Source: Pontibacter sp. G13 (GTDB taxonomy: Bacteria > Bacteroidota > Bacteroidia > J057). Taken from it: a DNA stretch of 64,000 bases. The notes beneath the pieces are model-generated. The model saw only the letters and a list, made by a program, of their open reading frames with translations, ran no database searches and was not told where the DNA came from. The stretch spans positions 5,146,001-5,210,000 of the forward strand of contig NZ_CP134696.1 in the NCBI RefSeq assembly GCF_031851795.1, in the 5' to 3' direction. Position 1 is the stretch's first letter. Every line of letters starts with the position of its first letter. Shown piece after piece: positions 1 through 64,000 of the stretch. Both the position numbers and the translations under genes were made by a program.

Positions 1-1100
1 CTGCGCTCCGTTTCCAAACTAGCCTGAGAGAATGCCTCCAGAATTGCAGACTGCTTTTCTTTGGGGATTCCGATGCCTGTATCCTTGATGCCTATTTTGA
101 GATACGCTTCCCATTTAGTTTTCCTCAAAACATGGGCATACAGTTTCACCGAGCCGTGATGGGTGAATTTGAGCGCGTTCCCCAACAGGTTATGGACGAT
201 TTGTGAAAGTTTGGTTTCGTCGCCAATGACCCACTCGGGCACGTCGTCGTCAAAGGACCTGACAAGATCCACTCCTTTGGATTGTGCCAAGTTGGAAAAA
301 ATGGCCATGCTCGTTTGGCTGATTTTCTCGAGACTCATCGGCGCTTGTGCAAGCTGGACTTTTCCCGCCTCCAGCTTCGATTCCATCAAAATGTCATTGA
401 GCAGTTTCAACAGATGGCTTCCCGCGTGTTGAAGGGCTGCAAGATGTGGATACTGATTATCCAGATGAGGTTCGTTGAGGAGAATGTCGGATAGACCAGC
501 GATCGCGTGTAGGGGAGTCCTGATCTCATGACTCATGGTGGAAAGGTGTTGCATATGACTATCGCACCGATCCCATGCCAAGGCTTTTTCTTCCTCCAGT
601 CGTGAGATTTCGTGTTTGTGGGCCGTGATGTCCCGACCGATACCATAACGGACTTTTCCATTGCCGTGAAATTTCCACTCTACGTATACCGAGTGGTCTT
701 GAGGGGTGTGGTGTTTGGCCCAGAATTGTCCATGTCCATGCTGGAGGACATGGGGAAGCTCGCGTGCTCCTGCAGAGATCGATTCGCTAAAATAACAGGT
801 GTGAGTGTCGAATGGCAGATTCATCAATCTTTTGGCGCTGTCATTGGCCCACAAGATCTGACCCTGATGATCCATTTGGATAAAGAAGTCCCGTACTTCT
901 GTAAATTCACTTGGGATCATCGGAGAAGCTGGTTGCCGAAATGCCGTACGCCAACAAATGTATCCCACTATTCCCATGAGGATGCCGCCAGATAGAGATG
1001 CCTGTAGCGGAAAGATCCCCAACAGGCAGGCTATCAGGAATACGCTCAACAAGCCAGCTGCCAGGATTTGGTCAATGTGGGGCTTGGACTGATTCATCAT
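1..1100 (-). CDS. membrane sensor histidine kinase, 3' end beyond window
   Basis: Reading the minus strand from the ATG at 1100 (a second ATG follows at 1097) gives about 366 codons open to the window edge, so the C-terminus is missing. Order of parts: two hydrophobic segments in residues 10-50; a PAS-like stretch (about 60-150, with DFFIQMDHQGQILWAND); a HisKA domain with the H-box [11 protein letters not shown] (about residue 190); then a HATPase with the N-box HNLLGNALKF and the G1 box DTGIGIP just before the edge. It would autophosphorylate on the H-box histidine in response to an unknown cue. A single-domain receiver is encoded divergently at 1557 and could be its partner, or a receiver may be fused to the missing C-terminus. 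The kinase call is secure; signal and partner are inference. Confidence 0.9.
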   Translation of the reverse strand, partial: MMNQSKPHIDQILAAGLLSVFLIACLLGIFPLQASLSGGILMGIVGYICWRTAFRQPASPMIPSEFTEVRDFFIQMDHQGQILWANDSAKRLMNLPFDTHTCYFSESISAGARELPHVLQHGHGQFWAKHHTPQDHSVYVEWKFHGNGKVRYGIGRDITAHKHEISRLEEEKALAWDRCDSHMQHLSTMSHEIRTPLHAIAGLSDILLNEPHLDNQYPHLAALQHAGSHLLKLLNDILMESKLEAGKVQLAQAPMSLEKISQTSMAIFSNLAQSKGVDLVRSFDDDVPEWVIGDETKLSQIVHNLLGNALKFTHHGSVKLYAHVLRKTKWEAYLKIGIKDTGIGIPKEKQSAILEAFSQASLETER

Positions 1101-1556
1101 CTTCGCGTAGGTAGGATGCTTAAAACCTGAGGTTGGGTTGGTCGGTAGTAGGTATGGTTGAAATTCAGGGATAATTTAACTCTTGCATATTTCAATAATA
1201 TGCAAATTGTGAATCTGTTCTTACTGGCTGGCAAATAGGTGTTTATAAGCCTTTTTTGTACGCTTGTGCAACCATTTATCCAAAAAAACGACAGGCTCAC
1301 ACTTGGCTTGATACCATCTGAGAGCCATTTTTGACGAAGGTTCGTATTAATCTTCATGGACGCGAAACAGGAAGAATCCCTCATCTGGCGCCAAAAAGCT
1401 AACGAAGTCTAAGCGGACATTTCATGACGTGAGACCACGGATTTCTGACGTAACAAAGAAATCGGGCGGTTTGGATTGGTGGAAGGGGCAGAAATTGGAG
1501 AATTTACGTCTATCTCGAATCCCGCATATCGGCATTCACACCCAAACGATCTTCCT
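1101..1556. other. divergent intergenic region between sensor kinase and receiver
   Basis: About 455 bp without a convincing gene. It must carry the promoters of both divergent signalling genes. The only clear element is the inverted repeat at 1183-1205. Short open frames here have no recognisable content. Confidence 0.5.
1183..1205. promoter_or_regulatory. perfect inverted repeat upstream of the sensor kinase
   Basis: TTGCATAT and ATATGCAA form perfect 8-bp arms around a 7-bp AT-rich spacer, about 85 bp upstream of the kinase start. The shape fits a dimeric regulator site. No run of T follows on either strand, so it is unlikely to be a terminator. Function is inference. Confidence 0.4.
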
Positions 1557-1979
1557 ATGAATCGCATCAAGTCTACCCAAGTTGACGCACCTGCTCTCCG
1601 GATTCTAGTGGTGGAGGACAACGACATCAACCAGCTTTTGGCCAAGAAGATCTTGTCGATGCTCGGTCACCAGATCGATTTGGCAGAAAATGGACTGGCT
1701 GCGGTAGACGCTGCAAGGAAAGTGTCATATCACTTGATCCTCATGGATATCAGAATGCCCGAAATGGACGGCCTTGAAGCCACTCAGGTGATCCGACGTG
1801 GATTCGGGGGAGATCACCAACCTATGATCTTTGCGATGACAGCGTTGGATTCGGAGGAAGATGAAGACCAGTGCCTCACGGTAGGGATGGATGGGTTTCT
1901 CACCAAGCCACTTTCTGTTTCGCATCTCCGTGAAAAACTGGCCGAATGCAAGGCGCATTTCAATCTGCCTGCCAAGTGA
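1557..1979 (+). CDS. single-domain response regulator (receiver only)
   Basis: A 140-residue CheY-like receiver. The strand-1 acid pair is in ILVVEDNDINQLLAK, the phosphoacceptor Asp in LILMDIRMPEMDG, the switch Thr in FAMTALD, and the conserved Lys in DGFLTKPL. No output domain follows, so it works by protein contact or as a phosphorelay intermediate. The wording resembles receivers normally fused to hybrid kinases. I place the start at the ATG at 1557, directly before the domain; an in-frame ATG at 1476 would add 27 residues of no evident structure. It is divergent from the kinase at 1-1100, a plausible partner. Confidence 0.85.
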   Translation: MNRIKSTQVDAPALRILVVEDNDINQLLAKKILSMLGHQIDLAENGLAAVDAARKVSYHLILMDIRMPEMDGLEATQVIRRGFGGDHQPMIFAMTALDSEEDEDQCLTVGMDGFLTKPLSVSHLREKLAECKAHFNLPAK

Positions 1980-1989
1980 TATCGCCCCA

Positions 1990-3120
1990 TCATCGATCCA
2001 GCCCCAACATTTTCTGAATTTTTTGCGAAGCTTTGAGCCCATGGCCTGTCAGGACTGTGGCAATATGCTCATCAGGTGCTGCATGTTTTTGAAGGTATTG
2101 GGAAACTCCCGCCAAAACTGCCGCTGAGGTAGGTTCTACAAATTGACCCAATCCACACAGCTCGATCAAAGCCTCCTTGATATGGGCTTCTTCAACCGCC
2201 AAAATGGTCCCTCCGCTATTTCGGATTTCCCGAATCATCTGATCCCCTCGCTTTGGAGCGGCGATGGCAATCCCTTCAGCATAGGTGGGTTGGCCGGAAT
2301 AGGGAGCTAGGTGATCGCTCCCCTGCTCAAAGGGCCTCAGAAGTGGGGCACAATTCGCCGCCTGAATGCCTATGAGTTTGGGAAAGTGGCGGATGACCCC
2401 CATATCTATCATTTCTCGGAACCCTATTGCGGCTCCCAAAATCAAGGTGCCATTACCCGCAGGAAGAATGACGGTGTCAGGGGCCTGCCAACCGAGCTGC
2501 TCGCACAGTTCGTAGGCAAAGGTCTTGGTGCCTTGATAAAAGAATGGATTCCATACATGACTCGCATAAAAGGTGCTGGCAGCCGCTTCCAAGGCAGCAT
2601 CTGCTGTCTGCTCCCGAGTGCCCGGTACTGCGTGAATGTGAGCTCCGTATGCAGCCAGTTGTATCTGTTTGGCAGGGGAAGTGGAGGCAGGTATGTATAT
2701 GTGTGCCTCGATTCCTGCGGCTGCCGCATAGGCTGCAACCGCTGTGCCCGCATTTCCTGAAGAGTCCTGCACCACCTGCGTGACCCCGAGTGATTTCGCA
2801 TGGCTCATGAGGACAGATGCCCCGCGATCTTTGTAGGACCCAGACGGAAAGAGGTAGTCTAATTTCACCTGCACTGATCGGCCGCCCCAAGGCAAATCGA
2901 TTAGGGGCGTCATGCCTTCCGAAAATGAAACCACATCCGCACCTGAATCGATGGGGATGGCTTCCCGATAGCGCCACATATTGGCGGGCCGGGTTTTGAC
3001 CAAGTCTGGATCAAATGAACCATGAAAGGCAATATCCAGAAGTGCGCCTTGGTCACTATGCCATCTGGTCTGAGTGAGTGGGTAAGTTTCGCCAGTTTGC
3101 GTGCAAGTAAAATGCTTCAT
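1990..3120 (-). CDS. threonine synthase-like PLP-dependent enzyme
   Basis: A 376-residue fold-type II PLP enzyme. The Schiff-base lysine is K97 in GSYKDRGAS. The substrate loop is DSSGNAGTAVAAYAAAAG, the PLP-phosphate loop is PAGNGTLILGAA, and EPTSAAVLAG lies near the C-terminus. The N-terminus (MKHFTCTQTGETYPL) resembles the lead-in of archaeal-type threonine synthases, which convert O-phosphohomoserine to threonine. No other threonine-pathway gene lies nearby, so a threonine dehydratase-like or diaminopropionate lyase-like role is not excluded. It converges on the receiver gene with only 10 bp between the stop codons. Confidence 0.8.
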   Translation of the reverse strand: MKHFTCTQTGETYPLTQTRWHSDQGALLDIAFHGSFDPDLVKTRPANMWRYREAIPIDSGADVVSFSEGMTPLIDLPWGGRSVQVKLDYLFPSGSYKDRGASVLMSHAKSLGVTQVVQDSSGNAGTAVAAYAAAAGIEAHIYIPASTSPAKQIQLAAYGAHIHAVPGTREQTADAALEAAASTFYASHVWNPFFYQGTKTFAYELCEQLGWQAPDTVILPAGNGTLILGAAIGFREMIDMGVIRHFPKLIGIQAANCAPLLRPFEQGSDHLAPYSGQPTYAEGIAIAAPKRGDQMIREIRNSGGTILAVEEAHIKEALIELCGLGQFVEPTSAAVLAGVSQYLQKHAAPDEHIATVLTGHGLKASQKIQKMLGLDR

Positions 3121-3454
3121 AGGAGCGGAATTGAGCGGAATACGAATCTACCAAAACCTCTCGACATTTCACGATTGACCGCCTGCGCATGACCATTGCC
3201 GAAAACGTCCTTTCAGCCCAGATTCATGTCAGGAATCGGCCTCCTTTTAACCGTTGGGGGGATGTGGCCCTTGCTCGCCCTGCCTTTCACCTATCTTGTA
3301 AAATGCGTGGAGGGAAGTACACATTATCTGATGCGTAGTGAGGATCTATTTTTCGCTCCGAATCAGAAATATGTTCACCCTTCGCATAGATCAAGGATTC
3401 CATCATTCCATGAGGTCCACCTCATGGTTACAACCTGCCAAAAATGATGAAGGG

Positions 3455-3482
3455 AACCCGGTGCAATGCCGGGTTTTTTTTA
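3455..3482 (+). terminator. intrinsic terminator, plus strand
   Basis: AACCCGG and CCGGGTT enclose a short loop and are followed by eight T. No convincing plus-strand gene precedes it, so it may end an unannotated small transcript from 3121-3450. The open frames in that stretch are unconvincing. Confidence 0.6.
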
Positions 3483-3508
3483 TGAAGCTGTTTAAGCTTC
3501 TCTTTTTT

Positions 3509-3556
3509 GGCTGCAACCGTCCATTTCCGGAACCTCAATTGGCCATTTTTTGGGCC
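3509..3556 (+). repeat. diverged copy of the 'ggctgcaa' intergenic repeat
   Basis: Starts with GGCTGCAACCGTCCAT and continues with CCGGAACCTCA and a T-rich stretch, matching the first 50 bp or so of the 161-bp units at 17291. It lies in the 523-bp gene-free stretch 3121-3643, which otherwise holds only two terminators. Confidence 0.5.
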
Positions 3557-3571
3557 ATAGCGACTGATCCA

Positions 3572-3599
3572 TAAAAAAAGCACCTCACTCAAGAGGTGC
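3572..3599 (-). terminator. intrinsic terminator of the LEA-like gene
   Basis: On the minus strand GCACCTC and GAGGTGC form a perfect stem followed by seven T, about 45 bp after the stop codon of the LEA-like gene. Confidence 0.8.
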
Positions 3600-3643
3600 A
3601 CGGTCTCAATCAATCACAAAGGTTAGGTAGATGATGTCCACCA

Positions 3644-4315
3644 TCAGGTGGCATTATGTGCAGACCCTTGGAAGGGGTCTTCATCTTCGAAGTGATTTTC
3701 TGGGAAATCGAATTCATCCGTCCGCTCCCATGCCCGCTCTCCGACATCTCCTGCCGTATTCAAGCTGTTGATGGCATTGGCCAGACCGGGAATTTTGTCA
3801 TCTCCATCAGTTTTTCCACGACTCCCTCCCCATCTATTTTGAATCTTGCTGCGCAGGTTTTGGGCAGCTTGCGATGTTTCGCTCGCGACTTTGTCAGAAG
3901 CTTGGGCGGTGGCATCGATGGCCTGTTTGCCCACACTTGCCGCAGAAGCTGCTGCGGTGGAAGCAGCGCTTTTAGTTTTCTCCCAAGCCTGATTGCCGAT
4001 TTTGGAGGCTTGATCGACTGCTTGGCGGGTGGCTTCTTGGGTTTGCTTCGCTGTGCGGTCCCCGATTTCTTTGGCTTTGTCTAGGGTTTGGGAACCAATC
4101 TCACTGGCTTTTTCACCAGCAACCTTGGCATTTTCGGAGGTCCGATCACTTAGATCCTTGGCCTTTTCTACTGCTTTTTCACCGAATTCTCCCAGATTGT
4201 CCACCAGATCATCTGCAGCATCTCGGATTTTGTCCCCAACATCTCCTAGGGATTCTCTCAAGTCTTGAAAGAATCCTTTCTTCTTTTTGGGGTCTTTGGA
4301 TGTTCCTTCAGCCAT
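3644..4315 (-). CDS. LEA-like amphipathic-helix repeat protein
   Basis: A 223-residue, very hydrophilic protein without a signal peptide. Residues 15-160 are a run of imperfect 11-residue helical repeats rich in Ala, Lys, Glu and Asp (for example KAKDLSDRTSENAK and KAKEIGDRTAKQTQE), the pattern of group 3 LEA proteins. A basic KDPKKKKG head precedes them and a Gly-rich linker and acidic tail (about 160-223) follow. LEA proteins are disordered in solution and protect membranes or proteins when water is lost. That role is inference here. It could also be a generic apolipoprotein-like coiled coil. It is a single-gene unit with its own terminator. Confidence 0.65.
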   Translation of the reverse strand: MAEGTSKDPKKKKGFFQDLRESLGDVGDKIRDAADDLVDNLGEFGEKAVEKAKDLSDRTSENAKVAGEKASEIGSQTLDKAKEIGDRTAKQTQEATRQAVDQASKIGNQAWEKTKSAASTAAASAASVGKQAIDATAQASDKVASETSQAAQNLRSKIQNRWGGSRGKTDGDDKIPGLANAINSLNTAGDVGERAWERTDEFDFPENHFEDEDPFQGSAHNAT

Positions 4316-4534
4316 GATATCGATACGAGTTGGTTGAATATGAATATTTTGCTTTGTGACAGGATTCAGGGAGGGAGGTCACGTGGAGAACAATTTTTAG
4401 GAAAATGCAAGGAAGCAGTATACAAAATGCCAGAAGTTGAAATATTTGAAAAGGATTCAATCCATTTGGTCTTTCACTTCTTGGAAAATACGATTAAATT
4501 GATCTCGGTAATTTAATCTGGGGTACAGAGACGT

Positions 4535-5707
4535 ATGAAGATCCGCGCTGTTGTGTTAGGAACCTTGGCTGCTTGCGCCTTGTGGTTCGTATTTAGTGCT
4601 TCTTTTCCAGCAGATGTGTTGCTGGATGCCGAAGGGAATCTTGCTGCAAAGGGAGATCTGGAGGTTTGCAAAGAAGCGACTTGGGAAGAAGCAATGGGCC
4701 AAGACCCCAAGCTTGATAGCCTATTCGAATACCTTCGGACCAAAAAGGGGTTTAGTGGGGCAGTGTTGGTCGCTCAAGATGGATTCATCAAACATGCCGG
4801 TGCGTACGGATTTGCCGACAACCGCAAGAAGGTTCCCCTCACCATGGAATCTGAATTCCAACTGGCTTCCGTCTCGAAGATGTTTACCGCCACCTCCGTA
4901 TTGCTGCTTTATCAAGATGGCCTGATCGGGCTGGACGATGCACTCTGCGAATACTTTCCCAAATTTCCATACGAAGACATTACCATTCGCCATCTCCTGA
5001 ATCACCGGACGGGACTTGTGCGCTACATGGCTCTAGGAGATCAACTATGGGACCGCGACAAGATGATGGATTGCCAAGATGTTGTGGATCTGTATGCCCA
5101 AGAGCAACCAGACCTTTGGTTTACACCGGGTAGGAGATTCAACTACAGCAACGCCAACTATGCTTTGCTGGCTGCCTTGGTCGAAAAGGTCTCGGGTACT
5201 CAATTTGAAACCTTCATTCAATCCCGCATATTCAACAAGTTGGGGATGGATCAGTCCTATTGCGTAGACCACAAAGCAAGGCTGAAAAGAGACCATCATA
5301 CCATCGGATATCGAGCCACTCGGAGAGGATATCGCGCTGCAGGCGGAGATTACCTCGATGGCGTGATGGGAGACAAAGGCATGCATAGCACCATCTTTGA
5401 TCTCTTTAAGTTTGACTTGGCGCTGCGAAATGAGACTTTGCTGGCACCTTCTATTATGGAAGAAGCTTATGCGCCGGGCAGTCCAGAGCGAAAGCGCTCT
5501 AACTACGGATTTGGTTGGAGGATGCGTACTGAAAGACCGGATATGGTCTACCATTTTGGATGGTGGAGAGGATACCGTACCTGTTTTATGCGTGATTTGT
5601 CTAAAAATCGGACACTCATTGTCCTATCTAATCGCGACAATCTCCGGCATACCGTGAATTTCTTCAACTTATATGACCAAATTTTTAGCACTCCGCTTCC
5701 TGTCTAA
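4535..5707 (+). CDS. exported serine hydrolase of the beta-lactamase/DD-peptidase (S12) fold
   Basis: 390 residues with an N-terminal signal or anchor segment (residues 1-26). The three active-site motifs are present: S112-V-S-K115 (LASVSKMF), Y204-S-N206 (FNYSNANY) and H340-F-G342 (HFGWWRGY). Family members include esterases, D-aminopeptidases and carboxypeptidases, and the substrate cannot be read from sequence. It is clearly paralogous to the protein at 21504-22772, sharing the HFGWWRG-RTC block and a similar middle region (YLDGVMGDKGMHS against YIDGVVGDKNMYA). The start at 4535 places a signal peptide directly at the N-terminus. No operon partner is evident. Confidence 0.85.
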   Translation: MKIRAVVLGTLAACALWFVFSASFPADVLLDAEGNLAAKGDLEVCKEATWEEAMGQDPKLDSLFEYLRTKKGFSGAVLVAQDGFIKHAGAYGFADNRKKVPLTMESEFQLASVSKMFTATSVLLLYQDGLIGLDDALCEYFPKFPYEDITIRHLLNHRTGLVRYMALGDQLWDRDKMMDCQDVVDLYAQEQPDLWFTPGRRFNYSNANYALLAALVEKVSGTQFETFIQSRIFNKLGMDQSYCVDHKARLKRDHHTIGYRATRRGYRAAGGDYLDGVMGDKGMHSTIFDLFKFDLALRNETLLAPSIMEEAYAPGSPERKRSNYGFGWRMRTERPDMVYHFGWWRGYRTCFMRDLSKNRTLIVLSNRDNLRHTVNFFNLYDQIFSTPLPV

Positions 5708-6239
5708 TCGGAAGGTGCTCAGGTAGTTCTCCCAAAATTGCCCATTTTTCCCCCTAAAACGCTTTTTGCCCACATGTAATGCTCTGCTGCTTTTTGGCGG
5801 AAAAAATCCCCACTTCGCGCAAGTTGAACAAATGGCAGCGAATGATTTGCCATAAGTCACTTTCAAGAGTGATTCCCACCCCTCTATTTGGCTCCTACAG
5901 CCGCTAATTTGCCCGTGAAAATCAGGAAATTTGGCCTGATTTGCAGATCGGTTCGGAAGTTGCGATGCGAATGGGAAAAAGGTCAATTTTGTAAGGATCG
6001 AATGGATTTTCATTGCCGAGCATGCCAACCTTCTTTGATATTTGTTTGGTTGACTGCGGGCTGCGAGTGGAAATAGTTATTGCCGAGTGCTCGGCCCTAC
6101 CCATTCCTTTCCCCCCAAAATTCGAATCGAGATATTTTTTGGTTGTTGCCAGATATAGACCATGTGCACCTGGTCCCCGGTTTAGTATTTCGTATGATCC
6201 TCCTTTTCAATCCCCTAACTGATTAACGACCTAATACGA
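5708..6239. other. 532-bp intergenic stretch, nothing supported
   Basis: No gene, terminator or repeat that I can support. Open frames on both strands lack recognisable composition. It must contain the promoter of the debranching enzyme gene, but I see no exact TAnnTTTG box. Confidence 0.5.
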
Positions 6240-8285
6240 ATGTCCTTATCCGTCAGCGCCTCAGTGCTGAATCGATTCAACCAAGCGACTCGCCGAGAAT
6301 GGCTTGAGACAAACGGCTTGGGTGGCTATGCCAGTTCCACGGTAATCGGTACCAATACCCGTAGGTACCATGGCCTGTTGGTTGCGGCTACCAATCCTCC
6401 TATCGGGCGGATGAATATGTTGTCCAAATTGGATGAGACACTCATTATCGGTGGGCATCGATATGAGCTGGGATGCAACAAGTATCGCGGGGCTATTTCT
6501 CCCAACGGTTACATCTTTCAGCATGCCTTCGAGAAAGAGATCTTTCCGACCTTCGAGTATCATGTAGATGGAGCCAAGCTCCGCAAGACCATCGCCGCTA
6601 TTCATGGCGAGAACACAACGGTCATCACCTATGAGGTGCTGGAAGCTCGGGATGAATTTTGGATGGAATTGCTTCCGCTTACAGGACGTAGAGACCATCA
6701 CAGTTTGACACAGGCCCACCAGATGGGCAATCCGGTTGTGTCATTTAATTCAGAAACACTTTGCGTGGCTGGTCAGGCGGATATCCCAAATCTGTTCATT
6801 ACGGTTCCTGGGAGCGATTTTGCCACTCACAACAGCTGGTACTATCAATTCGAGTATCCGGTCGAACAACGCAGAGGGGGTGGGGACGTGGAAGATTTGT
6901 TCTGTCCTGGCCACTTCACGGTCAAAATGAAGGTCGGTTCTAAGCTCGCAGTGGTAGTTTCCATCGATCCTACTGAAGGACGTGATGGCAACTGGCTGAT
7001 TGAGCAAGAATTGAAACGCCGCCAGAAATTGGTGGAAGATACACGATTTGAGCATCCCATGATGCGTCAGCTGGCTTTGGCTGCCGATCAGTTCCTCGTC
7101 AATCGTGAGCATGGCAAAAAATCCATCATAGCCGGATATCCTTGGTTTGCTGATTGGGGGAGAGATACCATGATCTCTTTACCGGGCCTTTGCTTGGCTA
7201 CAGGAAGATTCGAAGATGCACGTCATATCCTGCATTCCTATGCCCAGTGGATTGACGGAGGGATGTTGCCCAACTGCTATCTGGATGGGAAGTCCGAGCC
7301 TACCTTCAACAATGTGGATGCTGCGCTTTGGTTGTTCGTAGCTACCCATCAATATCTGGAGGCAACAGACGATCTTGGATTTGTCTCAGAACACATGATC
7401 TTGGGATTGGAAGAGATTCTGACCAGATATGAGCATGGTACGCGGTACCACATCCGTATGGATCATGATGGATTGATCACTGCAGGTGCCGATGGGGTGC
7501 AATTGACTTGGATGGATGCCAAGGCAGGGGATTGGGTCGTTACTCCTCGCCGTGGAAAAGCTGTCGAAATCAATGCGCTTTGGTACAATGCATGGAAGAT
7601 CATCTCCAAGATCTATGACCGCCAAGGAAGACCGGATGCGGCTGCACATAGCAATCAGAGAGCTGAGGCTATTCGCGATCGATTCATTGAGACATTCTGG
7701 AATGCAGACCGTGGATACCTCGCCGATGTGGTTGAAGGGGATCATGTGGATGCCTCCTTGCGTCCCAATCAATTGTTTGCATTGAGCCTTCCTTTCCCGT
7801 TGCTGGAGGAAAATCAAGCTGCCGCTGTCCTGCAAGTCGTAGAACAGCACCTCGTCACACCTGTGGGAATTCGCAGTCTCGCACCCCACGATGATGCATA
7901 CAGATTCAGATATCATGGGGACCAGTTCGAACGAGACGCAGCCTATCACCAAGGAATCGTGTGGGGATGGCTCCTCGGACCGTACTTTGATGCATTGATC
8001 CAAGTGAAGGGGACTTGGGGAAAACGTCAGGTCGTAGATCAAATCTTGGGACTACAAGCCCATCTCCAAGATGCATGCTTGGGGTCCATTTCTGAAATAT
8101 ACGAAGCTGAACCTCCGTTCTTCCCGAGAGGTTGTCCAGCGCAAGCTTGGAGTGTTGCCGAAATTCTCAGAGTGGTACAAACCCACAGCCTGGAATTGCC
8201 GGTGGAGGAGGTGGAACATTCGCTCGCAGCGTTTATCAAACGTCCTGAAAGGGATCGCATGCTTGCCCGAGCGATCGGGTGGTAG
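6240..8285 (+). CDS. glycogen debranching enzyme (amylo-alpha-1,6-glucosidase, GH133)
   Basis: 681 residues, the usual length. The N-terminal beta domain has the signature WLETNGLGGYASST and TRRYHGLLVA (residues 19-50). The C-terminal (alpha/alpha)6 domain has the acidic blocks WFADWGRDTMISLPGL, NNVDAALWLF and QLTWMDAKAG typical of the GDE_C family. It would hydrolyse alpha-1,6 branch points in glycogen left after phosphorylase action, in the cytoplasm; no signal peptide is visible. It is transcribed alone and ends at a strong terminator. No glg partner lies within the window. Confidence 0.92.
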   Translation: MSLSVSASVLNRFNQATRREWLETNGLGGYASSTVIGTNTRRYHGLLVAATNPPIGRMNMLSKLDETLIIGGHRYELGCNKYRGAISPNGYIFQHAFEKEIFPTFEYHVDGAKLRKTIAAIHGENTTVITYEVLEARDEFWMELLPLTGRRDHHSLTQAHQMGNPVVSFNSETLCVAGQADIPNLFITVPGSDFATHNSWYYQFEYPVEQRRGGGDVEDLFCPGHFTVKMKVGSKLAVVVSIDPTEGRDGNWLIEQELKRRQKLVEDTRFEHPMMRQLALAADQFLVNREHGKKSIIAGYPWFADWGRDTMISLPGLCLATGRFEDARHILHSYAQWIDGGMLPNCYLDGKSEPTFNNVDAALWLFVATHQYLEATDDLGFVSEHMILGLEEILTRYEHGTRYHIRMDHDGLITAGADGVQLTWMDAKAGDWVVTPRRGKAVEINALWYNAWKIISKIYDRQGRPDAAAHSNQRAEAIRDRFIETFWNADRGYLADVVEGDHVDASLRPNQLFALSLPFPLLEENQAAAVLQVVEQHLVTPVGIRSLAPHDDAYRFRYHGDQFERDAAYHQGIVWGWLLGPYFDALIQVKGTWGKRQVVDQILGLQAHLQDACLGSISEIYEAEPPFFPRGCPAQAWSVAEILRVVQTHSLELPVEEVEHSLAAFIKRPERDRMLARAIGW

Positions 8286-8311
8286 CATGCCTACAGGATT
8301 AACTATATGAA

Positions 8312-8339
8312 GACTGGCTCTCACAGGGCCAGTCTTTTT
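8312..8339 (+). terminator. intrinsic terminator of the debranching enzyme gene
   Basis: GACTGGC and GCCAGTC form a 7-bp stem followed by five T, about 25 bp after the stop codon. Confidence 0.85.
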
Positions 8340-8509
8340 GTATGCTGCCTCAAGATTCACGTTTAGCTGCTAACGCCCATTGTCAGAATCGCAATCGGCT
8401 TTTTCTCCAAAAATAGCCTCAACTCGCTTGACAATACGCTTAATTGGCGCCACGAAGAACCCTTTTCACTTCAGAAATTGAAATTATCAATCGCTTCTTC
8501 CTCAAGAAA

Positions 8510-8579
8510 ATGGGCCTGCTCGACTCCGAACAGGCCCTAGTTATGAAAGAGACAGAAAGCAAAGGCGATATGCCTTTGC
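8510..8579 (-). terminator. pair of hairpins between convergent genes
   Basis: GCAAAGGC and GCCTTTGC (8559-8579) form a perfect stem, which on the minus strand is followed by a T-rich stretch (TTTCTGTCTCTTTC). A second stem, GGGCCTG and CAGGCCC, lies at 8510-8537. Both sit just past the end of the gene at 8626-9219 and probably terminate it. The rest of the 8286-8625 gap holds no convincing gene; the segment near 8368 vaguely resembles the 'ggctgcaa' repeat. Confidence 0.5.
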
Positions 8580-8625
8580 TCCGATCAGTGATGAAAACCC
8601 AATTGCATGATAAAACGATGTATCT

Positions 8626-9219
8626 TTAATTCTTAATGCCTTTGCGCTTGCCATCCAGCAATTTCATTTGCTCCTCGTTTTGCTGAATTTGTTCGTCCAA
8701 ATCCTTCTTTTGCTTGGCAAGATCTTCCTTCCGTTTTTCCATCTCCTCTAATTGGTCATCCCAATCCATTTGCTGAGCACGCTCATAAATATCCTCCATG
8801 AAGGTCTTAGCGGATTCTATCTCGCGGTCATTGTCATTGGTGGAACTCAGGAAATTGTCATTCCCGTAGGACATCACCATGGAGAACCTCGTTTGTGGGT
8901 CCTTTTTCTTCCCCTCGTCCTGCAACCGGAAGTAGTAGTCGATACTCTGCGTAGATACCGCGGTTAGATGCGCTCCCTCGTATTCGTACAGATCTTTGGA
9001 GACTTTTCTTCCCTTGATTTTGGACTCGTCCTTGAAGTGCTCGTCCAATGCAGCCTGAAGTTTCTCGGGAGCAATGTCGCAATCCATGGTAATTCCAGGA
9101 GCAGTTTCTGGCCCCTTGTTCTTTTTCATGAAAGGAACAGACGTTTCCACCTGTGCATGAGCCACAACTGAGCCCATGACGAAAAGCATTGCCAATGCGA
9201 TACGGTTCAAATATTTCAT
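8626..9219 (-). CDS. secreted hypothetical protein with C-terminal coiled coil
   Basis: 197 residues from the ATG at 9219, chosen because it begins a clean signal peptide (hydrophobic core to AHAQ). An upstream in-frame ATG at 9270 would bury it. The mature part has a mixed domain (about 25-125) with no family I recognise, containing MDCDIAPEKLQAALDEHF and YYFRLQDEGKKKD. A charged coiled coil follows (about 140-190) with QLEEMEKRKEDLAKQKKDL. It is likely periplasmic or attached to the outer membrane. The gene is real by composition and signal peptide; the function is unknown. Confidence 0.75.
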   Translation of the reverse strand: MKYLNRIALAMLFVMGSVVAHAQVETSVPFMKKNKGPETAPGITMDCDIAPEKLQAALDEHFKDESKIKGRKVSKDLYEYEGAHLTAVSTQSIDYYFRLQDEGKKKDPQTRFSMVMSYGNDNFLSSTNDNDREIESAKTFMEDIYERAQQMDWDDQLEEMEKRKEDLAKQKKDLDEQIQQNEEQMKLLDGKRKGIKN

Positions 9220-9379
9220 GGCGAACTGATATCTTTGAAGGTTTTTATTATAGACGTTACAGGGTGTCAAAAGTCACTGGGGCTGGATACTCTAAGCTGT
9301 GGATTAATAATCGTTTTGCTGCGAAAGCACTGTTTCGTAGCTTGGATTGATCTGATCGTATCGCCAATCACCACTTGCC

Positions 9380-12300
9380 ATGATGCTATCCCACTGGATG
9401 CGGGGATTCCTGTTGTTGGGGTTCTGTTTCGTAACCTCGATCCTTTCAGCCCAAATTGAAGTCAATGTCCGGATTCAACCGCATCAGGTTGCACTCACAC
9501 GTGCGCTTGCTCAACATACAGGGCCCTCGTTTTCCCGGGCATCTATTCCCCAAGCATTGACGACCTCAGCGCCTTACCTCCATGATTTGAGGCAAGTACA
9601 GGGGTTTGCAGTGGCATCGGCTGCCAATCGTTCATCTCAAGTGTGGCAACGGACGTTTACCTTGACTTTCGCAGGTGGAAATGCTTCGAATGTGATCGGA
9701 CAGTTGCAGGCATCTGGAGACTTCGAATGGGTGGAACTCAATCACACCTACACCTTGGATGCCGCTCAGTATATTCCCTCAGATGATTCGATTTCTCGGC
9801 AATGGTACCACCCGTTTATCCAGACCTTTGAAGCTTGGGACCAGACACGAGGAAATAGCAGCGTCAAGATTGGCGTCATCGATACAGGCATAGACTATCT
9901 CCACCCTGAATTTCAGGGGCAGTTGGCCATCAATTCGGCGGAAGACCTCAACCAAAACGGCACCTTCGAACCTTGGCCGTTCGACGAATGGCGCGATGGA
10001 ATTCCTGGTGATTTGGATGGCATGGATCAGGATGGGAATGGCTATTCAGACGATGTGATTGGGTACGATTTTGTGGATCAACCCCGATCGCCCGTGGGAG
10101 AAGACTATCTCAATGAAGATCCCGACCCCTTCGATGACCAAAATCACGGAACGATGGTATCCGGTGTAATCGGCGCCAAGATGGACAATGGCTGGGGAGG
10201 TGCAGGAATTGCCCCAAATTGCGAGTTGGTCACGCTGCGGGCATTTGGACCGAATGGCTCCGGGGAGGACGATGATATTGTCAAAGCGATTCTCTACGCA
10301 TCCGATCAAGGAGTCGATATCCTAAATTTCTCTTTTGGGGATGTGTACGCTTCTCAAATGATGCATGACGCTATCCAATACGCTGCCTCCAAAGGAGTGA
10401 TCATGGTCGGTTCTGCTGGAAACGGCACTGGCGACAATCTGCACTATCCATCCGGGTACTCAGAAGTGATTTCCGTTTCAGCTTCCTCCGCAGATCTGAG
10501 TTTGGGACAGGAATTCCTCTGGCCGTTGAGTAGCTATGGGATCACGGTAGATCTCTGTGCTCCGGGTGCCGATATTCTGACGACTGTTCCACTCGATACC
10601 AATGAAGTCGGAGAAATCCAGCGATTTACTCGTACGCAGGGCACGAGTTTTTCTGCTCCTATGGTATCGGCCGCTATTGCCCTGTATTTTTCGGAGTACG
10701 GAAGGCGGACGACGGAACAGATGCGGACCATTCTGGCGGCATCTGCGGATGATATCGGTAGTGAGGGATGGGATCATTTCACGGGAGCTGGTCGACTCAA
10801 TATCTTCAAAATGTTGGGCACTCGGGGAGCCGGACAGGTGGAAATCATTCAACCGAGTCACGATGGGGGATCGGCCGAGGATCAAATCTGGATCGTGGGT
10901 ACCGTGATGGACCCTCAGTTTGATAACTTTTCAATTGCCTATCAGGCAGGATTGGAAGATACTAGCGAGTGGATTACCCTCCTTGACCAGCAAGATCGGC
11001 AGGTATTTCAGGATACATTGTACGCTTGGGATTTGATGGATCTTCCGGACGGCGATTACACGTTGAGGCTAGCTGTGATGCGAACCGATGGATTCACCAT
11101 GGAAGATCGTATTCGATTTGTCCGCGATCGCACAGCCCCTTCATTCACCCGAAAAGACGCACTACCCATCTGGGACAATGACCGCCGGAAAATCCTGATC
11201 CGCTTCCGTAGCGAGGACCCTGGCTTGACTCAGTTGTTTTTTCGACCCATTGGCACGAATTCCTATCGACAGATGTCCTACGAGCGCCGATCTCGAAATG
11301 GAGAGTTTCTCCTCGATCCGGCTTCCCTCCAAGAAGGGCAATATGAGTTCTACCTCAGCCAGACCAATCTCTCCGGACTTACTGGCACGAGCGCTATGGA
11401 TACTTTCGAATATGCCTTTGATTACATTTCCAGCGAGGGATTGATCGAAAAGGAATACGTAATCCCGATGGGCCGCTACCTGACCGAACCTGCTGACATG
11501 GATGGCGATGGGATGCTGGAGATTGTCATGAGTGAATTTGATCCGTCGCTCAACTTGGGACCGCTCAAGGTCATGGAGTATCGCGGAGCCTTTTTCGTGA
11601 CGGTAGATTCCATTGAATGGGCCAAGGTATTGATTCCCAAAGATCTTCAGGATCTGGATGGCGATGGTATCATGGAAATGCTCGCTTCTGTCAACGACTC
11701 CTTGTATGTGCTGGAAGCAGGCCAAGGGTCATTGTTTCCCAATCAGATTCGATATCGAAATGAAGGCAATGAGCGCTATGCCAGCCGATTTGCAGATACG
11801 GATGCCGATGGCGAATGGGAGCTGATCGTCAAGGATTTTGTGGATCACTATATCCTCGAAAAAAGCGGAAATGGATTTGCCAATGAAATTCCCCTGCCTG
11901 ACAATACGCCCGGCTATCTGGGGTCAATCGCCCCTAGGACCTTGGTGGGTGATTTTGATGCGGACGGGAATCCCGAAATCATCTTTGGGGACTTTGATGG
12001 AGATGTCATCGCCTACGAATATCGAGGAGGGGCTTATGTGGAAATTTTCCAAGATACCTCGGATCTCACCAAGTCCGGCAATTACCTCTCGCAGGGAGAT
12101 TTCGACGGCGATGGGGTAGAGGAGTGGGCAGTTGCAACGCATTCATCTCTGCTTCGAAATCAGGACTTTGAATACGACCCTACCGTCTGGAGGCTGCGAA
12201 TCTTCGAGGCCAATGGAGATGACTCCTACGAAATGGTTTGGGAGGATTTCTTGTATGATATTGACACGGAGGAACTTAATGGCGCCAGTGTTGGGAATCT

Positions 12301-13684
12301 CGATGATGATCCCGCTGACGAATGGCTCTTTTCGACATTCCCACGGACTTACCTGCTCGATCATGACGGAAGTGAATATCGATTCCGGTGGTTTGGCTAT
12401 GGAAGTATCAGTCCTAGTCATGTGATCGGCGATTTCGATGGTAATGGCGTGAATGAGTTTACGCTGGGAGATGGATTGATGGGGCGTTTTCTAGAACTTG
12501 ATTTGCCCAATCAGGCTCCAGATCCTGTGCTGGGATTGACGGCCCAAGTGCTGGGTGTCGATCGTGTCTCCCTCCAATGGAATGCGATCCCCAATGCCAC
12601 CGGCTACGAAATTTGGCGCGTGAAGAATCCTTTTTCCAACGATACAGCGCTGGTTCGGGGACCCGTTTCCGCCACTGAATTACTGGATGATGACGAGCTT
12701 GTGGCCGATACTTGGTACCTCTACGTGTTGAGATCGGTCAATCCGGCCTTGACGCCCAGTACCAGCGGATTTGGGCAAGCCGTGCTTGTGCGGACCCATG
12801 AGCGCCCCAAGCTACTTTCAGCAAAGGCCCTGTCTCCCAAACAAGTGGAGGTGCAATTCTCCCAGCCGATGATCTCCCGATTGTCCGACCAGCCTTATTT
12901 TCTGGTGGATGGCCAGATCATACCCTCGACCATCCTTCAGACCGGTGATGCCAGCGAGCGGTTGGTCCTGGCTTTTGCGGCAGATCTGGATACGGGATTT
13001 CACACCCTGACCGTAGATACCATGTTGCTGGATCGAGATCAAGCAGCGATAGATCCCTTGTACACAAGTGTGCCTTTCCATGTGAGGACTGATCCTGACT
13101 CTTTGCTGTTTCTCACGCATTGGGAGATCACAGGTGTCCAATCGGCGGACCTGTACCTAAGTGAGCGATTGGACCCGATTTCTGCCCTAGATCCGAGCCG
13201 ATATTATGTCCAGCCTTTTGGGCAAGTCACGGATGTCGAATGGGTGGATGAAACGGAGTCTGCCGTGAATTTGACTTTTTCGGGCGTCCAGTTGGGGTCT
13301 TTGGGAAATCCGATCTCTGTGGAATTGCAGGAAGTTTGTGGCATTTCCGGCGTATGCACCAGCGAATCGGGCAATGTTGCCATCTTTTCCTCCCATCAGG
13401 CGGATCTCTCTTCGGTGTACGTCTATCCCAACCCTGTACGCGCCAATGAGTTTGTGGACGGCGCGCGATTTGCCAATCTCACCCAAGAAGCCACAGTCGA
13501 AATCTACAGTGCTTCTGGCCGCTTCGTCGCGAGAATTTCAGAGCAGGATGGAGATGGAGGCGTCCGGTGGAACCTCCGGGATTCCGGCAATCAGCGGGTA
13601 GCTCCCGGGGTATACTGGTACAAGGTCTCTTCCCCAGAGGATGGGATTGAGCCATTCGTCGGGAAGTTTTCGGTGGTGGAATAG
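9380..13684 (+). CDS. T9SS-secreted subtilisin-like (S8) protease with FG-GAP/VCBS-type repeats
   Basis: 1434 residues. A signal peptide ends near ILSAQ; the ATG at 9398 gives the shorter n-region. The S8 domain (about 160-470) has the triad D168 (IGVIDTGID), H256 (NHGTMVSG) and S423 (GTSFSAPM), with an Asp-rich loop between D and H. From about 690 to 1045 at least six DxDGDG-type calcium-binding repeats occur (DMDGDGMLEI, DLDGDGIMEM, DFDADGNPEI, DFDGDGVEEW, DFDGNGVNEF), probably a beta-propeller. A fibronectin III-like module (about 1050-1140) and a C-terminal type A sorting domain (YVYPNPVRAN to the end) follow. It should be exported through the Sec and T9SS systems and act on extracellular protein. 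Confidence 0.93.
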   Translation: MMLSHWMRGFLLLGFCFVTSILSAQIEVNVRIQPHQVALTRALAQHTGPSFSRASIPQALTTSAPYLHDLRQVQGFAVASAANRSSQVWQRTFTLTFAGGNASNVIGQLQASGDFEWVELNHTYTLDAAQYIPSDDSISRQWYHPFIQTFEAWDQTRGNSSVKIGVIDTGIDYLHPEFQGQLAINSAEDLNQNGTFEPWPFDEWRDGIPGDLDGMDQDGNGYSDDVIGYDFVDQPRSPVGEDYLNEDPDPFDDQNHGTMVSGVIGAKMDNGWGGAGIAPNCELVTLRAFGPNGSGEDDDIVKAILYASDQGVDILNFSFGDVYASQMMHDAIQYAASKGVIMVGSAGNGTGDNLHYPSGYSEVISVSASSADLSLGQEFLWPLSSYGITVDLCAPGADILTTVPLDTNEVGEIQRFTRTQGTSFSAPMVSAAIALYFSEYGRRTTEQMRTILAASADDIGSEGWDHFTGAGRLNIFKMLGTRGAGQVEIIQPSHDGGSAEDQIWIVGTVMDPQFDNFSIAYQAGLEDTSEWITLLDQQDRQVFQDTLYAWDLMDLPDGDYTLRLAVMRTDGFTMEDRIRFVRDRTAPSFTRKDALPIWDNDRRKILIRFRSEDPGLTQLFFRPIGTNSYRQMSYERRSRNGEFLLDPASLQEGQYEFYLSQTNLSGLTGTSAMDTFEYAFDYISSEGLIEKEYVIPMGRYLTEPADMDGDGMLEIVMSEFDPSLNLGPLKVMEYRGAFFVTVDSIEWAKVLIPKDLQDLDGDGIMEMLASVNDSLYVLEAGQGSLFPNQIRYRNEGNERYASRFADTDADGEWELIVKDFVDHYILEKSGNGFANEIPLPDNTPGYLGSIAPRTLVGDFDADGNPEIIFGDFDGDVIAYEYRGGAYVEIFQDTSDLTKSGNYLSQGDFDGDGVEEWAVATHSSLLRNQDFEYDPTVWRLRIFEANGDDSYEMVWEDFLYDIDTEELNGASVGNLDDDPADEWLFSTFPRTYLLDHDGSEYRFRWFGYGSISPSHVIGDFDGNGVNEFTLGDGLMGRFLELDLPNQAPDPVLGLTAQVLGVDRVSLQWNAIPNATGYEIWRVKNPFSNDTALVRGPVSATELLDDDELVADTWYLYVLRSVNPALTPSTSGFGQAVLVRTHERPKLLSAKALSPKQVEVQFSQPMISRLSDQPYFLVDGQIIPSTILQTGDASERLVLAFAADLDTGFHTLTVDTMLLDRDQAAIDPLYTSVPFHVRTDPDSLLFLTHWEITGVQSADLYLSERLDPISALDPSRYYVQPFGQVTDVEWVDETESAVNLTFSGVQLGSLGNPISVELQEVCGISGVCTSESGNVAIFSSHQADLSSVYVYPNPVRANEFVDGARFANLTQEATVEIYSASGRFVARISEQDGDGGVRWNLRDSGNQRVAPGVYWYKVSSPEDGIEPFVGKFSVVE

Positions 13685-13963
13685 ACAAAACTGGCAGGAA
13701 ACTTTCCTCGCATAACTTTTCTCTGCGGCTGGGGTTAATGCTGTGTCTTTCCTATGCACTTATTCGGCGATGACTTGCACCTATGCGAGATATGGCTGCG
13801 AATGTGCAGAGGAATGCCCAGACCCGACACGAACATTCATCCAACCTTCGCGATTGACAGCTGACCTGACAGCCCCCTGTAACTTGTGCGTTGCAAAAGG
13901 GGTTTTTGGGTCATACCGAACGTTGTACTTCGCAACATGGACAAACCCCCAATCAATACGCAG

Positions 13964-14497
13964 ATGAAATTTTCTACCCAACATTCTGTCATCCTGACCA
14001 CCTTGTTTGCCTTGATCGGATTATTCACCTTTTCCGCTTGCGAAGGACCACGCGGTCCCCAAGGCCCTCCCGGACTTGATGGCAACTTCAATGTCTTCAG
14101 CATCTACTACAACCTCCAAGAAAATGATTGGATCGAACGTGGCACCGCTGGCGCTCCCGGATTCTTTCTGGAAGTCGAGTTGGATGTCCCAGAAATCGAT
14201 CAGATCGTCGTGGACGACGGGATTGTCCTCGTGTACTATCGCGCACAGGCCAGTGACCCTTGGATTTTCTTGCCTTACACCTTCATCGGCGCCGACAACC
14301 CCAATTTTATCGAGGTGTTTGACTTCATCTATGGAGATGGATTTGTCAACATGAAGAGCCAAGGAGATGACTTCAATGCTACCCGATACTCCGGCACTGT
14401 CCGCGTAATCGTAGCCGATGGAATCCCGATCAACAAGCAGGCCATCGACTACAGCAACTACGAAGAGACCGTAGCGTTCTTGGGATTGGAGCCTTAA
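13964..14497 (+). CDS. lipoprotein with short collagen-like segment
   Basis: 177 residues from the ATG at 13964, which places a lipoprotein signal at the N-terminus (hydrophobic core, then LFTFSAC with Cys as the lipidated residue). An in-frame ATG at 13886 would add 26 residues ahead of it. Directly after the Cys comes a Gly-X-Y run, GPRGPQGPPGLDG, found at the start of many Bacteroidota surface lipoproteins. The remaining 130 residues are acidic and predicted beta-rich, with no family I recognise. It is probably anchored in the outer membrane. It lies between the subtilase and the TonB-dependent receptor in the same direction but has its own terminator. Confidence 0.8.
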   Translation: MKFSTQHSVILTTLFALIGLFTFSACEGPRGPQGPPGLDGNFNVFSIYYNLQENDWIERGTAGAPGFFLEVELDVPEIDQIVVDDGIVLVYYRAQASDPWIFLPYTFIGADNPNFIEVFDFIYGDGFVNMKSQGDDFNATRYSGTVRVIVADGIPINKQAIDYSNYEETVAFLGLEP

Positions 14498-14555
14498 TCC
14501 TCCCGATTCAACTAGGATACATTTTGAACTGATGATAACCTTAAACTTTTTTGTG

Positions 14556-14585
14556 GCCGCCGGGAATATTTCCCCGGCGGCTTTT
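14556..14585 (+). terminator. intrinsic terminator of the collagen-like lipoprotein gene
   Basis: GCCGCCGGG and CCCGGCGGC pair over an AT-rich loop and are followed by four T. Confidence 0.85.
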
Positions 14586-14641
14586 GTCTAATGGAGGCTA
14601 TTGGAAAATAGCATGCCGTAGACCTGACTGAAATTTGATTC

Positions 14642-17215
14642 ATGAACCTGAATGTTACCCTCAAAAGGGACCGCCGACGCTTCGGAATTTGCTTCCCCAA
14701 AACCGCAGCCTTGGTGTTGTTGAGTTGCTTATCGTTATGCCAACTGGCTTTTGCCCAAGAGGGAGGTAGACGCCCAGGAGGTGAAGGAAGGCAAGGAAGA
14801 GGTGGAAGGATGCCTTATGCCCAACGACCCGCGATTGGTACCTTGACGGGGAAAATCGTAGATAGCGATACCGGAAAACCCCTGGAATTTGCCACGATCA
14901 CCCTCATGGTCATGCCCAAAGATTCCATCGTTGGGGGTACCATTTCCAATGGCAAAGGTACATTCTCCATGACGGAGGTTCGTGTGGGGATGTACAAGGC
15001 CAAAGTCGAGTTTCTGGGGTATGAAGCTCAAATCATAGAAGACATCCGGATTTTTCCAAGGAATCCGATCTTCGATCTCGGCGCAGTCCAACTGTCTGCC
15101 CAAGCGGTGGAAACAGAGGAAGTCGAAATCACCGCCGAACGATCCTTTCAGACCATTGCCCTCGATCGCAAGATCTACCAAGTGGACAAGCTGATTGCAG
15201 CAGAAAGTGGTTCCGCCAATGAAATCCTCGAAACCCTGCCTTCTGTAGAGGTGGATATCGATGGAAATGTATCCCTGCGCGGTAGCCAGAATGTGCGGAT
15301 CTTGGTAGACGGAAGACCCTCCGGATTGACGGGATTGGACCGGACGGCGATTCTCGAGCAGATTCCTGCATCTACCATCGAGCGTGTGGAAATCATCACC
15401 AACCCTTCCGCCAAATTTTCTCCTGACGGGATGGCTGGGATCATCAATATCGTCCTCAAGAAAAATAAGCTCAAAGGCTTCAATGGATCGGTGACTGCTG
15501 CAGCAGGTACACGAGACAAATACAACAGCTCATTTAGCCTCAACTATCGCAACGCCAAGTGGAATGTCTCCACCAATTATGGATTCCGATATGACAATCG
15601 CTTCATGAAGGGAACCACCTACCAGATCAATTTCCTCGATCAGGAATTCCCCATCATGGATCAGGTGAATGACGGCAACCGTGGCGGAATTTCCCATACC
15701 GGCCGTATGGCGATTGATTATTACCTCAATCCCAAGAACACCATCTCCCTCACGGGTACGCTGAGTGATCGAGGCGGGCTTTCTGAGGGACTGAATGAGT
15801 TCGCCTTCTTCGATATGGAGGAATCCTTGTTGCAAACTTCTACCCGTGCGTCTTCTGACACGAGCAACCGGGGGAGCTATGATGTGGGATTGAACTACGA
15901 AAAGACTTTCAAACAGGAAGGCCGGAAGTTCGTGGCGAGCGCCAACTATGCGCTCTCCAATGGGTATAGCAACAGCTATTTCAATGAGACCTTCCTCGAC
16001 GAATCAGGCAATCCTTCTGTGAATCCGGATGATATCCAATTCACCAATTCCGACATGGACAATCAGGTCTACACCTTCACCGCCGATTACGAGCATCCCA
16101 CCAAGAAGGGCAAGCTGGAATTGGGCGCTCGTACGACGTTGAGATCTATCGGAACGGATTTTTACTCCGAGTCTATGGATGCAGAAGGGAACCTGAACCC
16201 TGATGTGGACCTGATCAATGATTTCGTTTACTCCGAAGACATCTTTGCAGCCTACGCCACTTGGGGCCAGAAGGTCAAGCGATTTAGCTACCAGGTGGGG
16301 TTGCGAGCTGAACAAGCCCTGACTTCTGCGGACCTGATCACGACGGGCGAAACCTTCGAAAACGACTATTTCCGCTTGTATCCGAGCGCGCACTTGGGCT
16401 TTGACCTCGGCAATCGTCAGGAGGTCATGTTGAGCTATTCCCGCCGGGTCAATCGCCCACGTGGTCGCCAACTCAATCCATTTGCGAGATATGACAACCC
16501 TTACTTGATCCGAAAAGGGAATCCTTTCCTGAATCCCGAGATGAACAATTCCTTCGAATTGGGCTACAGCAAGTACTTCGAAAAGTCGACCCTCAATGCT
16601 TCGATCTACTACCGCAGAATGTCGGATGTGATCAACCGCTTGCTGGTGGTGGATAGCACGGGCGTGACGACTGCTACGTATGCCAACTTCTCCCAAGCGG
16701 AAAATATCGGTGCGGAACTGATCGGAAGTGCGCAGGTGACCAAGTGGTGGAACCTCAACGGAAGTGCCAATTTCTACTACTTTACCGTGGATGGGGCCAA
16801 TGTGGACGCTGACCTCATCAACAGCGGTTGGGCTTGGGGCGGTCGCATCATGAACATGTTCAAAGCCTCCAAAAGCCTTGATTTTCAGTTGATGGTGTTC
16901 TACCGGGCGCCGCGAGTCACTGCCCAAGGCGAATTCCGAGGCTTCCAGTGGGTAGATTTTTCTGGGAAATATACCTTCCTCAATCGCAAGGCAAGCATCA
17001 ATTTGCGCCTTTCCGACGTCTTCAACATGCGTCGGATGATGCTCACCACCGATACCGACGAAATCTATACCGACCTGATGCGTCGCCGAGAGTCCCAGAT
17101 CGGGTACTTGACCTTTACGTATCGCTTCGGTAACCAAGTCAAAAATATGCGTAAGCGTGGCCGTAACCGCGAAGGTGGCGGCATGCAAGACATGGGGGGG
17201 GATGACTTGTTCTAA
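14642..17215 (+). CDS. TonB-dependent receptor-like outer-membrane protein
   Basis: 857 residues with a signal peptide ending near LAFAQ (residue 39). A Gly/Arg-rich linker leads to a carboxypeptidase-regulatory-like beta-sandwich (about 60-150, with TGKIVDSDTGKPLEFATI). A plug domain follows (about 170-280, with ILETLPSVEVDIDGNVSLRG and IERVEIITNPSAKFSPDGMA). The rest is a barrel of the outer-membrane beta-barrel type 3 class (about 290-830), ending in a Gly/Arg-rich tail. It probably takes up or binds an unknown ligand at the outer membrane. No SusD partner is present, so it is not a classic glycan-uptake pair. It has its own terminator. Confidence 0.9.
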   Translation: MNLNVTLKRDRRRFGICFPKTAALVLLSCLSLCQLAFAQEGGRRPGGEGRQGRGGRMPYAQRPAIGTLTGKIVDSDTGKPLEFATITLMVMPKDSIVGGTISNGKGTFSMTEVRVGMYKAKVEFLGYEAQIIEDIRIFPRNPIFDLGAVQLSAQAVETEEVEITAERSFQTIALDRKIYQVDKLIAAESGSANEILETLPSVEVDIDGNVSLRGSQNVRILVDGRPSGLTGLDRTAILEQIPASTIERVEIITNPSAKFSPDGMAGIINIVLKKNKLKGFNGSVTAAAGTRDKYNSSFSLNYRNAKWNVSTNYGFRYDNRFMKGTTYQINFLDQEFPIMDQVNDGNRGGISHTGRMAIDYYLNPKNTISLTGTLSDRGGLSEGLNEFAFFDMEESLLQTSTRASSDTSNRGSYDVGLNYEKTFKQEGRKFVASANYALSNGYSNSYFNETFLDESGNPSVNPDDIQFTNSDMDNQVYTFTADYEHPTKKGKLELGARTTLRSIGTDFYSESMDAEGNLNPDVDLINDFVYSEDIFAAYATWGQKVKRFSYQVGLRAEQALTSADLITTGETFENDYFRLYPSAHLGFDLGNRQEVMLSYSRRVNRPRGRQLNPFARYDNPYLIRKGNPFLNPEMNNSFELGYSKYFEKSTLNASIYYRRMSDVINRLLVVDSTGVTTATYANFSQAENIGAELIGSAQVTKWWNLNGSANFYYFTVDGANVDADLINSGWAWGGRIMNMFKASKSLDFQLMVFYRAPRVTAQGEFRGFQWVDFSGKYTFLNRKASINLRLSDVFNMRRMMLTTDTDEIYTDLMRRRESQIGYLTFTYRFGNQVKNMRKRGRNREGGGMQDMGGDDLF

Positions 17216-17258
17216 CCCTGAGAGTTGAATAGAGGATCTGTGTGAGACCTCGTCAGTG

Positions 17259-17290
17259 AAGGCCTGCTCTTTGAGTGGGCCTTATTTTTT
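17259..17290 (+). terminator. intrinsic terminator of the TonB-dependent receptor gene
   Basis: AAGGCC and GGCCTT stem with a 13-nt loop, followed by ATTTTTT. The 161-bp tandem repeat begins immediately after the T-run. Confidence 0.75.
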
Positions 17291-17650
17291 GGCTGCAAAC
17301 GCTCATCTCGGGAACCTCAGGCCCTCCATTTTTCGGAAATAGGCCCACTATACCCTGCAAAATGGCTGGCCTGAGAACCCCAACCTGATCGTTTTCGCAT
17401 CAAAAAATGCAGCATGATCTGTTTTGACATTCTGTCAAGCCTATCAGATTCGGCTGCAAACGCTCATCTCGGGAACCTCAGTCCCTCCATTTTTCGGAAA
17501 TAGGCCCACTATGCCCTGCAAAATGGCTGGCCTGAGAACTCCAACCTGATCGTTTTCGCGTCAAAAAATGCAGCATGATCTGTTTTGACATTCTGGCAAG
17601 CCTATCAGATTCGGCTGCAATCGCTCATTTCTGGAATGTAGAGCTTCATG
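17291..17650 (+). repeat. 161-bp tandem repeat, two full units plus a partial third
   Basis: Units begin at 17291, 17452 and 17613, each with GGCTGCAA, giving an exact 161-bp period. The two full units differ at only a handful of bases (for example CAGGCCCTCC against CAGTCCCTCC, TATACCC against TATGCCC). The third keeps only about 25-30 bp. Each unit contains CTCATCTCGGGAACCTCA and ATGCAGCATGATCTG. No coding frame crosses the array convincingly. A diverged relative lies at 3509. The array fills the first half of the 633-bp gap between the receptor and the lactonase. Confidence 0.9.
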
Positions 17651-17680
17651 GTCGTTCGAGGAAATCATGACTAATTGGGA

Positions 17681-17760
17681 GATTTGGGCGTGCCCCAGCG
17701 AATCGGGAAATGGGTTTCTGCCTAGAAGGCTTGTCGTTGGGTCAGGCGCTTCACGAATTC
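17681..17760 (+). repeat. dispersed structured repeat, copy A (left part only)
   Basis: ATTTGGGCGTGCCCCAGCGA followed about 35 bp later by TCGTTGGGTCAGGCGCTTC, the left-end hairpin of the dispersed family. The right end is missing or diverged. Confidence 0.6.
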
Positions 17761-17848
17761 GCACCTGGATTCAAAAGCCCGACGGCTGGGATCTTCTCCC
17801 ACAATGGAGTATCTTCAATACTCTCGTACATAATCTCCATTCCCTCCT

Positions 17849-18895
17849 ATGAAAAGGCTATCTCTATTTTTACTCGTGGTCCTCGTGCTATTTGTAGCGC
17901 ATACCCTGATTTCCACCGGATATTTTCGATCTATCGTCCCCACCGGAAAAGGGAGGGTCGTGCAAACTTGGCAGCTAGCCGGAGCGGAGGATCTCACCAT
18001 CAGTTACGAAGACAGTTTTGCCATCATCTCCGCGACAGACCGATTTGCCGATACACAAGGAGGGCTCTATTTCATGAAGTTGGGAGATACGTTTGGTGAT
18101 CCTGTTTTGCTGACCGGAGATTTTGACGGGGAATTCAAGCCACATGGAATCTCGATGTTTCCGCTAGATAGTGCCCGCTACCAAGTCATGGCGGTCAATC
18201 ATACCGAGGAGGGGCATTCCATCGAAGTGTTTGAACTGTATGGCGATTCTCTGGTGTACATCCGGACGATCAAGGATAAGGCCTTCATCCGTCCGAATGA
18301 TCTGGTCATTGTCTCGCCGGGCATGTTTTATGTGACCAATGATCACGGCTATGTGGATGGCTTCAAGAAGATCTTGGAAGAATATGGAGGATTGGCGGTG
18401 TCTAATGCCGTTTTCTACGATGGGCAAACGGCCACTGAGGTAGCGGATGGAATCGCCTATGCCAATGGCGTCCAGTATGACCCCAGCCGAAATCTGCTCT
18501 TTGTGGCCTCTCCACGTGCATTTCTGGTGAAAGTATATGCGGTCCAAGCAGACTGGACCTTGGACTTCATCGAGGATGTGCCTTGTAGTTCCGGCGTGGA
18601 CAATTTGGAGCTTGCCCCTGATGGTTCGATCTGGATCGGAAGTCATCCAAACCTGCTGCAGTTTCAGGCTTATTTTGGGCAGAAATCCCCGGTAGCCCCT
18701 TCTGAGGTAATCCGAATCGAGTATCGAGGAACAGATGATTATTCCGTGCAATCTGTCTGGGAGCATGCAGGAGACCAAATTGCGGCATCGACGGTTGCAG
18801 CGCCTTGGGGCAACAAAGTCTTGATCGGAAGTGTGTGCGATTCTGTGATGGTCTTGCTGGATATGGATCGCCACGAGCCCTTGCCGGATTATTGA
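17849..18895 (+). CDS. paraoxonase/arylesterase-like lactonase
   Basis: 348 residues with an uncleaved or signal N-terminal hydrophobic segment (residues 4-24). The six-bladed propeller motifs of the PON family are in order: GAEDLTIS (calcium-binding Glu-Asp), FKPHGISMF (His of the PON dyad region), MAVNHTEEG (second His), FIRPNDLV, FYVTNDHG, ADGIAYANGV, and VDNLELAPDGSIWIGSHPN. Known PONs hydrolyse lactones and aryl esters in the secretory or periplasmic space using two Ca2+. Activity on acyl-homoserine lactones is possible but only inference. It stands alone between two repeat elements. Confidence 0.85.
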   Translation: MKRLSLFLLVVLVLFVAHTLISTGYFRSIVPTGKGRVVQTWQLAGAEDLTISYEDSFAIISATDRFADTQGGLYFMKLGDTFGDPVLLTGDFDGEFKPHGISMFPLDSARYQVMAVNHTEEGHSIEVFELYGDSLVYIRTIKDKAFIRPNDLVIVSPGMFYVTNDHGYVDGFKKILEEYGGLAVSNAVFYDGQTATEVADGIAYANGVQYDPSRNLLFVASPRAFLVKVYAVQADWTLDFIEDVPCSSGVDNLELAPDGSIWIGSHPNLLQFQAYFGQKSPVAPSEVIRIEYRGTDDYSVQSVWEHAGDQIAASTVAAPWGNKVLIGSVCDSVMVLLDMDRHEPLPDY

Positions 18896-18900
18896 GGTTG

Positions 18901-19072
18901 AGGTGCGGCTGGCTTGTGCGGCGAGAAGGATGGGAACGGCGAGCCGATAGGCGAGGTCCGTAGCCTTCAGCGGAGGACGGGAGCGATAGCGGACCCGTGG
19001 ACAGCCTGACTCGGCGACCCTGATGCCGGAAGGTGCCCCATATCCCCTGCACGCCGAGGCACGCCCAAATCC
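18901..19072 (-). repeat. dispersed structured repeat, copy B (full length)
   Basis: Read on the minus strand it starts with ATTTGGGCGTGCCTCGGCG and then GTCGCCGAGTCAGGCTGTCC, ACGGGTCCGCTATCGCTCCC, CCTCCGCTGAAGGCTACGGA and GCCAGCCGCACCT at the right end. This is the most complete copy. It lies between convergent gene ends. Confidence 0.85.
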
Positions 19073-19110
19073 TCCTCCCATTCCAGCATCCTATCCCATG
19101 TTCCGAACTC

Positions 19111-19144
19111 CAACAAACAAAGCCACCCCTGGGGAGGATGGCTT
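19111..19144 (-). terminator. intrinsic terminator of the aminolipid acyltransferase gene
   Basis: On the minus strand AAGCCATCC pairs with GGGTGGCTT and is followed by a T-rich tail (TGTTTGTTGG). It sits about 70 bp after the stop codon. Confidence 0.65.
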
Positions 19145-19214
19145 AGCTTCACACGTATTGATCGGCAGGTAATCTATCAGATATGCAGCTGTTGCCGCAA
19201 GCACATTTGAGTGG

Positions 19215-20978
19215 TTATTTGAGCGATTTATTCATCTGCTCATTGGTGGAATCGGGGAGCTGGCGAAGGTCCAACACGGTGAATCCGTCCAATGAGTTGT
19301 TGAATGCCGGATCGACATTGAAGCCGATGATCTTGGCATTCTGGTGAATATACTTCTTGAGCAGCACGGGAAGTCTGGCTGCTCCCTGCTCGATATCATC
19401 CAGCAATTTGTCGATCTGTTTGAGGTCGTTGGTGATACCCGCCATGAGCGTGTCTACCTCGTCGCCAAATTTGCGCTGCTTCTTGTAGGGGTTTTTGGCT
19501 TGGACAAACTGCGCCAATTCCGGGTCGAAATAGTGGCGCTGCGTTAACTCCACCATGAGCGCACGAGACAGCGGCGAATAATCCTGCGAAATACTCACGG
19601 GTCCGATGAGGTATCGGAACTGCGGATTGAGGGTCAAGAATTCGTAAATCCCTTTCCACAACAAGAACAACGGCAGGCGCTTGCGCTGATACTCAGAGAT
19701 GATGAATGAGCGGCCCAATTCCACCGATTCACGCAGAATGTAATCCAGTCCCCCTTGAATGGTGAACAGCGTGGAGGAATAGAATCCCTCACGGCCAAAG
19801 TAGCGCATGATCTGGTCTCCCAATCCCAGACGGTACGCGCCTACGATTCTGGATGCTTCACGATCCCAGAGGATGAGATGCTGGTAGTAGCTGTCAAATT
19901 CGTCGAGATCAAGCGCCTGATTAGTTCCTTCTCCCACTTCTCGGAAGCAGAGTTCCCGCAACCGTCCCAACTCCTTAAGGATTTTGGGGCATTTTTCGGC
20001 AGGAGCGACGAATACTTCGAAAGGCTTGTGGTCCACGACCCGGTGGAGTTCACGGAGCGCATCGATTTCCAATTCGATTTCGGAGATTGGCTGCGAATCG
20101 GCGAGATCTACGGGTTTTTTGTTGTTGAGCTTGATCGGAAGCGGTTTGATCGGTGTCTGGGTCTTGAATCCCGTTCCGAGTGCGTAGGTCCGTGCCCGCA
20201 GGTATTTGCCCATTTCGGTGGGTTCCTGAAGGCTTTTGAGCTCCTTGGGGTGGATGGGAGAGCCTACCCGAACCGTGACTTCTGAGTTTTTCTTTTTGAG
20301 CGTTTCGGACGGAATGGCCACCGTACGCAGGGTAGGGTGGATCATACCCAGCAGGTGGAAGAGCATGCTATTGGTACCGGAGAAGTATACGGGGATGATG
20401 GGCACCTCGGCACGTTTGATGAGCTTGAGTGCGGGGAGTTGCCAGTCCCGATCACATACTTTTTTCTCGCTCTTGTGGTAGGTGGAGACCTCCCCAGCAG
20501 GGAAGATTCCGAGTGGATGCCCTTCGCGGAGATGACTCCAAGCATGTTTCATGCCTGCAAAGCTGGAATAGGCCGTAGACTGTTCGAGCGGATTGACAGG
20601 AATGAAGCGATCGGCCACGGGTTCCATCTGCTTGAGGATGAAATGTGCCATGATCTTGAAATCCGGGCGTATCTCGGTGAAGAGTTTCAGGAGGATGATG
20701 CCGTCCAACAATCCGTAGGGGTGATTGGAAACGGTGACGAAGGGGCCTTCTTTGGGGATTTTGCTGATGCCTGTCCCTTCGAAATTGAGCTGCACGCCCA
20801 TTTCCTCTAGGAATCCATCTGCGAAGTCCAGTCCCTTCTGGTCGTAAAGATTGCGGTAGATGGAGTTGATTTCGTGCAGTCCGGCAAACTTCATCAAAGG
20901 TTTGGCGACTCCAGCCATCCCAATGCGATGCAAATGGGCGGCCTTCACAAAATCTTGTGTGCTGACAAGGTCCTTCAT
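19215..20978 (-). CDS. bifunctional aminolipid acyltransferase (OlsF/GlsF type: PlsC-like + GNAT-like)
   Basis: 587 residues from the ATG at 20978 (an in-frame ATG at 21050 adds 24 residues without structure). The N-terminal half (about 65-270) is a PlsC-type O-acyltransferase with the HX4D motif in NHPYGLLDG and the block GIFPAGEVST. The C-terminal half (about 325-520) is a GNAT-like N-acyltransferase of the acetyltransferase-5/OlsB class, with CFREVGEG, LGRSFIISEYQRKRLPLFLLW and YLIGPVSIS. Fusions of this kind make ornithine or glycine lipids in one polypeptide: the C-terminal domain N-acylates the amino acid and the N-terminal domain adds the second acyl chain. Which amino acid is used cannot be told. 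It acts at the inner face of the cytoplasmic membrane. Confidence 0.85.
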   Translation of the reverse strand: MKDLVSTQDFVKAAHLHRIGMAGVAKPLMKFAGLHEINSIYRNLYDQKGLDFADGFLEEMGVQLNFEGTGISKIPKEGPFVTVSNHPYGLLDGIILLKLFTEIRPDFKIMAHFILKQMEPVADRFIPVNPLEQSTAYSSFAGMKHAWSHLREGHPLGIFPAGEVSTYHKSEKKVCDRDWQLPALKLIKRAEVPIIPVYFSGTNSMLFHLLGMIHPTLRTVAIPSETLKKKNSEVTVRVGSPIHPKELKSLQEPTEMGKYLRARTYALGTGFKTQTPIKPLPIKLNNKKPVDLADSQPISEIELEIDALRELHRVVDHKPFEVFVAPAEKCPKILKELGRLRELCFREVGEGTNQALDLDEFDSYYQHLILWDREASRIVGAYRLGLGDQIMRYFGREGFYSSTLFTIQGGLDYILRESVELGRSFIISEYQRKRLPLFLLWKGIYEFLTLNPQFRYLIGPVSISQDYSPLSRALMVELTQRHYFDPELAQFVQAKNPYKKQRKFGDEVDTLMAGITNDLKQIDKLLDDIEQGAARLPVLLKKYIHQNAKIIGFNVDPAFNNSLDGFTVLDLRQLPDSTNEQMNKSLK

Positions 20979-21503
20979 AATTGATACCCTTTTGGTTTCG
21001 TCCAAGAACGCTGTCGAGCATTGACACAATGTTAGGTTGGGAACAATCATGTATTACCATTGACCGTATTAAATAACCGATATGTCAAGCCAATATTAAG
21101 GTGGGGTCGGGCAGGGGCCAATACGCTGACAGTGGGCGGTTTTTGGGGAATGTCGGGATGTTGGACGATGAAGAAATGTCTGAGGAAGGGATTCGGGGGG
21201 AATTGTTCCTTTTCATGTGCGGAAAATCAAAAATTCTTACATGGTGGATTCCTTGCGAATGAGGAATGTTTCCCAAAAAACTGGGGGTATTGCCGCCTGG
21301 AAAAGGATTCAACCAAATAAATCATTCCGAGAAACCTTACATTTTTGGTAATTGACCATTTGCGAATGGAGTATTTCGCTGGAATGGGATTTGCCTTTCT
21401 GAGCATCGAGTATGTGAGTCATTCTGCACATTGATTACGGGTATTAGGTAGAATTTCCACAACACACTCAATTGTCATTCATGTTTCAGATCGGCTTGCG
21501 TCT
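20979..21503. other. 525-bp divergent intergenic region, nothing supported
   Basis: Lies between the starts of the acyltransferase gene and the second serine hydrolase gene, so it must hold two promoters. TACATTTTTG near 21346 is close to, but not an exact, Bacteroidota -7 box. No gene, repeat or hairpin stands out. Confidence 0.45.
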
Positions 21504-22772
21504 ATGTTGGCTAGGATATTTTTTGTTCTTGTTTGTTCCGCGATATTGGTCGTGATCCCTGGCGGGGAGGTTGGGAAATCCCAAGCTCATTTCTCTCCAG
21601 AGGCAGCAGACCAATCATGGAAAGAGTGGGAATCGGTTTCCCTTCAGTTGCTGAAATCAGAGGAGTTGTGCGAGTATTTCGAATACTTGCACCGCCGCCG
21701 CAGATTCAATGGGGCGGTCTTGATCGCAGAAAAAGGAACAATCCTGCATGCAGGCGCCTATGGATGGGCAAATCAGGCGGACAAGGAGTTGTTATCCATG
21801 AACTCTGCCTTCCAGTTGGCGAGTGTATCCAAAGTCTTCACGGCCACCGCCATCATGCTCTTGCATCAGCAAGGCAAGCTGAACGTCGATGACGAAGTCT
21901 CCAAGCATTTGTCCGGATGGCCATATAAGGGGATGACCATCCGGCATTTGCTGTCCCACCGCTCCGGTATGGGACGATACATGGCAGTTGCTGGCCAATA
22001 TTGGCGCACACCTCGCAAAGCCATGTCCAATGAAGATGTCCTCAGGATTTATCGCCGCCGCAAACCGGTGATTTTCTTCCGAGCAGGCAAGGGCTTCAAT
22101 TACTGCAACACCAACTACGTATTTCTCGCTTCTATCGTCGAGCATATCTCTGGCAAGTCATTCCGCCAATTCATGCATGACGAGATCTTCCAGCCGCTGG
22201 ACATGGAGGATGCCATGATTTACAGCCGGGTGGATGATCCAGAGATACCGCATGAGGCCATTGGCTACAAAGTGGGACGCAGAGGGTACTATCGCGCATA
22301 CAATGACTACATCGACGGGGTCGTAGGAGACAAAAACATGTATGCAAGCGTGATGGACCTCTTCAAATTCGATCAGGCCATCTGGAATGGAAAATTGCTC
22401 AATGAGGAAACGCTGGCACTCATGACCGAGCCCAACACCCCGGGCAACCGCGTCAACAACTATGGGTTGGGATGGCGGATGAAGAAGAAAAATGGCCATA
22501 CCATTCCTTACCACTTTGGCTGGTGGAGAGGATTCCGGACCTGCATGCTACACGATCCTGAAGGCGACCGTACCATCATCGTTTTGACCAACCGCGATCA
22601 TCCGGGCCTCAACGTCAACTACTGGCGAATCTATGAGAAACTCCTGAGCCTCGACATGGAACCCATCAATTGGGACGAGTGGGAAGAGGAAATGGAGGCT
22701 GATTCCTTGATGGAGGATGAAATAGACTTCGACGAGGAGCTAGGCGCTTCGCTGATGGAGCTATTTGATTGA
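21504..22772 (+). CDS. exported serine hydrolase (S12 fold), paralogue of the 4535 gene
   Basis: 422 residues with a signal peptide (residues 1-28). The motifs are S107-V-S-K110 (LASVSKVF), Y200-C-N202 (FNYCNTNY) and H337-F-G339 (HFGWWRGF). The shared block HFGWWRG-RTC and similar spacing show it is a paralogue of the protein at 4535-5707. It differs by a strongly acidic C-terminal tail of about 40 residues (EEEMEADSLMEDEIDFDEE). In the second motif Ser is replaced by Cys, but the catalytic Tyr and Asn remain. It overlaps the convergent gluconokinase gene by 12 bp at its 3' end. Confidence 0.85.
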   Translation: MLARIFFVLVCSAILVVIPGGEVGKSQAHFSPEAADQSWKEWESVSLQLLKSEELCEYFEYLHRRRRFNGAVLIAEKGTILHAGAYGWANQADKELLSMNSAFQLASVSKVFTATAIMLLHQQGKLNVDDEVSKHLSGWPYKGMTIRHLLSHRSGMGRYMAVAGQYWRTPRKAMSNEDVLRIYRRRKPVIFFRAGKGFNYCNTNYVFLASIVEHISGKSFRQFMHDEIFQPLDMEDAMIYSRVDDPEIPHEAIGYKVGRRGYYRAYNDYIDGVVGDKNMYASVMDLFKFDQAIWNGKLLNEETLALMTEPNTPGNRVNNYGLGWRMKKKNGHTIPYHFGWWRGFRTCMLHDPEGDRTIIVLTNRDHPGLNVNYWRIYEKLLSLDMEPINWDEWEEEMEADSLMEDEIDFDEELGASLMELFD

Positions 22773-23255
22773 TACGCCCAATTCCTTCCAGACCTGCTGA
22801 GCCAGATCTTCGGGGGAATGTGCGATGTCCAGTTTGACGGCATCCTCGGGGTCTTCCAAGGTCGCAAGCTGACTAGCCAGCAGGGAAGACGGCATGAAGT
22901 GGGCGGATCGAGCCTGCATTCGATGAGCGATCAGGCTGGCTTCTCCGGTTAGCCATACGAATTTCACAGTATTCAATCCTTCGGACAACAAGGTTCGATA
23001 CTGAGCTTTGAGCGCAGAGCAAGCGATGATGCCAGATTGGTTGTGGGCTTCCAATTGGGCGAGATGACGATGGATGGCTTTGAGCCAAGGGTATCGATCT
23101 TCATCCTCTAGGGGAATTCCCGCTGCCATCTTCTGGACATTGGCTTCTGGGTGAAAATCATCACCATCCCAAAATTCCCATCCGCTTTGTTGGGCGAGCA
23201 AATGTCCGAGGGTGGATTTACCTGTGCCGGACACCCCCATGATCACGAGTAGCAT
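22761..23255 (-). CDS. gntK: gluconokinase
   Basis: 164 residues from the ATG at 23255, which places the P-loop GVSGTGKST at residues 7-15. An in-frame ATG at 23285 would add ten residues. Signature blocks of the family are present: FWDGDDFHPEANVQKM, GIPLEDEDRYPWL, IIACSALKAQYR and RSAHFMPSSLLASQ. It phosphorylates gluconate to 6-phosphogluconate in the cytoplasm, feeding the pentose phosphate or Entner-Doudoroff route. No gluconate transporter or regulator is adjacent, so it may serve intracellular gluconate. The 3' end overlaps the convergent hydrolase gene by 12 bp. Confidence 0.92.
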   Translation of the reverse strand: MLLVIMGVSGTGKSTLGHLLAQQSGWEFWDGDDFHPEANVQKMAAGIPLEDEDRYPWLKAIHRHLAQLEAHNQSGIIACSALKAQYRTLLSEGLNTVKFVWLTGEASLIAHRMQARSAHFMPSSLLASQLATLEDPEDAVKLDIAHSPEDLAQQVWKELGVSIK

Positions 23256-23547
23256 GTTTTCTTCTATTTCGGGCAAGATAATCACCTGCTTGAACTTCTG
23301 CGTGCTGCACCATGTGGGTCGGATAATTTCACCTGATTTTCCTCTCTTTCCGCTTTCTGGAATCCATCCCCGGTATCAAAATCTGGCGTGAATCAGACTC
23401 CTTTCTGGGAGGACTAGTGACAAAAAACCTATAAGTTGGGCGAATCAGGATTGAACGCCTGCGATAGTTGAGGGTAAGAGTTGTATGAATCCTTTCGTCA
23501 TTGCCGATACTTTTCTAAATTCGGCATCTGGATAATACAAGAAGCCC

Positions 23548-26500
23548 ATGGATTACAGAAAGATTAACAATCTCACCGGTTGGGGTAGCTTTATCATCGC
23601 AATGGTCGTGTACCTGATGACGATGGCTCCCACTGCCAGTTATTGGGATTGTGGAGAATTCATTGCATGCTCAAATGAATTGGAGGTGCCTCACCCACCT
23701 GGAGCGCCCCTATTTTTGCTGATCGGTCGCCTCTTTGCGATGTTCGGTTCAGTGATTAGCGATGATCCCGCAACCATCGCGTGGATGCTCAACCTCATGA
23801 GTGCCCTCGCCAGTGCATTTACTGTACTGTTTACCTTCTGGATCACCACCCACCTCGCCAAGCGCATGATGGTCCAAAATGAAGGAACTCCCAATAGCAC
23901 CCAGACCTTGGTCATTATGGGCGCAGGGATGGTCGCCGCTTTGGCCAATACTTTTGCGGATTCCTTTTGGTTCAACGCTGTGGAAGCGGAGGTTTACGCC
24001 ATGTCCTCATTCTTCACCGCCATCGTGGTATGGTTGATGTTCAAATGGGAAGAAAGAGCAGATGAGCCCCGCAATGAGCGCTGGATCATTTTGATTGCCT
24101 ATCTGATGGGAATGTCCATTGGGGTTCACTTGTTGAACTTGCTGACGATTCCTGCTTTGGCCTTCTTGTATTATTTCCGCAAGCACGAGTTTACTTGGCA
24201 GGGCTTCATCGTAACGGGGCTGATCTCCGTGGCGATTTTGGGCGTCATCCAATCCGGCATCATTGTCTACACCTTTGATATCGCGTGGTTCTTCGAAACG
24301 ATCTTCTCCGGAATTCAAGAGGGAGCGTTCACCAGTGGCATGGGATTGCCAATGGGTACTGGTTTGGTGATTTTTGCCTTCTTGTTGGTGGCTGCTTTGG
24401 TCGGTTTGACGATCTACAGTGTCCGCACCCAAAACACCTTGCTCAATACCATTGCACTCTGTGTAGTCGTCATCTACATCGGTTTCTCTTCATACATGAT
24501 GATTCCGATTCGCTCTGGTGCCAATCCTCCGATCGACGAGAACAACCCCGAAAATACACAGACCTTCCTGTCCTACATGAAGCGTGAGCAGTACGGAAAC
24601 CGCCCATTGGTTTACGGACCGCTTTACAACGCTCGCCCGAATGGACTCGAAACGACTGGCAAAGAATACGCGATCGAAGAAGGAAACAACCGCTACGTCG
24701 AACTCGGCGACAAGCGCGCGTACACCTACGCTGACCGTGACAAGAAATTCTTCCCACGCATGTACGAGCGCAGCCGCTACGATGCTGGAAGATTTGGATA
24801 CAAGAATTTTGTCAAAAACCAAGGGGCCAACCAACAGGACCCGATGGATGACCGCCCCACTAAAGGAGAGGATTTCAGCTTCTTTATCAACTATCAGGTC
24901 ATCCACATGTACTGGCGCTACTTCATGTGGAACTTCGCAGGTCGTGAGAGCGATGTGCAAGATGCTGGCTGGGAAAGTGGATTTGCTTTCAACAAGACCA
25001 AGCAGATGCCTGACTTCATGAAGCATGATCCGAGCAAGAATCACTTCTTCTTCATTCCATTGCTGATGGGCTTGCTGGGCTTGTTCTGGCAATCGTCCAA
25101 GCGAGGATCAGATGCAGCGATTGTAGCCTTGCTGTTCTTCTTTACCGGCTTGGCGATCATCTTGTACTTGAACCAGTATCCGAACCAACCTCGTGAGCGG
25201 GATTACTCCTTCGCAGGATCTTTCCAGACGTTTGCTATCTGGATTGGACTGGGTACGGTAGCCTTGTACCAATTGCTCGAGAAATACCTCAAGGGAACCG
25301 CGGCTTATTTGGCAGTAGGACTCGCGATGGTTGCTCCTGTCCTCATGGGAGCCCAAGGCTGGGATGATCACTCCCGTAAAGGCCGTTATATCGCGCCTGA
25401 GTCAGCATACAACTTGCTGAACTCCCTCGCCAAGAATGCAGTTCTCTTCACCAACGGTGATAATGATACCTTCCCATTGTGGTACCTGCAAGAAGTGGAA
25501 GGCGTGCGTACCGATGTCCGTGTACTTTGCTTGAGCTACGTGAATACTGACTGGTACATCAATCAGATGTATGAGCAGATGAACGAATCTCCTGCCTTGC
25601 CTTTGTCTTTGAAAGCTGCTCAGTACTCTGGACAAGCCAATCAGTCCAAAGGATTTGGCGCTAAAAAGACGTTGGCGGTTCAATTGCCCGTCAATACTCA
25701 GGCTTTGCTTCAGTCAGGTATCATCAGCGAGGCAGAAGTGGCCAATGTGGTCTCTCCGATGCGCTGGAATGTCGGCACACGTGGTGGTGGCCAGAACCGC
25801 TACCTCGAATTGAAGGATATCCTGATCTTGAACTTGCTGGAAAATGTCGCCAACGGTAACTGGGAGCGTCCAGTATACTTCGCGAATACCGTATCTCCTG
25901 GGGCTTTCCTGAACCTACAGCCATTCCTTCGCCAAGAAGGCCTTGCTTACCGGATTCTGCCGATCAAGAATACGCAGGAGCCTGATCCATTCGATCCTAC
26001 ATTCCGTGGTTCTTTGGATCATGACCGCATGGAGAAGAACCTCACAGAGGTATTCAAATACACCAACCTCGACAATCCTGATGTGTACTATGACGAGAAC
26101 ATCCGCCGGATGCTCGGAAACTATTACTACACGTTCACCCGATTGGCGAGTGATATGCTCCGCAAGCGTGAGGCGCTCATGCGTGTCAACAATGAGATGC
26201 GCGGACAATTGGCAAATGGCGGCAATGCGGATTCTATCCAGACGGCGATGTCAGCCAATTCTGCCGAAATCCAATCACTGAATGACCGTGCCACACGATT
26301 GATGGACTTCACCTATGAGAAGTTCCCATTCGATGCCGTGACACCAGATCCATACTCAGTACTGCGTGTCGGTATCATCTACGATCGTTTGGGCGATCGC
26401 GAGAAGGCGGACATGTACTACGACTTTGTGCAGAAGCGCTCCATCGAGACGCTGAAGTACTACAGCGCGACTGGAGATCCATTCCGCAAGACTCGTGAGT

Positions 26501-26619
26501 ACTACTTCCCACTTCAGTTGCTTGGACAGCAATTCGCCCAGACAGGCCGCGCCGAAAAGCTGAATACGCTTCAAGCGCAAATGAGCGAGTTGAACATGAG
26601 AAATCTCGGGCTTCAGTAG
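23548..26619 (+). CDS. DUF2723 multi-spanning membrane protein, candidate protein glycosyltransferase
   Basis: 1023 residues. The N-terminal 350 residues hold many transmembrane segments, with the family signature YWDCGEFIACSNELEVPHPP in the first external loop. Its acids (D-C-G-E) resemble the catalytic acids of GT-C glycosyltransferases. More membrane segments follow near 490-610. A large soluble part (about 620-1023) contains NGDNDTFPLWYLQEVEGVRTD and TPR-like helices at the end. The eukaryotic relative TMEM260 is a protein O-mannosyltransferase, so a role in glycosylating exported proteins is a fair inference, not shown here. It ends at a strong terminator. Confidence 0.85.
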   Translation: MDYRKINNLTGWGSFIIAMVVYLMTMAPTASYWDCGEFIACSNELEVPHPPGAPLFLLIGRLFAMFGSVISDDPATIAWMLNLMSALASAFTVLFTFWITTHLAKRMMVQNEGTPNSTQTLVIMGAGMVAALANTFADSFWFNAVEAEVYAMSSFFTAIVVWLMFKWEERADEPRNERWIILIAYLMGMSIGVHLLNLLTIPALAFLYYFRKHEFTWQGFIVTGLISVAILGVIQSGIIVYTFDIAWFFETIFSGIQEGAFTSGMGLPMGTGLVIFAFLLVAALVGLTIYSVRTQNTLLNTIALCVVVIYIGFSSYMMIPIRSGANPPIDENNPENTQTFLSYMKREQYGNRPLVYGPLYNARPNGLETTGKEYAIEEGNNRYVELGDKRAYTYADRDKKFFPRMYERSRYDAGRFGYKNFVKNQGANQQDPMDDRPTKGEDFSFFINYQVIHMYWRYFMWNFAGRESDVQDAGWESGFAFNKTKQMPDFMKHDPSKNHFFFIPLLMGLLGLFWQSSKRGSDAAIVALLFFFTGLAIILYLNQYPNQPRERDYSFAGSFQTFAIWIGLGTVALYQLLEKYLKGTAAYLAVGLAMVAPVLMGAQGWDDHSRKGRYIAPESAYNLLNSLAKNAVLFTNGDNDTFPLWYLQEVEGVRTDVRVLCLSYVNTDWYINQMYEQMNESPALPLSLKAAQYSGQANQSKGFGAKKTLAVQLPVNTQALLQSGIISEAEVANVVSPMRWNVGTRGGGQNRYLELKDILILNLLENVANGNWERPVYFANTVSPGAFLNLQPFLRQEGLAYRILPIKNTQEPDPFDPTFRGSLDHDRMEKNLTEVFKYTNLDNPDVYYDENIRRMLGNYYYTFTRLASDMLRKREALMRVNNEMRGQLANGGNADSIQTAMSANSAEIQSLNDRATRLMDFTYEKFPFDAVTPDPYSVLRVGIIYDRLGDREKADMYYDFVQKRSIETLKYYSATGDPFRKTREYYFPLQLLGQQFAQTGRAEKLNTLQAQMSELNMRNLGLQ

Positions 26620-26640
26620 GCAAGCCCTGCAAGCTCAAAG

Positions 26641-26680
26641 AAGAGGCTGTCCCAACCTTGGGATGGCCTCTTTTCTTTTT
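26641..26680 (+). terminator. intrinsic terminator of the DUF2723 gene
   Basis: AAGAGGCTGTCCC and GGGATGGCCTCTT pair (one wobble) over a 6-nt loop, followed by TTCTTTTT. Confidence 0.85.
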
Positions 26681-26740
26681 CCCCGGATGGTTCCAACGAT
26701 TGGGCTATGGGAGCTCCCTGGCTTTTTTGCAGAGAATCAT

Positions 26741-26958
26741 ATGGGCGTATCCCTGCGCACTTGGCTCCATAGATGTTTCTGGGCAGATGAGTCGCCGGGT
26801 CAGGCGCTTCCGGACTACGCTGTCGCTTCGGTCGGTGGATTGGGGATTGAGGCTTGCGACAGCATGGAAACGCATTGTGTTTAACTGCTTTCGGAATGGG
26901 GGCACTCCACCGACTACTCCTTCAGCCCCTTTACGCCGCTGCAAATCATCCGCACCTA
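26741..26958 (+). repeat. dispersed structured repeat, copy C
   Basis: Left end ATGGGCGTATCCCTGCGC, middle GAGTCGCCGGGTCAGGCGCT, right part CACCGACTACTCCTTCAG, CCCTTTACGCCGC and ATCCGCACCT. The inner right part matches copy D2 almost base for base. It lies between convergent genes. Nothing else is supported in the gap 26620-27029. Confidence 0.75.
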
Positions 26959-27029
26959 CACATTCCGCACAAAAAAAGGATTGCCAAATTGACAATCCTC
27001 AAACGCTTATAGATGAAGTGCGAGACAGA

Positions 27030-27803
27030 TCAAAACATGATCCCAGTGCTCACAAATACACGCCTAGCGGTGATTCGTTGAGTGTTGGTGGAGCGGGAAG
27101 TTTCCCATACGGTGGTGGTTTCAGAGCGAGATACATAGTATCCTGTCTCAAATACCCACGAAACCCGAGAGCGGGTGCCGATTCTAATTCCCGTACTCAG
27201 GGCCCACATATATCCCCCCGGGTTGGTGGTAGTGACGGAGCCGCCGTTCCAGTCTGTCCATTCATCATTGGGGCGGGTAGCAAATGCATATCCGGCTTGA
27301 GCATGGTAGAAGGGGCGAACTTGTGTTTTGGCTAGATCTCCTCGAATCTCAGCAAACAGAGGGATGTATACTCCAGAGCTGAATGTCGAAATCCCGGCTC
27401 CTAGTCCCGTTGAGAGATAATCGTTGAATCGGTAGCCATGAGATTGCTGAAAGAGGAATGTGCCCGACGTATAGCCCCATTCATTGCCGATCAGCACGCC
27501 GATATTGGTCGCGCTATAGTATCCCTTGGAGCGAAACCATACATCGCGATATCGTCTGGGCTTGGCCTCTTGGGCGACCTCGCGGACATCAGCAGTAGGA
27601 AATACAAACGTATTGCCTTCTCTGGACTCGATGGTGATATTCTCAGCGGTATGTGAGGTGATGGTACCCTTGATGATCCAGCCGTTTTCGAGGTAGACTA
27701 CGTCTTCCTTGGGACGATAGTCAGAAGTCGTTTGGCCTGCCACTATGTGTGAGAGTCCCAAGAGTAATGAAAAAAGGAGGGAATTCCGGATAGCGCGATT
27801 CAT
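27030..27803 (-). CDS. small outer-membrane beta-barrel protein
   Basis: 257 residues from the ATG at 27803, chosen because it begins a signal peptide (SLLFSLLLGLSHIVAGQ). A short SH3-like or Sm-like strand module follows (about 30-75: DVVYLENGWIIKGTITSH, ITIESREGNTFVF). It matches the common Bacteroidota pattern of a leading 'vyLknGsiikG' module. The rest (about 90-257) alternates aromatic and polar residues like an eight-stranded barrel and ends in a Phe (VFVSTGIMF), as outer-membrane proteins do. The role is unknown. Confidence 0.75.
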   Translation of the reverse strand: MNRAIRNSLLFSLLLGLSHIVAGQTTSDYRPKEDVVYLENGWIIKGTITSHTAENITIESREGNTFVFPTADVREVAQEAKPRRYRDVWFRSKGYYSATNIGVLIGNEWGYTSGTFLFQQSHGYRFNDYLSTGLGAGISTFSSGVYIPLFAEIRGDLAKTQVRPFYHAQAGYAFATRPNDEWTDWNGGSVTTTNPGGYMWALSTGIRIGTRSRVSWVFETGYYVSRSETTTVWETSRSTNTQRITARRVFVSTGIMF

Positions 27804-27872
27804 GCGGATGGAGATTGTTGAAAGTGGTTTGGAAGGTAGACGTGGAGGATAGGGGATACGCTGGGTTCCAAA

Positions 27873-27905
27873 ACGCAAAACACCGACTGACAAAGTCAGT
27901 CGGTG
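27873..27905 (-). terminator. intrinsic terminator of the ribosomal protein operon
   Basis: CACCGACTGA and TCAGTCGGTG form a near-perfect stem with a 4-5-nt loop. On the minus strand it is followed by TTTTGCGTTTT, about 45 bp after the rpsB stop codon. Confidence 0.8.
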
Positions 27906-27949
27906 CGCTATACGTTCATATCAGCCTTCAAAGAAGGATGGTTGACATA

Positions 27950-28717
27950 CTATTTGTCCGCAGGAGCTTCCGTTTCTTCCGCGCGTTGGCGATCAGCCTC
28001 TTTTTTCACGCGATCTTCCTCTCTGCGTTTTTTGCGCTCTTCGAGTCCTTCAGTGATCGCGTCCGTGATGGTACGGAGGATCAATTGGATGGACTTGGTA
28101 GCGTCATCATTTGCAGGGATGGGGAAATCCACCAAGTTGGGGTTGGAGTTGGTATCTACCATACCGATGGTAGTGATGCCCAAGTTCCGCGCCTCGTTCA
28201 CTGCGATGTGCTCTTTTTTGATATCCACGATGAACAGCGCAGAAGGGAGGCGGTTCAGGTCGGCGATACCACCGATGACTTTCTCCAATTTGGCTTGCTC
28301 ACGGGTGAACATCAAGCGTTCTTTTTTGTTGATCCGCTCGAAAGTACCGTCGACTTTCATCTTCTCGATGTTCTTCATGCGCTTGATGGACTTGCGCACG
28401 GTCGCGAAGTTGGTCAACATTCCACCGAGCCAACGTTCAGTGACATATGGCATGTTCACTCGTTTTGCTTCGGCGGCTACGATTTCTTTCGCTTGCTTTT
28501 TGGTTGCGACGAACATGATCTTCCGGCCGGAGATCGCCAGTTGCTTGGCAGCTTTGGTCGCAGTTTCCAGCATGCGGAGCGTCTTGTTCAGGTCAATGAT
28601 ATGGATACCATTGCGCTCCATGAAGATGTAGGGGGACATCTGAGGGTTCCACTTCTTGCGAAGGTGACCAAAGTGTACGCCCGCTTCCAAAAGTTGTTGA
28701 TATGTTGGTTGCTCCAT
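27950..28717 (-). CDS. rpsB: 30S ribosomal protein S2
   Basis: 255 residues with the family signature throughout: [65 protein letters not shown], and [20 protein letters not shown]. The C-terminus is a charged Lys/Arg/Glu-rich extension (about 225-255). It is the last gene of rplM-rpsI-rpsB, 18 bp downstream of rpsI. The tsf gene that usually follows rpsB is absent; a terminator comes instead. Confidence 0.98.
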
Positions 28718-28735
28718 CTTGCTTCGTTGGCTCGA

Positions 28736-29128
28736 TTAACGTTTGGAGAATTGCTTGCTCTTTCTCGCTTTGCGCTTTCCGTACTTCTTCCGTTCTACAA
28801 TACGCGCGTCGCGAGTAACGAGCCCCTCTTTCTTCAGCGGAGAGCGATACTCTTCGTTGGTTTCGATGAGGGCACGGGTAAGACCCAAACGGACAGCTTC
28901 CGCTTGGCCAGTGATTCCACCTCCGTTTACATTGATAGCAATGTCGTACTGGCTAGGATTGATCTCCAATACGTTGAATGGCTCCAATACCTTCAGGCGG
29001 AGCAATTCAGTCGGGAAGTAATTGTCAAATGCGCGTTTGTTCACCTCAAGCTTTCCTGTTCCAGCTTCGTTCAGGAATACCCGGGCTATCGCATTTTTTC
29101 TTCGTCCTACTTTAACAATCTGACTCAT
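28736..29128 (-). CDS. rpsI: 30S ribosomal protein S9
   Basis: 130 residues: GRRKNAIARVFL at the start, NVNGGGITGQAEAVRLGLTR in the middle, and the basic tail GKRKARKSKQFSKR, whose terminal Lys-Arg reaches the ribosomal P site. It lies 34 bp after rplM in the conserved order. Confidence 0.98.
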   Translation of the reverse strand: MSQIVKVGRRKNAIARVFLNEAGTGKLEVNKRAFDNYFPTELLRLKVLEPFNVLEINPSQYDIAINVNGGGITGQAEAVRLGLTRALIETNEEYRSPLKKEGLVTRDARIVERKKYGKRKARKSKQFSKR

Positions 29129-29162
29129 ATTCTGTGTCTCGTGTTAATGAGTGATCAAAAGC

Positions 29163-29606
29163 TTAAATTTCGTAAGCTACGGGTTCTTGTGCTGCATGAG
29201 GATGCTCAGTTCCTACATACACGCGCATGTTGCCATACACTTTTCTACCCAAGCTGTTTTTTGGAAGCATGCCTTTTACAGCTTTTTCCACCAAACGGAT
29301 GGGGTGCTTTGCCAACATCTCTTTCGCTGTCGTTGCTTTTTGACCACCTGGGTATCCAGAGTGGCGGAGATATACTTTATCGTCCCACTTTTTGCCAGTC
29401 AGGCGAATTTTGTCGGCGTTGATCACGATCACGTTGTCACCACAATCTACATGTGGTGTGAAAGAGGGCTTGTGCTTGCCACGCAAAATTTTTGCGATTT
29501 CACTTGCTGCACGGCCCAAAATTTTGCCTTCCACGTCAACCACTATCCACTTTTTCTCTACAGTGTCTTTATTGGCTGATATGGTTTTATAGCTTCTCGA
29601 ATCCAT
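29163..29606 (-). CDS. rplM: 50S ribosomal protein L13
   Basis: 147 residues with [50 protein letters not shown] and [18 protein letters not shown]. It is the first gene of rplM-rpsI-rpsB. The upstream region (see 29607-29993) holds a hairpin that could be part of a leader. Confidence 0.98.
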
Positions 29607-29993
29607 CTAATTTTCGTTGGTTCCTGAAACGGTCGTGCAATTACGTTTTTTTTATCAAAACATGCAACCTACGATCTTTAAAATGTTTGATGGCATCCAT
29701 TGGCTATGAGGGAAATCCCTCACAGGATACATATACATGCATAGCCCGCCTATTCTGCTGATCTCCCAAACGGTCAGATTCCTGTAAGTCACCTCGATCT
29801 GTCACCTAAAACATCCGCGCTCAATGCCTCCATTGAGCCCAGCTACTGCCCCGTTAGGAAGGATCGACCCCCATACCATCCGGTCTTCTGGATTTTTTTG
29901 CCGTATACTTTGGGAAAACCATGTCATGGAATTGCCTTTTATATATTGGCATATTTCTCCAACATGATCTAAATTCCTTCATACCCCATATTA
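29607..29993. other. divergent intergenic region with possible rplM leader hairpin
   Basis: Holds the promoters of rplM (minus) and of the T9SS type B gene (plus). A palindromic hairpin TGAGGGAAATCCCTCA lies at 29707-29722, about 100 nt upstream of the rplM start. An A-rich and a pyrimidine-rich tract stand between it and the gene. L13 operons are often autoregulated through such leaders, but I cannot assign a known leader class. Confidence 0.4.
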
Positions 29994-32942
29994 TTGGAGT
30001 CTTCGCTTATGAACTTTACCCCTCAAATCGGCATGAACGCTTTCCTGTGCCCTAAGATCTTTGCACGAATTGGCCTTTGGCTACTGCTCTCGATTGGTAT
30101 GATTGCTCCGCTCGCTGCTACCCACAACCTCGCGGGACAAATCACCGCCGAGCAAGACCCCAATGACCCCAATAAATACCGCATCAGACTCACCACCTAC
30201 ACAGACCCAGCGCCTGCAGGGGTGGATCGGTGTGCAGTCACCCTGGATATTTATGAAGTGAACTCCGGTACCCTCGTCGGATCACTGCTCAATATCCCTC
30301 GAAACAATGGCCCATTCATGCCCACTCCCCTTCCCGGTGACTGTATGGCGACAAGCCCACCGAGAACAGGCGTCGTGGTCCTGAGTTCCGTCAAAAGAAA
30401 TATCTACGATACCACATTTGTGTTCCCCGGTCCGGGCGAATATGATATCGTGTTCTATGACATTGCCAGACATGGCTCAGTCGTGAACATCGACAATGGT
30501 ACCGAACAATCGTTCTCGGTGATCACTCGATTGTTGATCCCGCCCTTTATTGCGGGTGGGAATACCACAGTGACCCTCCTCAATGAGCCACTCGAAGAAT
30601 CCTGTGCCGGTAAAATTTGGGATCACAACCCCGGTGCATTCGATGCAGATGGTGACTCGCTCGCTTATCGATTGCGGCCATCCCTCAACTATGACCCCAA
30701 TGAAGGATATATCCCCGGTGTCAATCCTCGTGTAGCGGACGGATTCCGCTGGCCAGATGATCCCGCTTTCGGCAATAGTACTTTCACAATGGACCCCATC
30801 ACAGGGGAAGTGGTCTGGGAGGTGCCATCCCAGCCCGGGATTTACAACTTTGGGTATGAAGTACTGGAGTATAGGAATGGCGTCCTGATTGGATATGTGA
30901 TTCGAGATGTGGCTGTCTGGGTGCGAGATTGCGACAATGATCCCCCCATCATCGAAGCCCCTACGGATACCTGTGTCCAAGCGGGGGATTTCCTGCAACT
31001 GGAATATGTCGCCTATGACACCAATCTCGTGGATAGTGTCTATCTCCAGCTCAACAATGGGGACCGGGGCAACAATGGACCTTTTGCCGTGGACAATCCC
31101 GCTACCATCGATGGGCTTGTAGTAGATCCGCGACCGGGCTTTTCATTCCCCTACACGACCATGCCGGTAGGAACGAGCAACAACAACAATCCTGACTTCC
31201 CCAATGATATTGACTCCATCACAGGGACCATCAATTGGCAGACAGCCTGTGAAAATATCCGGAAAAACATCTATCAGGTGGACCTCTATGCGACCGACAA
31301 CAAATCCTATTCGCAGAATAGCGTCGCCAATATCCGGACACTTTCGGCCAATCATATCATCACTATCAAAGTCACAGGCCCAGCCCCAGAAGGCTTATTC
31401 GCTACCAAAGGCGAACGACTCGTGACCTTGGATTGGCTGCCTACCTTCTGTGATGACTACGTGTCGAGGTATCGGGTGTATCGGAAGCTGGGAGAAGGCG
31501 CTGAACTGGATACTGTATGCTGTGAGATGTCGCCACGTGATATGGGATACGATCTGCTCTTTGAAACGGCGGATGGGACAGTGCTTAGCTTTACCGATTC
31601 GCTCAATGACCTCCCGGGAAGTATTGAAGGAGAAATCTGCTATGCGGTTACCGCTATATTCGATGATCCGGCCATTGGTGAATTCAGGCAGGTTGAAGGC
31701 TGTGCCCAAGCACTCTGTGTGGAAATCGAAAATGACAGCATCTTCATGACCCATGTCTCCGTGCAGGAAACCGATGAGCAGGCAGGGGAGATGTTTGTCA
31801 ATTGGACCCAGCCAAGTATCGACCCTGCGTTCCCCGGTCCGTATGAGTTTATCTTGTATCGAGCCAACAACAATGCTTTCCCCGCGATTCCGATCGACAC
31901 ATTGCCATACACCGATACGACCTTTATCGATTCCAACCTGAACACCGTCATCCGCGGATACAACTACCGCGTGGAGATTTTCGATGGGCAAGGGACGCGT
32001 ATCGCCAGTAGCGATGGTACGCAGATCGCTTCGAGTATCTATTTGGAGACCGTCGGAGGAATCAATCAGGATATCACGCTAACGTGGTCGGAATTCGTGC
32101 CCTGGAGCAACTCCGAGTATGTCATCTACCGTTCAGATGCGGGCGCGCCATTTGTGGCGATAGATTCCATTGCGGGAACCGGAGCGGAGACCCACCAGTA
32201 TGTGGATGCCAATCTGGACCCGGAAATCGAGTATTGCTATTTCATCCGATCCAAGGGCTCTTACAATAGCCCGGGACTGCCCGATAGCCTCATCAATGAC
32301 TCTCAGGAGGCCTGTGATTTCGCAAGGGATGATGCGCCGCCTTGTGTGCCGGACTTGTTCGCGACGGGGGCCTGTGATCCGCCCGTACAGACCGTACGGA
32401 TTGTCAAACCCGATGATGGATGCGATTTCGATACGGAATTCATCACCCTGTTTTTCGCTACCAATGAGAATGGCCCATATCGTGAGGTGGCGACCATTCC
32501 ATACGACGAATTTGGGGGAGATACGATTCTGACCTTCTCTATGGGCAACGCCCTCATGACGCAGGCAGGATGCTACGCAGTCACGGCGACGGATTCTTTC
32601 GGCAACGAGAGCGAATTGGGGATGCCGGGATGTGTGGACTTCTGTCCGGAATTGACGATGGGCAATGTCTTCTCGCCCAACTCCGATGGTTCCAATGACT
32701 TCCTGCGGCCTGTTTCCTATCGAGATGTGGTTGTACGCAATGTCAAGATCTTCGACCGCTGGGGCCGGATGATGTACGAGGGAGCTGGAGACATCAATGA
32801 ACTCTGGGATGGTCGTGTCAATACGGTCGGCGACGGCGAAGCTGAGGAAGGCGTGTATTTCTACTATCTCCAGTACGAAGAACTCGGAATCAATGGAAAT
32901 ACCCTCAAGGAACTCAAGGGCAGTGTGACGCTGCTCAGGTAG
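29994..32942 (+). CDS. large secreted protein with T9SS type B (gliding-associated) C-terminal domain
   Basis: 982 residues. Signal peptide: in-frame ATGs at 29994, 30009 and 30033 all precede the hydrophobic core LGLWLLL-like segment ending LAATHNLAG; the one at 30033 gives the most usual n-region. The opening THNLAGQITAEQ is typical of a common Bacteroidota surface-protein family. A cadherin-like stretch (DADGDSLAYRL, FTMDPITGEVVWEVPSQPG) lies near 210-290, and several fibronectin III-like modules run between about 455 and 900. The last 90 residues are the CHU_C/gliding-motility sorting domain (NVFSPNSDGSNDFLRP, KIFDRWGRMMYEG). It is likely surface-exposed and structural or adhesive. Its terminator lies at 32967. 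Confidence 0.9.
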   Translation: MESSLMNFTPQIGMNAFLCPKIFARIGLWLLLSIGMIAPLAATHNLAGQITAEQDPNDPNKYRIRLTTYTDPAPAGVDRCAVTLDIYEVNSGTLVGSLLNIPRNNGPFMPTPLPGDCMATSPPRTGVVVLSSVKRNIYDTTFVFPGPGEYDIVFYDIARHGSVVNIDNGTEQSFSVITRLLIPPFIAGGNTTVTLLNEPLEESCAGKIWDHNPGAFDADGDSLAYRLRPSLNYDPNEGYIPGVNPRVADGFRWPDDPAFGNSTFTMDPITGEVVWEVPSQPGIYNFGYEVLEYRNGVLIGYVIRDVAVWVRDCDNDPPIIEAPTDTCVQAGDFLQLEYVAYDTNLVDSVYLQLNNGDRGNNGPFAVDNPATIDGLVVDPRPGFSFPYTTMPVGTSNNNNPDFPNDIDSITGTINWQTACENIRKNIYQVDLYATDNKSYSQNSVANIRTLSANHIITIKVTGPAPEGLFATKGERLVTLDWLPTFCDDYVSRYRVYRKLGEGAELDTVCCEMSPRDMGYDLLFETADGTVLSFTDSLNDLPGSIEGEICYAVTAIFDDPAIGEFRQVEGCAQALCVEIENDSIFMTHVSVQETDEQAGEMFVNWTQPSIDPAFPGPYEFILYRANNNAFPAIPIDTLPYTDTTFIDSNLNTVIRGYNYRVEIFDGQGTRIASSDGTQIASSIYLETVGGINQDITLTWSEFVPWSNSEYVIYRSDAGAPFVAIDSIAGTGAETHQYVDANLDPEIEYCYFIRSKGSYNSPGLPDSLINDSQEACDFARDDAPPCVPDLFATGACDPPVQTVRIVKPDDGCDFDTEFITLFFATNENGPYREVATIPYDEFGGDTILTFSMGNALMTQAGCYAVTATDSFGNESELGMPGCVDFCPELTMGNVFSPNSDGSNDFLRPVSYRDVVVRNVKIFDRWGRMMYEGAGDINELWDGRVNTVGDGEAEEGVYFYYLQYEELGINGNTLKELKGSVTLLR

Positions 32943-32966
32943 ACATTTCGAAGATGATCCAATATG

Positions 32967-33001
32967 CAGGGCTATCCCAATCCGGGATGGCCCTGTTTGC
33001 T
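32967..33001 (+). terminator. terminator of the T9SS type B gene
   Basis: CAGGGCTATCCC and GGGATGGCCCTG pair (one G-U) with a 5-nt loop, followed by the short T-rich tail TTTGCTTT. Confidence 0.7.
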
Positions 33002-33093
33002 TTGGGGGGCTGCTTGAGCGGGTTGTTCGCATAGAAATTGGCGAACCCACAAGGAGATTCCTCGGCATAGTGCGTTAGGGATGGGCCATGATG

Positions 33094-33292
33094 ATTTGGG
33101 TGTGCCTCGGCGAATGGGCGGAAGGTTCCTGCTTGGGCAAGCGTGTCGCCGAGTCGGAGTCTTCCGTGCTCGCTGGCGCTCGGTCTCGGATCTGGGGGCG
33201 ATATGTCGCCGCCCCCAGATCCGAGACTCCCCCTGACGGGGGCCACTCCAGCCTCCTCACACCCCGCGGGCCACCGCACATCATCTCAATCC
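33094..33292 (+). repeat. dispersed structured repeat, copy D1, with a 17-bp perfect stem
   Basis: Left end ATTTGGGTGTGCCTCGGCGA, then GTCGCCGAGTCGGAGTC. The interior carries a perfect stem: GTCTCGGATCTGGGGGC (33183-33199) and its exact complement at 33211-33227 around an 11-nt loop. CCCCC-TGA-CGGGGG follows at once. The right end is GGGCCACCGCACATC. Confidence 0.75.
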
Positions 33293-33297
33293 TGAAA

Positions 33298-33516
33298 GGT
33301 GCGGCTGGCTGGGCAGCGGCGTAAAGGGCCTGAAGGAGTAGTCGGTGATACGTGCAGATAAGGCTCGGCCCTCTTGGATTTGAATCCCACATAGATGCCA
33401 TGTCCACATTCATGCCCACCGACCGAGCGACCAGCGAGTCCGGAATGGGCCTGACCCGGCGACTTGCTTTTCAAGGGACTCTCCACCTGCCGAGCTCGCC
33501 GGGATACGCCCAAATC
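33298..33516 (-). repeat. dispersed structured repeat, copy D2, inverted to D1
   Basis: Read on the minus strand it has the left end ATTTGGGCGTATCCCGGCGA, the inner part CACCGACTACTCCTTCAGGC and CCTTTACGCCGCTGCCCAGC, and the right end CCAGCCGCACC. D1 and D2 stand tail to tail and fill most of the 657-bp gap 32943-33599. Confidence 0.75.
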
Positions 33517-33533
33517 CAGCTCATCCCTCCCCA

Positions 33534-33567
33534 AACCAAAAACGACTGCCTCGGGGAGACAGCCGTT
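33534..33567 (-). terminator. terminator of the sdpR-sdpI operon
   Basis: On the minus strand AACGGCTGTCT pairs with GGCAGTCGTT (with wobbles) and runs into TTTTTGGTTTGG, about 35 bp after the SdpI-like stop codon. Confidence 0.65.
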
Positions 33568-33599
33568 CACGCTTGTATCGCGCATCGAAAAAAGGCTTC

Positions 33600-34268
33600 C
33601 TAAGCGCCTTGCTGGGATTGCTCCTCTTTGTAGAGGGAGTAGGAATACCAGAATGGGAAGATCACGATCAGGAGGATATATGCGATCATCGAGATCCAGA
33701 AGATTTCCTTGGGCAAGACCATTTTCATGGGGAGCATGAGGACGGAAGCATAAAACCAGACTTTGCCCGATACGCGATGGGTCTTGAGCCATACTTGCTC
33801 GCTGGAGAGTGTCCAAGGGGTCCGGATTCCCATGAAGTAGTTCTGGCGGATCTTGCCGAAGATATTGCCGATCACGGCAAACAAAATGAGCAAGCCGTAC
33901 ACGACCCAGTCGTCCACTGCGACATCGTGTCCCATCATATTCATGAGGGTGCCGATGAAGAGGATCAGCAGGAAAAGATTGGTGCCGACGAGGATTCGGT
34001 TGGCGGTGCGCTCCATCTTGCCCTTGTCTGCCTTGGGATCCATGTAGGGAATCACGGAAAAGAGCAACATGTTGAAGGCCATGACGAGTGGAAGCACGAT
34101 GGCGTTGGTCTTGGAGCCAAATGCATCGGCCTCACCGTGGATGTTCCAGTGGGTAGGAATGGTTTCGGGAAGGTCGTTCCAGAAAATCGCCAAGATCACC
34201 CAAGGGAGTAATCCCACGATGATGTTGGGGAGTTGCTCGGGAAAACGGGAAGTTCCGGTAGGTTTCAT
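33600..34268 (-). CDS. sdpI: SdpI-family membrane protein
   Basis: 222 residues from the ATG at 34268, whose ATGA overlaps the stop of the upstream regulator gene by 4 bp. This coupling decides the start. About six membrane segments are visible. The DUF1648 signature is near the N-terminus (IPTHWNIHGEADAFGSK) and the SdpI signature follows (NYFMGIRTPWTLSSEQVW). In Bacillus subtilis SdpI protects against the SdpC toxin and, when bound to toxin, sequesters the SdpR repressor at the membrane. No toxin gene is visible here, so the role may be sensing or immunity against other producers. Confidence 0.85.
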   Translation of the reverse strand: MKPTGTSRFPEQLPNIIVGLLPWVILAIFWNDLPETIPTHWNIHGEADAFGSKTNAIVLPLVMAFNMLLFSVIPYMDPKADKGKMERTANRILVGTNLFLLILFIGTLMNMMGHDVAVDDWVVYGLLILFAVIGNIFGKIRQNYFMGIRTPWTLSSEQVWLKTHRVSGKVWFYASVLMLPMKMVLPKEIFWISMIAYILLIVIFPFWYSYSLYKEEQSQQGA

Positions 34269-34528
34269 AACTGTTCGTCTTTGAGGTCCATGATCCACTT
34301 CAGCAAATCTTCGAGTACTGAGGTATTGATGGAGTAGTGAATAAATTGGCCGCGTTTTTCTCCCACGATGAGATCCGCTCGTTTCAGCAGGTCGAGGTGG
34401 TGCGAGATGCTGGGCTTGGACATATCGAATCCATCGGCGATTTGACCGGCAGTCATCGCTCCGTCCTTGAGTAGCTCCAAAATCTGGCGCCTTGTGGGAT
34501 CGTTCAGGGCCTTGAACAGGATGTTCAT
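34265..34528 (-). CDS. sdpR: SdpR-like ArsR-family repressor
   Basis: 87 residues forming a bare winged helix-turn-helix: LFKALNDPTRRQILELLKDG, then the recognition helix region MSKPSISHHLDLLKRADLI and the wing GEKRGQFIHYSI. There is no metal-binding Cys motif, as in SdpR and unlike metal-sensing ArsR. It is translationally coupled to the SdpI-like gene (4-bp overlap) and lies 17 bp downstream of a perfect palindrome at 34545-34560, so autorepression is likely. Confidence 0.9.
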   Translation of the reverse strand: MNILFKALNDPTRRQILELLKDGAMTAGQIADGFDMSKPSISHHLDLLKRADLIVGEKRGQFIHYSINTSVLEDLLKWIMDLKDEQL

Positions 34529-34544
34529 CTAGTCTGTTAGGTAA

Positions 34545-34560
34545 TTAGATAAATATCTAA
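34545..34560. promoter_or_regulatory. palindromic operator of the sdpR-sdpI operon
   Basis: TTAGATA-AA-TATCTAA: perfect 7-bp arms with a 2-bp spacer, 17 bp upstream of the sdpR start and inside the likely promoter. Size and position fit a site for the ArsR-type dimer. The palindrome is seen; binding is inferred. Confidence 0.65.
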
Positions 34561-34570
34561 ATAAAATACG

Positions 34571-34597
34571 GACCGGACAAATAGTGGTTGCCCGGTC
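34571..34597 (-). terminator. probable terminator of the ampG-hexosaminidase operon
   Basis: On the minus strand GACCGGG and TCCGGTC form a stem with a 13-nt loop, followed by CGTATTTTATTT. It lies 14 bp after the hexosaminidase stop and just before the sdpR operator. Confidence 0.6.
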
Positions 34598-34610
34598 GTG
34601 TAAAATAGAT

Positions 34611-36326
34611 TCAAGAATTGCCAATATCCAATTTCACAGGCAGAATGCCTTTCGGAAGAATCGCTCCTTTGAAGGCTTGCCAGACAGCCGATTGGAACGC
34701 AGGAAGTGGTTGGTACGCGACGAGTACCCCGGTTTCGGGTGGAATCGGAAGATGCGCCAAGCTATATGGACTGGCAAATAGTGCCACTGTCGCGTTGGGA
34801 TTCTGGGTGACCTTTTGAACCAAGTCCCGGAACCCTGTAGAGATGCCAAACTGATTGCGTGCTTTGACATGCAAACCAAAAATCCCCACGAGCACCTGAT
34901 CATCGGCCGGGATCTGGGAAAGTTGCCGGTCAATTTCTTCAGAAGTCATGGTGGCGTCCAGCGTGATCACCTGACGAACATTGTCTGCATTGGCAGCCTG
35001 CATGATGGGATGGGATACGGCCGCTTCTCCGGCTTGCTTGTTGAGCTGGTGATGTGCCAGTTCGGATACGCCTCCCGCTTCGTCGGTCAATGTCAAGACC
35101 ACCAAAGTCGCGTTTTCTGGCTTGGCGTCTAGGGTGGGGGATTGATAGGGTGTGAGGATGTTGGGTGCCATCTGATCGAGCAGCGCTTCAGCTTGTTTGG
35201 GACCTACGTCTTCCTGAATTCCTTGGAGATCCACAGGCTGGTAATCATCCAGTCCGAGCCATGCTTTGGCGAGAAGTTGCTTGAATACGCGCCGGTCGAT
35301 TTCCTGTTGAGAGATTTCTCCGCGAGCGATGGCAGCCTCGATTTGGGCGATTGCCGCGGGTACATCCACCCCAAATAGCAGGACATCATTGCCAGCAACC
35401 AAGGCTTTGGCATCGACCTCGCCGGGTTTGAAGAATTTGGCGACTCCCTGCATGTCGAGCGCATCGGTGAAGATCAAGCCCTCAAACCCCATTTCTTCCT
35501 GAAGCAGTTGCCAACTAATGGCTGGGGACAAGGTAGCCGCCAGATTGGGGGTTGGGTCCAATGCAGGAATGTGCAGATGGGCAGTCATGACGCCTCCCAC
35601 CCCTTTTTGAATCAATTTCTTGAAGGGGACCCACTCGACTTCTTCCATTCGGTCACGATCGTGGCGCAGGACTGGAAGGGTCAAGTGCGAATCTGCTTCC
35701 GTATCTCCATGCCCTGGGAAATGCTTGGCAATTGCGAGTACACCTTCATCTTGCATGCCCTTCATGTAAGCGTAGGCCCGGATGGCCACCTGATGAGGAT
35801 CAGATCCAAACGACCGAAACCCAATGACGGGATTGGAGGGCTCAGTATTGATGTCCACGCACGGGGCAAAATTGACGTGTGTCCCAATTCTGCGGCACTG
35901 CTGGGCGATCTGCCTGCCCATCTCATAGATCTGGCCGAGATCGTCATTGGCTCCCAATGCCAGTTGGTGAGGATAGCAGGCTGTATCATCCAGTCGCATG
36001 GCAAGGCCCCATTCTCCATCAATGGAAATCATGAGCGGTACAGGACTGGCAGCCTGGTAGGTATTGGTGAGTCGAGCCTGGGTGACGGGATCACCTTGAA
36101 AGAAAAGTAGCCCTCCCACTCCATATTCGCGGATGGTTTCCAGCAATTCCTGTTCATGCTCCGGACCACGATTGGACCAAGCCGCGATATGCAGCAACTG
36201 GGCGATTCGCTGTCGGGGTGTCAGGGATTCGAGGGTCTTTTGGGCCCATTCGGATGAATAAGCCAGAAAAGGAGGTCGAGCATCAGGGATTTGGTCGAAG
36301 TCAAATGCGATCGCGCGCGTATGCAT
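34611..36326 (-). CDS. glycoside hydrolase family 3 beta-N-acetylhexosaminidase (NagZ-like)
   Basis: 571 residues from the ATG at 36326; upstream in-frame ATGs would add up to 35 residues of low-quality sequence. The GH3 N-terminal barrel has the NagZ signature KHFPGHGDTEADSH, whose Asp-His pair is the acid/base dyad, and the nucleophile Asp in IFTDALDMQGV. The C-terminal 200 residues form an extra GH3 alpha/beta domain that short Gram-negative NagZ lacks. No signal peptide is visible with this start. It would remove GlcNAc from muropeptides in the cytoplasm. It is encoded 139 bp downstream of an AmpG-like permease, which supports murein recycling. Confidence 0.88.
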   Translation of the reverse strand: MHTRAIAFDFDQIPDARPPFLAYSSEWAQKTLESLTPRQRIAQLLHIAAWSNRGPEHEQELLETIREYGVGGLLFFQGDPVTQARLTNTYQAASPVPLMISIDGEWGLAMRLDDTACYPHQLALGANDDLGQIYEMGRQIAQQCRRIGTHVNFAPCVDINTEPSNPVIGFRSFGSDPHQVAIRAYAYMKGMQDEGVLAIAKHFPGHGDTEADSHLTLPVLRHDRDRMEEVEWVPFKKLIQKGVGGVMTAHLHIPALDPTPNLAATLSPAISWQLLQEEMGFEGLIFTDALDMQGVAKFFKPGEVDAKALVAGNDVLLFGVDVPAAIAQIEAAIARGEISQQEIDRRVFKQLLAKAWLGLDDYQPVDLQGIQEDVGPKQAEALLDQMAPNILTPYQSPTLDAKPENATLVVLTLTDEAGGVSELAHHQLNKQAGEAAVSHPIMQAANADNVRQVITLDATMTSEEIDRQLSQIPADDQVLVGIFGLHVKARNQFGISTGFRDLVQKVTQNPNATVALFASPYSLAHLPIPPETGVLVAYQPLPAFQSAVWQAFKGAILPKGILPVKLDIGNS

Positions 36327-36397
36327 AGAGATTTTTGGGTCAATGGAATACCAAATGTCAGATGCAGGATGAGTCTTTGTAGAAGGTGTATGTCTGG

Positions 36398-36431
36398 GTG
36401 GATACAAGCGGTAAGGATGGCTTGTATCCAC
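36398..36431. promoter_or_regulatory. perfect 12-bp inverted repeat between ampG-like and hexosaminidase genes
   Basis: GTGGATACAAGC and GCTTGTATCCAC flank a 10-nt loop. No T-run follows on either strand, so it is not a standard terminator. It may be an RNA stem that tunes expression between the two genes, or an operator. The arms are seen; the role is open. Confidence 0.5.
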
Positions 36432-36465
36432 ACATAGAATTCAAACGAGGGGTGGAAGCCCAGGG

Positions 36466-38316
36466 CTATTCCGCCGATGCTTCCTTTTTTCCGAAATCAG
36501 CCTCCAATGGGATGAATGCGGTGGCCAAGAATGCTGGAACGGTGGCAATCACCACCCAGATGAAGAAATTGCCGTAACCGACCAATTCTTGCATCCAGCC
36601 ACTCAACATGCCCGGAATCCACATACCCATAGCCATGATTCCGGTTCCGAAGGCATAATGGGCGGTTTTGTAGGGACCTTTGGCGACATAGATCAAATAC
36701 ATCATCATCGCCGTGAATCCAAACCCATATCCAAACTGTTCAATCACCACCGAAATTCCGATCGGAATCATGCTGGAAGGTTGCACCAGAGATAGGTAGA
36801 CATAGACGAGGTTGGGGAGGTTTATGGCCAAAACCATCCACCAGAGCCATTTTTTCAAGCCATCGCGAGAGACTAGGTAGCCTCCCAAGATTCCGCCGGT
36901 AATCAATCCCAGTACGCCGATTCCGCCATAAACGAAGCCAACTTCTGCCGTGGTCAACCCCAGTCCGCCCAATTCACGGGCATCCAACAGGAAGGGGGAG
37001 GCAATCTTGGCCAATTGTCCTTCCGCAAAACGATAGAGGAGAATGAATGCCAGAATAGCCCAGATTTTTGGTCTGCGGAAGAATGAGCTGAGCATCGCTC
37101 CCAATTCCCGAAAGACTTGCTTGCCGCTGGGAGTATCTGTATGCTCGGTCTCCACTTTGGGCATGGCCCATCGGTGAAAGAACGCCAAGCCGAGCATGAG
37201 GATGGCCGACAAGAAGAAGGTCATCTGCCATGCTAGGCGGGTATTGCCGGAAGTCGCTTGGAAGGTAGCCTGATTCGGTTGGTTGAGGTTGGGGTCTTGG
37301 CGGAACACCAGCGTGGCGGGTTGATCCCAGTTGGTCTGGTTGAATACCAGGCGATTGCCCTCAATGAGTTTGATGGTGTTGTCGCCTTGATCGAGGGAAA
37401 TATGCACCACGACCGAATCCTCGGCGGGTTTTGCTGCCAATCGAAGATAAGAGAAGGCAAGTCCGGTGTGCGCCTTCGAATAGGAGATTTCTTGCTCTCC
37501 AAAGTTGGCTTTGATCCAAGCTCCCAATGGCGTGGAAACATGTGTGCTCCACCAACTAGGGGAGGTGTCCGAGGACTGAGCAGCAGCCGTGGGACGAACT
37601 ACGCCCACAGCTAGATTTCGTTGTTTGGCTAATTGGATGAGCGAATCGGCTTGAGCGGCTGGGAGATTGTTGAGAGGAAGCTCGGAAGGCCCCATCACCC
37701 AGATTCCCTCGTGATTCTCTTGCTGGTCAAATACGATAGAATCGATTTCCAATAGGCGAGGCTGCTCTGCCGTTTCTACCGCTTGGATCACAATGGGCTG
37801 AGCGGGTAGTCCTGTGGAGGATTCGATCGTACCAGCTAAAATGACCAACAAACCTTGCCCGGTCAGCATGGCAAGTCGATAGAAGAAACTCCTAATTCCT
37901 ACGAAGAAGGATTGATTTCCTTCATCCAACGCAATCATATAGAACCCATCCGCCGCAATGTCATGGGTAGCGGAGGAAAACGCCATCAGCCAGAAGAAGA
38001 TCAGGGAGTATTTGAAGAATTCCGGCCCCGGTATGGTCAGCCCGATACAGGCCAGGGAGGCCCCCAAGATGAGTTGCATGGTGAGTGTCCACCAGCGTTT
38101 GGTTTTGAAGATGTCTACAAACGGACTCCAGATCCACTTGAACATCCAAGGGATATATAGCCAGCTCGTGTAGAGGGCTAGATCTGTATTGGAGATCCCC
38201 AGTCGCTTGTACATGATGGTGGAGACGATCATGATGAGCATGTAGGGAAGCCCTTCAGCAAAATACAGGGAGGGGATCCACCGCCAAGGGTGTTTGGGCG
38301 CGGGAGTGGTAGCCAT
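36466..38316 (-). CDS. AmpG-like muropeptide permease (MFS) with large external insertion
   Basis: 616 residues from the ATG at 38316 (an in-frame ATG at 38412 adds 32 basic residues). The N-terminus matches AmpG (PSLYFAEGLPYMLIMIVSTI, TSWLYIPWMFKWIWSPFVD, SSATHDIAADGFYMIAL). Five membrane segments are followed by about 195 mostly soluble residues (about 165-361), including a beta-rich stretch with LVFNQTNWDQPATLVFRQD, before the sixth segment. By topology this insert lies outside the membrane. The remaining helices follow, ending near residue 600. AmpG imports GlcNAc-anhydroMurNAc peptides, and the GH3 enzyme encoded next would process them. Confidence 0.85.
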   Translation of the reverse strand: MATTPAPKHPWRWIPSLYFAEGLPYMLIMIVSTIMYKRLGISNTDLALYTSWLYIPWMFKWIWSPFVDIFKTKRWWTLTMQLILGASLACIGLTIPGPEFFKYSLIFFWLMAFSSATHDIAADGFYMIALDEGNQSFFVGIRSFFYRLAMLTGQGLLVILAGTIESSTGLPAQPIVIQAVETAEQPRLLEIDSIVFDQQENHEGIWVMGPSELPLNNLPAAQADSLIQLAKQRNLAVGVVRPTAAAQSSDTSPSWWSTHVSTPLGAWIKANFGEQEISYSKAHTGLAFSYLRLAAKPAEDSVVVHISLDQGDNTIKLIEGNRLVFNQTNWDQPATLVFRQDPNLNQPNQATFQATSGNTRLAWQMTFFLSAILMLGLAFFHRWAMPKVETEHTDTPSGKQVFRELGAMLSSFFRRPKIWAILAFILLYRFAEGQLAKIASPFLLDARELGGLGLTTAEVGFVYGGIGVLGLITGGILGGYLVSRDGLKKWLWWMVLAINLPNLVYVYLSLVQPSSMIPIGISVVIEQFGYGFGFTAMMMYLIYVAKGPYKTAHYAFGTGIMAMGMWIPGMLSGWMQELVGYGNFFIWVVIATVPAFLATAFIPLEADFGKKEASAE

Positions 38317-38670
38317 GTGGTCGGATTCGAATCGTTGGAATAACGAATTTACGAATTTTTTGACAGCAGGGCGAGGTGGCAAAATCCGGATAATGATATA
38401 CCATTTGCGCATTCCAAGTCATTCTGGAGATGGCATCAGTACGTTGCACTTTTTCGGGGAAGCATGCAAATATGCACAGTTGAACAGCGTTTGGGAACTG
38501 CTTCGGGATTGGTAAGATCGGGTCTGCGAAGTTTCGTGCATGGTTTTTGCACATTCGCAGATTGAGGAATTTCGAGGAGGAATACAGATCCTTGTTACTG
38601 CCTTCTGCGAATTGATTGAAATAAGTGGTATTTTTACGATACCTTTTGCTGGTTTTAAGCCTTTGCACCT
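38317..38670. other. divergent intergenic region between ampG-like and PBP1A genes
   Basis: About 354 bp that must hold both promoters. TACCTTTTG near 38640 is one base longer than the Bacteroidota -7 box and may serve PBP1A. AT-rich near-repeats occur around 38341 (AATAACGAATTTACGAATT). No gene is supported. Confidence 0.4.
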
Positions 38671-40980
38671 ATGAGTGAATTTTCTCATGAGGAAAATCCG
38701 GAGTTGAACCTGCCTGCTAATGAAGGTGATACTCCCGCCACACCGGAACCTGCCAAGCCCGAAAAACGTGCTTGGTTCAGCCCGAACTTTGCCTGGCCAC
38801 GCCGAATCTTTCTGGGACTGATTGGGGTGGTTTCCCTCGCTGTGCTGGTCTTTTTGTTGGTCGTTTCCTCCGACCTCCCACCGATGGATTTGATCGAAAA
38901 TCCGGACTCAGACCTTTCCACACAGGTTCTTTCCGCCGATGGAGTTGTTCTACAAAAATTCTATTCGCGCGAAAACCGGGTGACTGTAAAACTCAACGAA
39001 ATCTCTCCCCACGTAGTCAATGCCTTGATTGCGACGGAGGATGTGCGTTTTTACAAACACTCCGGAATCGACCCAAAATCCTTCTTCACCATCTTGAAAG
39101 ATGTGGTGACCGGAGACGAAGTGCGGGGTGGTTCGACCATCACGATGCAGTTGGTCCGGAACCTCTACGACGAGGTTGGGAACAAAAGCACCATTGTCCG
39201 GAAGGTCATGGAATACTTGGTTTCCGCCTATATCGAGCGCCGATTCACCAAGCTCGAAATCATGGAGGCCTATCTCAATACGGTCAACATTTACGGAAAC
39301 TCCTACGGAATCGAGACCACGGCCAACCGACTCTTCGACAAATCCGCCAAGGATCTGACCGTGGAAGAAGCCGCCATGGTGGTAGGTATGCTCAAAGGGC
39401 AGGGCGTTTATAACCCATTCCGCCATCCTGAGACTACTCAGAATCGCCGAAACACGATCTTGGGCCAGATGGTGAAATACGAGTTTCTCGATTCCACCCA
39501 AGTCGATGTAGACAGCATCAAGGCTATTCCGCTAGAAGCTTCCCTCGTACGTCAGGAGCAATCACACGTCAAAGGATTGGCGCCTTACTTCCGTGAAAAA
39601 GTCCGAGAGGAATTGAGCAAATGGTGTAAGGATAATGACTACAACCTGTATACGGATGGTCTGAGAGTCTATACGACTTTGGATTCTCGGATGCAGTTGG
39701 CCGCTGAAACTGCGGTGAGAGAGCATTTGTCCGATCTGCAAAAGATATTTGACGATGTAGAGGATCATGGAGATCGCCATTACAAGAAGGACCCTTCCAT
39801 CTTGGTGGACTTGAAAACCCGTTCCTACCGATATATCAAAGCCAAGCGTGCTGGCAAATCGCCTTCCGAAATCGAGAAGGAGTTCCGCACCAAGCGCAAT
39901 ATGACCATCTTCACTTGGGAAGGAGAGCGGGATACCGTGATGAGTCCGCTGGATTCTATCCGCCACTATGCGCGATTCTTGGAGACAGGGATGGTTTCAA
40001 TCGATCCTACCACTGGCCAAATCAAGGCTTGGGTTGGAGGTATCGATTACAAGCATTTCAAATACGATCATGTTGCCAAGGGTAAGCGTCAGGTAGGTTC
40101 TACCTTCAAACCATTTGTGTATGGTACCGCGGTCACTTATGGACACACCCCTTGCGATAAATACCTGAACCAGCCCGTAACCTTTGAGGTGCCGGGCGGA
40201 ACTTGGACTCCGAAAAACTCCGGTGGAGAAATCGGCGGTCTGATGACCCTTCGTAAAGCAATGGCCAATTCCGTCAACTTGGTGACTGCCCAGTTGATGA
40301 AAGAGGTAGGCCCTCCTTCCGTTGCAGAGTTTGCCTACAACATGGGGATCAAAACCAAACTAGATGAGGTTCCTTCTTTGTGTCTCGGTACGACGGATTT
40401 GAGCGTGTTGGAATTGACCGGTGCCTACTCCACGTTTGCCAACAGAGGAACTCGGATTGAACCCTATTTCATCACCCGAATCGAAGACAAAAATGGCAAT
40501 GTCCTTGCAACCTTCCATCCGCAAGCCAAGGAGGTTTTGAGCCGTGAGCAAGCATTCCTGATTGTGGAATTGCTCAAAGGGGTTGTAGATCAGGGAACTG
40601 GGCAGCGTCTCCGTTATCGCTACAAATTCAAAAATGAAATCGGCGGTAAAACCGGAACCACTCAAAACCAGTCTGATGGATGGTTTATGGGGGTAACGCC
40701 AAACTTGGTTACTGGAGTTTGGGTAGGTTGTGCAGATCGTCGGATGCGTTTCCGCTCGATTAAATATGGACAGGGTGCCAATATGGCCCTGCCAATTTGG
40801 GCGCTCTATATGCAAAAAGTCTATGAAAACTCTGCGATTGGCTTGGTTCAGGAACCATTCCAGCGTCCAGAGGGGCTAAACATCGACTTGAGTTGTGGAA
40901 TGGCTGCGGATACGATGAGTACCACGCCTGTAGAGGAAGATCCATTCGAGCCATCTGTAGATGATATTGACGATTTTTAA
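38671..40980 (+). CDS. penicillin-binding protein 1A (bifunctional transglycosylase/transpeptidase)
   Basis: 769 residues. A Pro/Glu-rich cytoplasmic tail (1-35) and one membrane anchor (about 45-68) lead to a GT51 domain. Its catalytic Glu is E123 in ATEDVRFYKHSGID, with GGSTITMQLVRNL and RRFTKLEIMEAYLN. The transpeptidase has S477-T-F-K480 (GSTFKPF), S534-V-N536 and K660-T-G-T663. It polymerises and cross-links peptidoglycan on the outer face of the inner membrane. It is divergent from the murein-recycling pair, so synthesis and recycling genes share one intergenic region. The C-terminal tail is acidic (EEDPFEPSVDDIDDF). Confidence 0.95.
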   Translation: MSEFSHEENPELNLPANEGDTPATPEPAKPEKRAWFSPNFAWPRRIFLGLIGVVSLAVLVFLLVVSSDLPPMDLIENPDSDLSTQVLSADGVVLQKFYSRENRVTVKLNEISPHVVNALIATEDVRFYKHSGIDPKSFFTILKDVVTGDEVRGGSTITMQLVRNLYDEVGNKSTIVRKVMEYLVSAYIERRFTKLEIMEAYLNTVNIYGNSYGIETTANRLFDKSAKDLTVEEAAMVVGMLKGQGVYNPFRHPETTQNRRNTILGQMVKYEFLDSTQVDVDSIKAIPLEASLVRQEQSHVKGLAPYFREKVREELSKWCKDNDYNLYTDGLRVYTTLDSRMQLAAETAVREHLSDLQKIFDDVEDHGDRHYKKDPSILVDLKTRSYRYIKAKRAGKSPSEIEKEFRTKRNMTIFTWEGERDTVMSPLDSIRHYARFLETGMVSIDPTTGQIKAWVGGIDYKHFKYDHVAKGKRQVGSTFKPFVYGTAVTYGHTPCDKYLNQPVTFEVPGGTWTPKNSGGEIGGLMTLRKAMANSVNLVTAQLMKEVGPPSVAEFAYNMGIKTKLDEVPSLCLGTTDLSVLELTGAYSTFANRGTRIEPYFITRIEDKNGNVLATFHPQAKEVLSREQAFLIVELLKGVVDQGTGQRLRYRYKFKNEIGGKTGTTQNQSDGWFMGVTPNLVTGVWVGCADRRMRFRSIKYGQGANMALPIWALYMQKVYENSAIGLVQEPFQRPEGLNIDLSCGMAADTMSTTPVEEDPFEPSVDDIDDF

Positions 40981-41010
40981 GAATAGGGCAAACATTCGCC
41001 TTTGATACAA

Positions 41011-41047
41011 AACTCCCAAGCGATCCAAATTGCTTGGGAGTTTTTTT
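41011..41047 (+). terminator. intrinsic terminator of the PBP1A gene
   Basis: AACTCCCAAGC and GCTTGGGAGTT form an 11-bp perfect stem followed by seven T, 30 bp after the stop codon. Confidence 0.92.
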
Positions 41048-41179
41048 GATCTGAAAATCAGGAAGTCTGGTGTCAAGTTGATCTGCAAAAACTACCAAAT
41101 AGGACTCATTTGGTCCCAAAATTCTGACATGTGAATAGGATATCCGAGGGGGATGAATTTAAGATTGCAGAGTCTGTCC

Positions 41180-41211
41180 GTTGCAACCCAAGTATCAAGA
41201 TTGTACCTTTG
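41180..41211 (+). promoter_or_regulatory. Bacteroidota-type promoter of the 218-aa gene
   Basis: GTTG at 41180-41183, then a 20-nt spacer, then TACCTTTG at 41204-41211. This is an exact match to the -7 consensus TAnnTTTG with a good -33 element. Transcription would begin near 41218 and leave a leader of about 115 nt before the 41333 ATG, containing a 20-codon ATG-TGA mini-frame (41234-41296). Confidence 0.7.
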
Positions 41212-41332
41212 CGAGGCTACACTGAATTTGTATATGAGTTGTACGGGTTTGTTGGTAACAGGCACCCTGCAGCAGGCGTTTCATGAACAGCAGTGAAAAC
41301 GTAGTCAGCAATCATTCAAATCGTCCCTTTCT

Positions 41333-41989
41333 ATGATACATGCCACGGATCTCAGCAAGATGATAAACAAGAATGGAGGTAACTTGCTGGATAGTATCTC
41401 CATCGATGATATTCGCCCATATTGGAGACTGCGTCTTCAGTTGCTCTCTGGTGATATCACGGAGAATGAAAAATTTCAAGAGGAGTTCAAGAGCTTCTAT
41501 GGCATTTCTGGCATCGGGGTGAACAAGGAGTTCATGGACAACTTCTACCAGGTGCTTGAAAACACCAAGCAGGCCGAAAGAATTGATTTTAGGAGCATGC
41601 ATACGGCCGTGTTCGGACCGCGCCCCAAGCGTAAGCTTTCTTCCCCACAATTTGGCTTCTTGTCCAAGATCGCCAACCTTGTGGATCCAAGCTATCCGAT
41701 CTACGACAATTATGTAGCCGAACTATTCGGATTTGACCGCCCAACGCAAACTCGTCTGGAATCGCGTGAGCGCCTCAGCATCTACTTGGAATTCTATAAC
41801 CATCAACGAAGCATCTACCGTGAATGCGTCGAAGAAGGTATGATCAAGAATCCCATTACGGTGTTCAAGATCTTGCTCAAAAAGTACAAAGACGATGAAT
41901 TCCCTGAAGCAACCTTGCCGGATATGAAAAAAATGGATTATCTCGTGGCAGTGGTAGCTAAGTTCAAGGAAAAGCAATCACTCGTCTAA
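41333..41989 (+). CDS. conserved-looking protein of unknown function, possibly helix-hairpin-helix fold
   Basis: 218 residues, soluble, no signal peptide, mostly helical. The stretch SPQFGFLSKIANLVDPSYPIYDNYVAELFGF (about 104-135) resembles the 'P-x-YPIYD-x-x-V' segment of small HhH-GPD/OGG-fold-like proteins annotated as hypothetical in other bacteria. I cannot confirm a catalytic Lys-Asp pair. It sits at the edge of the accessory block at 41-50 kb, with its own promoter and terminator. The gene is well supported by composition and signals; the function is unknown. Confidence 0.75.
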   Translation: MIHATDLSKMINKNGGNLLDSISIDDIRPYWRLRLQLLSGDITENEKFQEEFKSFYGISGIGVNKEFMDNFYQVLENTKQAERIDFRSMHTAVFGPRPKRKLSSPQFGFLSKIANLVDPSYPIYDNYVAELFGFDRPTQTRLESRERLSIYLEFYNHQRSIYRECVEEGMIKNPITVFKILLKKYKDDEFPEATLPDMKKMDYLVAVVAKFKEKQSLV

Positions 41990-41994
41990 CCCAC

Positions 41995-42064
41995 ATGCCT
42001 CCGATTCTGTCGGGGGCATTTCTTTTTCAAGGGAATCAGGTACGTGGCACTTGATTCCCTTTTT
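41995..42064 (+). terminator. double terminator after the 218-aa gene
   Basis: The first stem is ATGCCTCCGA with TCGGGGGCAT, followed by TTCTTTTT (41995-42026). The second is AAGGGAATCA with TGATTCCCTT, followed by TTTCT (42029-42064). The convergent VWA gene ends 28 bp further on. Confidence 0.8.
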
Positions 42065-42091
42065 CTATGGGGAAATGAGGCTCTGATAAGG

Positions 42092-43237
42092 CTATGGAAG
42101 AAAGTCTCGCTGCTCCAGCGGGAGTCGGGTACCTTGAATCGCCGCGGCCATCAAGCCCGGAAAGGCATCAGGGGTACATCCAAAGGTCGGAATCTTCAAA
42201 TCTGCAAACTCCTGTGCCATCTGGGCATCATAGAATGGCTTGCCCTCATCGCTCAGTGCCAATAGGGTGATGAATTGTACCCCGCTCGCCTTGAGCTTCA
42301 TAGCTTGCTTGATCAGATTTCGTCGATTGCCCCCTTCGTAAAGATCCGAGATGAGCACAAGGATCGTGTCCTTGGGACGGTGAATCCAAGATTCACAGTA
42401 AGCCAACGCTCTGCAAATATCCGTTCCTCCTCCTAGCTGCACCCCGAAAAGCAAATCAACTGGATCTGAGAGCATTTCGGTCATATCCGCAACCTCCGTG
42501 TCAAATGCAACCATTCGTGTCTTGATGGACTGCATAGAGGCCATGACGGCCCCGAAAACGCTGGCATATACTACAGAAGTTGCCATGGAACCGCTTTGGT
42601 CCACACACAGGATCACTTCCTTCAATGCGGAGCCTTTCCGCCCCATCCCAATCAATCGCTCAGGAATGACCGTCCCATACTCGGGTTGATAGTGCTTGAG
42701 GTTGGCTGCGATGGTTCGAGGCCAATCAATTTCTCGAAGTTTGGGGTGAATGTTTCGGGTGTGTCTGCTCAAAGCGCCTTTGACAGCCTGAATCATGGGA
42801 AGCTGTAAACGCTTCAATAGATCATCGACAATCCGCTGCACGACTTGTCGAGCGGTAGATTTGGTCCGCTCTGGAATGACCTGCTTGAGCGATACGAGGG
42901 TAGCCGCTAAATGCACGTCAGGCTCGATATGCTCCAGAATCTCTGGCTCTAGGAGCATTTGTTTAAGCCCCAAACGCTCCATGGCGTCGCGTTGGAGGAC
43001 TTGCACGACAGAAGAAGGAAAGTAGGTCCGGATATCCCCGAGCCAGCGGTTCACATAGGGTTTGGAAGAACCCAAGCCACCTGATCTAGAAGAATTGGCA
43101 TCATAGAGCGCTTCGAGGGTACGATCAATTCCCATGGAGTGGGCGTCCAATTCTACCTCAGTGCCATCGGCCTCGCCACCGCCGAGAATCATTCTCCAGC
43201 GTTTTAGTCTATCGTCCAGGGGGGCTTTCTCTTCCAT
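42092..43237 (-). CDS. VWA-domain protein (YehP-like)
   Basis: 381 residues, cytoplasmic. The N-terminal 200 residues are helical, with GTEVELDAHSMGIDRTLEAL as in YehP-type proteins. The VWA domain (about 205-375) has an intact MIDAS: D213-x-S215-x-S217 (CVDQSGSMATS), Thr in GGGTDICRAL, and Asp in LISDLYEGG. VWA proteins of this class usually work with a MoxR-type AAA ATPase as metal-dependent adaptors. No MoxR is present here. Instead the gene lies 52 bp downstream of a cytochrome-b5-like gene and, before that, a KAP ATPase gene, all in one direction. Confidence 0.85.
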   Translation of the reverse strand: MEEKAPLDDRLKRWRMILGGGEADGTEVELDAHSMGIDRTLEALYDANSSRSGGLGSSKPYVNRWLGDIRTYFPSSVVQVLQRDAMERLGLKQMLLEPEILEHIEPDVHLAATLVSLKQVIPERTKSTARQVVQRIVDDLLKRLQLPMIQAVKGALSRHTRNIHPKLREIDWPRTIAANLKHYQPEYGTVIPERLIGMGRKGSALKEVILCVDQSGSMATSVVYASVFGAVMASMQSIKTRMVAFDTEVADMTEMLSDPVDLLFGVQLGGGTDICRALAYCESWIHRPKDTILVLISDLYEGGNRRNLIKQAMKLKASGVQFITLLALSDEGKPFYDAQMAQEFADLKIPTFGCTPDAFPGLMAAAIQGTRLPLEQRDFLP

Positions 43238-43288
43238 GTGATGGGAATGAAGACGAAGATAAGAATTGTATCCAAATTGCCAATAAAA

Positions 43289-43540
43289 TTAGCGAAAAGG
43301 ATAGCCCTTCAATTTTCCGACCTTTGGGAGTCGCTTGAATACCATGCTTCCATGTGGGGCGCTGATGAGTTCTTCGGTCAGATCTTGGCCTGCCCAATGG
43401 CCGTAGTGAATGCCTTGGCGCCAATGACGGCTGTTGGTGCAGTCGTAGATGATTCCTTTGTATGCCACCCAGATTTCAGGCTTCTCACTGCCATTCCGAA
43501 GGGCGAGTTGTCCACGGCTGTATTCTTCAAGTTCCTCCAT
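43289..43540 (-). CDS. cytochrome b5-like haem/steroid-binding domain protein
   Basis: 83 residues, a single domain. The family pattern is clear: YSRGQLALRNGSEKPEIWVA, GIIYDCTNSRHW, GIHYGHWAGQDLTEEL and APHGSMVFKRLPKVG. Candidate haem ligands are His45 or His48 and His63. It lacks a signal peptide and membrane anchor, so it is cytoplasmic. It lies 72 bp after the KAP ATPase gene and 52 bp before the VWA gene. It would bind haem or a sterol-like ligand and could pass electrons or sense redox state; that is inference. Confidence 0.8.
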   Translation of the reverse strand: MEELEEYSRGQLALRNGSEKPEIWVAYKGIIYDCTNSRHWRQGIHYGHWAGQDLTEELISAPHGSMVFKRLPKVGKLKGYPFR

Positions 43541-43611
43541 GCTCCATCAATTTTGAGCAAATAAACGATCTGCTTCCCGATTCTGGGAATATTCTCCCAA
43601 CAATTTATCGG

Positions 43612-46600
43612 TTACCAAATATTGCAGACCAAGGCTCTAAATAGCCGTGTGGATGCTTGTGGGAAAAACCAGAGGATTTCGAGTAGGTCCTTGTCGAGCA
43701 ACCACCGGATTCGTTCGGGAATTTTGTGCGAATCGTCTTGCGCTTGAATGTACCCCTTCCATAATTCGTACAGCTCAATCATAGCCTGTTTCCGGGTTGA
43801 GGATTGGCCCAAGTTCGATTGGAGGGAGGCAGGTACTTGGGCTCGGAATCCTTCTGCTAGGGAGTCTATCCACTGGGCCTTTTCCTCCGAATTGTTGGTT
43901 TGAATCCAGCCATCTTCTTCCTCCCACTGAATCCACCGGACCATCTGAGGCCACCGGAGCGAAATAGTCAGCCACTTGGCTAGGGCAGTGGTCGAAGCCA
44001 TGGGATCGCCCTTGGTTTTGCGAAGTATCTGCAACGCGCTGTAGTACCTGAGCATGTTGGCAAACCGTTTCAAGCTTCTGGGGGAAGGATCGAGGAAGGG
44101 GGCAAATCGCCTGATTTCATCCCTGATCTCTTGTGAATCCTTGTTTTCCTCCAAAGCTACTTCCAATACCATCGCATCGACTTCTTCCATAGAAAAGGAT
44201 TGCTCGGCCGCGGCCCGGACATTTTCCTGTAGATCTTGAGAGGCATGCAAAATCGCTGCTGCCTGTTTTTTGATTCGTTCTTGCTCTGGTTTGGATCTGG
44301 CTTTGATCTTTTGGGTGGGATTCGGGACTTCTTCCGTAGGACCGACCTTGGGCTGAAACATCTGCTTGAGGAAATACGCTTTCTCCTCGTCGTTGAGCGT
44401 CGGAATGAATACAGGAAGCTGGATGAATTTGTCCAAAAAATACCAACCTACCGATCCAAGCCTTAGCTCTCGACTGCTGAGGTTTCCCTGAATCTGGCTG
44501 TAAGCCGCATCGAGAGATGCCGCCACAACCTGTCCATCCATGCCGATGACGAAGTAGCATTTGTGGTTGTACTTGGCATTCATCATGAGGTTAATGGCCT
44601 CAATGACTTCCACCACCTTTTTGGGAGAGCAACGATCCAAATCATCGATGAAGATCACGGCAGGGGCATCCTTGTGGACCAACAGATCAAATACCCGTTC
44701 CAAATCCTCCTCGACATGATGAAAATTGCCCAAGCGCTCCTCATAGTTGGGCTGCGTCAAATACGGCTTGATGTATTCCGTCAAGGAGGCGGATTGGTGT
44801 TTGAGGTACGATTGGATTCCCTTGGCAAAGCTCAAGGCTCCCGTGAGGCCGGGAATGGTCATTCTCCAATCCGCGGCAAGACTATTTTTCGTCAGCATCA
44901 GGAGCATGGCTACCGCTGATACGGCGGAGATAAGTGCCCAAGGAGCCAATTTCAGGATGAGATATTGGAGGAGTTCGCGCCGCATTTTGGGCAGGTCTAG
45001 GCGCTTGTATTGCAAGGCCAGCCAAAACTCCTGCTTGGTCCATGCATTGGGAAGATGATCGACCAGACCCGTGATGATGGCGTGCGCCATTCCGGCGTAG
45101 ATCTGATCTGTGCTATGGTATTTCCACGGGTTAAACCAAATCACTGGATACTCGAGCTGGGTATTTGCATCCAATTCGAAATGGCCTTTTTTCGAGAGCC
45201 AACTGGCAATGGTTGTACCCTTGACGGGGGTTGGTTCGGCTTCTTCTTGAACGATTTCTTTTTCCCGCCTGGCAGCAATTTCATCCTGAATGTACCGCAT
45301 CAAGGTGGTTTTGCCTTGTCCCCACGGCGCTAGAATGCCCACGGTCAATGGAGGGAAGGAAGCCTTGTCTGCGATGATATCAGCGATGGGCTTGGCATAG
45401 TTGCGATACCCCAACCAATCTTTTCTGGCCCACTGGTCGGAATGAAGCTTGGTTTGGGTTTCGAAGAGTTGGTTGGAATCTGGGCTGGCAGACGTATGCC
45501 GAGGTTCGGGTTTGAGGGAATTGAGTCGCATTTGCTCCGCCTGGTCCGACTCACCCAATTGTTCGTAGAGGTCGGCCAATTGCTCATACTGCGTGGGCAG
45601 GGTGGCGATTTGCTCCGCATCGGTGAGAAACTTGCCGATGATGGCGATATTGGATTTGGCCTCTAGGTGCATCTGGGCTTGCCGTGTGAGCATACCGAAT
45701 TGCTCGATAGGACCGGGAGAAGGGCCCAGTTGCTGAATGGCCTCCAGGGATTCTTCCGCCAATGCTGCCAGCGATTCTTGCCCCAATTCATGATAGTTTC
45801 GAATGGCCCGTTTCCAGATGATGGGACGATGTGAATGCCCGAGAGCGTCCTGAATGTCCGCAATGGCTTCATCTAATTTATCCGCCTCCATCCAGAATTC
45901 AGCTCGGTCAATGAGGAGGTTGGCTCGGTCGTCAGGCGCCTGGACCGAGAGGAGCCTGAGGTCGATCTCTTCGATGGGGTCCATTTCCGCTGATTCAGGA
46001 GCGGCCTGCGAATAATCAGTGGATTCGGTTTCTGCGGAAATATTGGGGAAATCCTCGATGTCGAAGGTATCAGAGGGAGCTTTTTGCGTGGCTTGGGAAG
46101 AATGGTCATTACCTCCAACGAGGTTCGAAAACCCTTCTGGAAGTTTGTGGGCTGGTTTTGTAATTCCTGCTTCGCTGCCCTTGGAGATCACTTGCTCCCA
46201 ATAGGCAAACATGTCCAAAAGCGAGGCCTTGATCAAGCGTTGATTGCGTATGTAGTCCTCCCTGGTTAACAGCCCCTCTTGGTAGAATTTTTTGTTGTAA
46301 TCGTTGTCTACCTTAAGTCCGAAAAAATCATTTCCCAATTCACTTTCTCCGGGTAAATAGTCCAGTAATTCAATCAGGGCCTCATCCAGATGCTCAGGAT
46401 CAGCTTCCCGGATCAAACCTGAAAACTTCGGGATGACACTCAAAAAGATCTGGTAGTCTTTATCGGAGTAGTCTGGCGGCACGATTCCGACCGTTTCGGG
46501 ATGCTGAGCATTTGGAAATGAGGAGTAAGTTTGGACATCCGCTTCCGTCCATTTCCCTAGCCAGTCCTTCAATTTACCCCTGACTTGCTCCCGCTGATAG

Positions 46601-46815
46601 CTATAGGCTTTGCTTCCCTTGCCGCGTCTTTTTTTGCGAGATTCCTGAATCGTATCAAACTCTGTGGTAATGGTGTCTAGCTCTACTTGGGCTTTTTCAT
46701 CCAGTTCTAGACGTTGGGTCAGCAATTCCAATGCGCCTTCGATCTGGTCTGAATCGAGCATTTTGCGGAGTTCTGATTGGTAGGAGGCAAGGGGGGAGTT
46801 GGGAGATTCAGCCAT
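43612..46815 (-). CDS. KAP-family P-loop NTPase with N-terminal effector-associated-like domains and TPRs
   Basis: 1067 residues. Residues 11-90 and 135-210 are two similar helical modules (IEGALELLTQRLELDEKAQ; LDEALIELLDYLPG followed by YNKKFYQEGLLTREDYIRNQ). They resemble the EAD11-type effector-associated domains of bacterial conflict systems. A disordered linker (215-280) and TPR-like helices (285-430) follow. The KAP NTPase starts near 465: Walker A in GILAPWGQGKTT (493-504), the KAP block FNPWKY (561-566), a membrane helix (about 617-643) between the Walker motifs as in KAP proteins, and Walker B in VIFIDDLDRCSPKKV (720-734). KAP proteins are thought to organise membrane-bound complexes. 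The EAD assignment is my inference; the NTPase is secure. It heads a three-gene row. Confidence 0.88.
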   Translation of the reverse strand: MAESPNSPLASYQSELRKMLDSDQIEGALELLTQRLELDEKAQVELDTITTEFDTIQESRKKRRGKGSKAYSYQREQVRGKLKDWLGKWTEADVQTYSSFPNAQHPETVGIVPPDYSDKDYQIFLSVIPKFSGLIREADPEHLDEALIELLDYLPGESELGNDFFGLKVDNDYNKKFYQEGLLTREDYIRNQRLIKASLLDMFAYWEQVISKGSEAGITKPAHKLPEGFSNLVGGNDHSSQATQKAPSDTFDIEDFPNISAETESTDYSQAAPESAEMDPIEEIDLRLLSVQAPDDRANLLIDRAEFWMEADKLDEAIADIQDALGHSHRPIIWKRAIRNYHELGQESLAALAEESLEAIQQLGPSPGPIEQFGMLTRQAQMHLEAKSNIAIIGKFLTDAEQIATLPTQYEQLADLYEQLGESDQAEQMRLNSLKPEPRHTSASPDSNQLFETQTKLHSDQWARKDWLGYRNYAKPIADIIADKASFPPLTVGILAPWGQGKTTLMRYIQDEIAARREKEIVQEEAEPTPVKGTTIASWLSKKGHFELDANTQLEYPVIWFNPWKYHSTDQIYAGMAHAIITGLVDHLPNAWTKQEFWLALQYKRLDLPKMRRELLQYLILKLAPWALISAVSAVAMLLMLTKNSLAADWRMTIPGLTGALSFAKGIQSYLKHQSASLTEYIKPYLTQPNYEERLGNFHHVEEDLERVFDLLVHKDAPAVIFIDDLDRCSPKKVVEVIEAINLMMNAKYNHKCYFVIGMDGQVVAASLDAAYSQIQGNLSSRELRLGSVGWYFLDKFIQLPVFIPTLNDEEKAYFLKQMFQPKVGPTEEVPNPTQKIKARSKPEQERIKKQAAAILHASQDLQENVRAAAEQSFSMEEVDAMVLEVALEENKDSQEIRDEIRRFAPFLDPSPRSLKRFANMLRYYSALQILRKTKGDPMASTTALAKWLTISLRWPQMVRWIQWEEEDGWIQTNNSEEKAQWIDSLAEGFRAQVPASLQSNLGQSSTRKQAMIELYELWKGYIQAQDDSHKIPERIRWLLDKDLLEILWFFPQASTRLFRALVCNIW

Positions 46816-46919
46816 GCGAGTCGAGTGGGGAAATTCGAATGATTCCGATGAATGGAATAATAGCGAATAATCCCGTCAAATCGTATAGAAATTTCCAGCT
46901 TTTGGATTTCTCGGCGAAC

Positions 46920-48461
46920 TCAATAAGCTTCCGCGCGCCATCCTTCCAACCCTTTCAGCTCGGTGGAGAAATTGATTCCTACAGCGATCAATTCCTTTCC
47001 GCTTTCCTTGAACCGATCGAGATACCGACGATCGCGAATCTGTTGAAGCGCGGCATCGATGGACTGGTCGAGCTTGAATTCCAGACAATAGACATGGGTA
47101 TCGGTCTGGACAATGGCGTCCGCTCTCCCTCGGCTGGTATTGACTTCGCTTTCGATGAATACCCCTAGATAATAGTACACCAAATGGATGATGGCGTGGT
47201 AGAATTTTTCGGTCTGACTGTGGAGGTGATAGGGGAGCTGGGAGAGCATTTGACCCGTGAGATTCATCGCAGTATCTAGATCTTGTACGTTGAATGCATG
47301 ACTGATTTTCACCACCAATGGAGCAGCCAATGAATGACTCGTTTGGCTAAAAGCACCCATGAGATGCTCGGTAAATGCTTTCTTGACTTCTTGATTAGGG
47401 TACCCTAGCTTGAAAAGCTGAGTCTCGGGGTCTTCGGAAAGGATGGTCAAATATCCCGTTTGAAACATCAAGGAAATTAAATTCATCTGCTCTCCGATCG
47501 CAAAAGATTCGAAGGTGGATTCCCCGACTTCCACCTGATCAATTTCATATAGCTCTTGCCCTTTGAGCGCTCCAATCAAGAAACTGGGCGTTGCGGTGGT
47601 AAACCAGTATCGGGCAAATCGATTCGAAGAAAATAAGGAAAGCGTCCCAAACGGATTGTACACCCGCTCCTTTCCCAGCCACCAATATCCGTTGTACCAC
47701 TCCTGAATCTTGTCCATGCAGGCGTCGAAAGTCAGGGAATTGGCCGCTGCCAATGCGGTAATTCGGTCGGAGAAATAGGTGATGAGCTCTGCTCGGGTAT
47801 ATCCCAGCAAGGTCCCGTAGGCAGGATGCAGCGTGAGGTCTGTCAGATTATTGAGGTCCGAGAAGATGCTGACCTTGGAAAATTTGGATACGCCCGTAAT
47901 GAAGACCAATTCCCAGCTGGCATCGAGATCCTTGACGACCGAGTAGAAGGTCTTCATGGTCCGCTGATTGGCTAGGGCTTGATCGAGATCCTCGCCGAGG
48001 TAGTCGATGATGGGTTTGTCGTATTCATCGATGAGGAGGACAACTCGCCCATATCGCTGGGCGAGGGTGGTGGTCAACTCCCTGAATGTGGTGGACAGCT
48101 CCTGAGTTTGAAGCTCCAAACCGTATGCTTTGGCAATCTCCTCCATTCGGGCTTTGAGCCCCGCTTCCAACCCTGTTTCGCGATAGGCGATACTCGCAAA
48201 AGGAATATGGATCACCGGATTCGTTCGGGACCAATCCCATCGATCCTCGATCCACAAGCCTTCGAAAAGGTGCTGATTTCCCCCGTACAATTCCCTCAGC
48301 GTATTCACGAGCAGAGATTTCCCAAACCTCCGAGGACGAGAGAGAAAGTAATATTTCCCTTCGGTCACCATACGGTGGATGGTCTCTGTCTTGTCGACAT
48401 AGACGTGATTGCCTTCGATCAACGTGGCAAAGTCCTGAATACCGAGTGGGAGTTTCTTCAT
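46920..48461 (-). CDS. AAA-ATPase-like / PD-(D/E)XK nuclease protein (DUF1703 family), copy 1
   Basis: 513 residues. The ATPase part (1-270) opens with LPLGIQDFATLIEGNHVYVD, has the family's P-loop FLSRPRRFGKSLL and Walker B VVLLIDEYDKPI, and continues with ITGVSKFSKVSIFSDLNNL. The C-terminal nuclease-like part (about 410-513) has GRADAIV and CLEFKL, the D and ExK of the PD-(D/E)XK core. Residues about 273-398 form a variable region that differs strongly from copy 2. This family is greatly expanded in Bacteroidota and its biological role is not established. It may act in DNA cleavage linked to mobile elements or defence. Confidence 0.9.
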   Translation of the reverse strand: MKKLPLGIQDFATLIEGNHVYVDKTETIHRMVTEGKYYFLSRPRRFGKSLLVNTLRELYGGNQHLFEGLWIEDRWDWSRTNPVIHIPFASIAYRETGLEAGLKARMEEIAKAYGLELQTQELSTTFRELTTTLAQRYGRVVLLIDEYDKPIIDYLGEDLDQALANQRTMKTFYSVVKDLDASWELVFITGVSKFSKVSIFSDLNNLTDLTLHPAYGTLLGYTRAELITYFSDRITALAAANSLTFDACMDKIQEWYNGYWWLGKERVYNPFGTLSLFSSNRFARYWFTTATPSFLIGALKGQELYEIDQVEVGESTFESFAIGEQMNLISLMFQTGYLTILSEDPETQLFKLGYPNQEVKKAFTEHLMGAFSQTSHSLAAPLVVKISHAFNVQDLDTAMNLTGQMLSQLPYHLHSQTEKFYHAIIHLVYYYLGVFIESEVNTSRGRADAIVQTDTHVYCLEFKLDQSIDAALQQIRDRRYLDRFKESGKELIAVGINFSTELKGLEGWRAEAY

Positions 48462-48542
48462 GGAGAAATATCTAGCAACAAGATAGGGATTTTCCGAGCT
48501 TATCGAGCGGGAGCCATGCGCTCTACCCGGACTTGGATGAAC

Positions 48543-50081
48543 TCAATAAGCTTCCGCGCGCCATCCATCCAATCCTTTCAGCTCGGTGGAGAAATTGATT
48601 CCTACAGCGATCAATTCCTTTCCGCTTTCCTTGAACCGATCGAGATACCGACGATCGCGAATCTGTTGAAGCGCGGCATCGATGGACTGGTCGAGCTTGA
48701 ATTCTAGGCAATAGACATGGGTATCGGTCTGTACAATGGCGTCGGCTCTCCCTCGGCTGGTATTGACTTCGCTTTCGATGAATACCCCTAGATAATAGTA
48801 CACCAGATGGATGACGGCGTGGTAGAATTTTTCGGTCTGACTGTGGAGGTGATAGGGGAGCTGGGAGAGCATTTGACCCGTGAGATTCATGACCTCATCA
48901 AGATCTCCCTGTGTGAATGCATCTTCTAATTGAAAAATCTTGGGCCGTACCCCAGATCTTTGAAATCCCGAAAACCCCGCTACCAAGTATTCTAAAAAAG
49001 ATTGTCGAACCTCTTCATTCGGATACCCCATCAAATATAACCCGCGGTCCGATTGCTCTAAAATCGTCAAATAGCCCGTTTGAAAAAGCAGGGAGGTCAT
49101 GTCAAAGGAGGGCCCTAAATCGAAGCTGTCAAACACGGTTCTGCTTACCCATGTCTTTCCTACATCATATACCACCTGTTCTTTTAACAGCTGAATCAGA
49201 AATGTCGGGGTTGCGGTAGTGAACCAATAATTCGTAAAGACCTGTTGTGCGAGCAACTGCAAGATCCCAAACGGATTGTACACCCGCTCCTTTCCCAGCC
49301 ACCAATATCCGTTGTACCACTCCTGAATCTTGTCCATGCAGGCGTCGAAAGTCAGGGAATTGGCCGCTGCCAATGCCGCAATTCGGTCGGAGAAATAGGT
49401 GATGAGCTCTGCTCGGGTATATCCCAGCAAGGTCCCGTAGGCAGGATGCAGCGTGAGGTCTGTCAGATTATTGAGGTCCGAGAAGATGCTGACCTTGGAA
49501 AATTTGGATACGCCCGTAATGAAGACCAATTCCCAGCTGGCATCGAGATCCTTGACGACTGAGTAGAAGGTCTTCATGGTCCGCTGATTGGCTAGGGCTT
49601 GATCGAGATCCTCGCCGAGGTAGTCAATGATGGGTTTGTCGTATTCATCGATGAGGAGGACAACTCGCCCATATCGCTGGGCGAGGGTGGTAGTCAACTC
49701 CCTGAATGTGGTGGACAGCTCCTGAGTTTGAAGCTCCAAACCGTATGCTTTGGCAATCTCCTCCATTCGGGCTTTGAGCCCCGCTTCCAACCCTGTTTCG
49801 CGGTAGGCGATACTCGCAAAAGGAATATGGATCACCGGATTCGTTCGGGACCAATCCCATCGATCCTCGATCCACAAGCCTTCGAAAAGGTGCTGATTTC
49901 CCCCGTACAATTCCCTCAGCGTATTCACGAGCAGAGATTTCCCAAACCTCCGAGGACGAGAGAGAAAGTAATATTTCCCTTCGGTCACCATACGGTGGAT
50001 GGTCTCCGTCTTGTCGACATAGACGTGATTGCCTTCGATCAACGTGGCAAAGTCCTGAATACCGAGTGGGAGTTTCTTCAT
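48543..50081 (-). CDS. AAA-ATPase-like / PD-(D/E)XK nuclease protein (DUF1703 family), copy 2
   Basis: 512 residues from the ATG at 50081, which matches the start of copy 1; the open frame extends upstream but only into the preceding gene's region. ATPase and nuclease motifs are the same as in copy 1 (RPRRFGKSLL, LLIDEYDKPI, GRADAIV, CLEFKL), with almost no amino-acid change outside the middle. The middle region (about residues 273-397) reads LAQQVFTNYWFTTATPTFL and VYDVGKTWVSRTVFDSFDLG and is only distantly similar to copy 1. It lies 38 bp downstream of the small 98-aa gene, probably one transcript. Confidence 0.9.
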   Translation of the reverse strand: MKKLPLGIQDFATLIEGNHVYVDKTETIHRMVTEGKYYFLSRPRRFGKSLLVNTLRELYGGNQHLFEGLWIEDRWDWSRTNPVIHIPFASIAYRETGLEAGLKARMEEIAKAYGLELQTQELSTTFRELTTTLAQRYGRVVLLIDEYDKPIIDYLGEDLDQALANQRTMKTFYSVVKDLDASWELVFITGVSKFSKVSIFSDLNNLTDLTLHPAYGTLLGYTRAELITYFSDRIAALAAANSLTFDACMDKIQEWYNGYWWLGKERVYNPFGILQLLAQQVFTNYWFTTATPTFLIQLLKEQVVYDVGKTWVSRTVFDSFDLGPSFDMTSLLFQTGYLTILEQSDRGLYLMGYPNEEVRQSFLEYLVAGFSGFQRSGVRPKIFQLEDAFTQGDLDEVMNLTGQMLSQLPYHLHSQTEKFYHAVIHLVYYYLGVFIESEVNTSRGRADAIVQTDTHVYCLEFKLDQSIDAALQQIRDRRYLDRFKESGKELIAVGINFSTELKGLDGWRAEAY

Positions 50082-50119
50082 GGAGAAATATCTAGCAACA
50101 AGATAGGGATTTTCCGAGC

Positions 50120-50416
50120 TTATCGAGCGGGAGCCATGCGCTCTACCCGGACTTGGATGCGGTCTGGAGTCCATTGATTGAGTTCCTCCTCCAAGAATAC
50201 CAGCGCCAAAGGATCTGTCGCAGGATTGGGGAGGTGAGCAAGAAACTCCACTTCCATCGGGAGGGACCACTTTTCCAATTCAGGCGAAAGTCCCTGCTTG
50301 AGGATTTCCAAGGTTTGTTGAACTTCTTCCTCGGAGATCATTTCCAATTTGAGGGAGTAGCGGATCTGGTGGGGATTCGTGCTGGGCAAGGGAGATTGGG
50401 GCGTCCAAAAGACCAT
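50120..50416 (-). CDS. small acidic hypothetical protein upstream of the DUF1703 pair
   Basis: 98 residues, no signal peptide or membrane segment. It contains IRYSLKLEMISEEEVQQTLE and FLEEELNQWTPDRIQVRVE and looks like a small alpha/beta protein. I do not recognise a family. An internal ATG at 50341 is an alternative start. Support comes from composition, the 38-bp distance to copy 2, and the presence of its 3' end as a remnant in the tandem duplication. It is plausibly co-transcribed with copies 2 and 1. Confidence 0.55.
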   Translation of the reverse strand: MVFWTPQSPLPSTNPHQIRYSLKLEMISEEEVQQTLEILKQGLSPELEKWSLPMEVEFLAHLPNPATDPLALVFLEEELNQWTPDRIQVRVERMAPAR

Positions 50417-50558
50417 AAAAAGTAGTTGTGATTCAGCGATTTGTGAAGAGAGGAGGGAAAGTTTTACACGATTCAGGAAAATCTATCCTCGCGCATTTGG
50501 AAAATCAATTCCAAAGATCGTCATTCGCGGCTCAATTTGATAAAACTAAGGTGTTTAC

Positions 50559-51158
50559 ATGAAGTTTGGACATATTCTGACAGTAAGTCTGACATTGTTT
50601 GCCATCATTGACATCTTGGGTTCCATACCGATTCTGTTGACGCTGCGCCAAAAACTTGGCCACATTCACTCGGAAAAAGCAACCCTCGTGTCAGCGGGCA
50701 TCATGATCCTGTTTTTGTTTGTAGGAGAATCCATCCTCAAACTCATCGGGATTGATACCGGCTCCTTCGCATTGGCGGGAGCAATTGTCATCTTTATCAT
50801 CGCGATGGAGATGATTCTCGGAATTGAATTTATGAAATCCAATCCGGAGGAGGAAACCGGGAGCATCGTTCCCATTGCATTCCCCCTGATCGCCGGAGCG
50901 GGAACATTGACGACCCTGATTTCCCTCAAAGCGGAGTATTCGACTTGGGAGATCATCATCGGGATTATCGTCAATCTCCTATTTGTATATCTCGTCCTCA
51001 AAAACACGGGCCGTCTCGAAAAGCTGTTTGGAAAGGCCGGTATCGGTGTTTTGCGCCGGGTGTTTGGGGTACTTCTACTGGCCATCGCCATCAAGCTGTT
51101 CAAAAACAATCTCTTTTCGGGATTGTCAGCTGAAACCTTGAGCATGTTGGCTGGCTAG
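50559..51158 (+). CDS. MarC-family integral membrane protein
   Basis: 199 residues with six hydrophobic segments. Family signatures: LTLFAIIDILGSIPILLTLR at the start, EMILGIEF, and IVPIAFPLIAGAGTLTTLIS in the middle (Pro and Gly in a broken membrane helix). The MarC/UPF0056 family has no proven substrate; the old link to multiple antibiotic resistance was withdrawn. It is monocistronic and ends at a terminator. Confidence 0.92.
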   Translation: MKFGHILTVSLTLFAIIDILGSIPILLTLRQKLGHIHSEKATLVSAGIMILFLFVGESILKLIGIDTGSFALAGAIVIFIIAMEMILGIEFMKSNPEEETGSIVPIAFPLIAGAGTLTTLISLKAEYSTWEIIIGIIVNLLFVYLVLKNTGRLEKLFGKAGIGVLRRVFGVLLLAIAIKLFKNNLFSGLSAETLSMLAG

Positions 51159-51180
51159 CTGGATTTCTTCACAAAATGCG

Positions 51181-51213
51181 AGGACTGGTTCATCTTGAGC
51201 TAGTCCTTTTTTT
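51181..51213 (+). terminator. intrinsic terminator of the MarC gene
   Basis: AGGACT and AGTCCT pair over a long loop and are followed by seven T, about 20 bp after the stop codon. Confidence 0.75.
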
Positions 51214-51233
51214 ATGGCGCTTGTTTCAGGATG

Positions 51234-51423
51234 AGTTGGGCGTGCCTCGGCGATGAGCATCTTGGATTGCTCTTGGCATGGAAAGTCGCCGAGTCAGGCT
51301 GTCCACGGGTCCGTTTCACTCCCGTCCTCCGCTGAAGGCTCCGGACCTCGCCCGCCTACACACAGGCCTCCCGAGGGGCTCGCCGTTACCATCCTTCACG
51401 CCGCACCAAGCCAACCGCACCTC
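51234..51423 (+). repeat. dispersed structured repeat, copy E (full length)
   Basis: Left hairpin GTGCCTCGGCGA and AGTCGCCGAGTCAGGCTGTC, then CACGGGTCCG, CTCCCGTCCTCCGCTGAAGG, CTCGCCGTTACCATCCTTCA and the right end CGCCGCACCAAGCCAACCGC. Closest to copy B. It lies between the convergent MarC and TetR genes and fills most of the 389-bp gap between the two terminators. Confidence 0.85.
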
Positions 51424-51492
51424 TTCAACATTCCCCCCGTGTACAAAAATTGAGTTGCCAAATACATCTGCTTTCCTGCGGACCGATAGCTA

Positions 51493-51530
51493 CAAAAAAA
51501 GCCCCTTCGACCGAGCATCGAAGGGGCTTT
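51493..51530 (-). terminator. intrinsic terminator of the TetR gene
   Basis: AAAGCCCCTTCGA and TCGAAGGGGCTTT form a 13-bp perfect stem. On the minus strand seven T follow, within 20 bp of the stop codon. Confidence 0.95.
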
Positions 51531-51547
51531 TGAGTGTTTGGAGCGAA

Positions 51548-52162
51548 TCAAGGTTTGCACTGCAACATATCCAGCATCGTATCCAGTGACTGATTCATGA
51601 GGGGGATCTGAATCTCTGGGGGGAACATTTTCATACGATCGCGGAGGTAGAGGGAGACCATGCCGTGGACATGAGACCAGACGGTGAAGGAAAGAACGCC
51701 CGGGTCCATGTCTCGAAGATACCCCTGATCGATCCCATCCTTGACGGTCTTTTCCAGTACATCGAAGGTCTCGAAGGCGCATTCCCAAGACTCTTCCTCA
51801 TGAATGGCATTCATCGGAGCACGAGCGATAAACATCAGATCGTAATACATCGGGTTTTCCATCCCAAACTGAATGTACCGCCGCCCCATATCTCTGAGCC
51901 GCTCAATCGGATGCTCGATCGGATCTGTTTTTCGGAGATTCTCGGCAAGTTGGTTGAATAACAGCTCGTGAATCTCGAAGAATAGATCGTCCTTATTTTT
52001 GAAGTATAGGTAGATCGTCGCTGGGCTGTACTCGATCCGATCAGCCACTTTCCGGATAGAGGTCTTGTCATACCCCAATTCCACAAACATCTCCTGCGCC
52101 GCCTGGATGATCTTGGTGCGCATTTCCTGTTTTTCCCGTGCTTTTCGTTCGGCAATTCCCAT
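51548..52162 (-). CDS. TetR-family transcriptional regulator
   Basis: 204 residues. The N-terminal helix-turn-helix is standard: RTKIIQAAQEMFVELGYDKT, SIRKVADRIEYSPATIYLYF, KNKDDLFFEI. The C-terminal ligand domain resembles the WHG-type tetracyclin repressor-like domain (SFTVWSHVHGMVSLYLRDRM). It is divergent from two MacB/FtsX-type permease genes, with a 13-bp palindrome (52199) between them, so control of itself and of the permeases is likely. Confidence 0.92.
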   Translation of the reverse strand: MGIAERKAREKQEMRTKIIQAAQEMFVELGYDKTSIRKVADRIEYSPATIYLYFKNKDDLFFEIHELLFNQLAENLRKTDPIEHPIERLRDMGRRYIQFGMENPMYYDLMFIARAPMNAIHEEESWECAFETFDVLEKTVKDGIDQGYLRDMDPGVLSFTVWSHVHGMVSLYLRDRMKMFPPEIQIPLMNQSLDTMLDMLQCKP

Positions 52163-52198
52163 GGTAGTCGCGATTAGTATTGCAATGTGTCAATTTAC

Positions 52199-52211
52199 TG
52201 AACATTGTTCA
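52199..52211. promoter_or_regulatory. candidate TetR operator
   Basis: TGAACATTGTTCA: perfect 5-bp arms around ATT, 37 bp upstream of the tetR start in the divergent region 52163-52475. Size and symmetry fit TetR sites. The site is seen; binding is inferred. Confidence 0.55.
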
Positions 52212-52439
52212 CTTAAAGAAACGCTGGTTACCCGTTTGAGGTTTTTGATTCCTGATCGGTACTATTGGGATACTCAAAAGGAATAAAACTGTACGAAATC
52301 GAACACCGATTGTAACGGTATCGTGCAGAAGGCATGGGCAAAATGGATGTGCATGAGGGCTATTTGGTTGTTTTTCAATGATTTGTCAAAGGGAACGGGA
52401 ATTGGATAGAAGAGGCAGTAACATTGGCACGCATGCATC

Positions 52440-52447
52440 TACCTTTG
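52440..52447 (+). promoter_or_regulatory. -7 box of the first permease gene
   Basis: TACCTTTG matches TAnnTTTG exactly, 28 bp before the permease ATG. No good TTTG lies at the expected distance upstream, so the promoter may be weak or need an activator. Confidence 0.45.
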
Positions 52448-52475
52448 CATAGGCCGCAAACCATACTCGAGACTC

Positions 52476-54887
52476 ATGATCCAGCATTATTTCCATACTG
52501 CCTTTCGCAATCTTCTACGCAATCGCGTATCGTCCGTGATCAACTTGGTCGGCCTCGCTTTGGGGATGGCTTGCTGTCTGATCATTACGCTATTCGTCCA
52601 AGATGAATTTGGGTACGACAAGTTTCAGGAAAAGGGGGACCGTATCTACCGCGTCTCCAATATCATGGAATTGGCGGGCACGGGAGACCACTACGCCTTG
52701 ACGGGATTGGCGGTGGGACCTCGGATGGCTGAAGCCTTTCCCGAGATCGAGCAATTTGCGCGTGTGATGGCTCGCCCTGAACCCAGCAACATCCAATTCG
52801 ATCAGCAGAGTTTCAATGAGGACCATGTGCATCATGTGGACCCACATGTGTTCGAGGTATTCAGTTGGCCATTGGCCGTTGGAGATCCCGAAAACGTATT
52901 GGACGGCCCCGGCAAAGTGGTACTGAGTCAAGCATTGGCCACTAAGTATTTTCAAAGCGAATCGCCCATCGGAAAACGCATGCTGGTAGATGGCCGAGAT
53001 TTCGAGGTGACGGGTGTGATGGAGGATTTGCCTTCCAACACACATCTGCCGGTAGATGCGTTGATCTCCATCGACAATATCCCCGTTGCTGCCCAAGAAC
53101 GACTTGGGGCGGATTGGGGACGACTCATGACCTATACGTATTTCCTCTTTCGGGAGAATCAGGATTTGACTGATTTTCAGGCCAAGTTGGATCAATTCGC
53201 ACTTGATCACGTGATTCCATTCTGGCAGGAAAACGGCGTGAAAGGCGATATGATCTATCAAATCATAAACCTTGACGACCTGCATTTTCGGCAAGGAATT
53301 TCCTATGATATGCCCAAGGGGAATAAGGAGTATGTCTACATGTTTTCCTTGGTGGCAGTCTTCATTCTGCTCATAGCCTGCTTCAATTATGTCAATCTAT
53401 CGGTAGCCCAAGCCACAAAGCGCAGCAAGGAGGTGGGAATCCGCAAAGCAGCCGGAGCGGTGAAATCGAATATTGTGACCCAGTTTTTGGGAGAATCTCT
53501 CCTGATGGCCGCTTGTGCTTTGGTCCTATCTTGGGTATTGGCAGAATTGGCTTTGCCATTTTTCAACCAACTGGCGGACAAATCCTTTGGATTCTTTGAT
53601 TTGTTCAGACCGACCTTGATGCAAGCGATGGTGGGCTTGGTGGTATTTGTGGCGATCGCAGCGGGCAGCTATCCCGCCTTGGTATTGGGCCGAATGAGTC
53701 CCGTTTCTGTCTTGAAGGGCCAATACAAATTGACAGGCAATTCCCTGCTTAGAAAATCACTCGTCGTCCTCCAATTTGGGATTTCCATCGGCCTGATGAT
53801 TTCCACTTGGGTCATCTTTGAGCAGATGAAATTCATGGAAAAGCAGGATCTGGGATTTCAGGACGAACAGGTGATGGTCATCGAAGTTCCCCGAGACACC
53901 GCCATCCAAAGACGCATTACACAAGTTCAGCATGAACTCCTAGAGCATCCGGGCGTGGAAGCGCTTGCAGGTGCCAGCTCGCGGGTTCCCGGTGAAGGAA
54001 CTGGGGAATTGCTCTTCAGAATCGAGGATGATGGCCAGTTGGTGGAGGAGACCATCAAGGTGGTTGGAGTAGATGAACGCTTTATGGAGACGATGGAAAT
54101 CCCCTTGCTGGAGGGGCGCAATTTTGATCGAAGCAGAGCGACCGACCCCCATCAAGCATTCATCGTCAATGAGGCACTTGTCCGCAAGATGGGCTGGGAG
54201 CAGCCCCTCGGCAAGCGTATTCAGTGGGGATTGATGGCCAACAATCAAGCCCAAAATGATGGACAAGTAGTCGGCGTCATCGCGGATTATCACTTCAACT
54301 CGCTTCATCAGGAGGTAGATCCCTTGGTGTGGATCTTCTCCTCACGAGGGATTGGCAGGCTTCTCGTCAAAATGAATGGTCACCAGCTCAAGGAGACTTT
54401 AACCTTCGTGGAGGACAAGTGGACGACCTTTGATTCGAGTCACCCGATGGAGTCCTTTTTCCTCGATAGCTTCTTTTTGCAACAATATGAGACCGAGCGC
54501 CGATTGATGGACTTGTTCATGGGATTCAGCCTGCTGACTATCTTGATCGCATGTCTTGGGCTGTATGGCTTGGCCTCATTTGTCACCAAGCGCAGAGTCA
54601 AGGAAATCGGTATCCGCAAGGTGATGGGCGCCCAAGAATCTCAGATTGTCTGGTTGATCTCCAAAGAGTTTTCTATGCTGGTGTTGGTGGCGTTTGCCTT
54701 GGCGATTCCGGTGGTGTGGTGGTTGATGCGGGATTGGCTCGCAGGATTCGCATTCCATACGGAGATGCCATACTTGGGCTATGCAGGTGTGGGAATGATG
54801 GCATTGGCACTGGCCTTTTTCACGACAGGGCTTCACTCCCTGAAAGCCGCTAGAGCCAATCCGATCGAGTCCCTACGTTACGAATAA
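52476..54887 (+). CDS. MacB/FtsX-type ABC transporter permease, first of two
   Basis: 803 residues. Membrane segment near 20-42 and a periplasmic MacB-core domain (about 50-270); then three segments (about 285-430) with the FtsX motif ATKRSKEVGIRKAAGA; a fourth near 425-445; a second periplasmic domain (about 455-665); three last segments with VTKRRVKEIGIRKVMGAQES, ending ARANPIESLRYE. This double-FtsX arrangement is common in Bacteroidota, where many paralogues stand without a neighbouring ATPase gene. Likely role: mechanotransmission or export of a lipoprotein or peptide, with an ATPase encoded elsewhere. Confidence 0.9.
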   Translation: MIQHYFHTAFRNLLRNRVSSVINLVGLALGMACCLIITLFVQDEFGYDKFQEKGDRIYRVSNIMELAGTGDHYALTGLAVGPRMAEAFPEIEQFARVMARPEPSNIQFDQQSFNEDHVHHVDPHVFEVFSWPLAVGDPENVLDGPGKVVLSQALATKYFQSESPIGKRMLVDGRDFEVTGVMEDLPSNTHLPVDALISIDNIPVAAQERLGADWGRLMTYTYFLFRENQDLTDFQAKLDQFALDHVIPFWQENGVKGDMIYQIINLDDLHFRQGISYDMPKGNKEYVYMFSLVAVFILLIACFNYVNLSVAQATKRSKEVGIRKAAGAVKSNIVTQFLGESLLMAACALVLSWVLAELALPFFNQLADKSFGFFDLFRPTLMQAMVGLVVFVAIAAGSYPALVLGRMSPVSVLKGQYKLTGNSLLRKSLVVLQFGISIGLMISTWVIFEQMKFMEKQDLGFQDEQVMVIEVPRDTAIQRRITQVQHELLEHPGVEALAGASSRVPGEGTGELLFRIEDDGQLVEETIKVVGVDERFMETMEIPLLEGRNFDRSRATDPHQAFIVNEALVRKMGWEQPLGKRIQWGLMANNQAQNDGQVVGVIADYHFNSLHQEVDPLVWIFSSRGIGRLLVKMNGHQLKETLTFVEDKWTTFDSSHPMESFFLDSFFLQQYETERRLMDLFMGFSLLTILIACLGLYGLASFVTKRRVKEIGIRKVMGAQESQIVWLISKEFSMLVLVAFALAIPVVWWLMRDWLAGFAFHTEMPYLGYAGVGMMALALAFFTTGLHSLKAARANPIESLRYE

Positions 54888-54961
54888 TCATTCCGAACTT
54901 TTTTCTGATAGCCCACTGAGTTCTACACAACTCTGACAACCCACGGCTACTCATGTGGGGT

Positions 54962-55020
54962 GGATTTCACACGGAGTGATCCAACCTGCCTCCAATCCCG
55001 GGGGGCAGGTTGTGAAATCC
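54962..55020. repeat. nested hairpin between the two permease genes
   Basis: Outer stem GGATTTCAC (54962-54970) with GTGAAATCC (55012-55020), inner stem CAACCTGCC (54982-54990) with GGCAGGTTG (55004-55012). An 11-nt bulge lies on the 5' side. No T-run follows. It stands in a 253-bp gap between paralogous genes read in the same direction. Confidence 0.6.
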
Positions 55021-55140
55021 GACCTGATGACCCAAAAACCCAATTTTGGCACAATGACCTATTCGGAATATCGAAGGGTTCTGACGACATTTTAGATTCA
55101 AGACCCTCCGCATTTGTGAGCAGCGACATAATCCTGAATC

Positions 55141-57531
55141 ATGTTCAAAAACTATTTCCTCATCTCCATCAGGAACCTGATCCGCGATCGGGGTACCACT
55201 TGGATCAATCTCCTCGGGCTGACTATCGGCATGACCGCTTGTTTGGTGATCTGCCTGTATGTCTTCAATGAATGGTCTTTCGATCGATTCCATAAAGATC
55301 ACGAACGGATGTACCGAGTCCTGACCATCGACAAGGCATTGGGAGTTTCCAACAGTCTCGTGGGGATCGCAATGCCAGCGACTGGTCCGACCATGAAGGC
55401 AGATTTTCCCGAAGTGGAGGAGATCACGCGGATTTACCGGGGAGGACGTGAACTGGTCAGTAATTCTGCAAATGAACGCCAAGTTTTTGTGGAGGATTTC
55501 ATCTATGTGGAGCCTTCCTTCTTCCAGATGTTTGATTTCCCATTGGTCAAAGGAGATGCGCATTCAGCCTTGACAGAACCGAATACGGCCGTATTGACCC
55601 AATCATTGGCGGAGAAGATCTTCGGGAGCGAATCCCCCATCGGCAAAATGGTGGAAGTAGGACCGGATGAATCTTTGGAAATCGTCGGGGTGCTAGAGGA
55701 TGTACCACACAACAGCCATTTGAGATTTGACCTAGTGGGATCGCTTCAGCCAGAGCAAGGAGATTCCAATTTGGTCAATTATCTGAATAGTTGGGGGAGC
55801 ATCAGTATGATCACCTACGCCAAGGTGCAGCCCGGGACGGATGAAGTGGCATTGGAGGAAAAGATGGAAACGATGATTCGCCAGCACGATGTCGGGGAGA
55901 ATTTCCAGCAGGTGCTGCAACCGTTGGATGAGGCGCATTTGGGCTCTACTGATATCCTATTTGACAATCACAACCAGAATAAAGGCAATCTATCGGAACT
56001 GAAGACCCTATTGGTGGTGGCCTTGTTTGTCTTGCTGATCGCCGCATTCAATTTCATGAACCTCGCGACTGCTAGATCTGCCAAACGCGCCAAGGAAGTC
56101 GGACTCCGAAAGGTGGTAGGCGCGATTCGGCATCAGCTCATCGGCCAGTTTATCGGTGAAGCGGTTCTCCTTTGTCTATTGGGTTTTGGTCTTTCACTGA
56201 TTATTGCTGCGGTGGCCTCCGAATGGATCACGACTGCTTACCCGCGCAATCTCATCATGCTGCTTTGGGAGCATCCCATGCTCTTGCTGTTGGGACTTGC
56301 TGGTACGGTACTGCTGGGTTTGTTGGCAGGTGGATATCCTGCTTGGTTGATTTCGAGCTACACGCCTGTATCAGTCCTCAAGGGATCATTCTTGAGAAGT
56401 GGGAAAGGAATCTGGCTGCGTCGATCCTTGGTCGTCCTTCAGTTTGCGGCCTCTATCGCCATGATTTCGGGCACATGGATCGTCTATCGCCAGTTGGATC
56501 ATATCCAAAACGTAGACAAGGGATTTGAGGCTGAGCAGGTGATTACGGTGCCTTTGACTACGCAGGAGGCCCGGACGAGATTTGACGCACTCAAAGAGAC
56601 ATGGCTAGCGATTCCAGCTGTCCAAGCGGTCGGGAATACCAACAGTATGCCCGGTGAGGGCTATGGTCGTCGAGGCATTCTTCCTGAGGGTGTACCAGAA
56701 GAGGATGTCTGGATTGTCAGTGCTACTTCGGTAGATCCCGACTATTTCGAGGTGATGAATATGGAATTGGCTGCCGGCCGGGATTTTTCCGACCGTCGAC
56801 GATCAGATACCTTGCGGAGCCTCATCATCAATGAAACTGCCGCCAGCAAAATGGGCTGGGAAGATGATGCCGTCGGCAAGCAAATTTCACTGGGAGACAA
56901 TCAGTTTCAGGTGATCGGATTGCTGAAGGATTTCCACTATACTTCTCTTCGCCATGAGATCGAGCCATTGGTGATATTCCCGAGTCGCAGGGTTGGGAGA
57001 ACAGCCGCCATCAAGGTCCAGACCTCTGACATGCGCGGAACGGTCGCTCAACTGGAAGAAGCCTGGGAATCGGTCAATCCTACTTTTCCCTTCGAATATG
57101 CATTTTTCGATGAGCAGTTTGCCCAGCAATTTGAGCGAGAGGAGGCTTTTGCGACTCAGATCGTGGCTTTTACTTGGCTGGCGATTATCATTGCCTGCAT
57201 GGGATTGTTGGGACTATCTGCATTTCATGCTGAGGTCAGAACCAAGGAAATTGGGATACGGAAGGTGCTAGGGGCACCTGTGACCAATATGATCATCCTG
57301 CTTTCGAGGGAATTTGCGTGGTTGGTAGGAGTTGCGGCCATCGTAGCTGTACCGATATCATGGATTGCCTTGGAGGATTGGCTCTCCGGATTTGCTTATC
57401 GAATCGAGATGGGCTGGTGGGTATTTGCCGCTTCGGGCGCTTTGGCGTTGAGTATTTCCCTCCTGACCAATGCATGGCACGCGATCAAAACTGCCAGAGC
57501 CAATCCGATCCGAGCTTTGCGCTATGAATAA
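55141..57531 (+). CDS. MacB/FtsX-type ABC transporter permease, second of two
   Basis: 796 residues with the same architecture as the gene at 52476: opening NYFLISIRNLIRDRGTTWIN, the first FtsX block ARSAKRAKEVGLRKVVGAIR, the second VRTKEIGIRKVLGAPVTN, and the end ARANPIRALRYE. The proteins are clearly paralogous but well diverged, so the duplication is old. The pair may form a heterodimer. It shares direction and probably regulation with the first gene, though the 253-bp gap and its hairpin may separate transcripts. It ends at a terminator. Confidence 0.9.
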   Translation: MFKNYFLISIRNLIRDRGTTWINLLGLTIGMTACLVICLYVFNEWSFDRFHKDHERMYRVLTIDKALGVSNSLVGIAMPATGPTMKADFPEVEEITRIYRGGRELVSNSANERQVFVEDFIYVEPSFFQMFDFPLVKGDAHSALTEPNTAVLTQSLAEKIFGSESPIGKMVEVGPDESLEIVGVLEDVPHNSHLRFDLVGSLQPEQGDSNLVNYLNSWGSISMITYAKVQPGTDEVALEEKMETMIRQHDVGENFQQVLQPLDEAHLGSTDILFDNHNQNKGNLSELKTLLVVALFVLLIAAFNFMNLATARSAKRAKEVGLRKVVGAIRHQLIGQFIGEAVLLCLLGFGLSLIIAAVASEWITTAYPRNLIMLLWEHPMLLLLGLAGTVLLGLLAGGYPAWLISSYTPVSVLKGSFLRSGKGIWLRRSLVVLQFAASIAMISGTWIVYRQLDHIQNVDKGFEAEQVITVPLTTQEARTRFDALKETWLAIPAVQAVGNTNSMPGEGYGRRGILPEGVPEEDVWIVSATSVDPDYFEVMNMELAAGRDFSDRRRSDTLRSLIINETAASKMGWEDDAVGKQISLGDNQFQVIGLLKDFHYTSLRHEIEPLVIFPSRRVGRTAAIKVQTSDMRGTVAQLEEAWESVNPTFPFEYAFFDEQFAQQFEREEAFATQIVAFTWLAIIIACMGLLGLSAFHAEVRTKEIGIRKVLGAPVTNMIILLSREFAWLVGVAAIVAVPISWIALEDWLSGFAYRIEMGWWVFAASGALALSISLLTNAWHAIKTARANPIRALRYE

Positions 57532-57559
57532 ACCGAATACAAATCAGTCTTGAATGAAG

Positions 57560-57592
57560 CAGAGGTTGTCTGGATGGGCAGCCTCTGTTTGT
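57560..57592 (+). terminator. terminator of the second permease gene
   Basis: CAGAGGTTGTC and GGCAGCCTCTG pair with two wobbles over a short loop and are followed by TTTGTGT. Confidence 0.65.
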
Positions 57593-57596
57593 GTAT

Positions 57597-57768
57597 GTGC
57601 GGCTGATGGGTGCGGGCGTGAAGGATCGGAATGGTGCTCCCTCGGGAGCAGTCCGGAGCTCGCGGAGGACGGAGCTTGCGAACCCATGCAGAGCCTATCC
57701 CGGCGTCTAGCATGCTCAGCGGAGTCCCAAATACTGGAGCGCCGGCGCACGCCCAAATACGCCCAAAA
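57597..57768 (-). repeat. dispersed structured repeat, copy F
   Basis: Read on the minus strand: left end GGGCGTATTTGGGCGTGCGC, then the interior with TCCGTCCTCCGCGAGCTCCG and GGGAGCACCATTCCGATCC, and the right end TTCACGCCCGCACCCATCAG. It lies between convergent genes, flanked by their two terminators. Confidence 0.7.
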
Positions 57769-57801
57769 CTCAGGACCTAGCATCCATCATTGGACTCCAC
57801 G

Positions 57802-57832
57802 AAAAAGGGGCTCACCTCCAAGAGATGGCCCC
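57802..57832 (-). terminator. terminator of the di-haem peroxidase gene
   Basis: On the minus strand GGGGCCATCTC pairs with GAGGTGAGCCCC (one wobble, one bulge) and is followed by five T, about 50 bp after the stop codon. Confidence 0.75.
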
Positions 57833-57885
57833 AACATTCAGCTTAGTAGGGAAAAGCGGTTTCCGCTTCCGGGAAAACTCGCGCT

Positions 57886-59331
57886 TTATTGCTTGACGAA
57901 TCGCAGCACCTCACGGTCAATGATGATGAGATACATGGCTCGTGCATAGTGTGAAACATCCATCTGGCCGAGCACAGGCCCTTCGTACAGGGTCTGGCCT
58001 TGGAGGTTCACGATTCGCATCTCGGTACCGAACTTGGGATTTGGATGCGTCAAATGAATGAAATGGGTGGTGTGACTTGGATAAACGGTCCACGCATCTG
58101 TGATTTCTTCCTCGCCGATGGAGGTGGATTGTGAAAGGACTGCCAAGTTGCCACTCGGATCAAATGGGTCCGACCAACGATCGTCGACATAGACATTGGT
58201 GCCGCTCAACGTCAGGAGGAATGCCTCAAGCTGATCCTTTTCGGCTTCAGTGAGGTTGAGCCGCTGGAGATTTCCGCCCGGACGCAAGATTGGGTCAAGT
58301 TGTGGAGACATGGCATCATCGGGAATCGAGTCGTAATGATTGATCACATCCCGAATCGTATGGAAATCACCGGTATGCATCATCGGACCATTGGTGGCTC
58401 CACTCACCCCCACCAAGTCACGCAATGACGGAGAACGCGTGATCGTGAAATCTTGGGCAGTACTGTCGCCAATCACCCGCACGACTCCGTTGCTGAGGCG
58501 ATTGGGCTGAATGCTGAAGGTTGGACTTTGATGGCAACCTTGACATCCTGCACCACCGCCGATTCGCTCGCCCTGAGGATCGAATTGCGGAGGCGCGGTA
58601 AACAGGTTTTTTCCGGCATTTTCCTCGTTGGTGAAATTTGGGAAAGGCTGGTTGGGGTTATTGACTTGCGATACACCCGCGTCATATTCGGAGTCAAATG
58701 ATTGGATGCTGCGAATAAATTGAGCCATTGCCAGCTGGATTCGATTCTCTGTGATTTGGTCAGACCCAAAGGCAAATTCGAAGAGGGTAGGGTAGTATTC
58801 GATCAATTCCAGTTTGGTGATGAGGGAATCGAATCCCGGGTCTCCCATTGTACCGCTAAAGCCCATCTCTGCGTGATCCTGAATGGGTTGAGTGGTCTGT
58901 TCTTCCAATGTGGAGGCTCGTTCATCCCAAAAGAATCGAGGCTCGTTGCCGAATCGAGCATTGACCAATCGCATGGAATGACGGCCGGTCAATCCGTTTA
59001 CCCCTTGGCTGGCTTGAGCCGTGTCGGAGAATCCAAAGGTCTGTTGATGGCAACTTCCGCATGCGATGGTATTGTCCACGGAGAGGGCTTTGTCATAAAA
59101 AAGCACTCTGCCGAGTGTCGCGCCTGCATCTGTGATCGGATTTTGGCTCGGAGTGTTGTCCTGGTTGATATAGGCTGGAATGGGTTGATTGCTGTAGTCC
59201 AGAAGATCTGTCAAATCAATGATGCCGGAGTAGGCTTCATTGGCATAGATCTGCTCCGGAGAAGATTGGAGCCAAGAATAGGTCCCAATGCAGGCTACAA
59301 GCGAACCTGCAAGCACGAGGAAAAATTTCAT
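57886..59331 (-). CDS. di-haem cytochrome c peroxidase/MauG-like protein with T9SS sorting domain
   Basis: 481 residues with a signal peptide (about 1-18). Two haem-binding CxxCH sites: CGSCH (91-95) and CQGCH (263-267), each followed by the expected sequence (FGFSDTAQASQGVNG; SPTFSIQPNRLSN). GPMMHTGDFHTIRDVI near 310-325 is the usual distal-ligand region. The catalytic part ends near 385. The last 85 residues form a beta module ending in a Lys-Gln tail that resembles a T9SS type A sorting domain (WTVYPSHTTHFIHL, MRIVNLQGQTLYEG). It would reduce peroxide or oxidise a partner protein outside the outer membrane or on the cell surface. Confidence 0.88.
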   Translation of the reverse strand: MKFFLVLAGSLVACIGTYSWLQSSPEQIYANEAYSGIIDLTDLLDYSNQPIPAYINQDNTPSQNPITDAGATLGRVLFYDKALSVDNTIACGSCHQQTFGFSDTAQASQGVNGLTGRHSMRLVNARFGNEPRFFWDERASTLEEQTTQPIQDHAEMGFSGTMGDPGFDSLITKLELIEYYPTLFEFAFGSDQITENRIQLAMAQFIRSIQSFDSEYDAGVSQVNNPNQPFPNFTNEENAGKNLFTAPPQFDPQGERIGGGAGCQGCHQSPTFSIQPNRLSNGVVRVIGDSTAQDFTITRSPSLRDLVGVSGATNGPMMHTGDFHTIRDVINHYDSIPDDAMSPQLDPILRPGGNLQRLNLTEAEKDQLEAFLLTLSGTNVYVDDRWSDPFDPSGNLAVLSQSTSIGEEEITDAWTVYPSHTTHFIHLTHPNPKFGTEMRIVNLQGQTLYEGPVLGQMDVSHYARAMYLIIIDREVLRFVKQ

Positions 59332-59472
59332 AGAAAAGGGATAAGGATGGTATGTGCGTCTTTGATACCAAGGAAGTGCCTAGGTTTAATGTAAATTCAT
59401 TGATTTTTCTAGAAATGTATTTTACGTCTAGACTTTAGATGTTTCACAGGATGGGTTTTGGGGAATATTGAA

Positions 59473-61722
59473 TTAGGGTTTGTTGGACTTTTCGAGGGCT
59501 GCCTGTTTGAGATTGTGGTGAAACCATTTTTGGATAATGCTTTGGATCTCAGGGAGTCTCACGGGTTTGGCGAGAAAGTCGTTCATTCCGGCGTCGAAGC
59601 ATCTTTGACGGTCTTCCTTCATTGCATTGGCGGTCATGGCGATGATCAGCGGAGGATCTACTTGCTGACGGTCAAACCAATTCAAGATTTCCACAGTGGC
59701 TTGAATGCCGTCCATCTCCGGCATCTGCATATCCATGAGCACCAGATCATAAGGGATTTGCTTGACGGCTTGTACTGCTTCCAATCCATTGCCTGCCACA
59801 TCCGCGGAGAATCCCAACTTCTTCAACATTTTGAGCGCGACTTTCTGGTTGACTTTGTTGTCTTCGGCAATCAAGATTCGCAGGGAAATCTCTTCAAAAG
59901 ATTGATCCGAGTCAGGGGGTTGATTGTCTTGATCCGTGGCATGTTTGGCACTGTTTTGCAATGCTCTGGCGATAGATTTCTTGAGCTGAAGCATATTGGT
60001 CGGCTTGTTCATCAAGCCTACAAACAATTCTCGATCCTCGCCTTTTTGGCTCATTTCGATCGAACTGAGCATGAGCAAAGGCGTTTGGGGAAATTGGACC
60101 TTGATCGCTCGTGCCAATTCCACTCCGTTCATTTCCGGCATGTGAAAGTCCAGTAGAGCTAGATCCACCGATTCTTTCGTTAACAACTCCAACGCTACGT
60201 GTGCCGAATGGGCCGATAGGGGAATCATTCCCCACTTGCTGACTTGATCCACCAAAATCTGGAGATTGGTCGGATGGTCATCTACGAGCAACACCTTTTT
60301 TCCTTTAAATGAGACCGTTTCTTGGGGCGAAGCAGAAAGTTCGGCGGTCTCTAGATTCAGTTGGATTCTGAAGGTCGTTCCTTTATCCACTTGGCTTTCC
60401 ACCATCAGACCTCCTCCCATCAATTGCACCAACTGCTTGGTGATAGCCAATCCCAGACCGGTTCCTCCAAATTTACGGGTAGTTGATGTATCTACTTGTG
60501 TAAAGGAGTCAAACAGCGAATCCAGCCTTTCGGGAGGAATCCCTACCCCTGTATCCCTGACTTCCATCTGGATGTCCACAGAATGGTCGTCGCTGGCCAT
60601 TTTTTCAAGATGAAGAGACACTTTGCCTTGGGGAGTGAATTTGATGGCATTGCCTAGTAGATTGACGAGAATTTGTCGGAGCCTTGTCACATCTCCCAGT
60701 ACGCCACGAGGCAATTCGGGGGAGATTTCGAGCTCAAATCCCAGTTTTTTCTTGTCCGCTTCCACCTGCAACAGGTCGATCACATCTTTGGCTGCCTCGT
60801 GCAGATCAAACGGTTGGTGCTCCAGCTCCATCTTCTGGGCTTCGATTTTGGAGTAGTCCAGAATATCATTGATGATGGAAAGCAAGGATTCCCCGCTTTT
60901 CTTCACAGTCTTCACCAGGTCCTGTTGCTCGGCATCCAGTTGGGTATCGTCGAGCAATCCAGTCAGTCCGATCACTGCATTCAGCGGTGTTCGAATTTCA
61001 TGACTCATGGTAGAGAGAAACTGTGATTTGGCTTGGGAAGCATCTTCTGCTTGGTTTTTGGCTTCGAGTAGGGCTGTTTCCGCTTCAGCTTTCTCTGCCA
61101 AAAGACTTCGGGCTTCTTCGAGCGTTTTTTCCAACTCATCCTGACTTTTTGTAGCCATGTGCACATAGGTCCTGATCACCACGCCGATGGATATGAATGC
61201 TCCCACGACTGTACCAATATTGAGGTAAAGCGCGAAATCCTGAGGCAACTCTTTGGAGATGCCCAGGATAGGAATATTGAATTCTGAGATGAGCGACATG
61301 GTGATCAACAGCAACAAGGTGCCCCCTTTCATGCCCCACGCTCCTTTTGGGAAAAAGATGAATGGGAAAAAAGACATGGCCAGAATATTCAAGGTCATGT
61401 GCGATTTGGGCATGACGGCCTGGTCAAATACGAAAATTGCCACCGATACGCTGGTAAACAGTGTCAAACCCGCAGCGCGCCATTTTCCGCGGGCATTCAG
61501 CATGTAGCCGATCTGGGAAAACAACATGAATACCACCGAAAACCAAAAGAGATCCCACAGATCATATAGGGTATAGAGTATGGTGAATGGGATGGTACCC
61601 GCGATAAATAGGAAGGCTGTGAAGCTTACCGCGATGATCTTGGTACGGATGGCCTCAGGGTGGGTATTTTCTGGGAATGGATAGATCCAGTAATAGCGAT
61701 CAAGCTTGAAGAATTGATTCAT
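59473..61722 (-). CDS. hybrid sensor histidine kinase with two receiver domains
   Basis: 749 residues from the ATG at 61722 (an in-frame ATG at 61743 adds seven). Six or so membrane segments (about 25-190) form the sensor part, followed by a coiled coil (200-235). HisKA has the H-box [14 protein letters not shown] (His at about 241), and the HATPase has [20 protein letters not shown] and [11 protein letters not shown]. Receiver 1 has [10 protein letters not shown] and [13 protein letters not shown]; receiver 2 has [11 protein letters not shown] and [14 protein letters not shown]. No Hpt or DNA-binding output is attached. The TPR-LuxR gene lies just upstream in the same direction. Confidence 0.95.
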
Positions 61723-61791
61723 TGCAGGTCCATGAGAAATCACGACAAAGTTGGGGTTTTATTAATTTCCTAACTTCCAGTGAATTTCCTT

Positions 61792-61818
61792 CCTGTAAAG
61801 GAAATAAATCCTTACAGG
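61792..61818. repeat. hairpin between the TPR-LuxR and hybrid kinase genes
   Basis: CCTGTAAAGGA and TCCTTACAGG pair with one bulged A over a 6-nt AT loop, 70 bp upstream of the kinase start. There is no T-run on the minus strand, so it is not a standard terminator. It could attenuate read-through from the LuxR gene or bind a regulator. Confidence 0.45.
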
Positions 61819-61880
61819 ATAAGTATCAGACATTCGTTCTACGTAAGGGCTGTTTTGTTGAATGTGTGAATAGGGCTGCC

Positions 61881-63518
61881 TTAAAGCTGGGGTTGAGCCG
61901 CGCGCTGATTGACCATTTGGATGGCATCTTTGCGATTGGAGACATCTAGCTTGACGTAGATATTCTGCAAGTGGAATTTGATGGTGTTGATGGATACAAA
62001 CAAGGCTTCGGCAATCTCCCGATTGGTTTTGCCAGAACATAGCTGTACGAATACCTCCAATTCTCTGTCCGAAAGCTGATCCTTCAAGAGATCGTTGATC
62101 ACTTCTGCGCTTAACTGAAATTCGCCGGGCACATTGTACTGGGTGGTTCCCAGCTCGATTTTGGCCCTAAGAACATCGAGTTCACGGGCGTATTGGGTCA
62201 TTTTTTCCTGCAACATGGCTGCACGGTGTCGCCCTCTGAAATATTGGAGGATTCCCGCTGCCAAGAAGATCAACATGATCCCCAGGCCGATCAGTAGCTG
62301 AAGTTGATTTTTTTGAACCTCCTGTTGATGGAGCGCTTCCCATTCGGCTGCTTTTCTTCTCTCTTTCTCTGTTTCGTATTGAGTCTCTAGATCGGCAATC
62401 CGTTCCTTAAGATCGATCGATTGGACAGAATCTCGCAGGGACACCCATTCTTTGAAAAACGCCAACGCAGCTTGCGGATTTTGGAGCATTTCATGTCCCT
62501 CGGACAAGGATTTGAGGGTTTTGATTCGCTCATTCTGCATCTCCATTTGTTCGAAACTGGCCAATCCAGCCTCCATTTCGGCGAGCGAATGAGGGTTGGG
62601 CGACTTCTGAAAGGCAATTTGCGCCAAGCCCACGCGCGTCATGGACAACTCGATCTTGTATTGAGCCGGATGTTGTAAAAAATGTGCTTGAGCGGCCTCT
62701 ATTGGAGATTTGGCGTCTTCGAATTGATTGAGCTTCACATAGGCCATCCCCAGGTTGAACTGGGTTTTCGCCCGCATCTCTTCCCATCCGGGGGTTTGGT
62801 GAAAAGGCAGAGATTGTTGGTAGTACACCACGGCAGAGTCGTAGGCCTTTTGCCCGGCGTGCAACAATCCGATACTCACCAAGGCCGCCCCCCCCCATTC
62901 GTAGATTTTGCCTGCTTGGGCCAATCGATTGGCTTCCCGATAATGAATGCCCGCCTGCGAATAATCTTTGAGCGACTCGAAGATATTGCCCTGCTGAATG
63001 TGCGCCCGGACCCAACCCGTGGTATCTTGAAGTTTCTCGGCCAAAGTCAAAACCTCCAACTGCGTGATTGCCGCGGAATCGTACATGGCCATTCTCCGAA
63101 AACAGACGGAAGTATTGTTGAGCTGCCCGATCGCTTTGGCTCCTTGGCCATTTAGGGAAAATATCTTGGCGGACCGCTGAAACCATTGGGTGGCAGGTAG
63201 ATAGTCTCCGCTGAGGAAATATACAAAGGCGGTATACGAGCAAAGCCTGGCTTGCGAAAACAGGCTGCAGGGGGAAGGATCTGTAGGAAATCCGCCCAAC
63301 TCTAGCTGCTGGATGGCCTCCCGAGAGATCCGAAGGGCCTCGGCGGTGTCGGATGACTCGTAGATCCCAATCAATTGGTAGTAGGCGATCAGCTGATCTT
63401 CTTCATCAGGTGCCGTATGGACGATGTGCCAAAGGGAATCTACTTGTTCGGCAAGTGCCGCGCCAGAGCATACACAGAGACAGGCAAGTAGGAAGAAGCA
63501 AGACCGGAGGTGGGACAT
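61881..63518 (-). CDS. TPR-containing membrane regulator with C-terminal LuxR helix-turn-helix
   Basis: 545 residues from the ATG at 63518, which opens a signal peptide (CFFLLACLCVCSGAALA). Periplasmic TPR repeats (about 30-390) lead to a coiled coil, a single membrane helix (LLIGLGIMLIFLAAGIL, about 415-435), a cytoplasmic coiled coil, and a LuxR-type HTH (LSDRELEVFVQLCSGKTNRE, then VSINTIKFHLQNIYVKLDVS). This layout, TPRs outside and HTH inside, is a common Bacteroidota one-component design for cell-surface sensing. It lacks a receiver domain. It probably shares a transcript with the hybrid kinase downstream. Confidence 0.9.
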   Translation of the reverse strand: MSHLRSCFFLLACLCVCSGAALAEQVDSLWHIVHTAPDEEDQLIAYYQLIGIYESSDTAEALRISREAIQQLELGGFPTDPSPCSLFSQARLCSYTAFVYFLSGDYLPATQWFQRSAKIFSLNGQGAKAIGQLNNTSVCFRRMAMYDSAAITQLEVLTLAEKLQDTTGWVRAHIQQGNIFESLKDYSQAGIHYREANRLAQAGKIYEWGGAALVSIGLLHAGQKAYDSAVVYYQQSLPFHQTPGWEEMRAKTQFNLGMAYVKLNQFEDAKSPIEAAQAHFLQHPAQYKIELSMTRVGLAQIAFQKSPNPHSLAEMEAGLASFEQMEMQNERIKTLKSLSEGHEMLQNPQAALAFFKEWVSLRDSVQSIDLKERIADLETQYETEKERRKAAEWEALHQQEVQKNQLQLLIGLGIMLIFLAAGILQYFRGRHRAAMLQEKMTQYARELDVLRAKIELGTTQYNVPGEFQLSAEVINDLLKDQLSDRELEVFVQLCSGKTNREIAEALFVSINTIKFHLQNIYVKLDVSNRKDAIQMVNQRAAQPQL

Positions 63519-63598
63519 GGGTACGTGATATGGCAATGAGCTCCGAAGATAAGATTTTTCGGATGGGTGGCCATATCTTTTGAAGAGGATAGAAGGAG

Positions 63599-63831
63599 GA
63601 TTTGGGCGTACCCCAGCGAATGGATATAGGGGATTCCGCTTGGATTTGTAAGCGCTGGGGCGGGCTATCCACGGGTCCGCTGTCGCTTCCGTCCTCGAAG
63701 CAATTCATGCGCTGGGCCTGTTGGGCGATACTTGAAAAAATGAGAAGGCCCAATTGGCTGAAGCTCCTTTCTCGGACTGCTCGTACCTCGCACCGTTCCT
63801 ATCCCTTACGCCGCACCAGCCAGCCGCACGG
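63599..63831 (+). repeat. dispersed structured repeat, copy G
   Basis: Left end GGATTTGGGCGTACCCCAGC, then CTATCCACGGGTCCGCTGTC, GCTTCCGTCCTCGAAG, and the right end CCTTACGCCGCACCAGCCAG followed by CCGCAC. Unlike most copies it lies between the start of one minus-strand gene and the end of another. Confidence 0.8.
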
Positions 63832-63859
63832 AGACAGACAGCATGTTTCCCCATGATGC

Positions 63860-63886
63860 AAAAAGGACCGCCCGAAGGCAGTCCTC
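63860..63886 (-). terminator. intrinsic terminator of the gene at the right edge
   Basis: On the minus strand AGGACTGCC pairs with GGCGGTCCT (one wobble) over a 4-nt loop and is followed by five T. Confidence 0.8.
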
Positions 63887-63913
63887 ATATGTTGATTGGC
63901 ATGTAGGAAGCGA

Positions 63914-64000
63914 TTAGGCTGAGCCCACCTGCGCGTCAGGGGTATCCTCTAGATTCTCCGAATCCGAATACTCCACATGGGAGCGATAGGGGAGGAATGG
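63914..64000 (-). CDS. C-terminal end of a protein running off the right edge
   Basis: The minus-strand frame entering from the edge reads 28 codons to a TAA at 63914, ending SDSENLEDTPDAQVGSA. The other two minus frames close earlier. A terminator follows 28 bp after the stop codon, which supports a real gene end. The acidic tail gives no family. Confidence 0.5.
   Translation of the reverse strand, partial: PFLPYRSHVEYSDSENLEDTPDAQVGSA

Follow-up and report, generated by a model that had tools for sequence, protein, structure and literature searches.

Exchange of internal segments at recurring places in predicted DUF1703 ATPase-nuclease genes, and a tandem pair of such genes in Pontibacter sp. 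G13

Results

The stretch analyzed here (the window) comprises 64,000 nucleotides of the Pontibacter sp. G13 genome and contains two adjacent genes, copies A and B, with the following features:

46920–48461, minus strand: copy A, predicted DUF1703 ATPase-nuclease, 513 aa; PF09820 at residues 5–200, PF08011 at residues 417–501
48543–50081, minus strand: copy B, predicted DUF1703 ATPase-nuclease, 512 aa; PF09820 at residues 5–200, PF08011 at residues 416–499
46917–48539, no strand: tandem unit 1, copy A and the 78 bp ahead of its start
48540–50159, no strand: tandem unit 2, copy B and the 78 bp ahead of its start
47268–47644, minus strand: cassette of copy A, codons 273–398, diverged
48891–49264, minus strand: cassette of copy B, diverged
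46917–47267, minus strand: 3'-side flank of A (nuclease part), pairing with 48540–48890 of B, 8 differences in 351
47645–48539, minus strand: 5'-side flank of A, covering the ATPase part plus the 78 bp ahead of the start, pairing with 49265–50159 of B, 7 differences in 895
48462–48539, no strand: 78 bp ahead of the A start, identical to 50082–50159; consists of spacer and a copied 3' end of the upstream ORF
50120–50416, minus strand: upstream 98-aa ORF; the gene duplication took in its 3' end; no Pfam match

For copy B, the ATG homologous to that of copy A was taken as the start, the ORF listing having a longer GTG frame to 50270. Both proteins matched AAA-ATPase_like (PF09820; 195 bits in each, cut-off 26.1) and PDDEXK_9 (PF08011; 57.5 and 57.4 bits in the two copies, cut-off 25.5), in agreement with the DUF1703 assignment made in the earlier note on this DNA. 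The Walker A variant RPRRFGKS (residues 42–49) and the Walker B sequence DEYD (residues 145–148) were present in A and B, the motif names being those of PMC1913061. The putative nuclease residues of A in the alignment were D448, E461, K463, and Q474, a motif assignment that we made after the same paper. From these sequence features, A and B are DUF1703 proteins with predicted ATPase and nuclease activities.

The repeated unit was approximately 1.62 kb (unit spacing, 1620–1623). The 78 bp before the two start codons, which the earlier note had not described as part of the repeat, were identical at 78 of 78 positions and overlapped the 98-aa ORF upstream at its 3' end. Because the repeat takes in these 78 bp and extends into that ORF, the A/B pair is a true tandem duplication. 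There were no inverted repeats of 20 or more bases around the pair, and therefore no invertible switch of that kind, and neither tRNA nor tmRNA was found in the 64-kb window. Within its own genome the pair matched nothing but itself at the DNA level; at the protein level, the sole other match was a 58-codon open piece of a C-terminus (C1:1901060).

In Pfam scans of A and B, there was no match up to E = 1 to sensor repeats (TPR, LRR, WD40) or to a YhgA-like/Rpn domain, and a PDB sequence search likewise gave no match up to E = 1. The best PADLOC-DB 2.0.0 match of A and B was PDC-S41 (E 0.0012, nuclease part only). No defence family was found among the ten other neighbours scanned, and Pfam scans of 14 window proteins showed no HsdM, HsdR, HsdS, or methylase and no reverse transcriptase of a diversity-generating retroelement. 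Viral contigs held no relative when copy A alone was the query and eight loci when the alignment was the query.

The flanks of A and B differed at 15 of 1246 positions (7/895 on the 5' side and 8/351 on the 3' side), whereas in the cassette (377 bp in A, 374 bp in B) 187 of 378 alignment columns were identical (Fisher test on the difference counts, 9e-121). These counts agree with the description in the earlier note of flanks of about 900 and 350 bp with some fifteen differences around a strongly diverged middle of about 375 bp. The borders were sharp, as had also been described, and the left one lay at 47267/48890 as given there; on the right, unbroken identity began at 47645/49265, so that the edge given earlier was off by two bases. 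Synonymous sites differed by 2–8% in the flanks (pS 0.02–0.08) and by 83% in the cassette (0.83), which is saturated. Because of this difference, neither drift nor selection alone can account for the pattern, and the synonymous comparison that had been proposed as a check thus upheld the view that plain duplication and drift are insufficient. The GC3 of both cassettes was 0.155–0.175 lower than that of the flanks, a difference exceeding that in all 165 other family members.

To place the pair within its family, we used a set of 167 full-length DUF1703 (AAA-ATPase_like and PDDEXK_9) genes. The genomes searched were 100 relatives, 13 of the family, 395 of the class, and, from two genera, 38 and 40; from the matches listed for the two genera, copies were chosen with a preference for tandem copies and for few-contig and copy-rich genomes. 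Among 220 matched ORFs, 165 were kept and 55 dropped (19 as short, the rest mostly as the same gene in two loci or with an identical middle). With fragments counted, the richest genome of the two genera had at least 39 DUF1703 matches. A pair was called close if nucleotide identity reached 90% or more in an 80-codon window, and the 167 genes gave 76 such pairs.

Mosaic structure was found in 63 of the 76 close pairs: 60 of 64 within genomes and 3 of 12 between genomes. The close within-genome pairs came from 19 genomes, each of which had at least one that was mosaic. Two copy-rich genomes (G415 and G416) supplied 34 of the 64 within-genome pairs; when they were removed, 28 of 30 were mosaic. 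In 62 of the 63 mosaic pairs, each far segment (26 or more codons) exceeded each close one in pS (medians, 0.79 and 0.32). The same kind of mosaic as in A and B thus occurs in the other genomes sampled; the earlier note had proposed checking DUF1703 paralogues for shared flanks with other middles. In the control family, DUF4143, for which 40 stretches were fetched for 60 matches and only pairs with at least 55% amino acid identity were segmented, none of three close pairs was mosaic, one of the three being 100% identical. A Calditerrivibrio plasmid (five CDS by annotation in the first 50,000 of 58,717 bases) held one close DUF1703 pair outside the 76 (11137, 37428), which was 91–100% identical per 20-codon bin and had no swap.

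An assembly artefact, in which a collapsed or chimeric repeat would have produced the middle, had been named as a possible refutation, and near-identical tandem repeats do misassemble easily. However, the genome consists of 3 contigs, the pair lies within one of 7,538,910 bases, and both cassettes are open with the family motifs present; moreover, mosaics also made up 13 of the 15 close within-genome pairs from genomes with 20 contigs or fewer. We consider an artefact extremely improbable.

The borders of diverged segments accumulated at the same places, and the segments themselves recurred at three positions: V1 (approximately residues 90–135), the helices between the Walker motifs; V2 (approximately residues 205–285), the lid; and V3 (approximately residues 296–400 or further), the winged-helix-like part and linker. 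The A/B cassette corresponds to V3 and the end of V2. Its left border, residue 273, lies at the V2 end, and no other far segment of 26 or more codons starts in residues 272–279. By entropy per block, V1, V2, and V3 were the least conserved stretches of the family. For 68 within-genome pairs with backbone identity of at least 0.85, V1 identity was two-peaked, with 47 pairs below 0.65, none at 0.65–0.75, and 21 at 0.75 or above; seven of the 68 shared all three cassettes. As judged from these gene comparisons, segment exchange at recurring places is a repeated feature of DUF1703 genes in the genomes sampled, not a local oddity.

Strict four-gamete quartets were found in a single genome, G415, a 190-contig draft, with three for V1×V2 and one for V2×V3; the strict test found none for V1×V3, and V1×V3 four gametes obtained by clustering alleles at 0.82 were rejected. 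The cassettes thus assort independently in this draft genome. The dN/dS of shared cassettes was 0.065–0.147, at most about twice that of the backbone (0.060–0.070). Shared cassettes are therefore under purifying selection, and their diversity comes from wholesale exchange.

These results bear on the possibility that the middle is hypervariable, changing by quick point mutation under positive selection between conserved flanks. The low conservation of V1–V3 in the family would fit such a process, but saturated synonymous sites in the cassette next to flanks at 2–8%, the low dN/dS of shared cassettes, the lack of any pair at 0.65–0.75 in V1, and the assortment in G415 contradict it, and we consider it highly improbable.

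Discussion

The A/B middle segment was very probably exchanged by recombination. Exchange of a cassette had been proposed in the earlier note and is supported by the saturated pS, the sharp borders, the mosaics of other genomes, and the assortment, although the other paralogue proposed there as its source was not found in the genome. A single DUF1703 ATPase-nuclease gene was duplicated in tandem, and we suggest that one copy then received, in place of its codons 273–398, the corresponding stretch of a diverged homologue. The route would be homologous recombination or gene conversion, with direction and donor inferred. Duplication followed by cassette replacement in a recurring slot plan is the best explanation overall, and we assign it a probability of roughly 0.7.

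As to a donor of the B cassette, no match outside the pair exceeded 49% over the 150-aa query in 395 genomes of the class, and over the cassette alone the best was 44%. The recipient is more likely to be copy B. The nearest flank relative, L049, matched the A cassette at 28 and the B cassette at 12 of 72 sites at which the two differ (p = 0.017, uncorrected for six tests; it was the one of six relatives tried that favours A). The cassette tree was discarded as a means of deciding which copy changed: A and B as sisters were not rejected (AU p = 0.535), and the grouping of A with L049 had a support of only 77. Because the GC3 of both cassettes is unusually low compared with the flanks, the cassette of A may be foreign too.

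The other proposal of the earlier note, homogenised flanks around a diversifying middle, is not supported as hypermutation or positive selection, given the dN/dS of shared cassettes. A variant of it supposes an old tandem pair whose cassettes diverged by descent long ago and in which recent A–B conversion overwrote both flanks and spared the middle. The unrejected sister grouping (AU p = 0.535) and the low GC3 common to both cassettes are in keeping with an old pair, and the identical 78 bp upstream suit conversion as well as a fresh duplication. On the other hand, conversion would have had to occur on both sides and halt sharply around the middle, and L049 sides with the A cassette. In the sister genomes G451 and G454, paralogue backbones (0.91–0.97) were somewhat less alike than orthologues (0.97–0.99), which gives no sign that the paralogues were homogenised after the two genomes separated. 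We regard an old pair as rather unlikely, and import into one copy as the probable origin of the difference.

Recombination among DUF1703 paralogues is already in print. In Cardinium cCpun, Siozios et al. (2019; PMC6387759) described an expansion of the same two-domain genes with many paralogues, a reticulate network, and intragenic recombination detected by RDP4; the role of DUF1703 is called unknown there. Compared with the available text of that paper, the recurring cassette positions, the assortment test, and the selection contrast are reported only here. In open-licence literature, we found no other report of recombination within the family and none of a recurring-slot plan. Knizewski et al. 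(2007; PMC1913061) described the DUF1703 family with the Walker A variant and DEYD seen in A and B; variation between paralogues is not treated in the accessible part of that paper. Like DUF1703 proteins, Rpn proteins (PMC10327210, from the text available) are PD-(D/E)XK nucleases in which one portion varies strongly, and they occur in multiple copies and are transferred horizontally; their activity against phages has been demonstrated. However, the variation of Rpn lies in the C-terminal domain, which is additionally produced on its own as an antitoxin, and Rpn has no AAA+ module; A and B have no Rpn/YhgA-like Pfam match.

The predicted models of A and B were compared with known structures; the labels STAND, lid, and winged helix are our assignment, in part read from secondary structure. 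The Z scores were 15.4–16.2 with 2qen and 2fna, mostly 13–14 with plant NLRs and CED-4, 11.2 with EfAvs5, and 11.5 with Avs3, at 8–15% sequence identity of the aligned structures. The top Foldseek matches by E-value were Orc1/Cdc6 and Vps4, not STAND proteins. The models predict that the A/B cassette is a winged-helix-like part and helical linker, with an NLR/STAND-like ATPase core on one side and the nuclease on the other. At the fold level, the predicted ATPase, lid, and winged-helix-like parts are thus putative counterparts of those of STAND/NLR proteins, including Avs, but A and B have no Pfam sensor repeats and their nuclease is C-terminal. The specificity subunit HsdS of type I restriction systems also has exchangeable segments set between conserved parts; in A and B, by contrast, it is an ATPase-nuclease that contains the exchangeable part, and the 14 window proteins scanned included neither a methylase nor an HsdR-like protein.

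In the genomes sampled, the three replaceable stretches V1–V3 are set in a backbone whose P-loop strand, Walker B strand, and nuclease are conserved. Most likely, a STAND/NLR-like ATP switch would keep the nuclease off, and the cassettes would provide the surface for sensing a trigger or selecting a partner, so that their exchange would give new specificity with the ATPase and nuclease chemistry unchanged. The chances that the cassette is a recognition surface, which may set target or partner specificity as the earlier note suggested, appear about even. Defence, whether from phages or from mobile DNA of other kinds, is the likeliest setting, and its chances are likewise about even. As a tentative reading, DUF1703 would be a combinatorial receptor repertoire, in which NLR-like ATPase-nucleases have three independently replaceable recognition slots on a constant chassis: a genome with a dozen copies would have a dozen combinations, new ones would arise by paralogue recombination, and in the A/B pair duplication and one cassette change would recently have given rise to a second receptor.

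The ATPase, lid, and winged-helix-like parts of AAA+ and STAND proteins pack against neighbours. As the cassettes fall in these parts, they might, instead of reading an outside trigger, insulate paralogues, each copy assembling only with itself or its own partner. The concentration of mosaics between paralogues of one genome (60/64), with fewer between genomes (3/12), would also be expected from insulation, but close copies within a genome can share all three cassettes (7/68 pairs), and we consider it a doubtful explanation.

With the exchanged segments and their borders located, it is clear which parts to swap and assay in experiments. Should these segments prove to be recognition surfaces, DUF1703 would correspond, in bacteria, to immune receptors that are shuffled.

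Cassette exchange in the tandem DUF1703 pair

The features of the two adjacent DUF1703 genes (AAA-ATPase_like and PDDEXK_9), copies A and B, were as follows.

46920–48461, minus strand: copy A, 513 aa, PF09820 and PF08011 above cut-off
48543–50081, minus strand: copy B, 512 aa, PF09820 and PF08011 above cut-off
46917–48539: tandem unit with A
48540–50159: tandem unit with B
50120–50416, minus strand: upstream 98-aa ORF, 3' end duplicated along with the gene

The repeat included the 78 bp ahead of the start codon, identical in A and B (78/78) and extending into the 3' end of the 98-aa ORF, and at the duplication junction the joined ends had one base, a G, in common. The pair is therefore a tandem duplication. 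The 98-aa ORF had no Pfam match, and the 20 related genomes searched for it gave none either. The units showed 7 differences over a common 895 bp and 8 over a common 351 bp, confirming the some fifteen flank differences counted in the earlier note, and the middles between these near-identical flanks were strongly diverged, as it had stated (377 and 374 bp; 187 of 378 aligned columns identical).

When divergence was counted codon-wise, synonymous difference (pS) was 0.02–0.08 in the five flank segments versus a saturated 0.83 in the middle segment, or cassette (codons 273–398), where nonsynonymous difference was 0.44. Because of this contrast, which the earlier note had suggested checking, neither drift nor selection could have produced the pattern, and its argument that duplication plus drift cannot do so held. 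Protein identity between A and B was 1.00 in the ATPase part, 0.42 in the cassette, and 0.98 in the nuclease part, and the residues expected to be catalytic (42–49, 145–148, D448, E461, K463, and Q474; motif meanings after PMC1913061) were located in the common flanks. The A/B difference is a real recombinational cassette exchange within a tandem duplication.

AlphaFold2 models of A (pLDDT 82.9, pTM 0.77) and B (pLDDT 85.0, pTM 0.83) had nearly the same secondary structure across the cassette: helices, a helix with a beta-hairpin at about 328–353, which was read as winged-helix-like, and long helices toward the nuclease. Foldseek's own ranking placed Orc1/Cdc6 and Vps4 first (2v1u, E 1.3e-5), with just four matches at E up to 0.001. 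VIA-align, which re-aligns Foldseek candidates, gave the archaeal ATPases 2qen and 2fna as top matches (Z 15.4–16.2), followed by plant NLRs and CED-4, mostly at Z 13–14, and aligned part 375–510 to CinB, a Wolbachia nuclease (7et0; Z 10.3). The predicted AAA+ core is thus firm, whereas the STAND/NLR likeness, which comes from the second-look alignment, is a reading of the models.

Origin of the cassettes

The tree built on the flanks grouped A and B with L049, a locus on a Cytophagales MAG contig, with support of 99. Identity to L049 in the three parts was 0.56, 0.55, and 0.57 for A and 0.56, 0.42, and 0.56 for B; among 72 sites differing between A and B, L049 agreed with A at 28 and with B at 12 (p = 0.017, uncorrected), and five other relatives were neutral. 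That L049 is nearer to A in the cassette favours B as the probable recombinant copy; however, the cassette tree did not reject A and B as sisters (AU p 0.535), which counts against this assignment. GC at third codon positions (GC3) was 0.476 and 0.488 in the cassettes versus 0.651 and 0.643 in the respective flanks (deficit 0.155–0.175; within-gene Fisher p = 0.0007 and 0.002). Since none of the 165 other members (mean +0.012, sd 0.060) had so large a gap, both cassettes (47268–47644 and 48891–49264) may be of outside origin. A donor was sought in 395 genomes and not found, the best match being 49%, and the search of the genome itself yielded nothing beyond a C-terminal fragment of a third DUF1703 copy at C1:1901060. 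This piece (L003 1501–1650; G000:C1:1901060–1901203) has a 58-codon frame, and as a remnant it suggests that the genome may once have had more DUF1703 copies.

Mosaic pairs across the DUF1703 family

We collected 165 further full-length copies from the family of this organism, two copy-rich genera, and a handful of additional genomes and named records, and segmented all gene pairs with a two-state model. A pair was called close if an 80-codon window reached ≥90% nucleotide identity, and mosaic if it had 100 or more close codons together with a far segment of 26 codons or longer. Mosaics made up 63 of 76 close pairs, 60/64 within genomes versus 3/12 between genomes, fractions that are not rates, the sample being non-random (selection leaned toward tandem copies and genomes with many copies, and copies were chosen from listed matches). 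Among the 167 genes, A and B included, mosaics like the A/B one thus recurred in other sampled genomes. All 19 genomes with a close within-genome pair had a mosaic one. Two genomes, G415 and G416, supplied 34 of the 64 within-genome pairs, and without both, 28/30 were mosaic; in genomes with 20 contigs or fewer, 13/15 were. In 62 of the 63 mosaic pairs, every far segment of at least 26 codons exceeded every close segment of that length in pS (medians 0.79 and 0.32). The control family DUF4143 gave three close pairs and no mosaic in seven of the same genomes, which is a hint only. One further close pair, outside the 76, on Calditerrivibrio plasmid pCALNI01 (L235; 11137–12675 and 37428–38966), was without a cassette swap, being 95–100% identical to about residue 400 and 91–96% past there. 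Another contig (L107; G335:C226:1–4528) consisted almost wholly of three tandem copies, diverged mostly at V1 and similar in V3.

Far segments recurred in three slots:

V1: left border mostly 88–95, right 120–143; 16 genomes or genome pairs
V2: left 200–215, right about 250–300; 14 genomes or genome pairs
V3: left 296–303 or 336–367, right mostly 392–445; 11 genomes or genome pairs

Among 68 within-genome pairs with backbone identity of at least 0.85, V1 identity was two-peaked (47 below 0.65, none at 0.65–0.75, 21 at ≥0.75), and the V2 and V3 distributions were broader. A short variable piece at about residues 10–37 occurred in some genomes; in G443 it set apart otherwise near-identical copies (L168, L170, L171, and L172; about 12–37) and is perhaps a fourth exchange site.

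Assortment and selection

Strict four-gamete quartets (same, ≥0.80; different, ≤0.70) were found in G415: three V1×V2, two of them with three members in common, and one V2×V3. Among L211, L209, L215, and L216, two V1 types and two V2 types occurred in all four pairings. No strict V1×V3 quartet was found in G415, and no strict quartet in other genomes with at least four copies. G415 is a 190-contig draft; repeat collapse is an unlikely source of its quartets, since the backbone blocks in those shown differed by 7–22%. In regions with pS up to 0.45, dN/dS of common cassettes, over pairs that are not independent, was 0.065 (V1), 0.087 (V2), and 0.106 (V3) between genomes (backbone 0.060), and 0.147, 0.109, and 0.083 within genomes (backbone 0.070). 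Inherited cassettes are thus preserved, and the differences between cassettes come from replacement. The alternative raised in the earlier note, homogenised flanks around a diversifying middle, was not borne out as hypermutation or positive selection, which the low dN/dS of common cassettes (0.065–0.147) and the G415 quartets contradict; flank conversion that left an old cassette untouched is a less probable variant of it. Exchange by recombination, its other proposal, agreed with the saturated cassette pS, the family mosaics, and these quartets.

Possible function

The cassettes would set what triggers, or what joins, the ATPase switch; that they instead insulate paralogues from each other is a serious rival. 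The multi-copy expansion, plasmid presence (62 of 72,556 plasmid records had DUF1703 genes), and the following neighbor hint at a defence setting.

43612–46815, minus strand: KAP NTPase, 1067 aa, carrying the effector-associated domain EAD11, just downstream of A

In PADLOC, this NTPase matched QatA at E 1e-17 and also PDC-S20, and strong relatives occurred in 2 of the 20 related genomes searched. Against defence, the PADLOC matches of A and B were weak and the ten other neighbors scanned contained no defence families. Near full-length relatives with 32–38% identity were present on IMG/VR contigs (L227–L231). PF09820 is listed under RADAR, PARIS1, and Old-tin in a review table (PMC10952713), and the Rpn nucleases, which have a variable domain, are an antiphage analogue (PMC10327210).

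The DUF1703 domain plan (Knizewski et al. 2007, PMC1913061) and the expansion and intragenic recombination of the family in Cardinium (Siozios et al. 2019, PMC6387759) have been described, so the family and recombination within it are already known. The open-licence literature searched yielded no description of recurring, exchangeable cassettes in DUF1703 genes. What is new is the recurring slots, their assortment in one genome, and the selection contrast, and the pair of A and B looks like one case of a general slot-wise shuffling in DUF1703 ATPase-nucleases.
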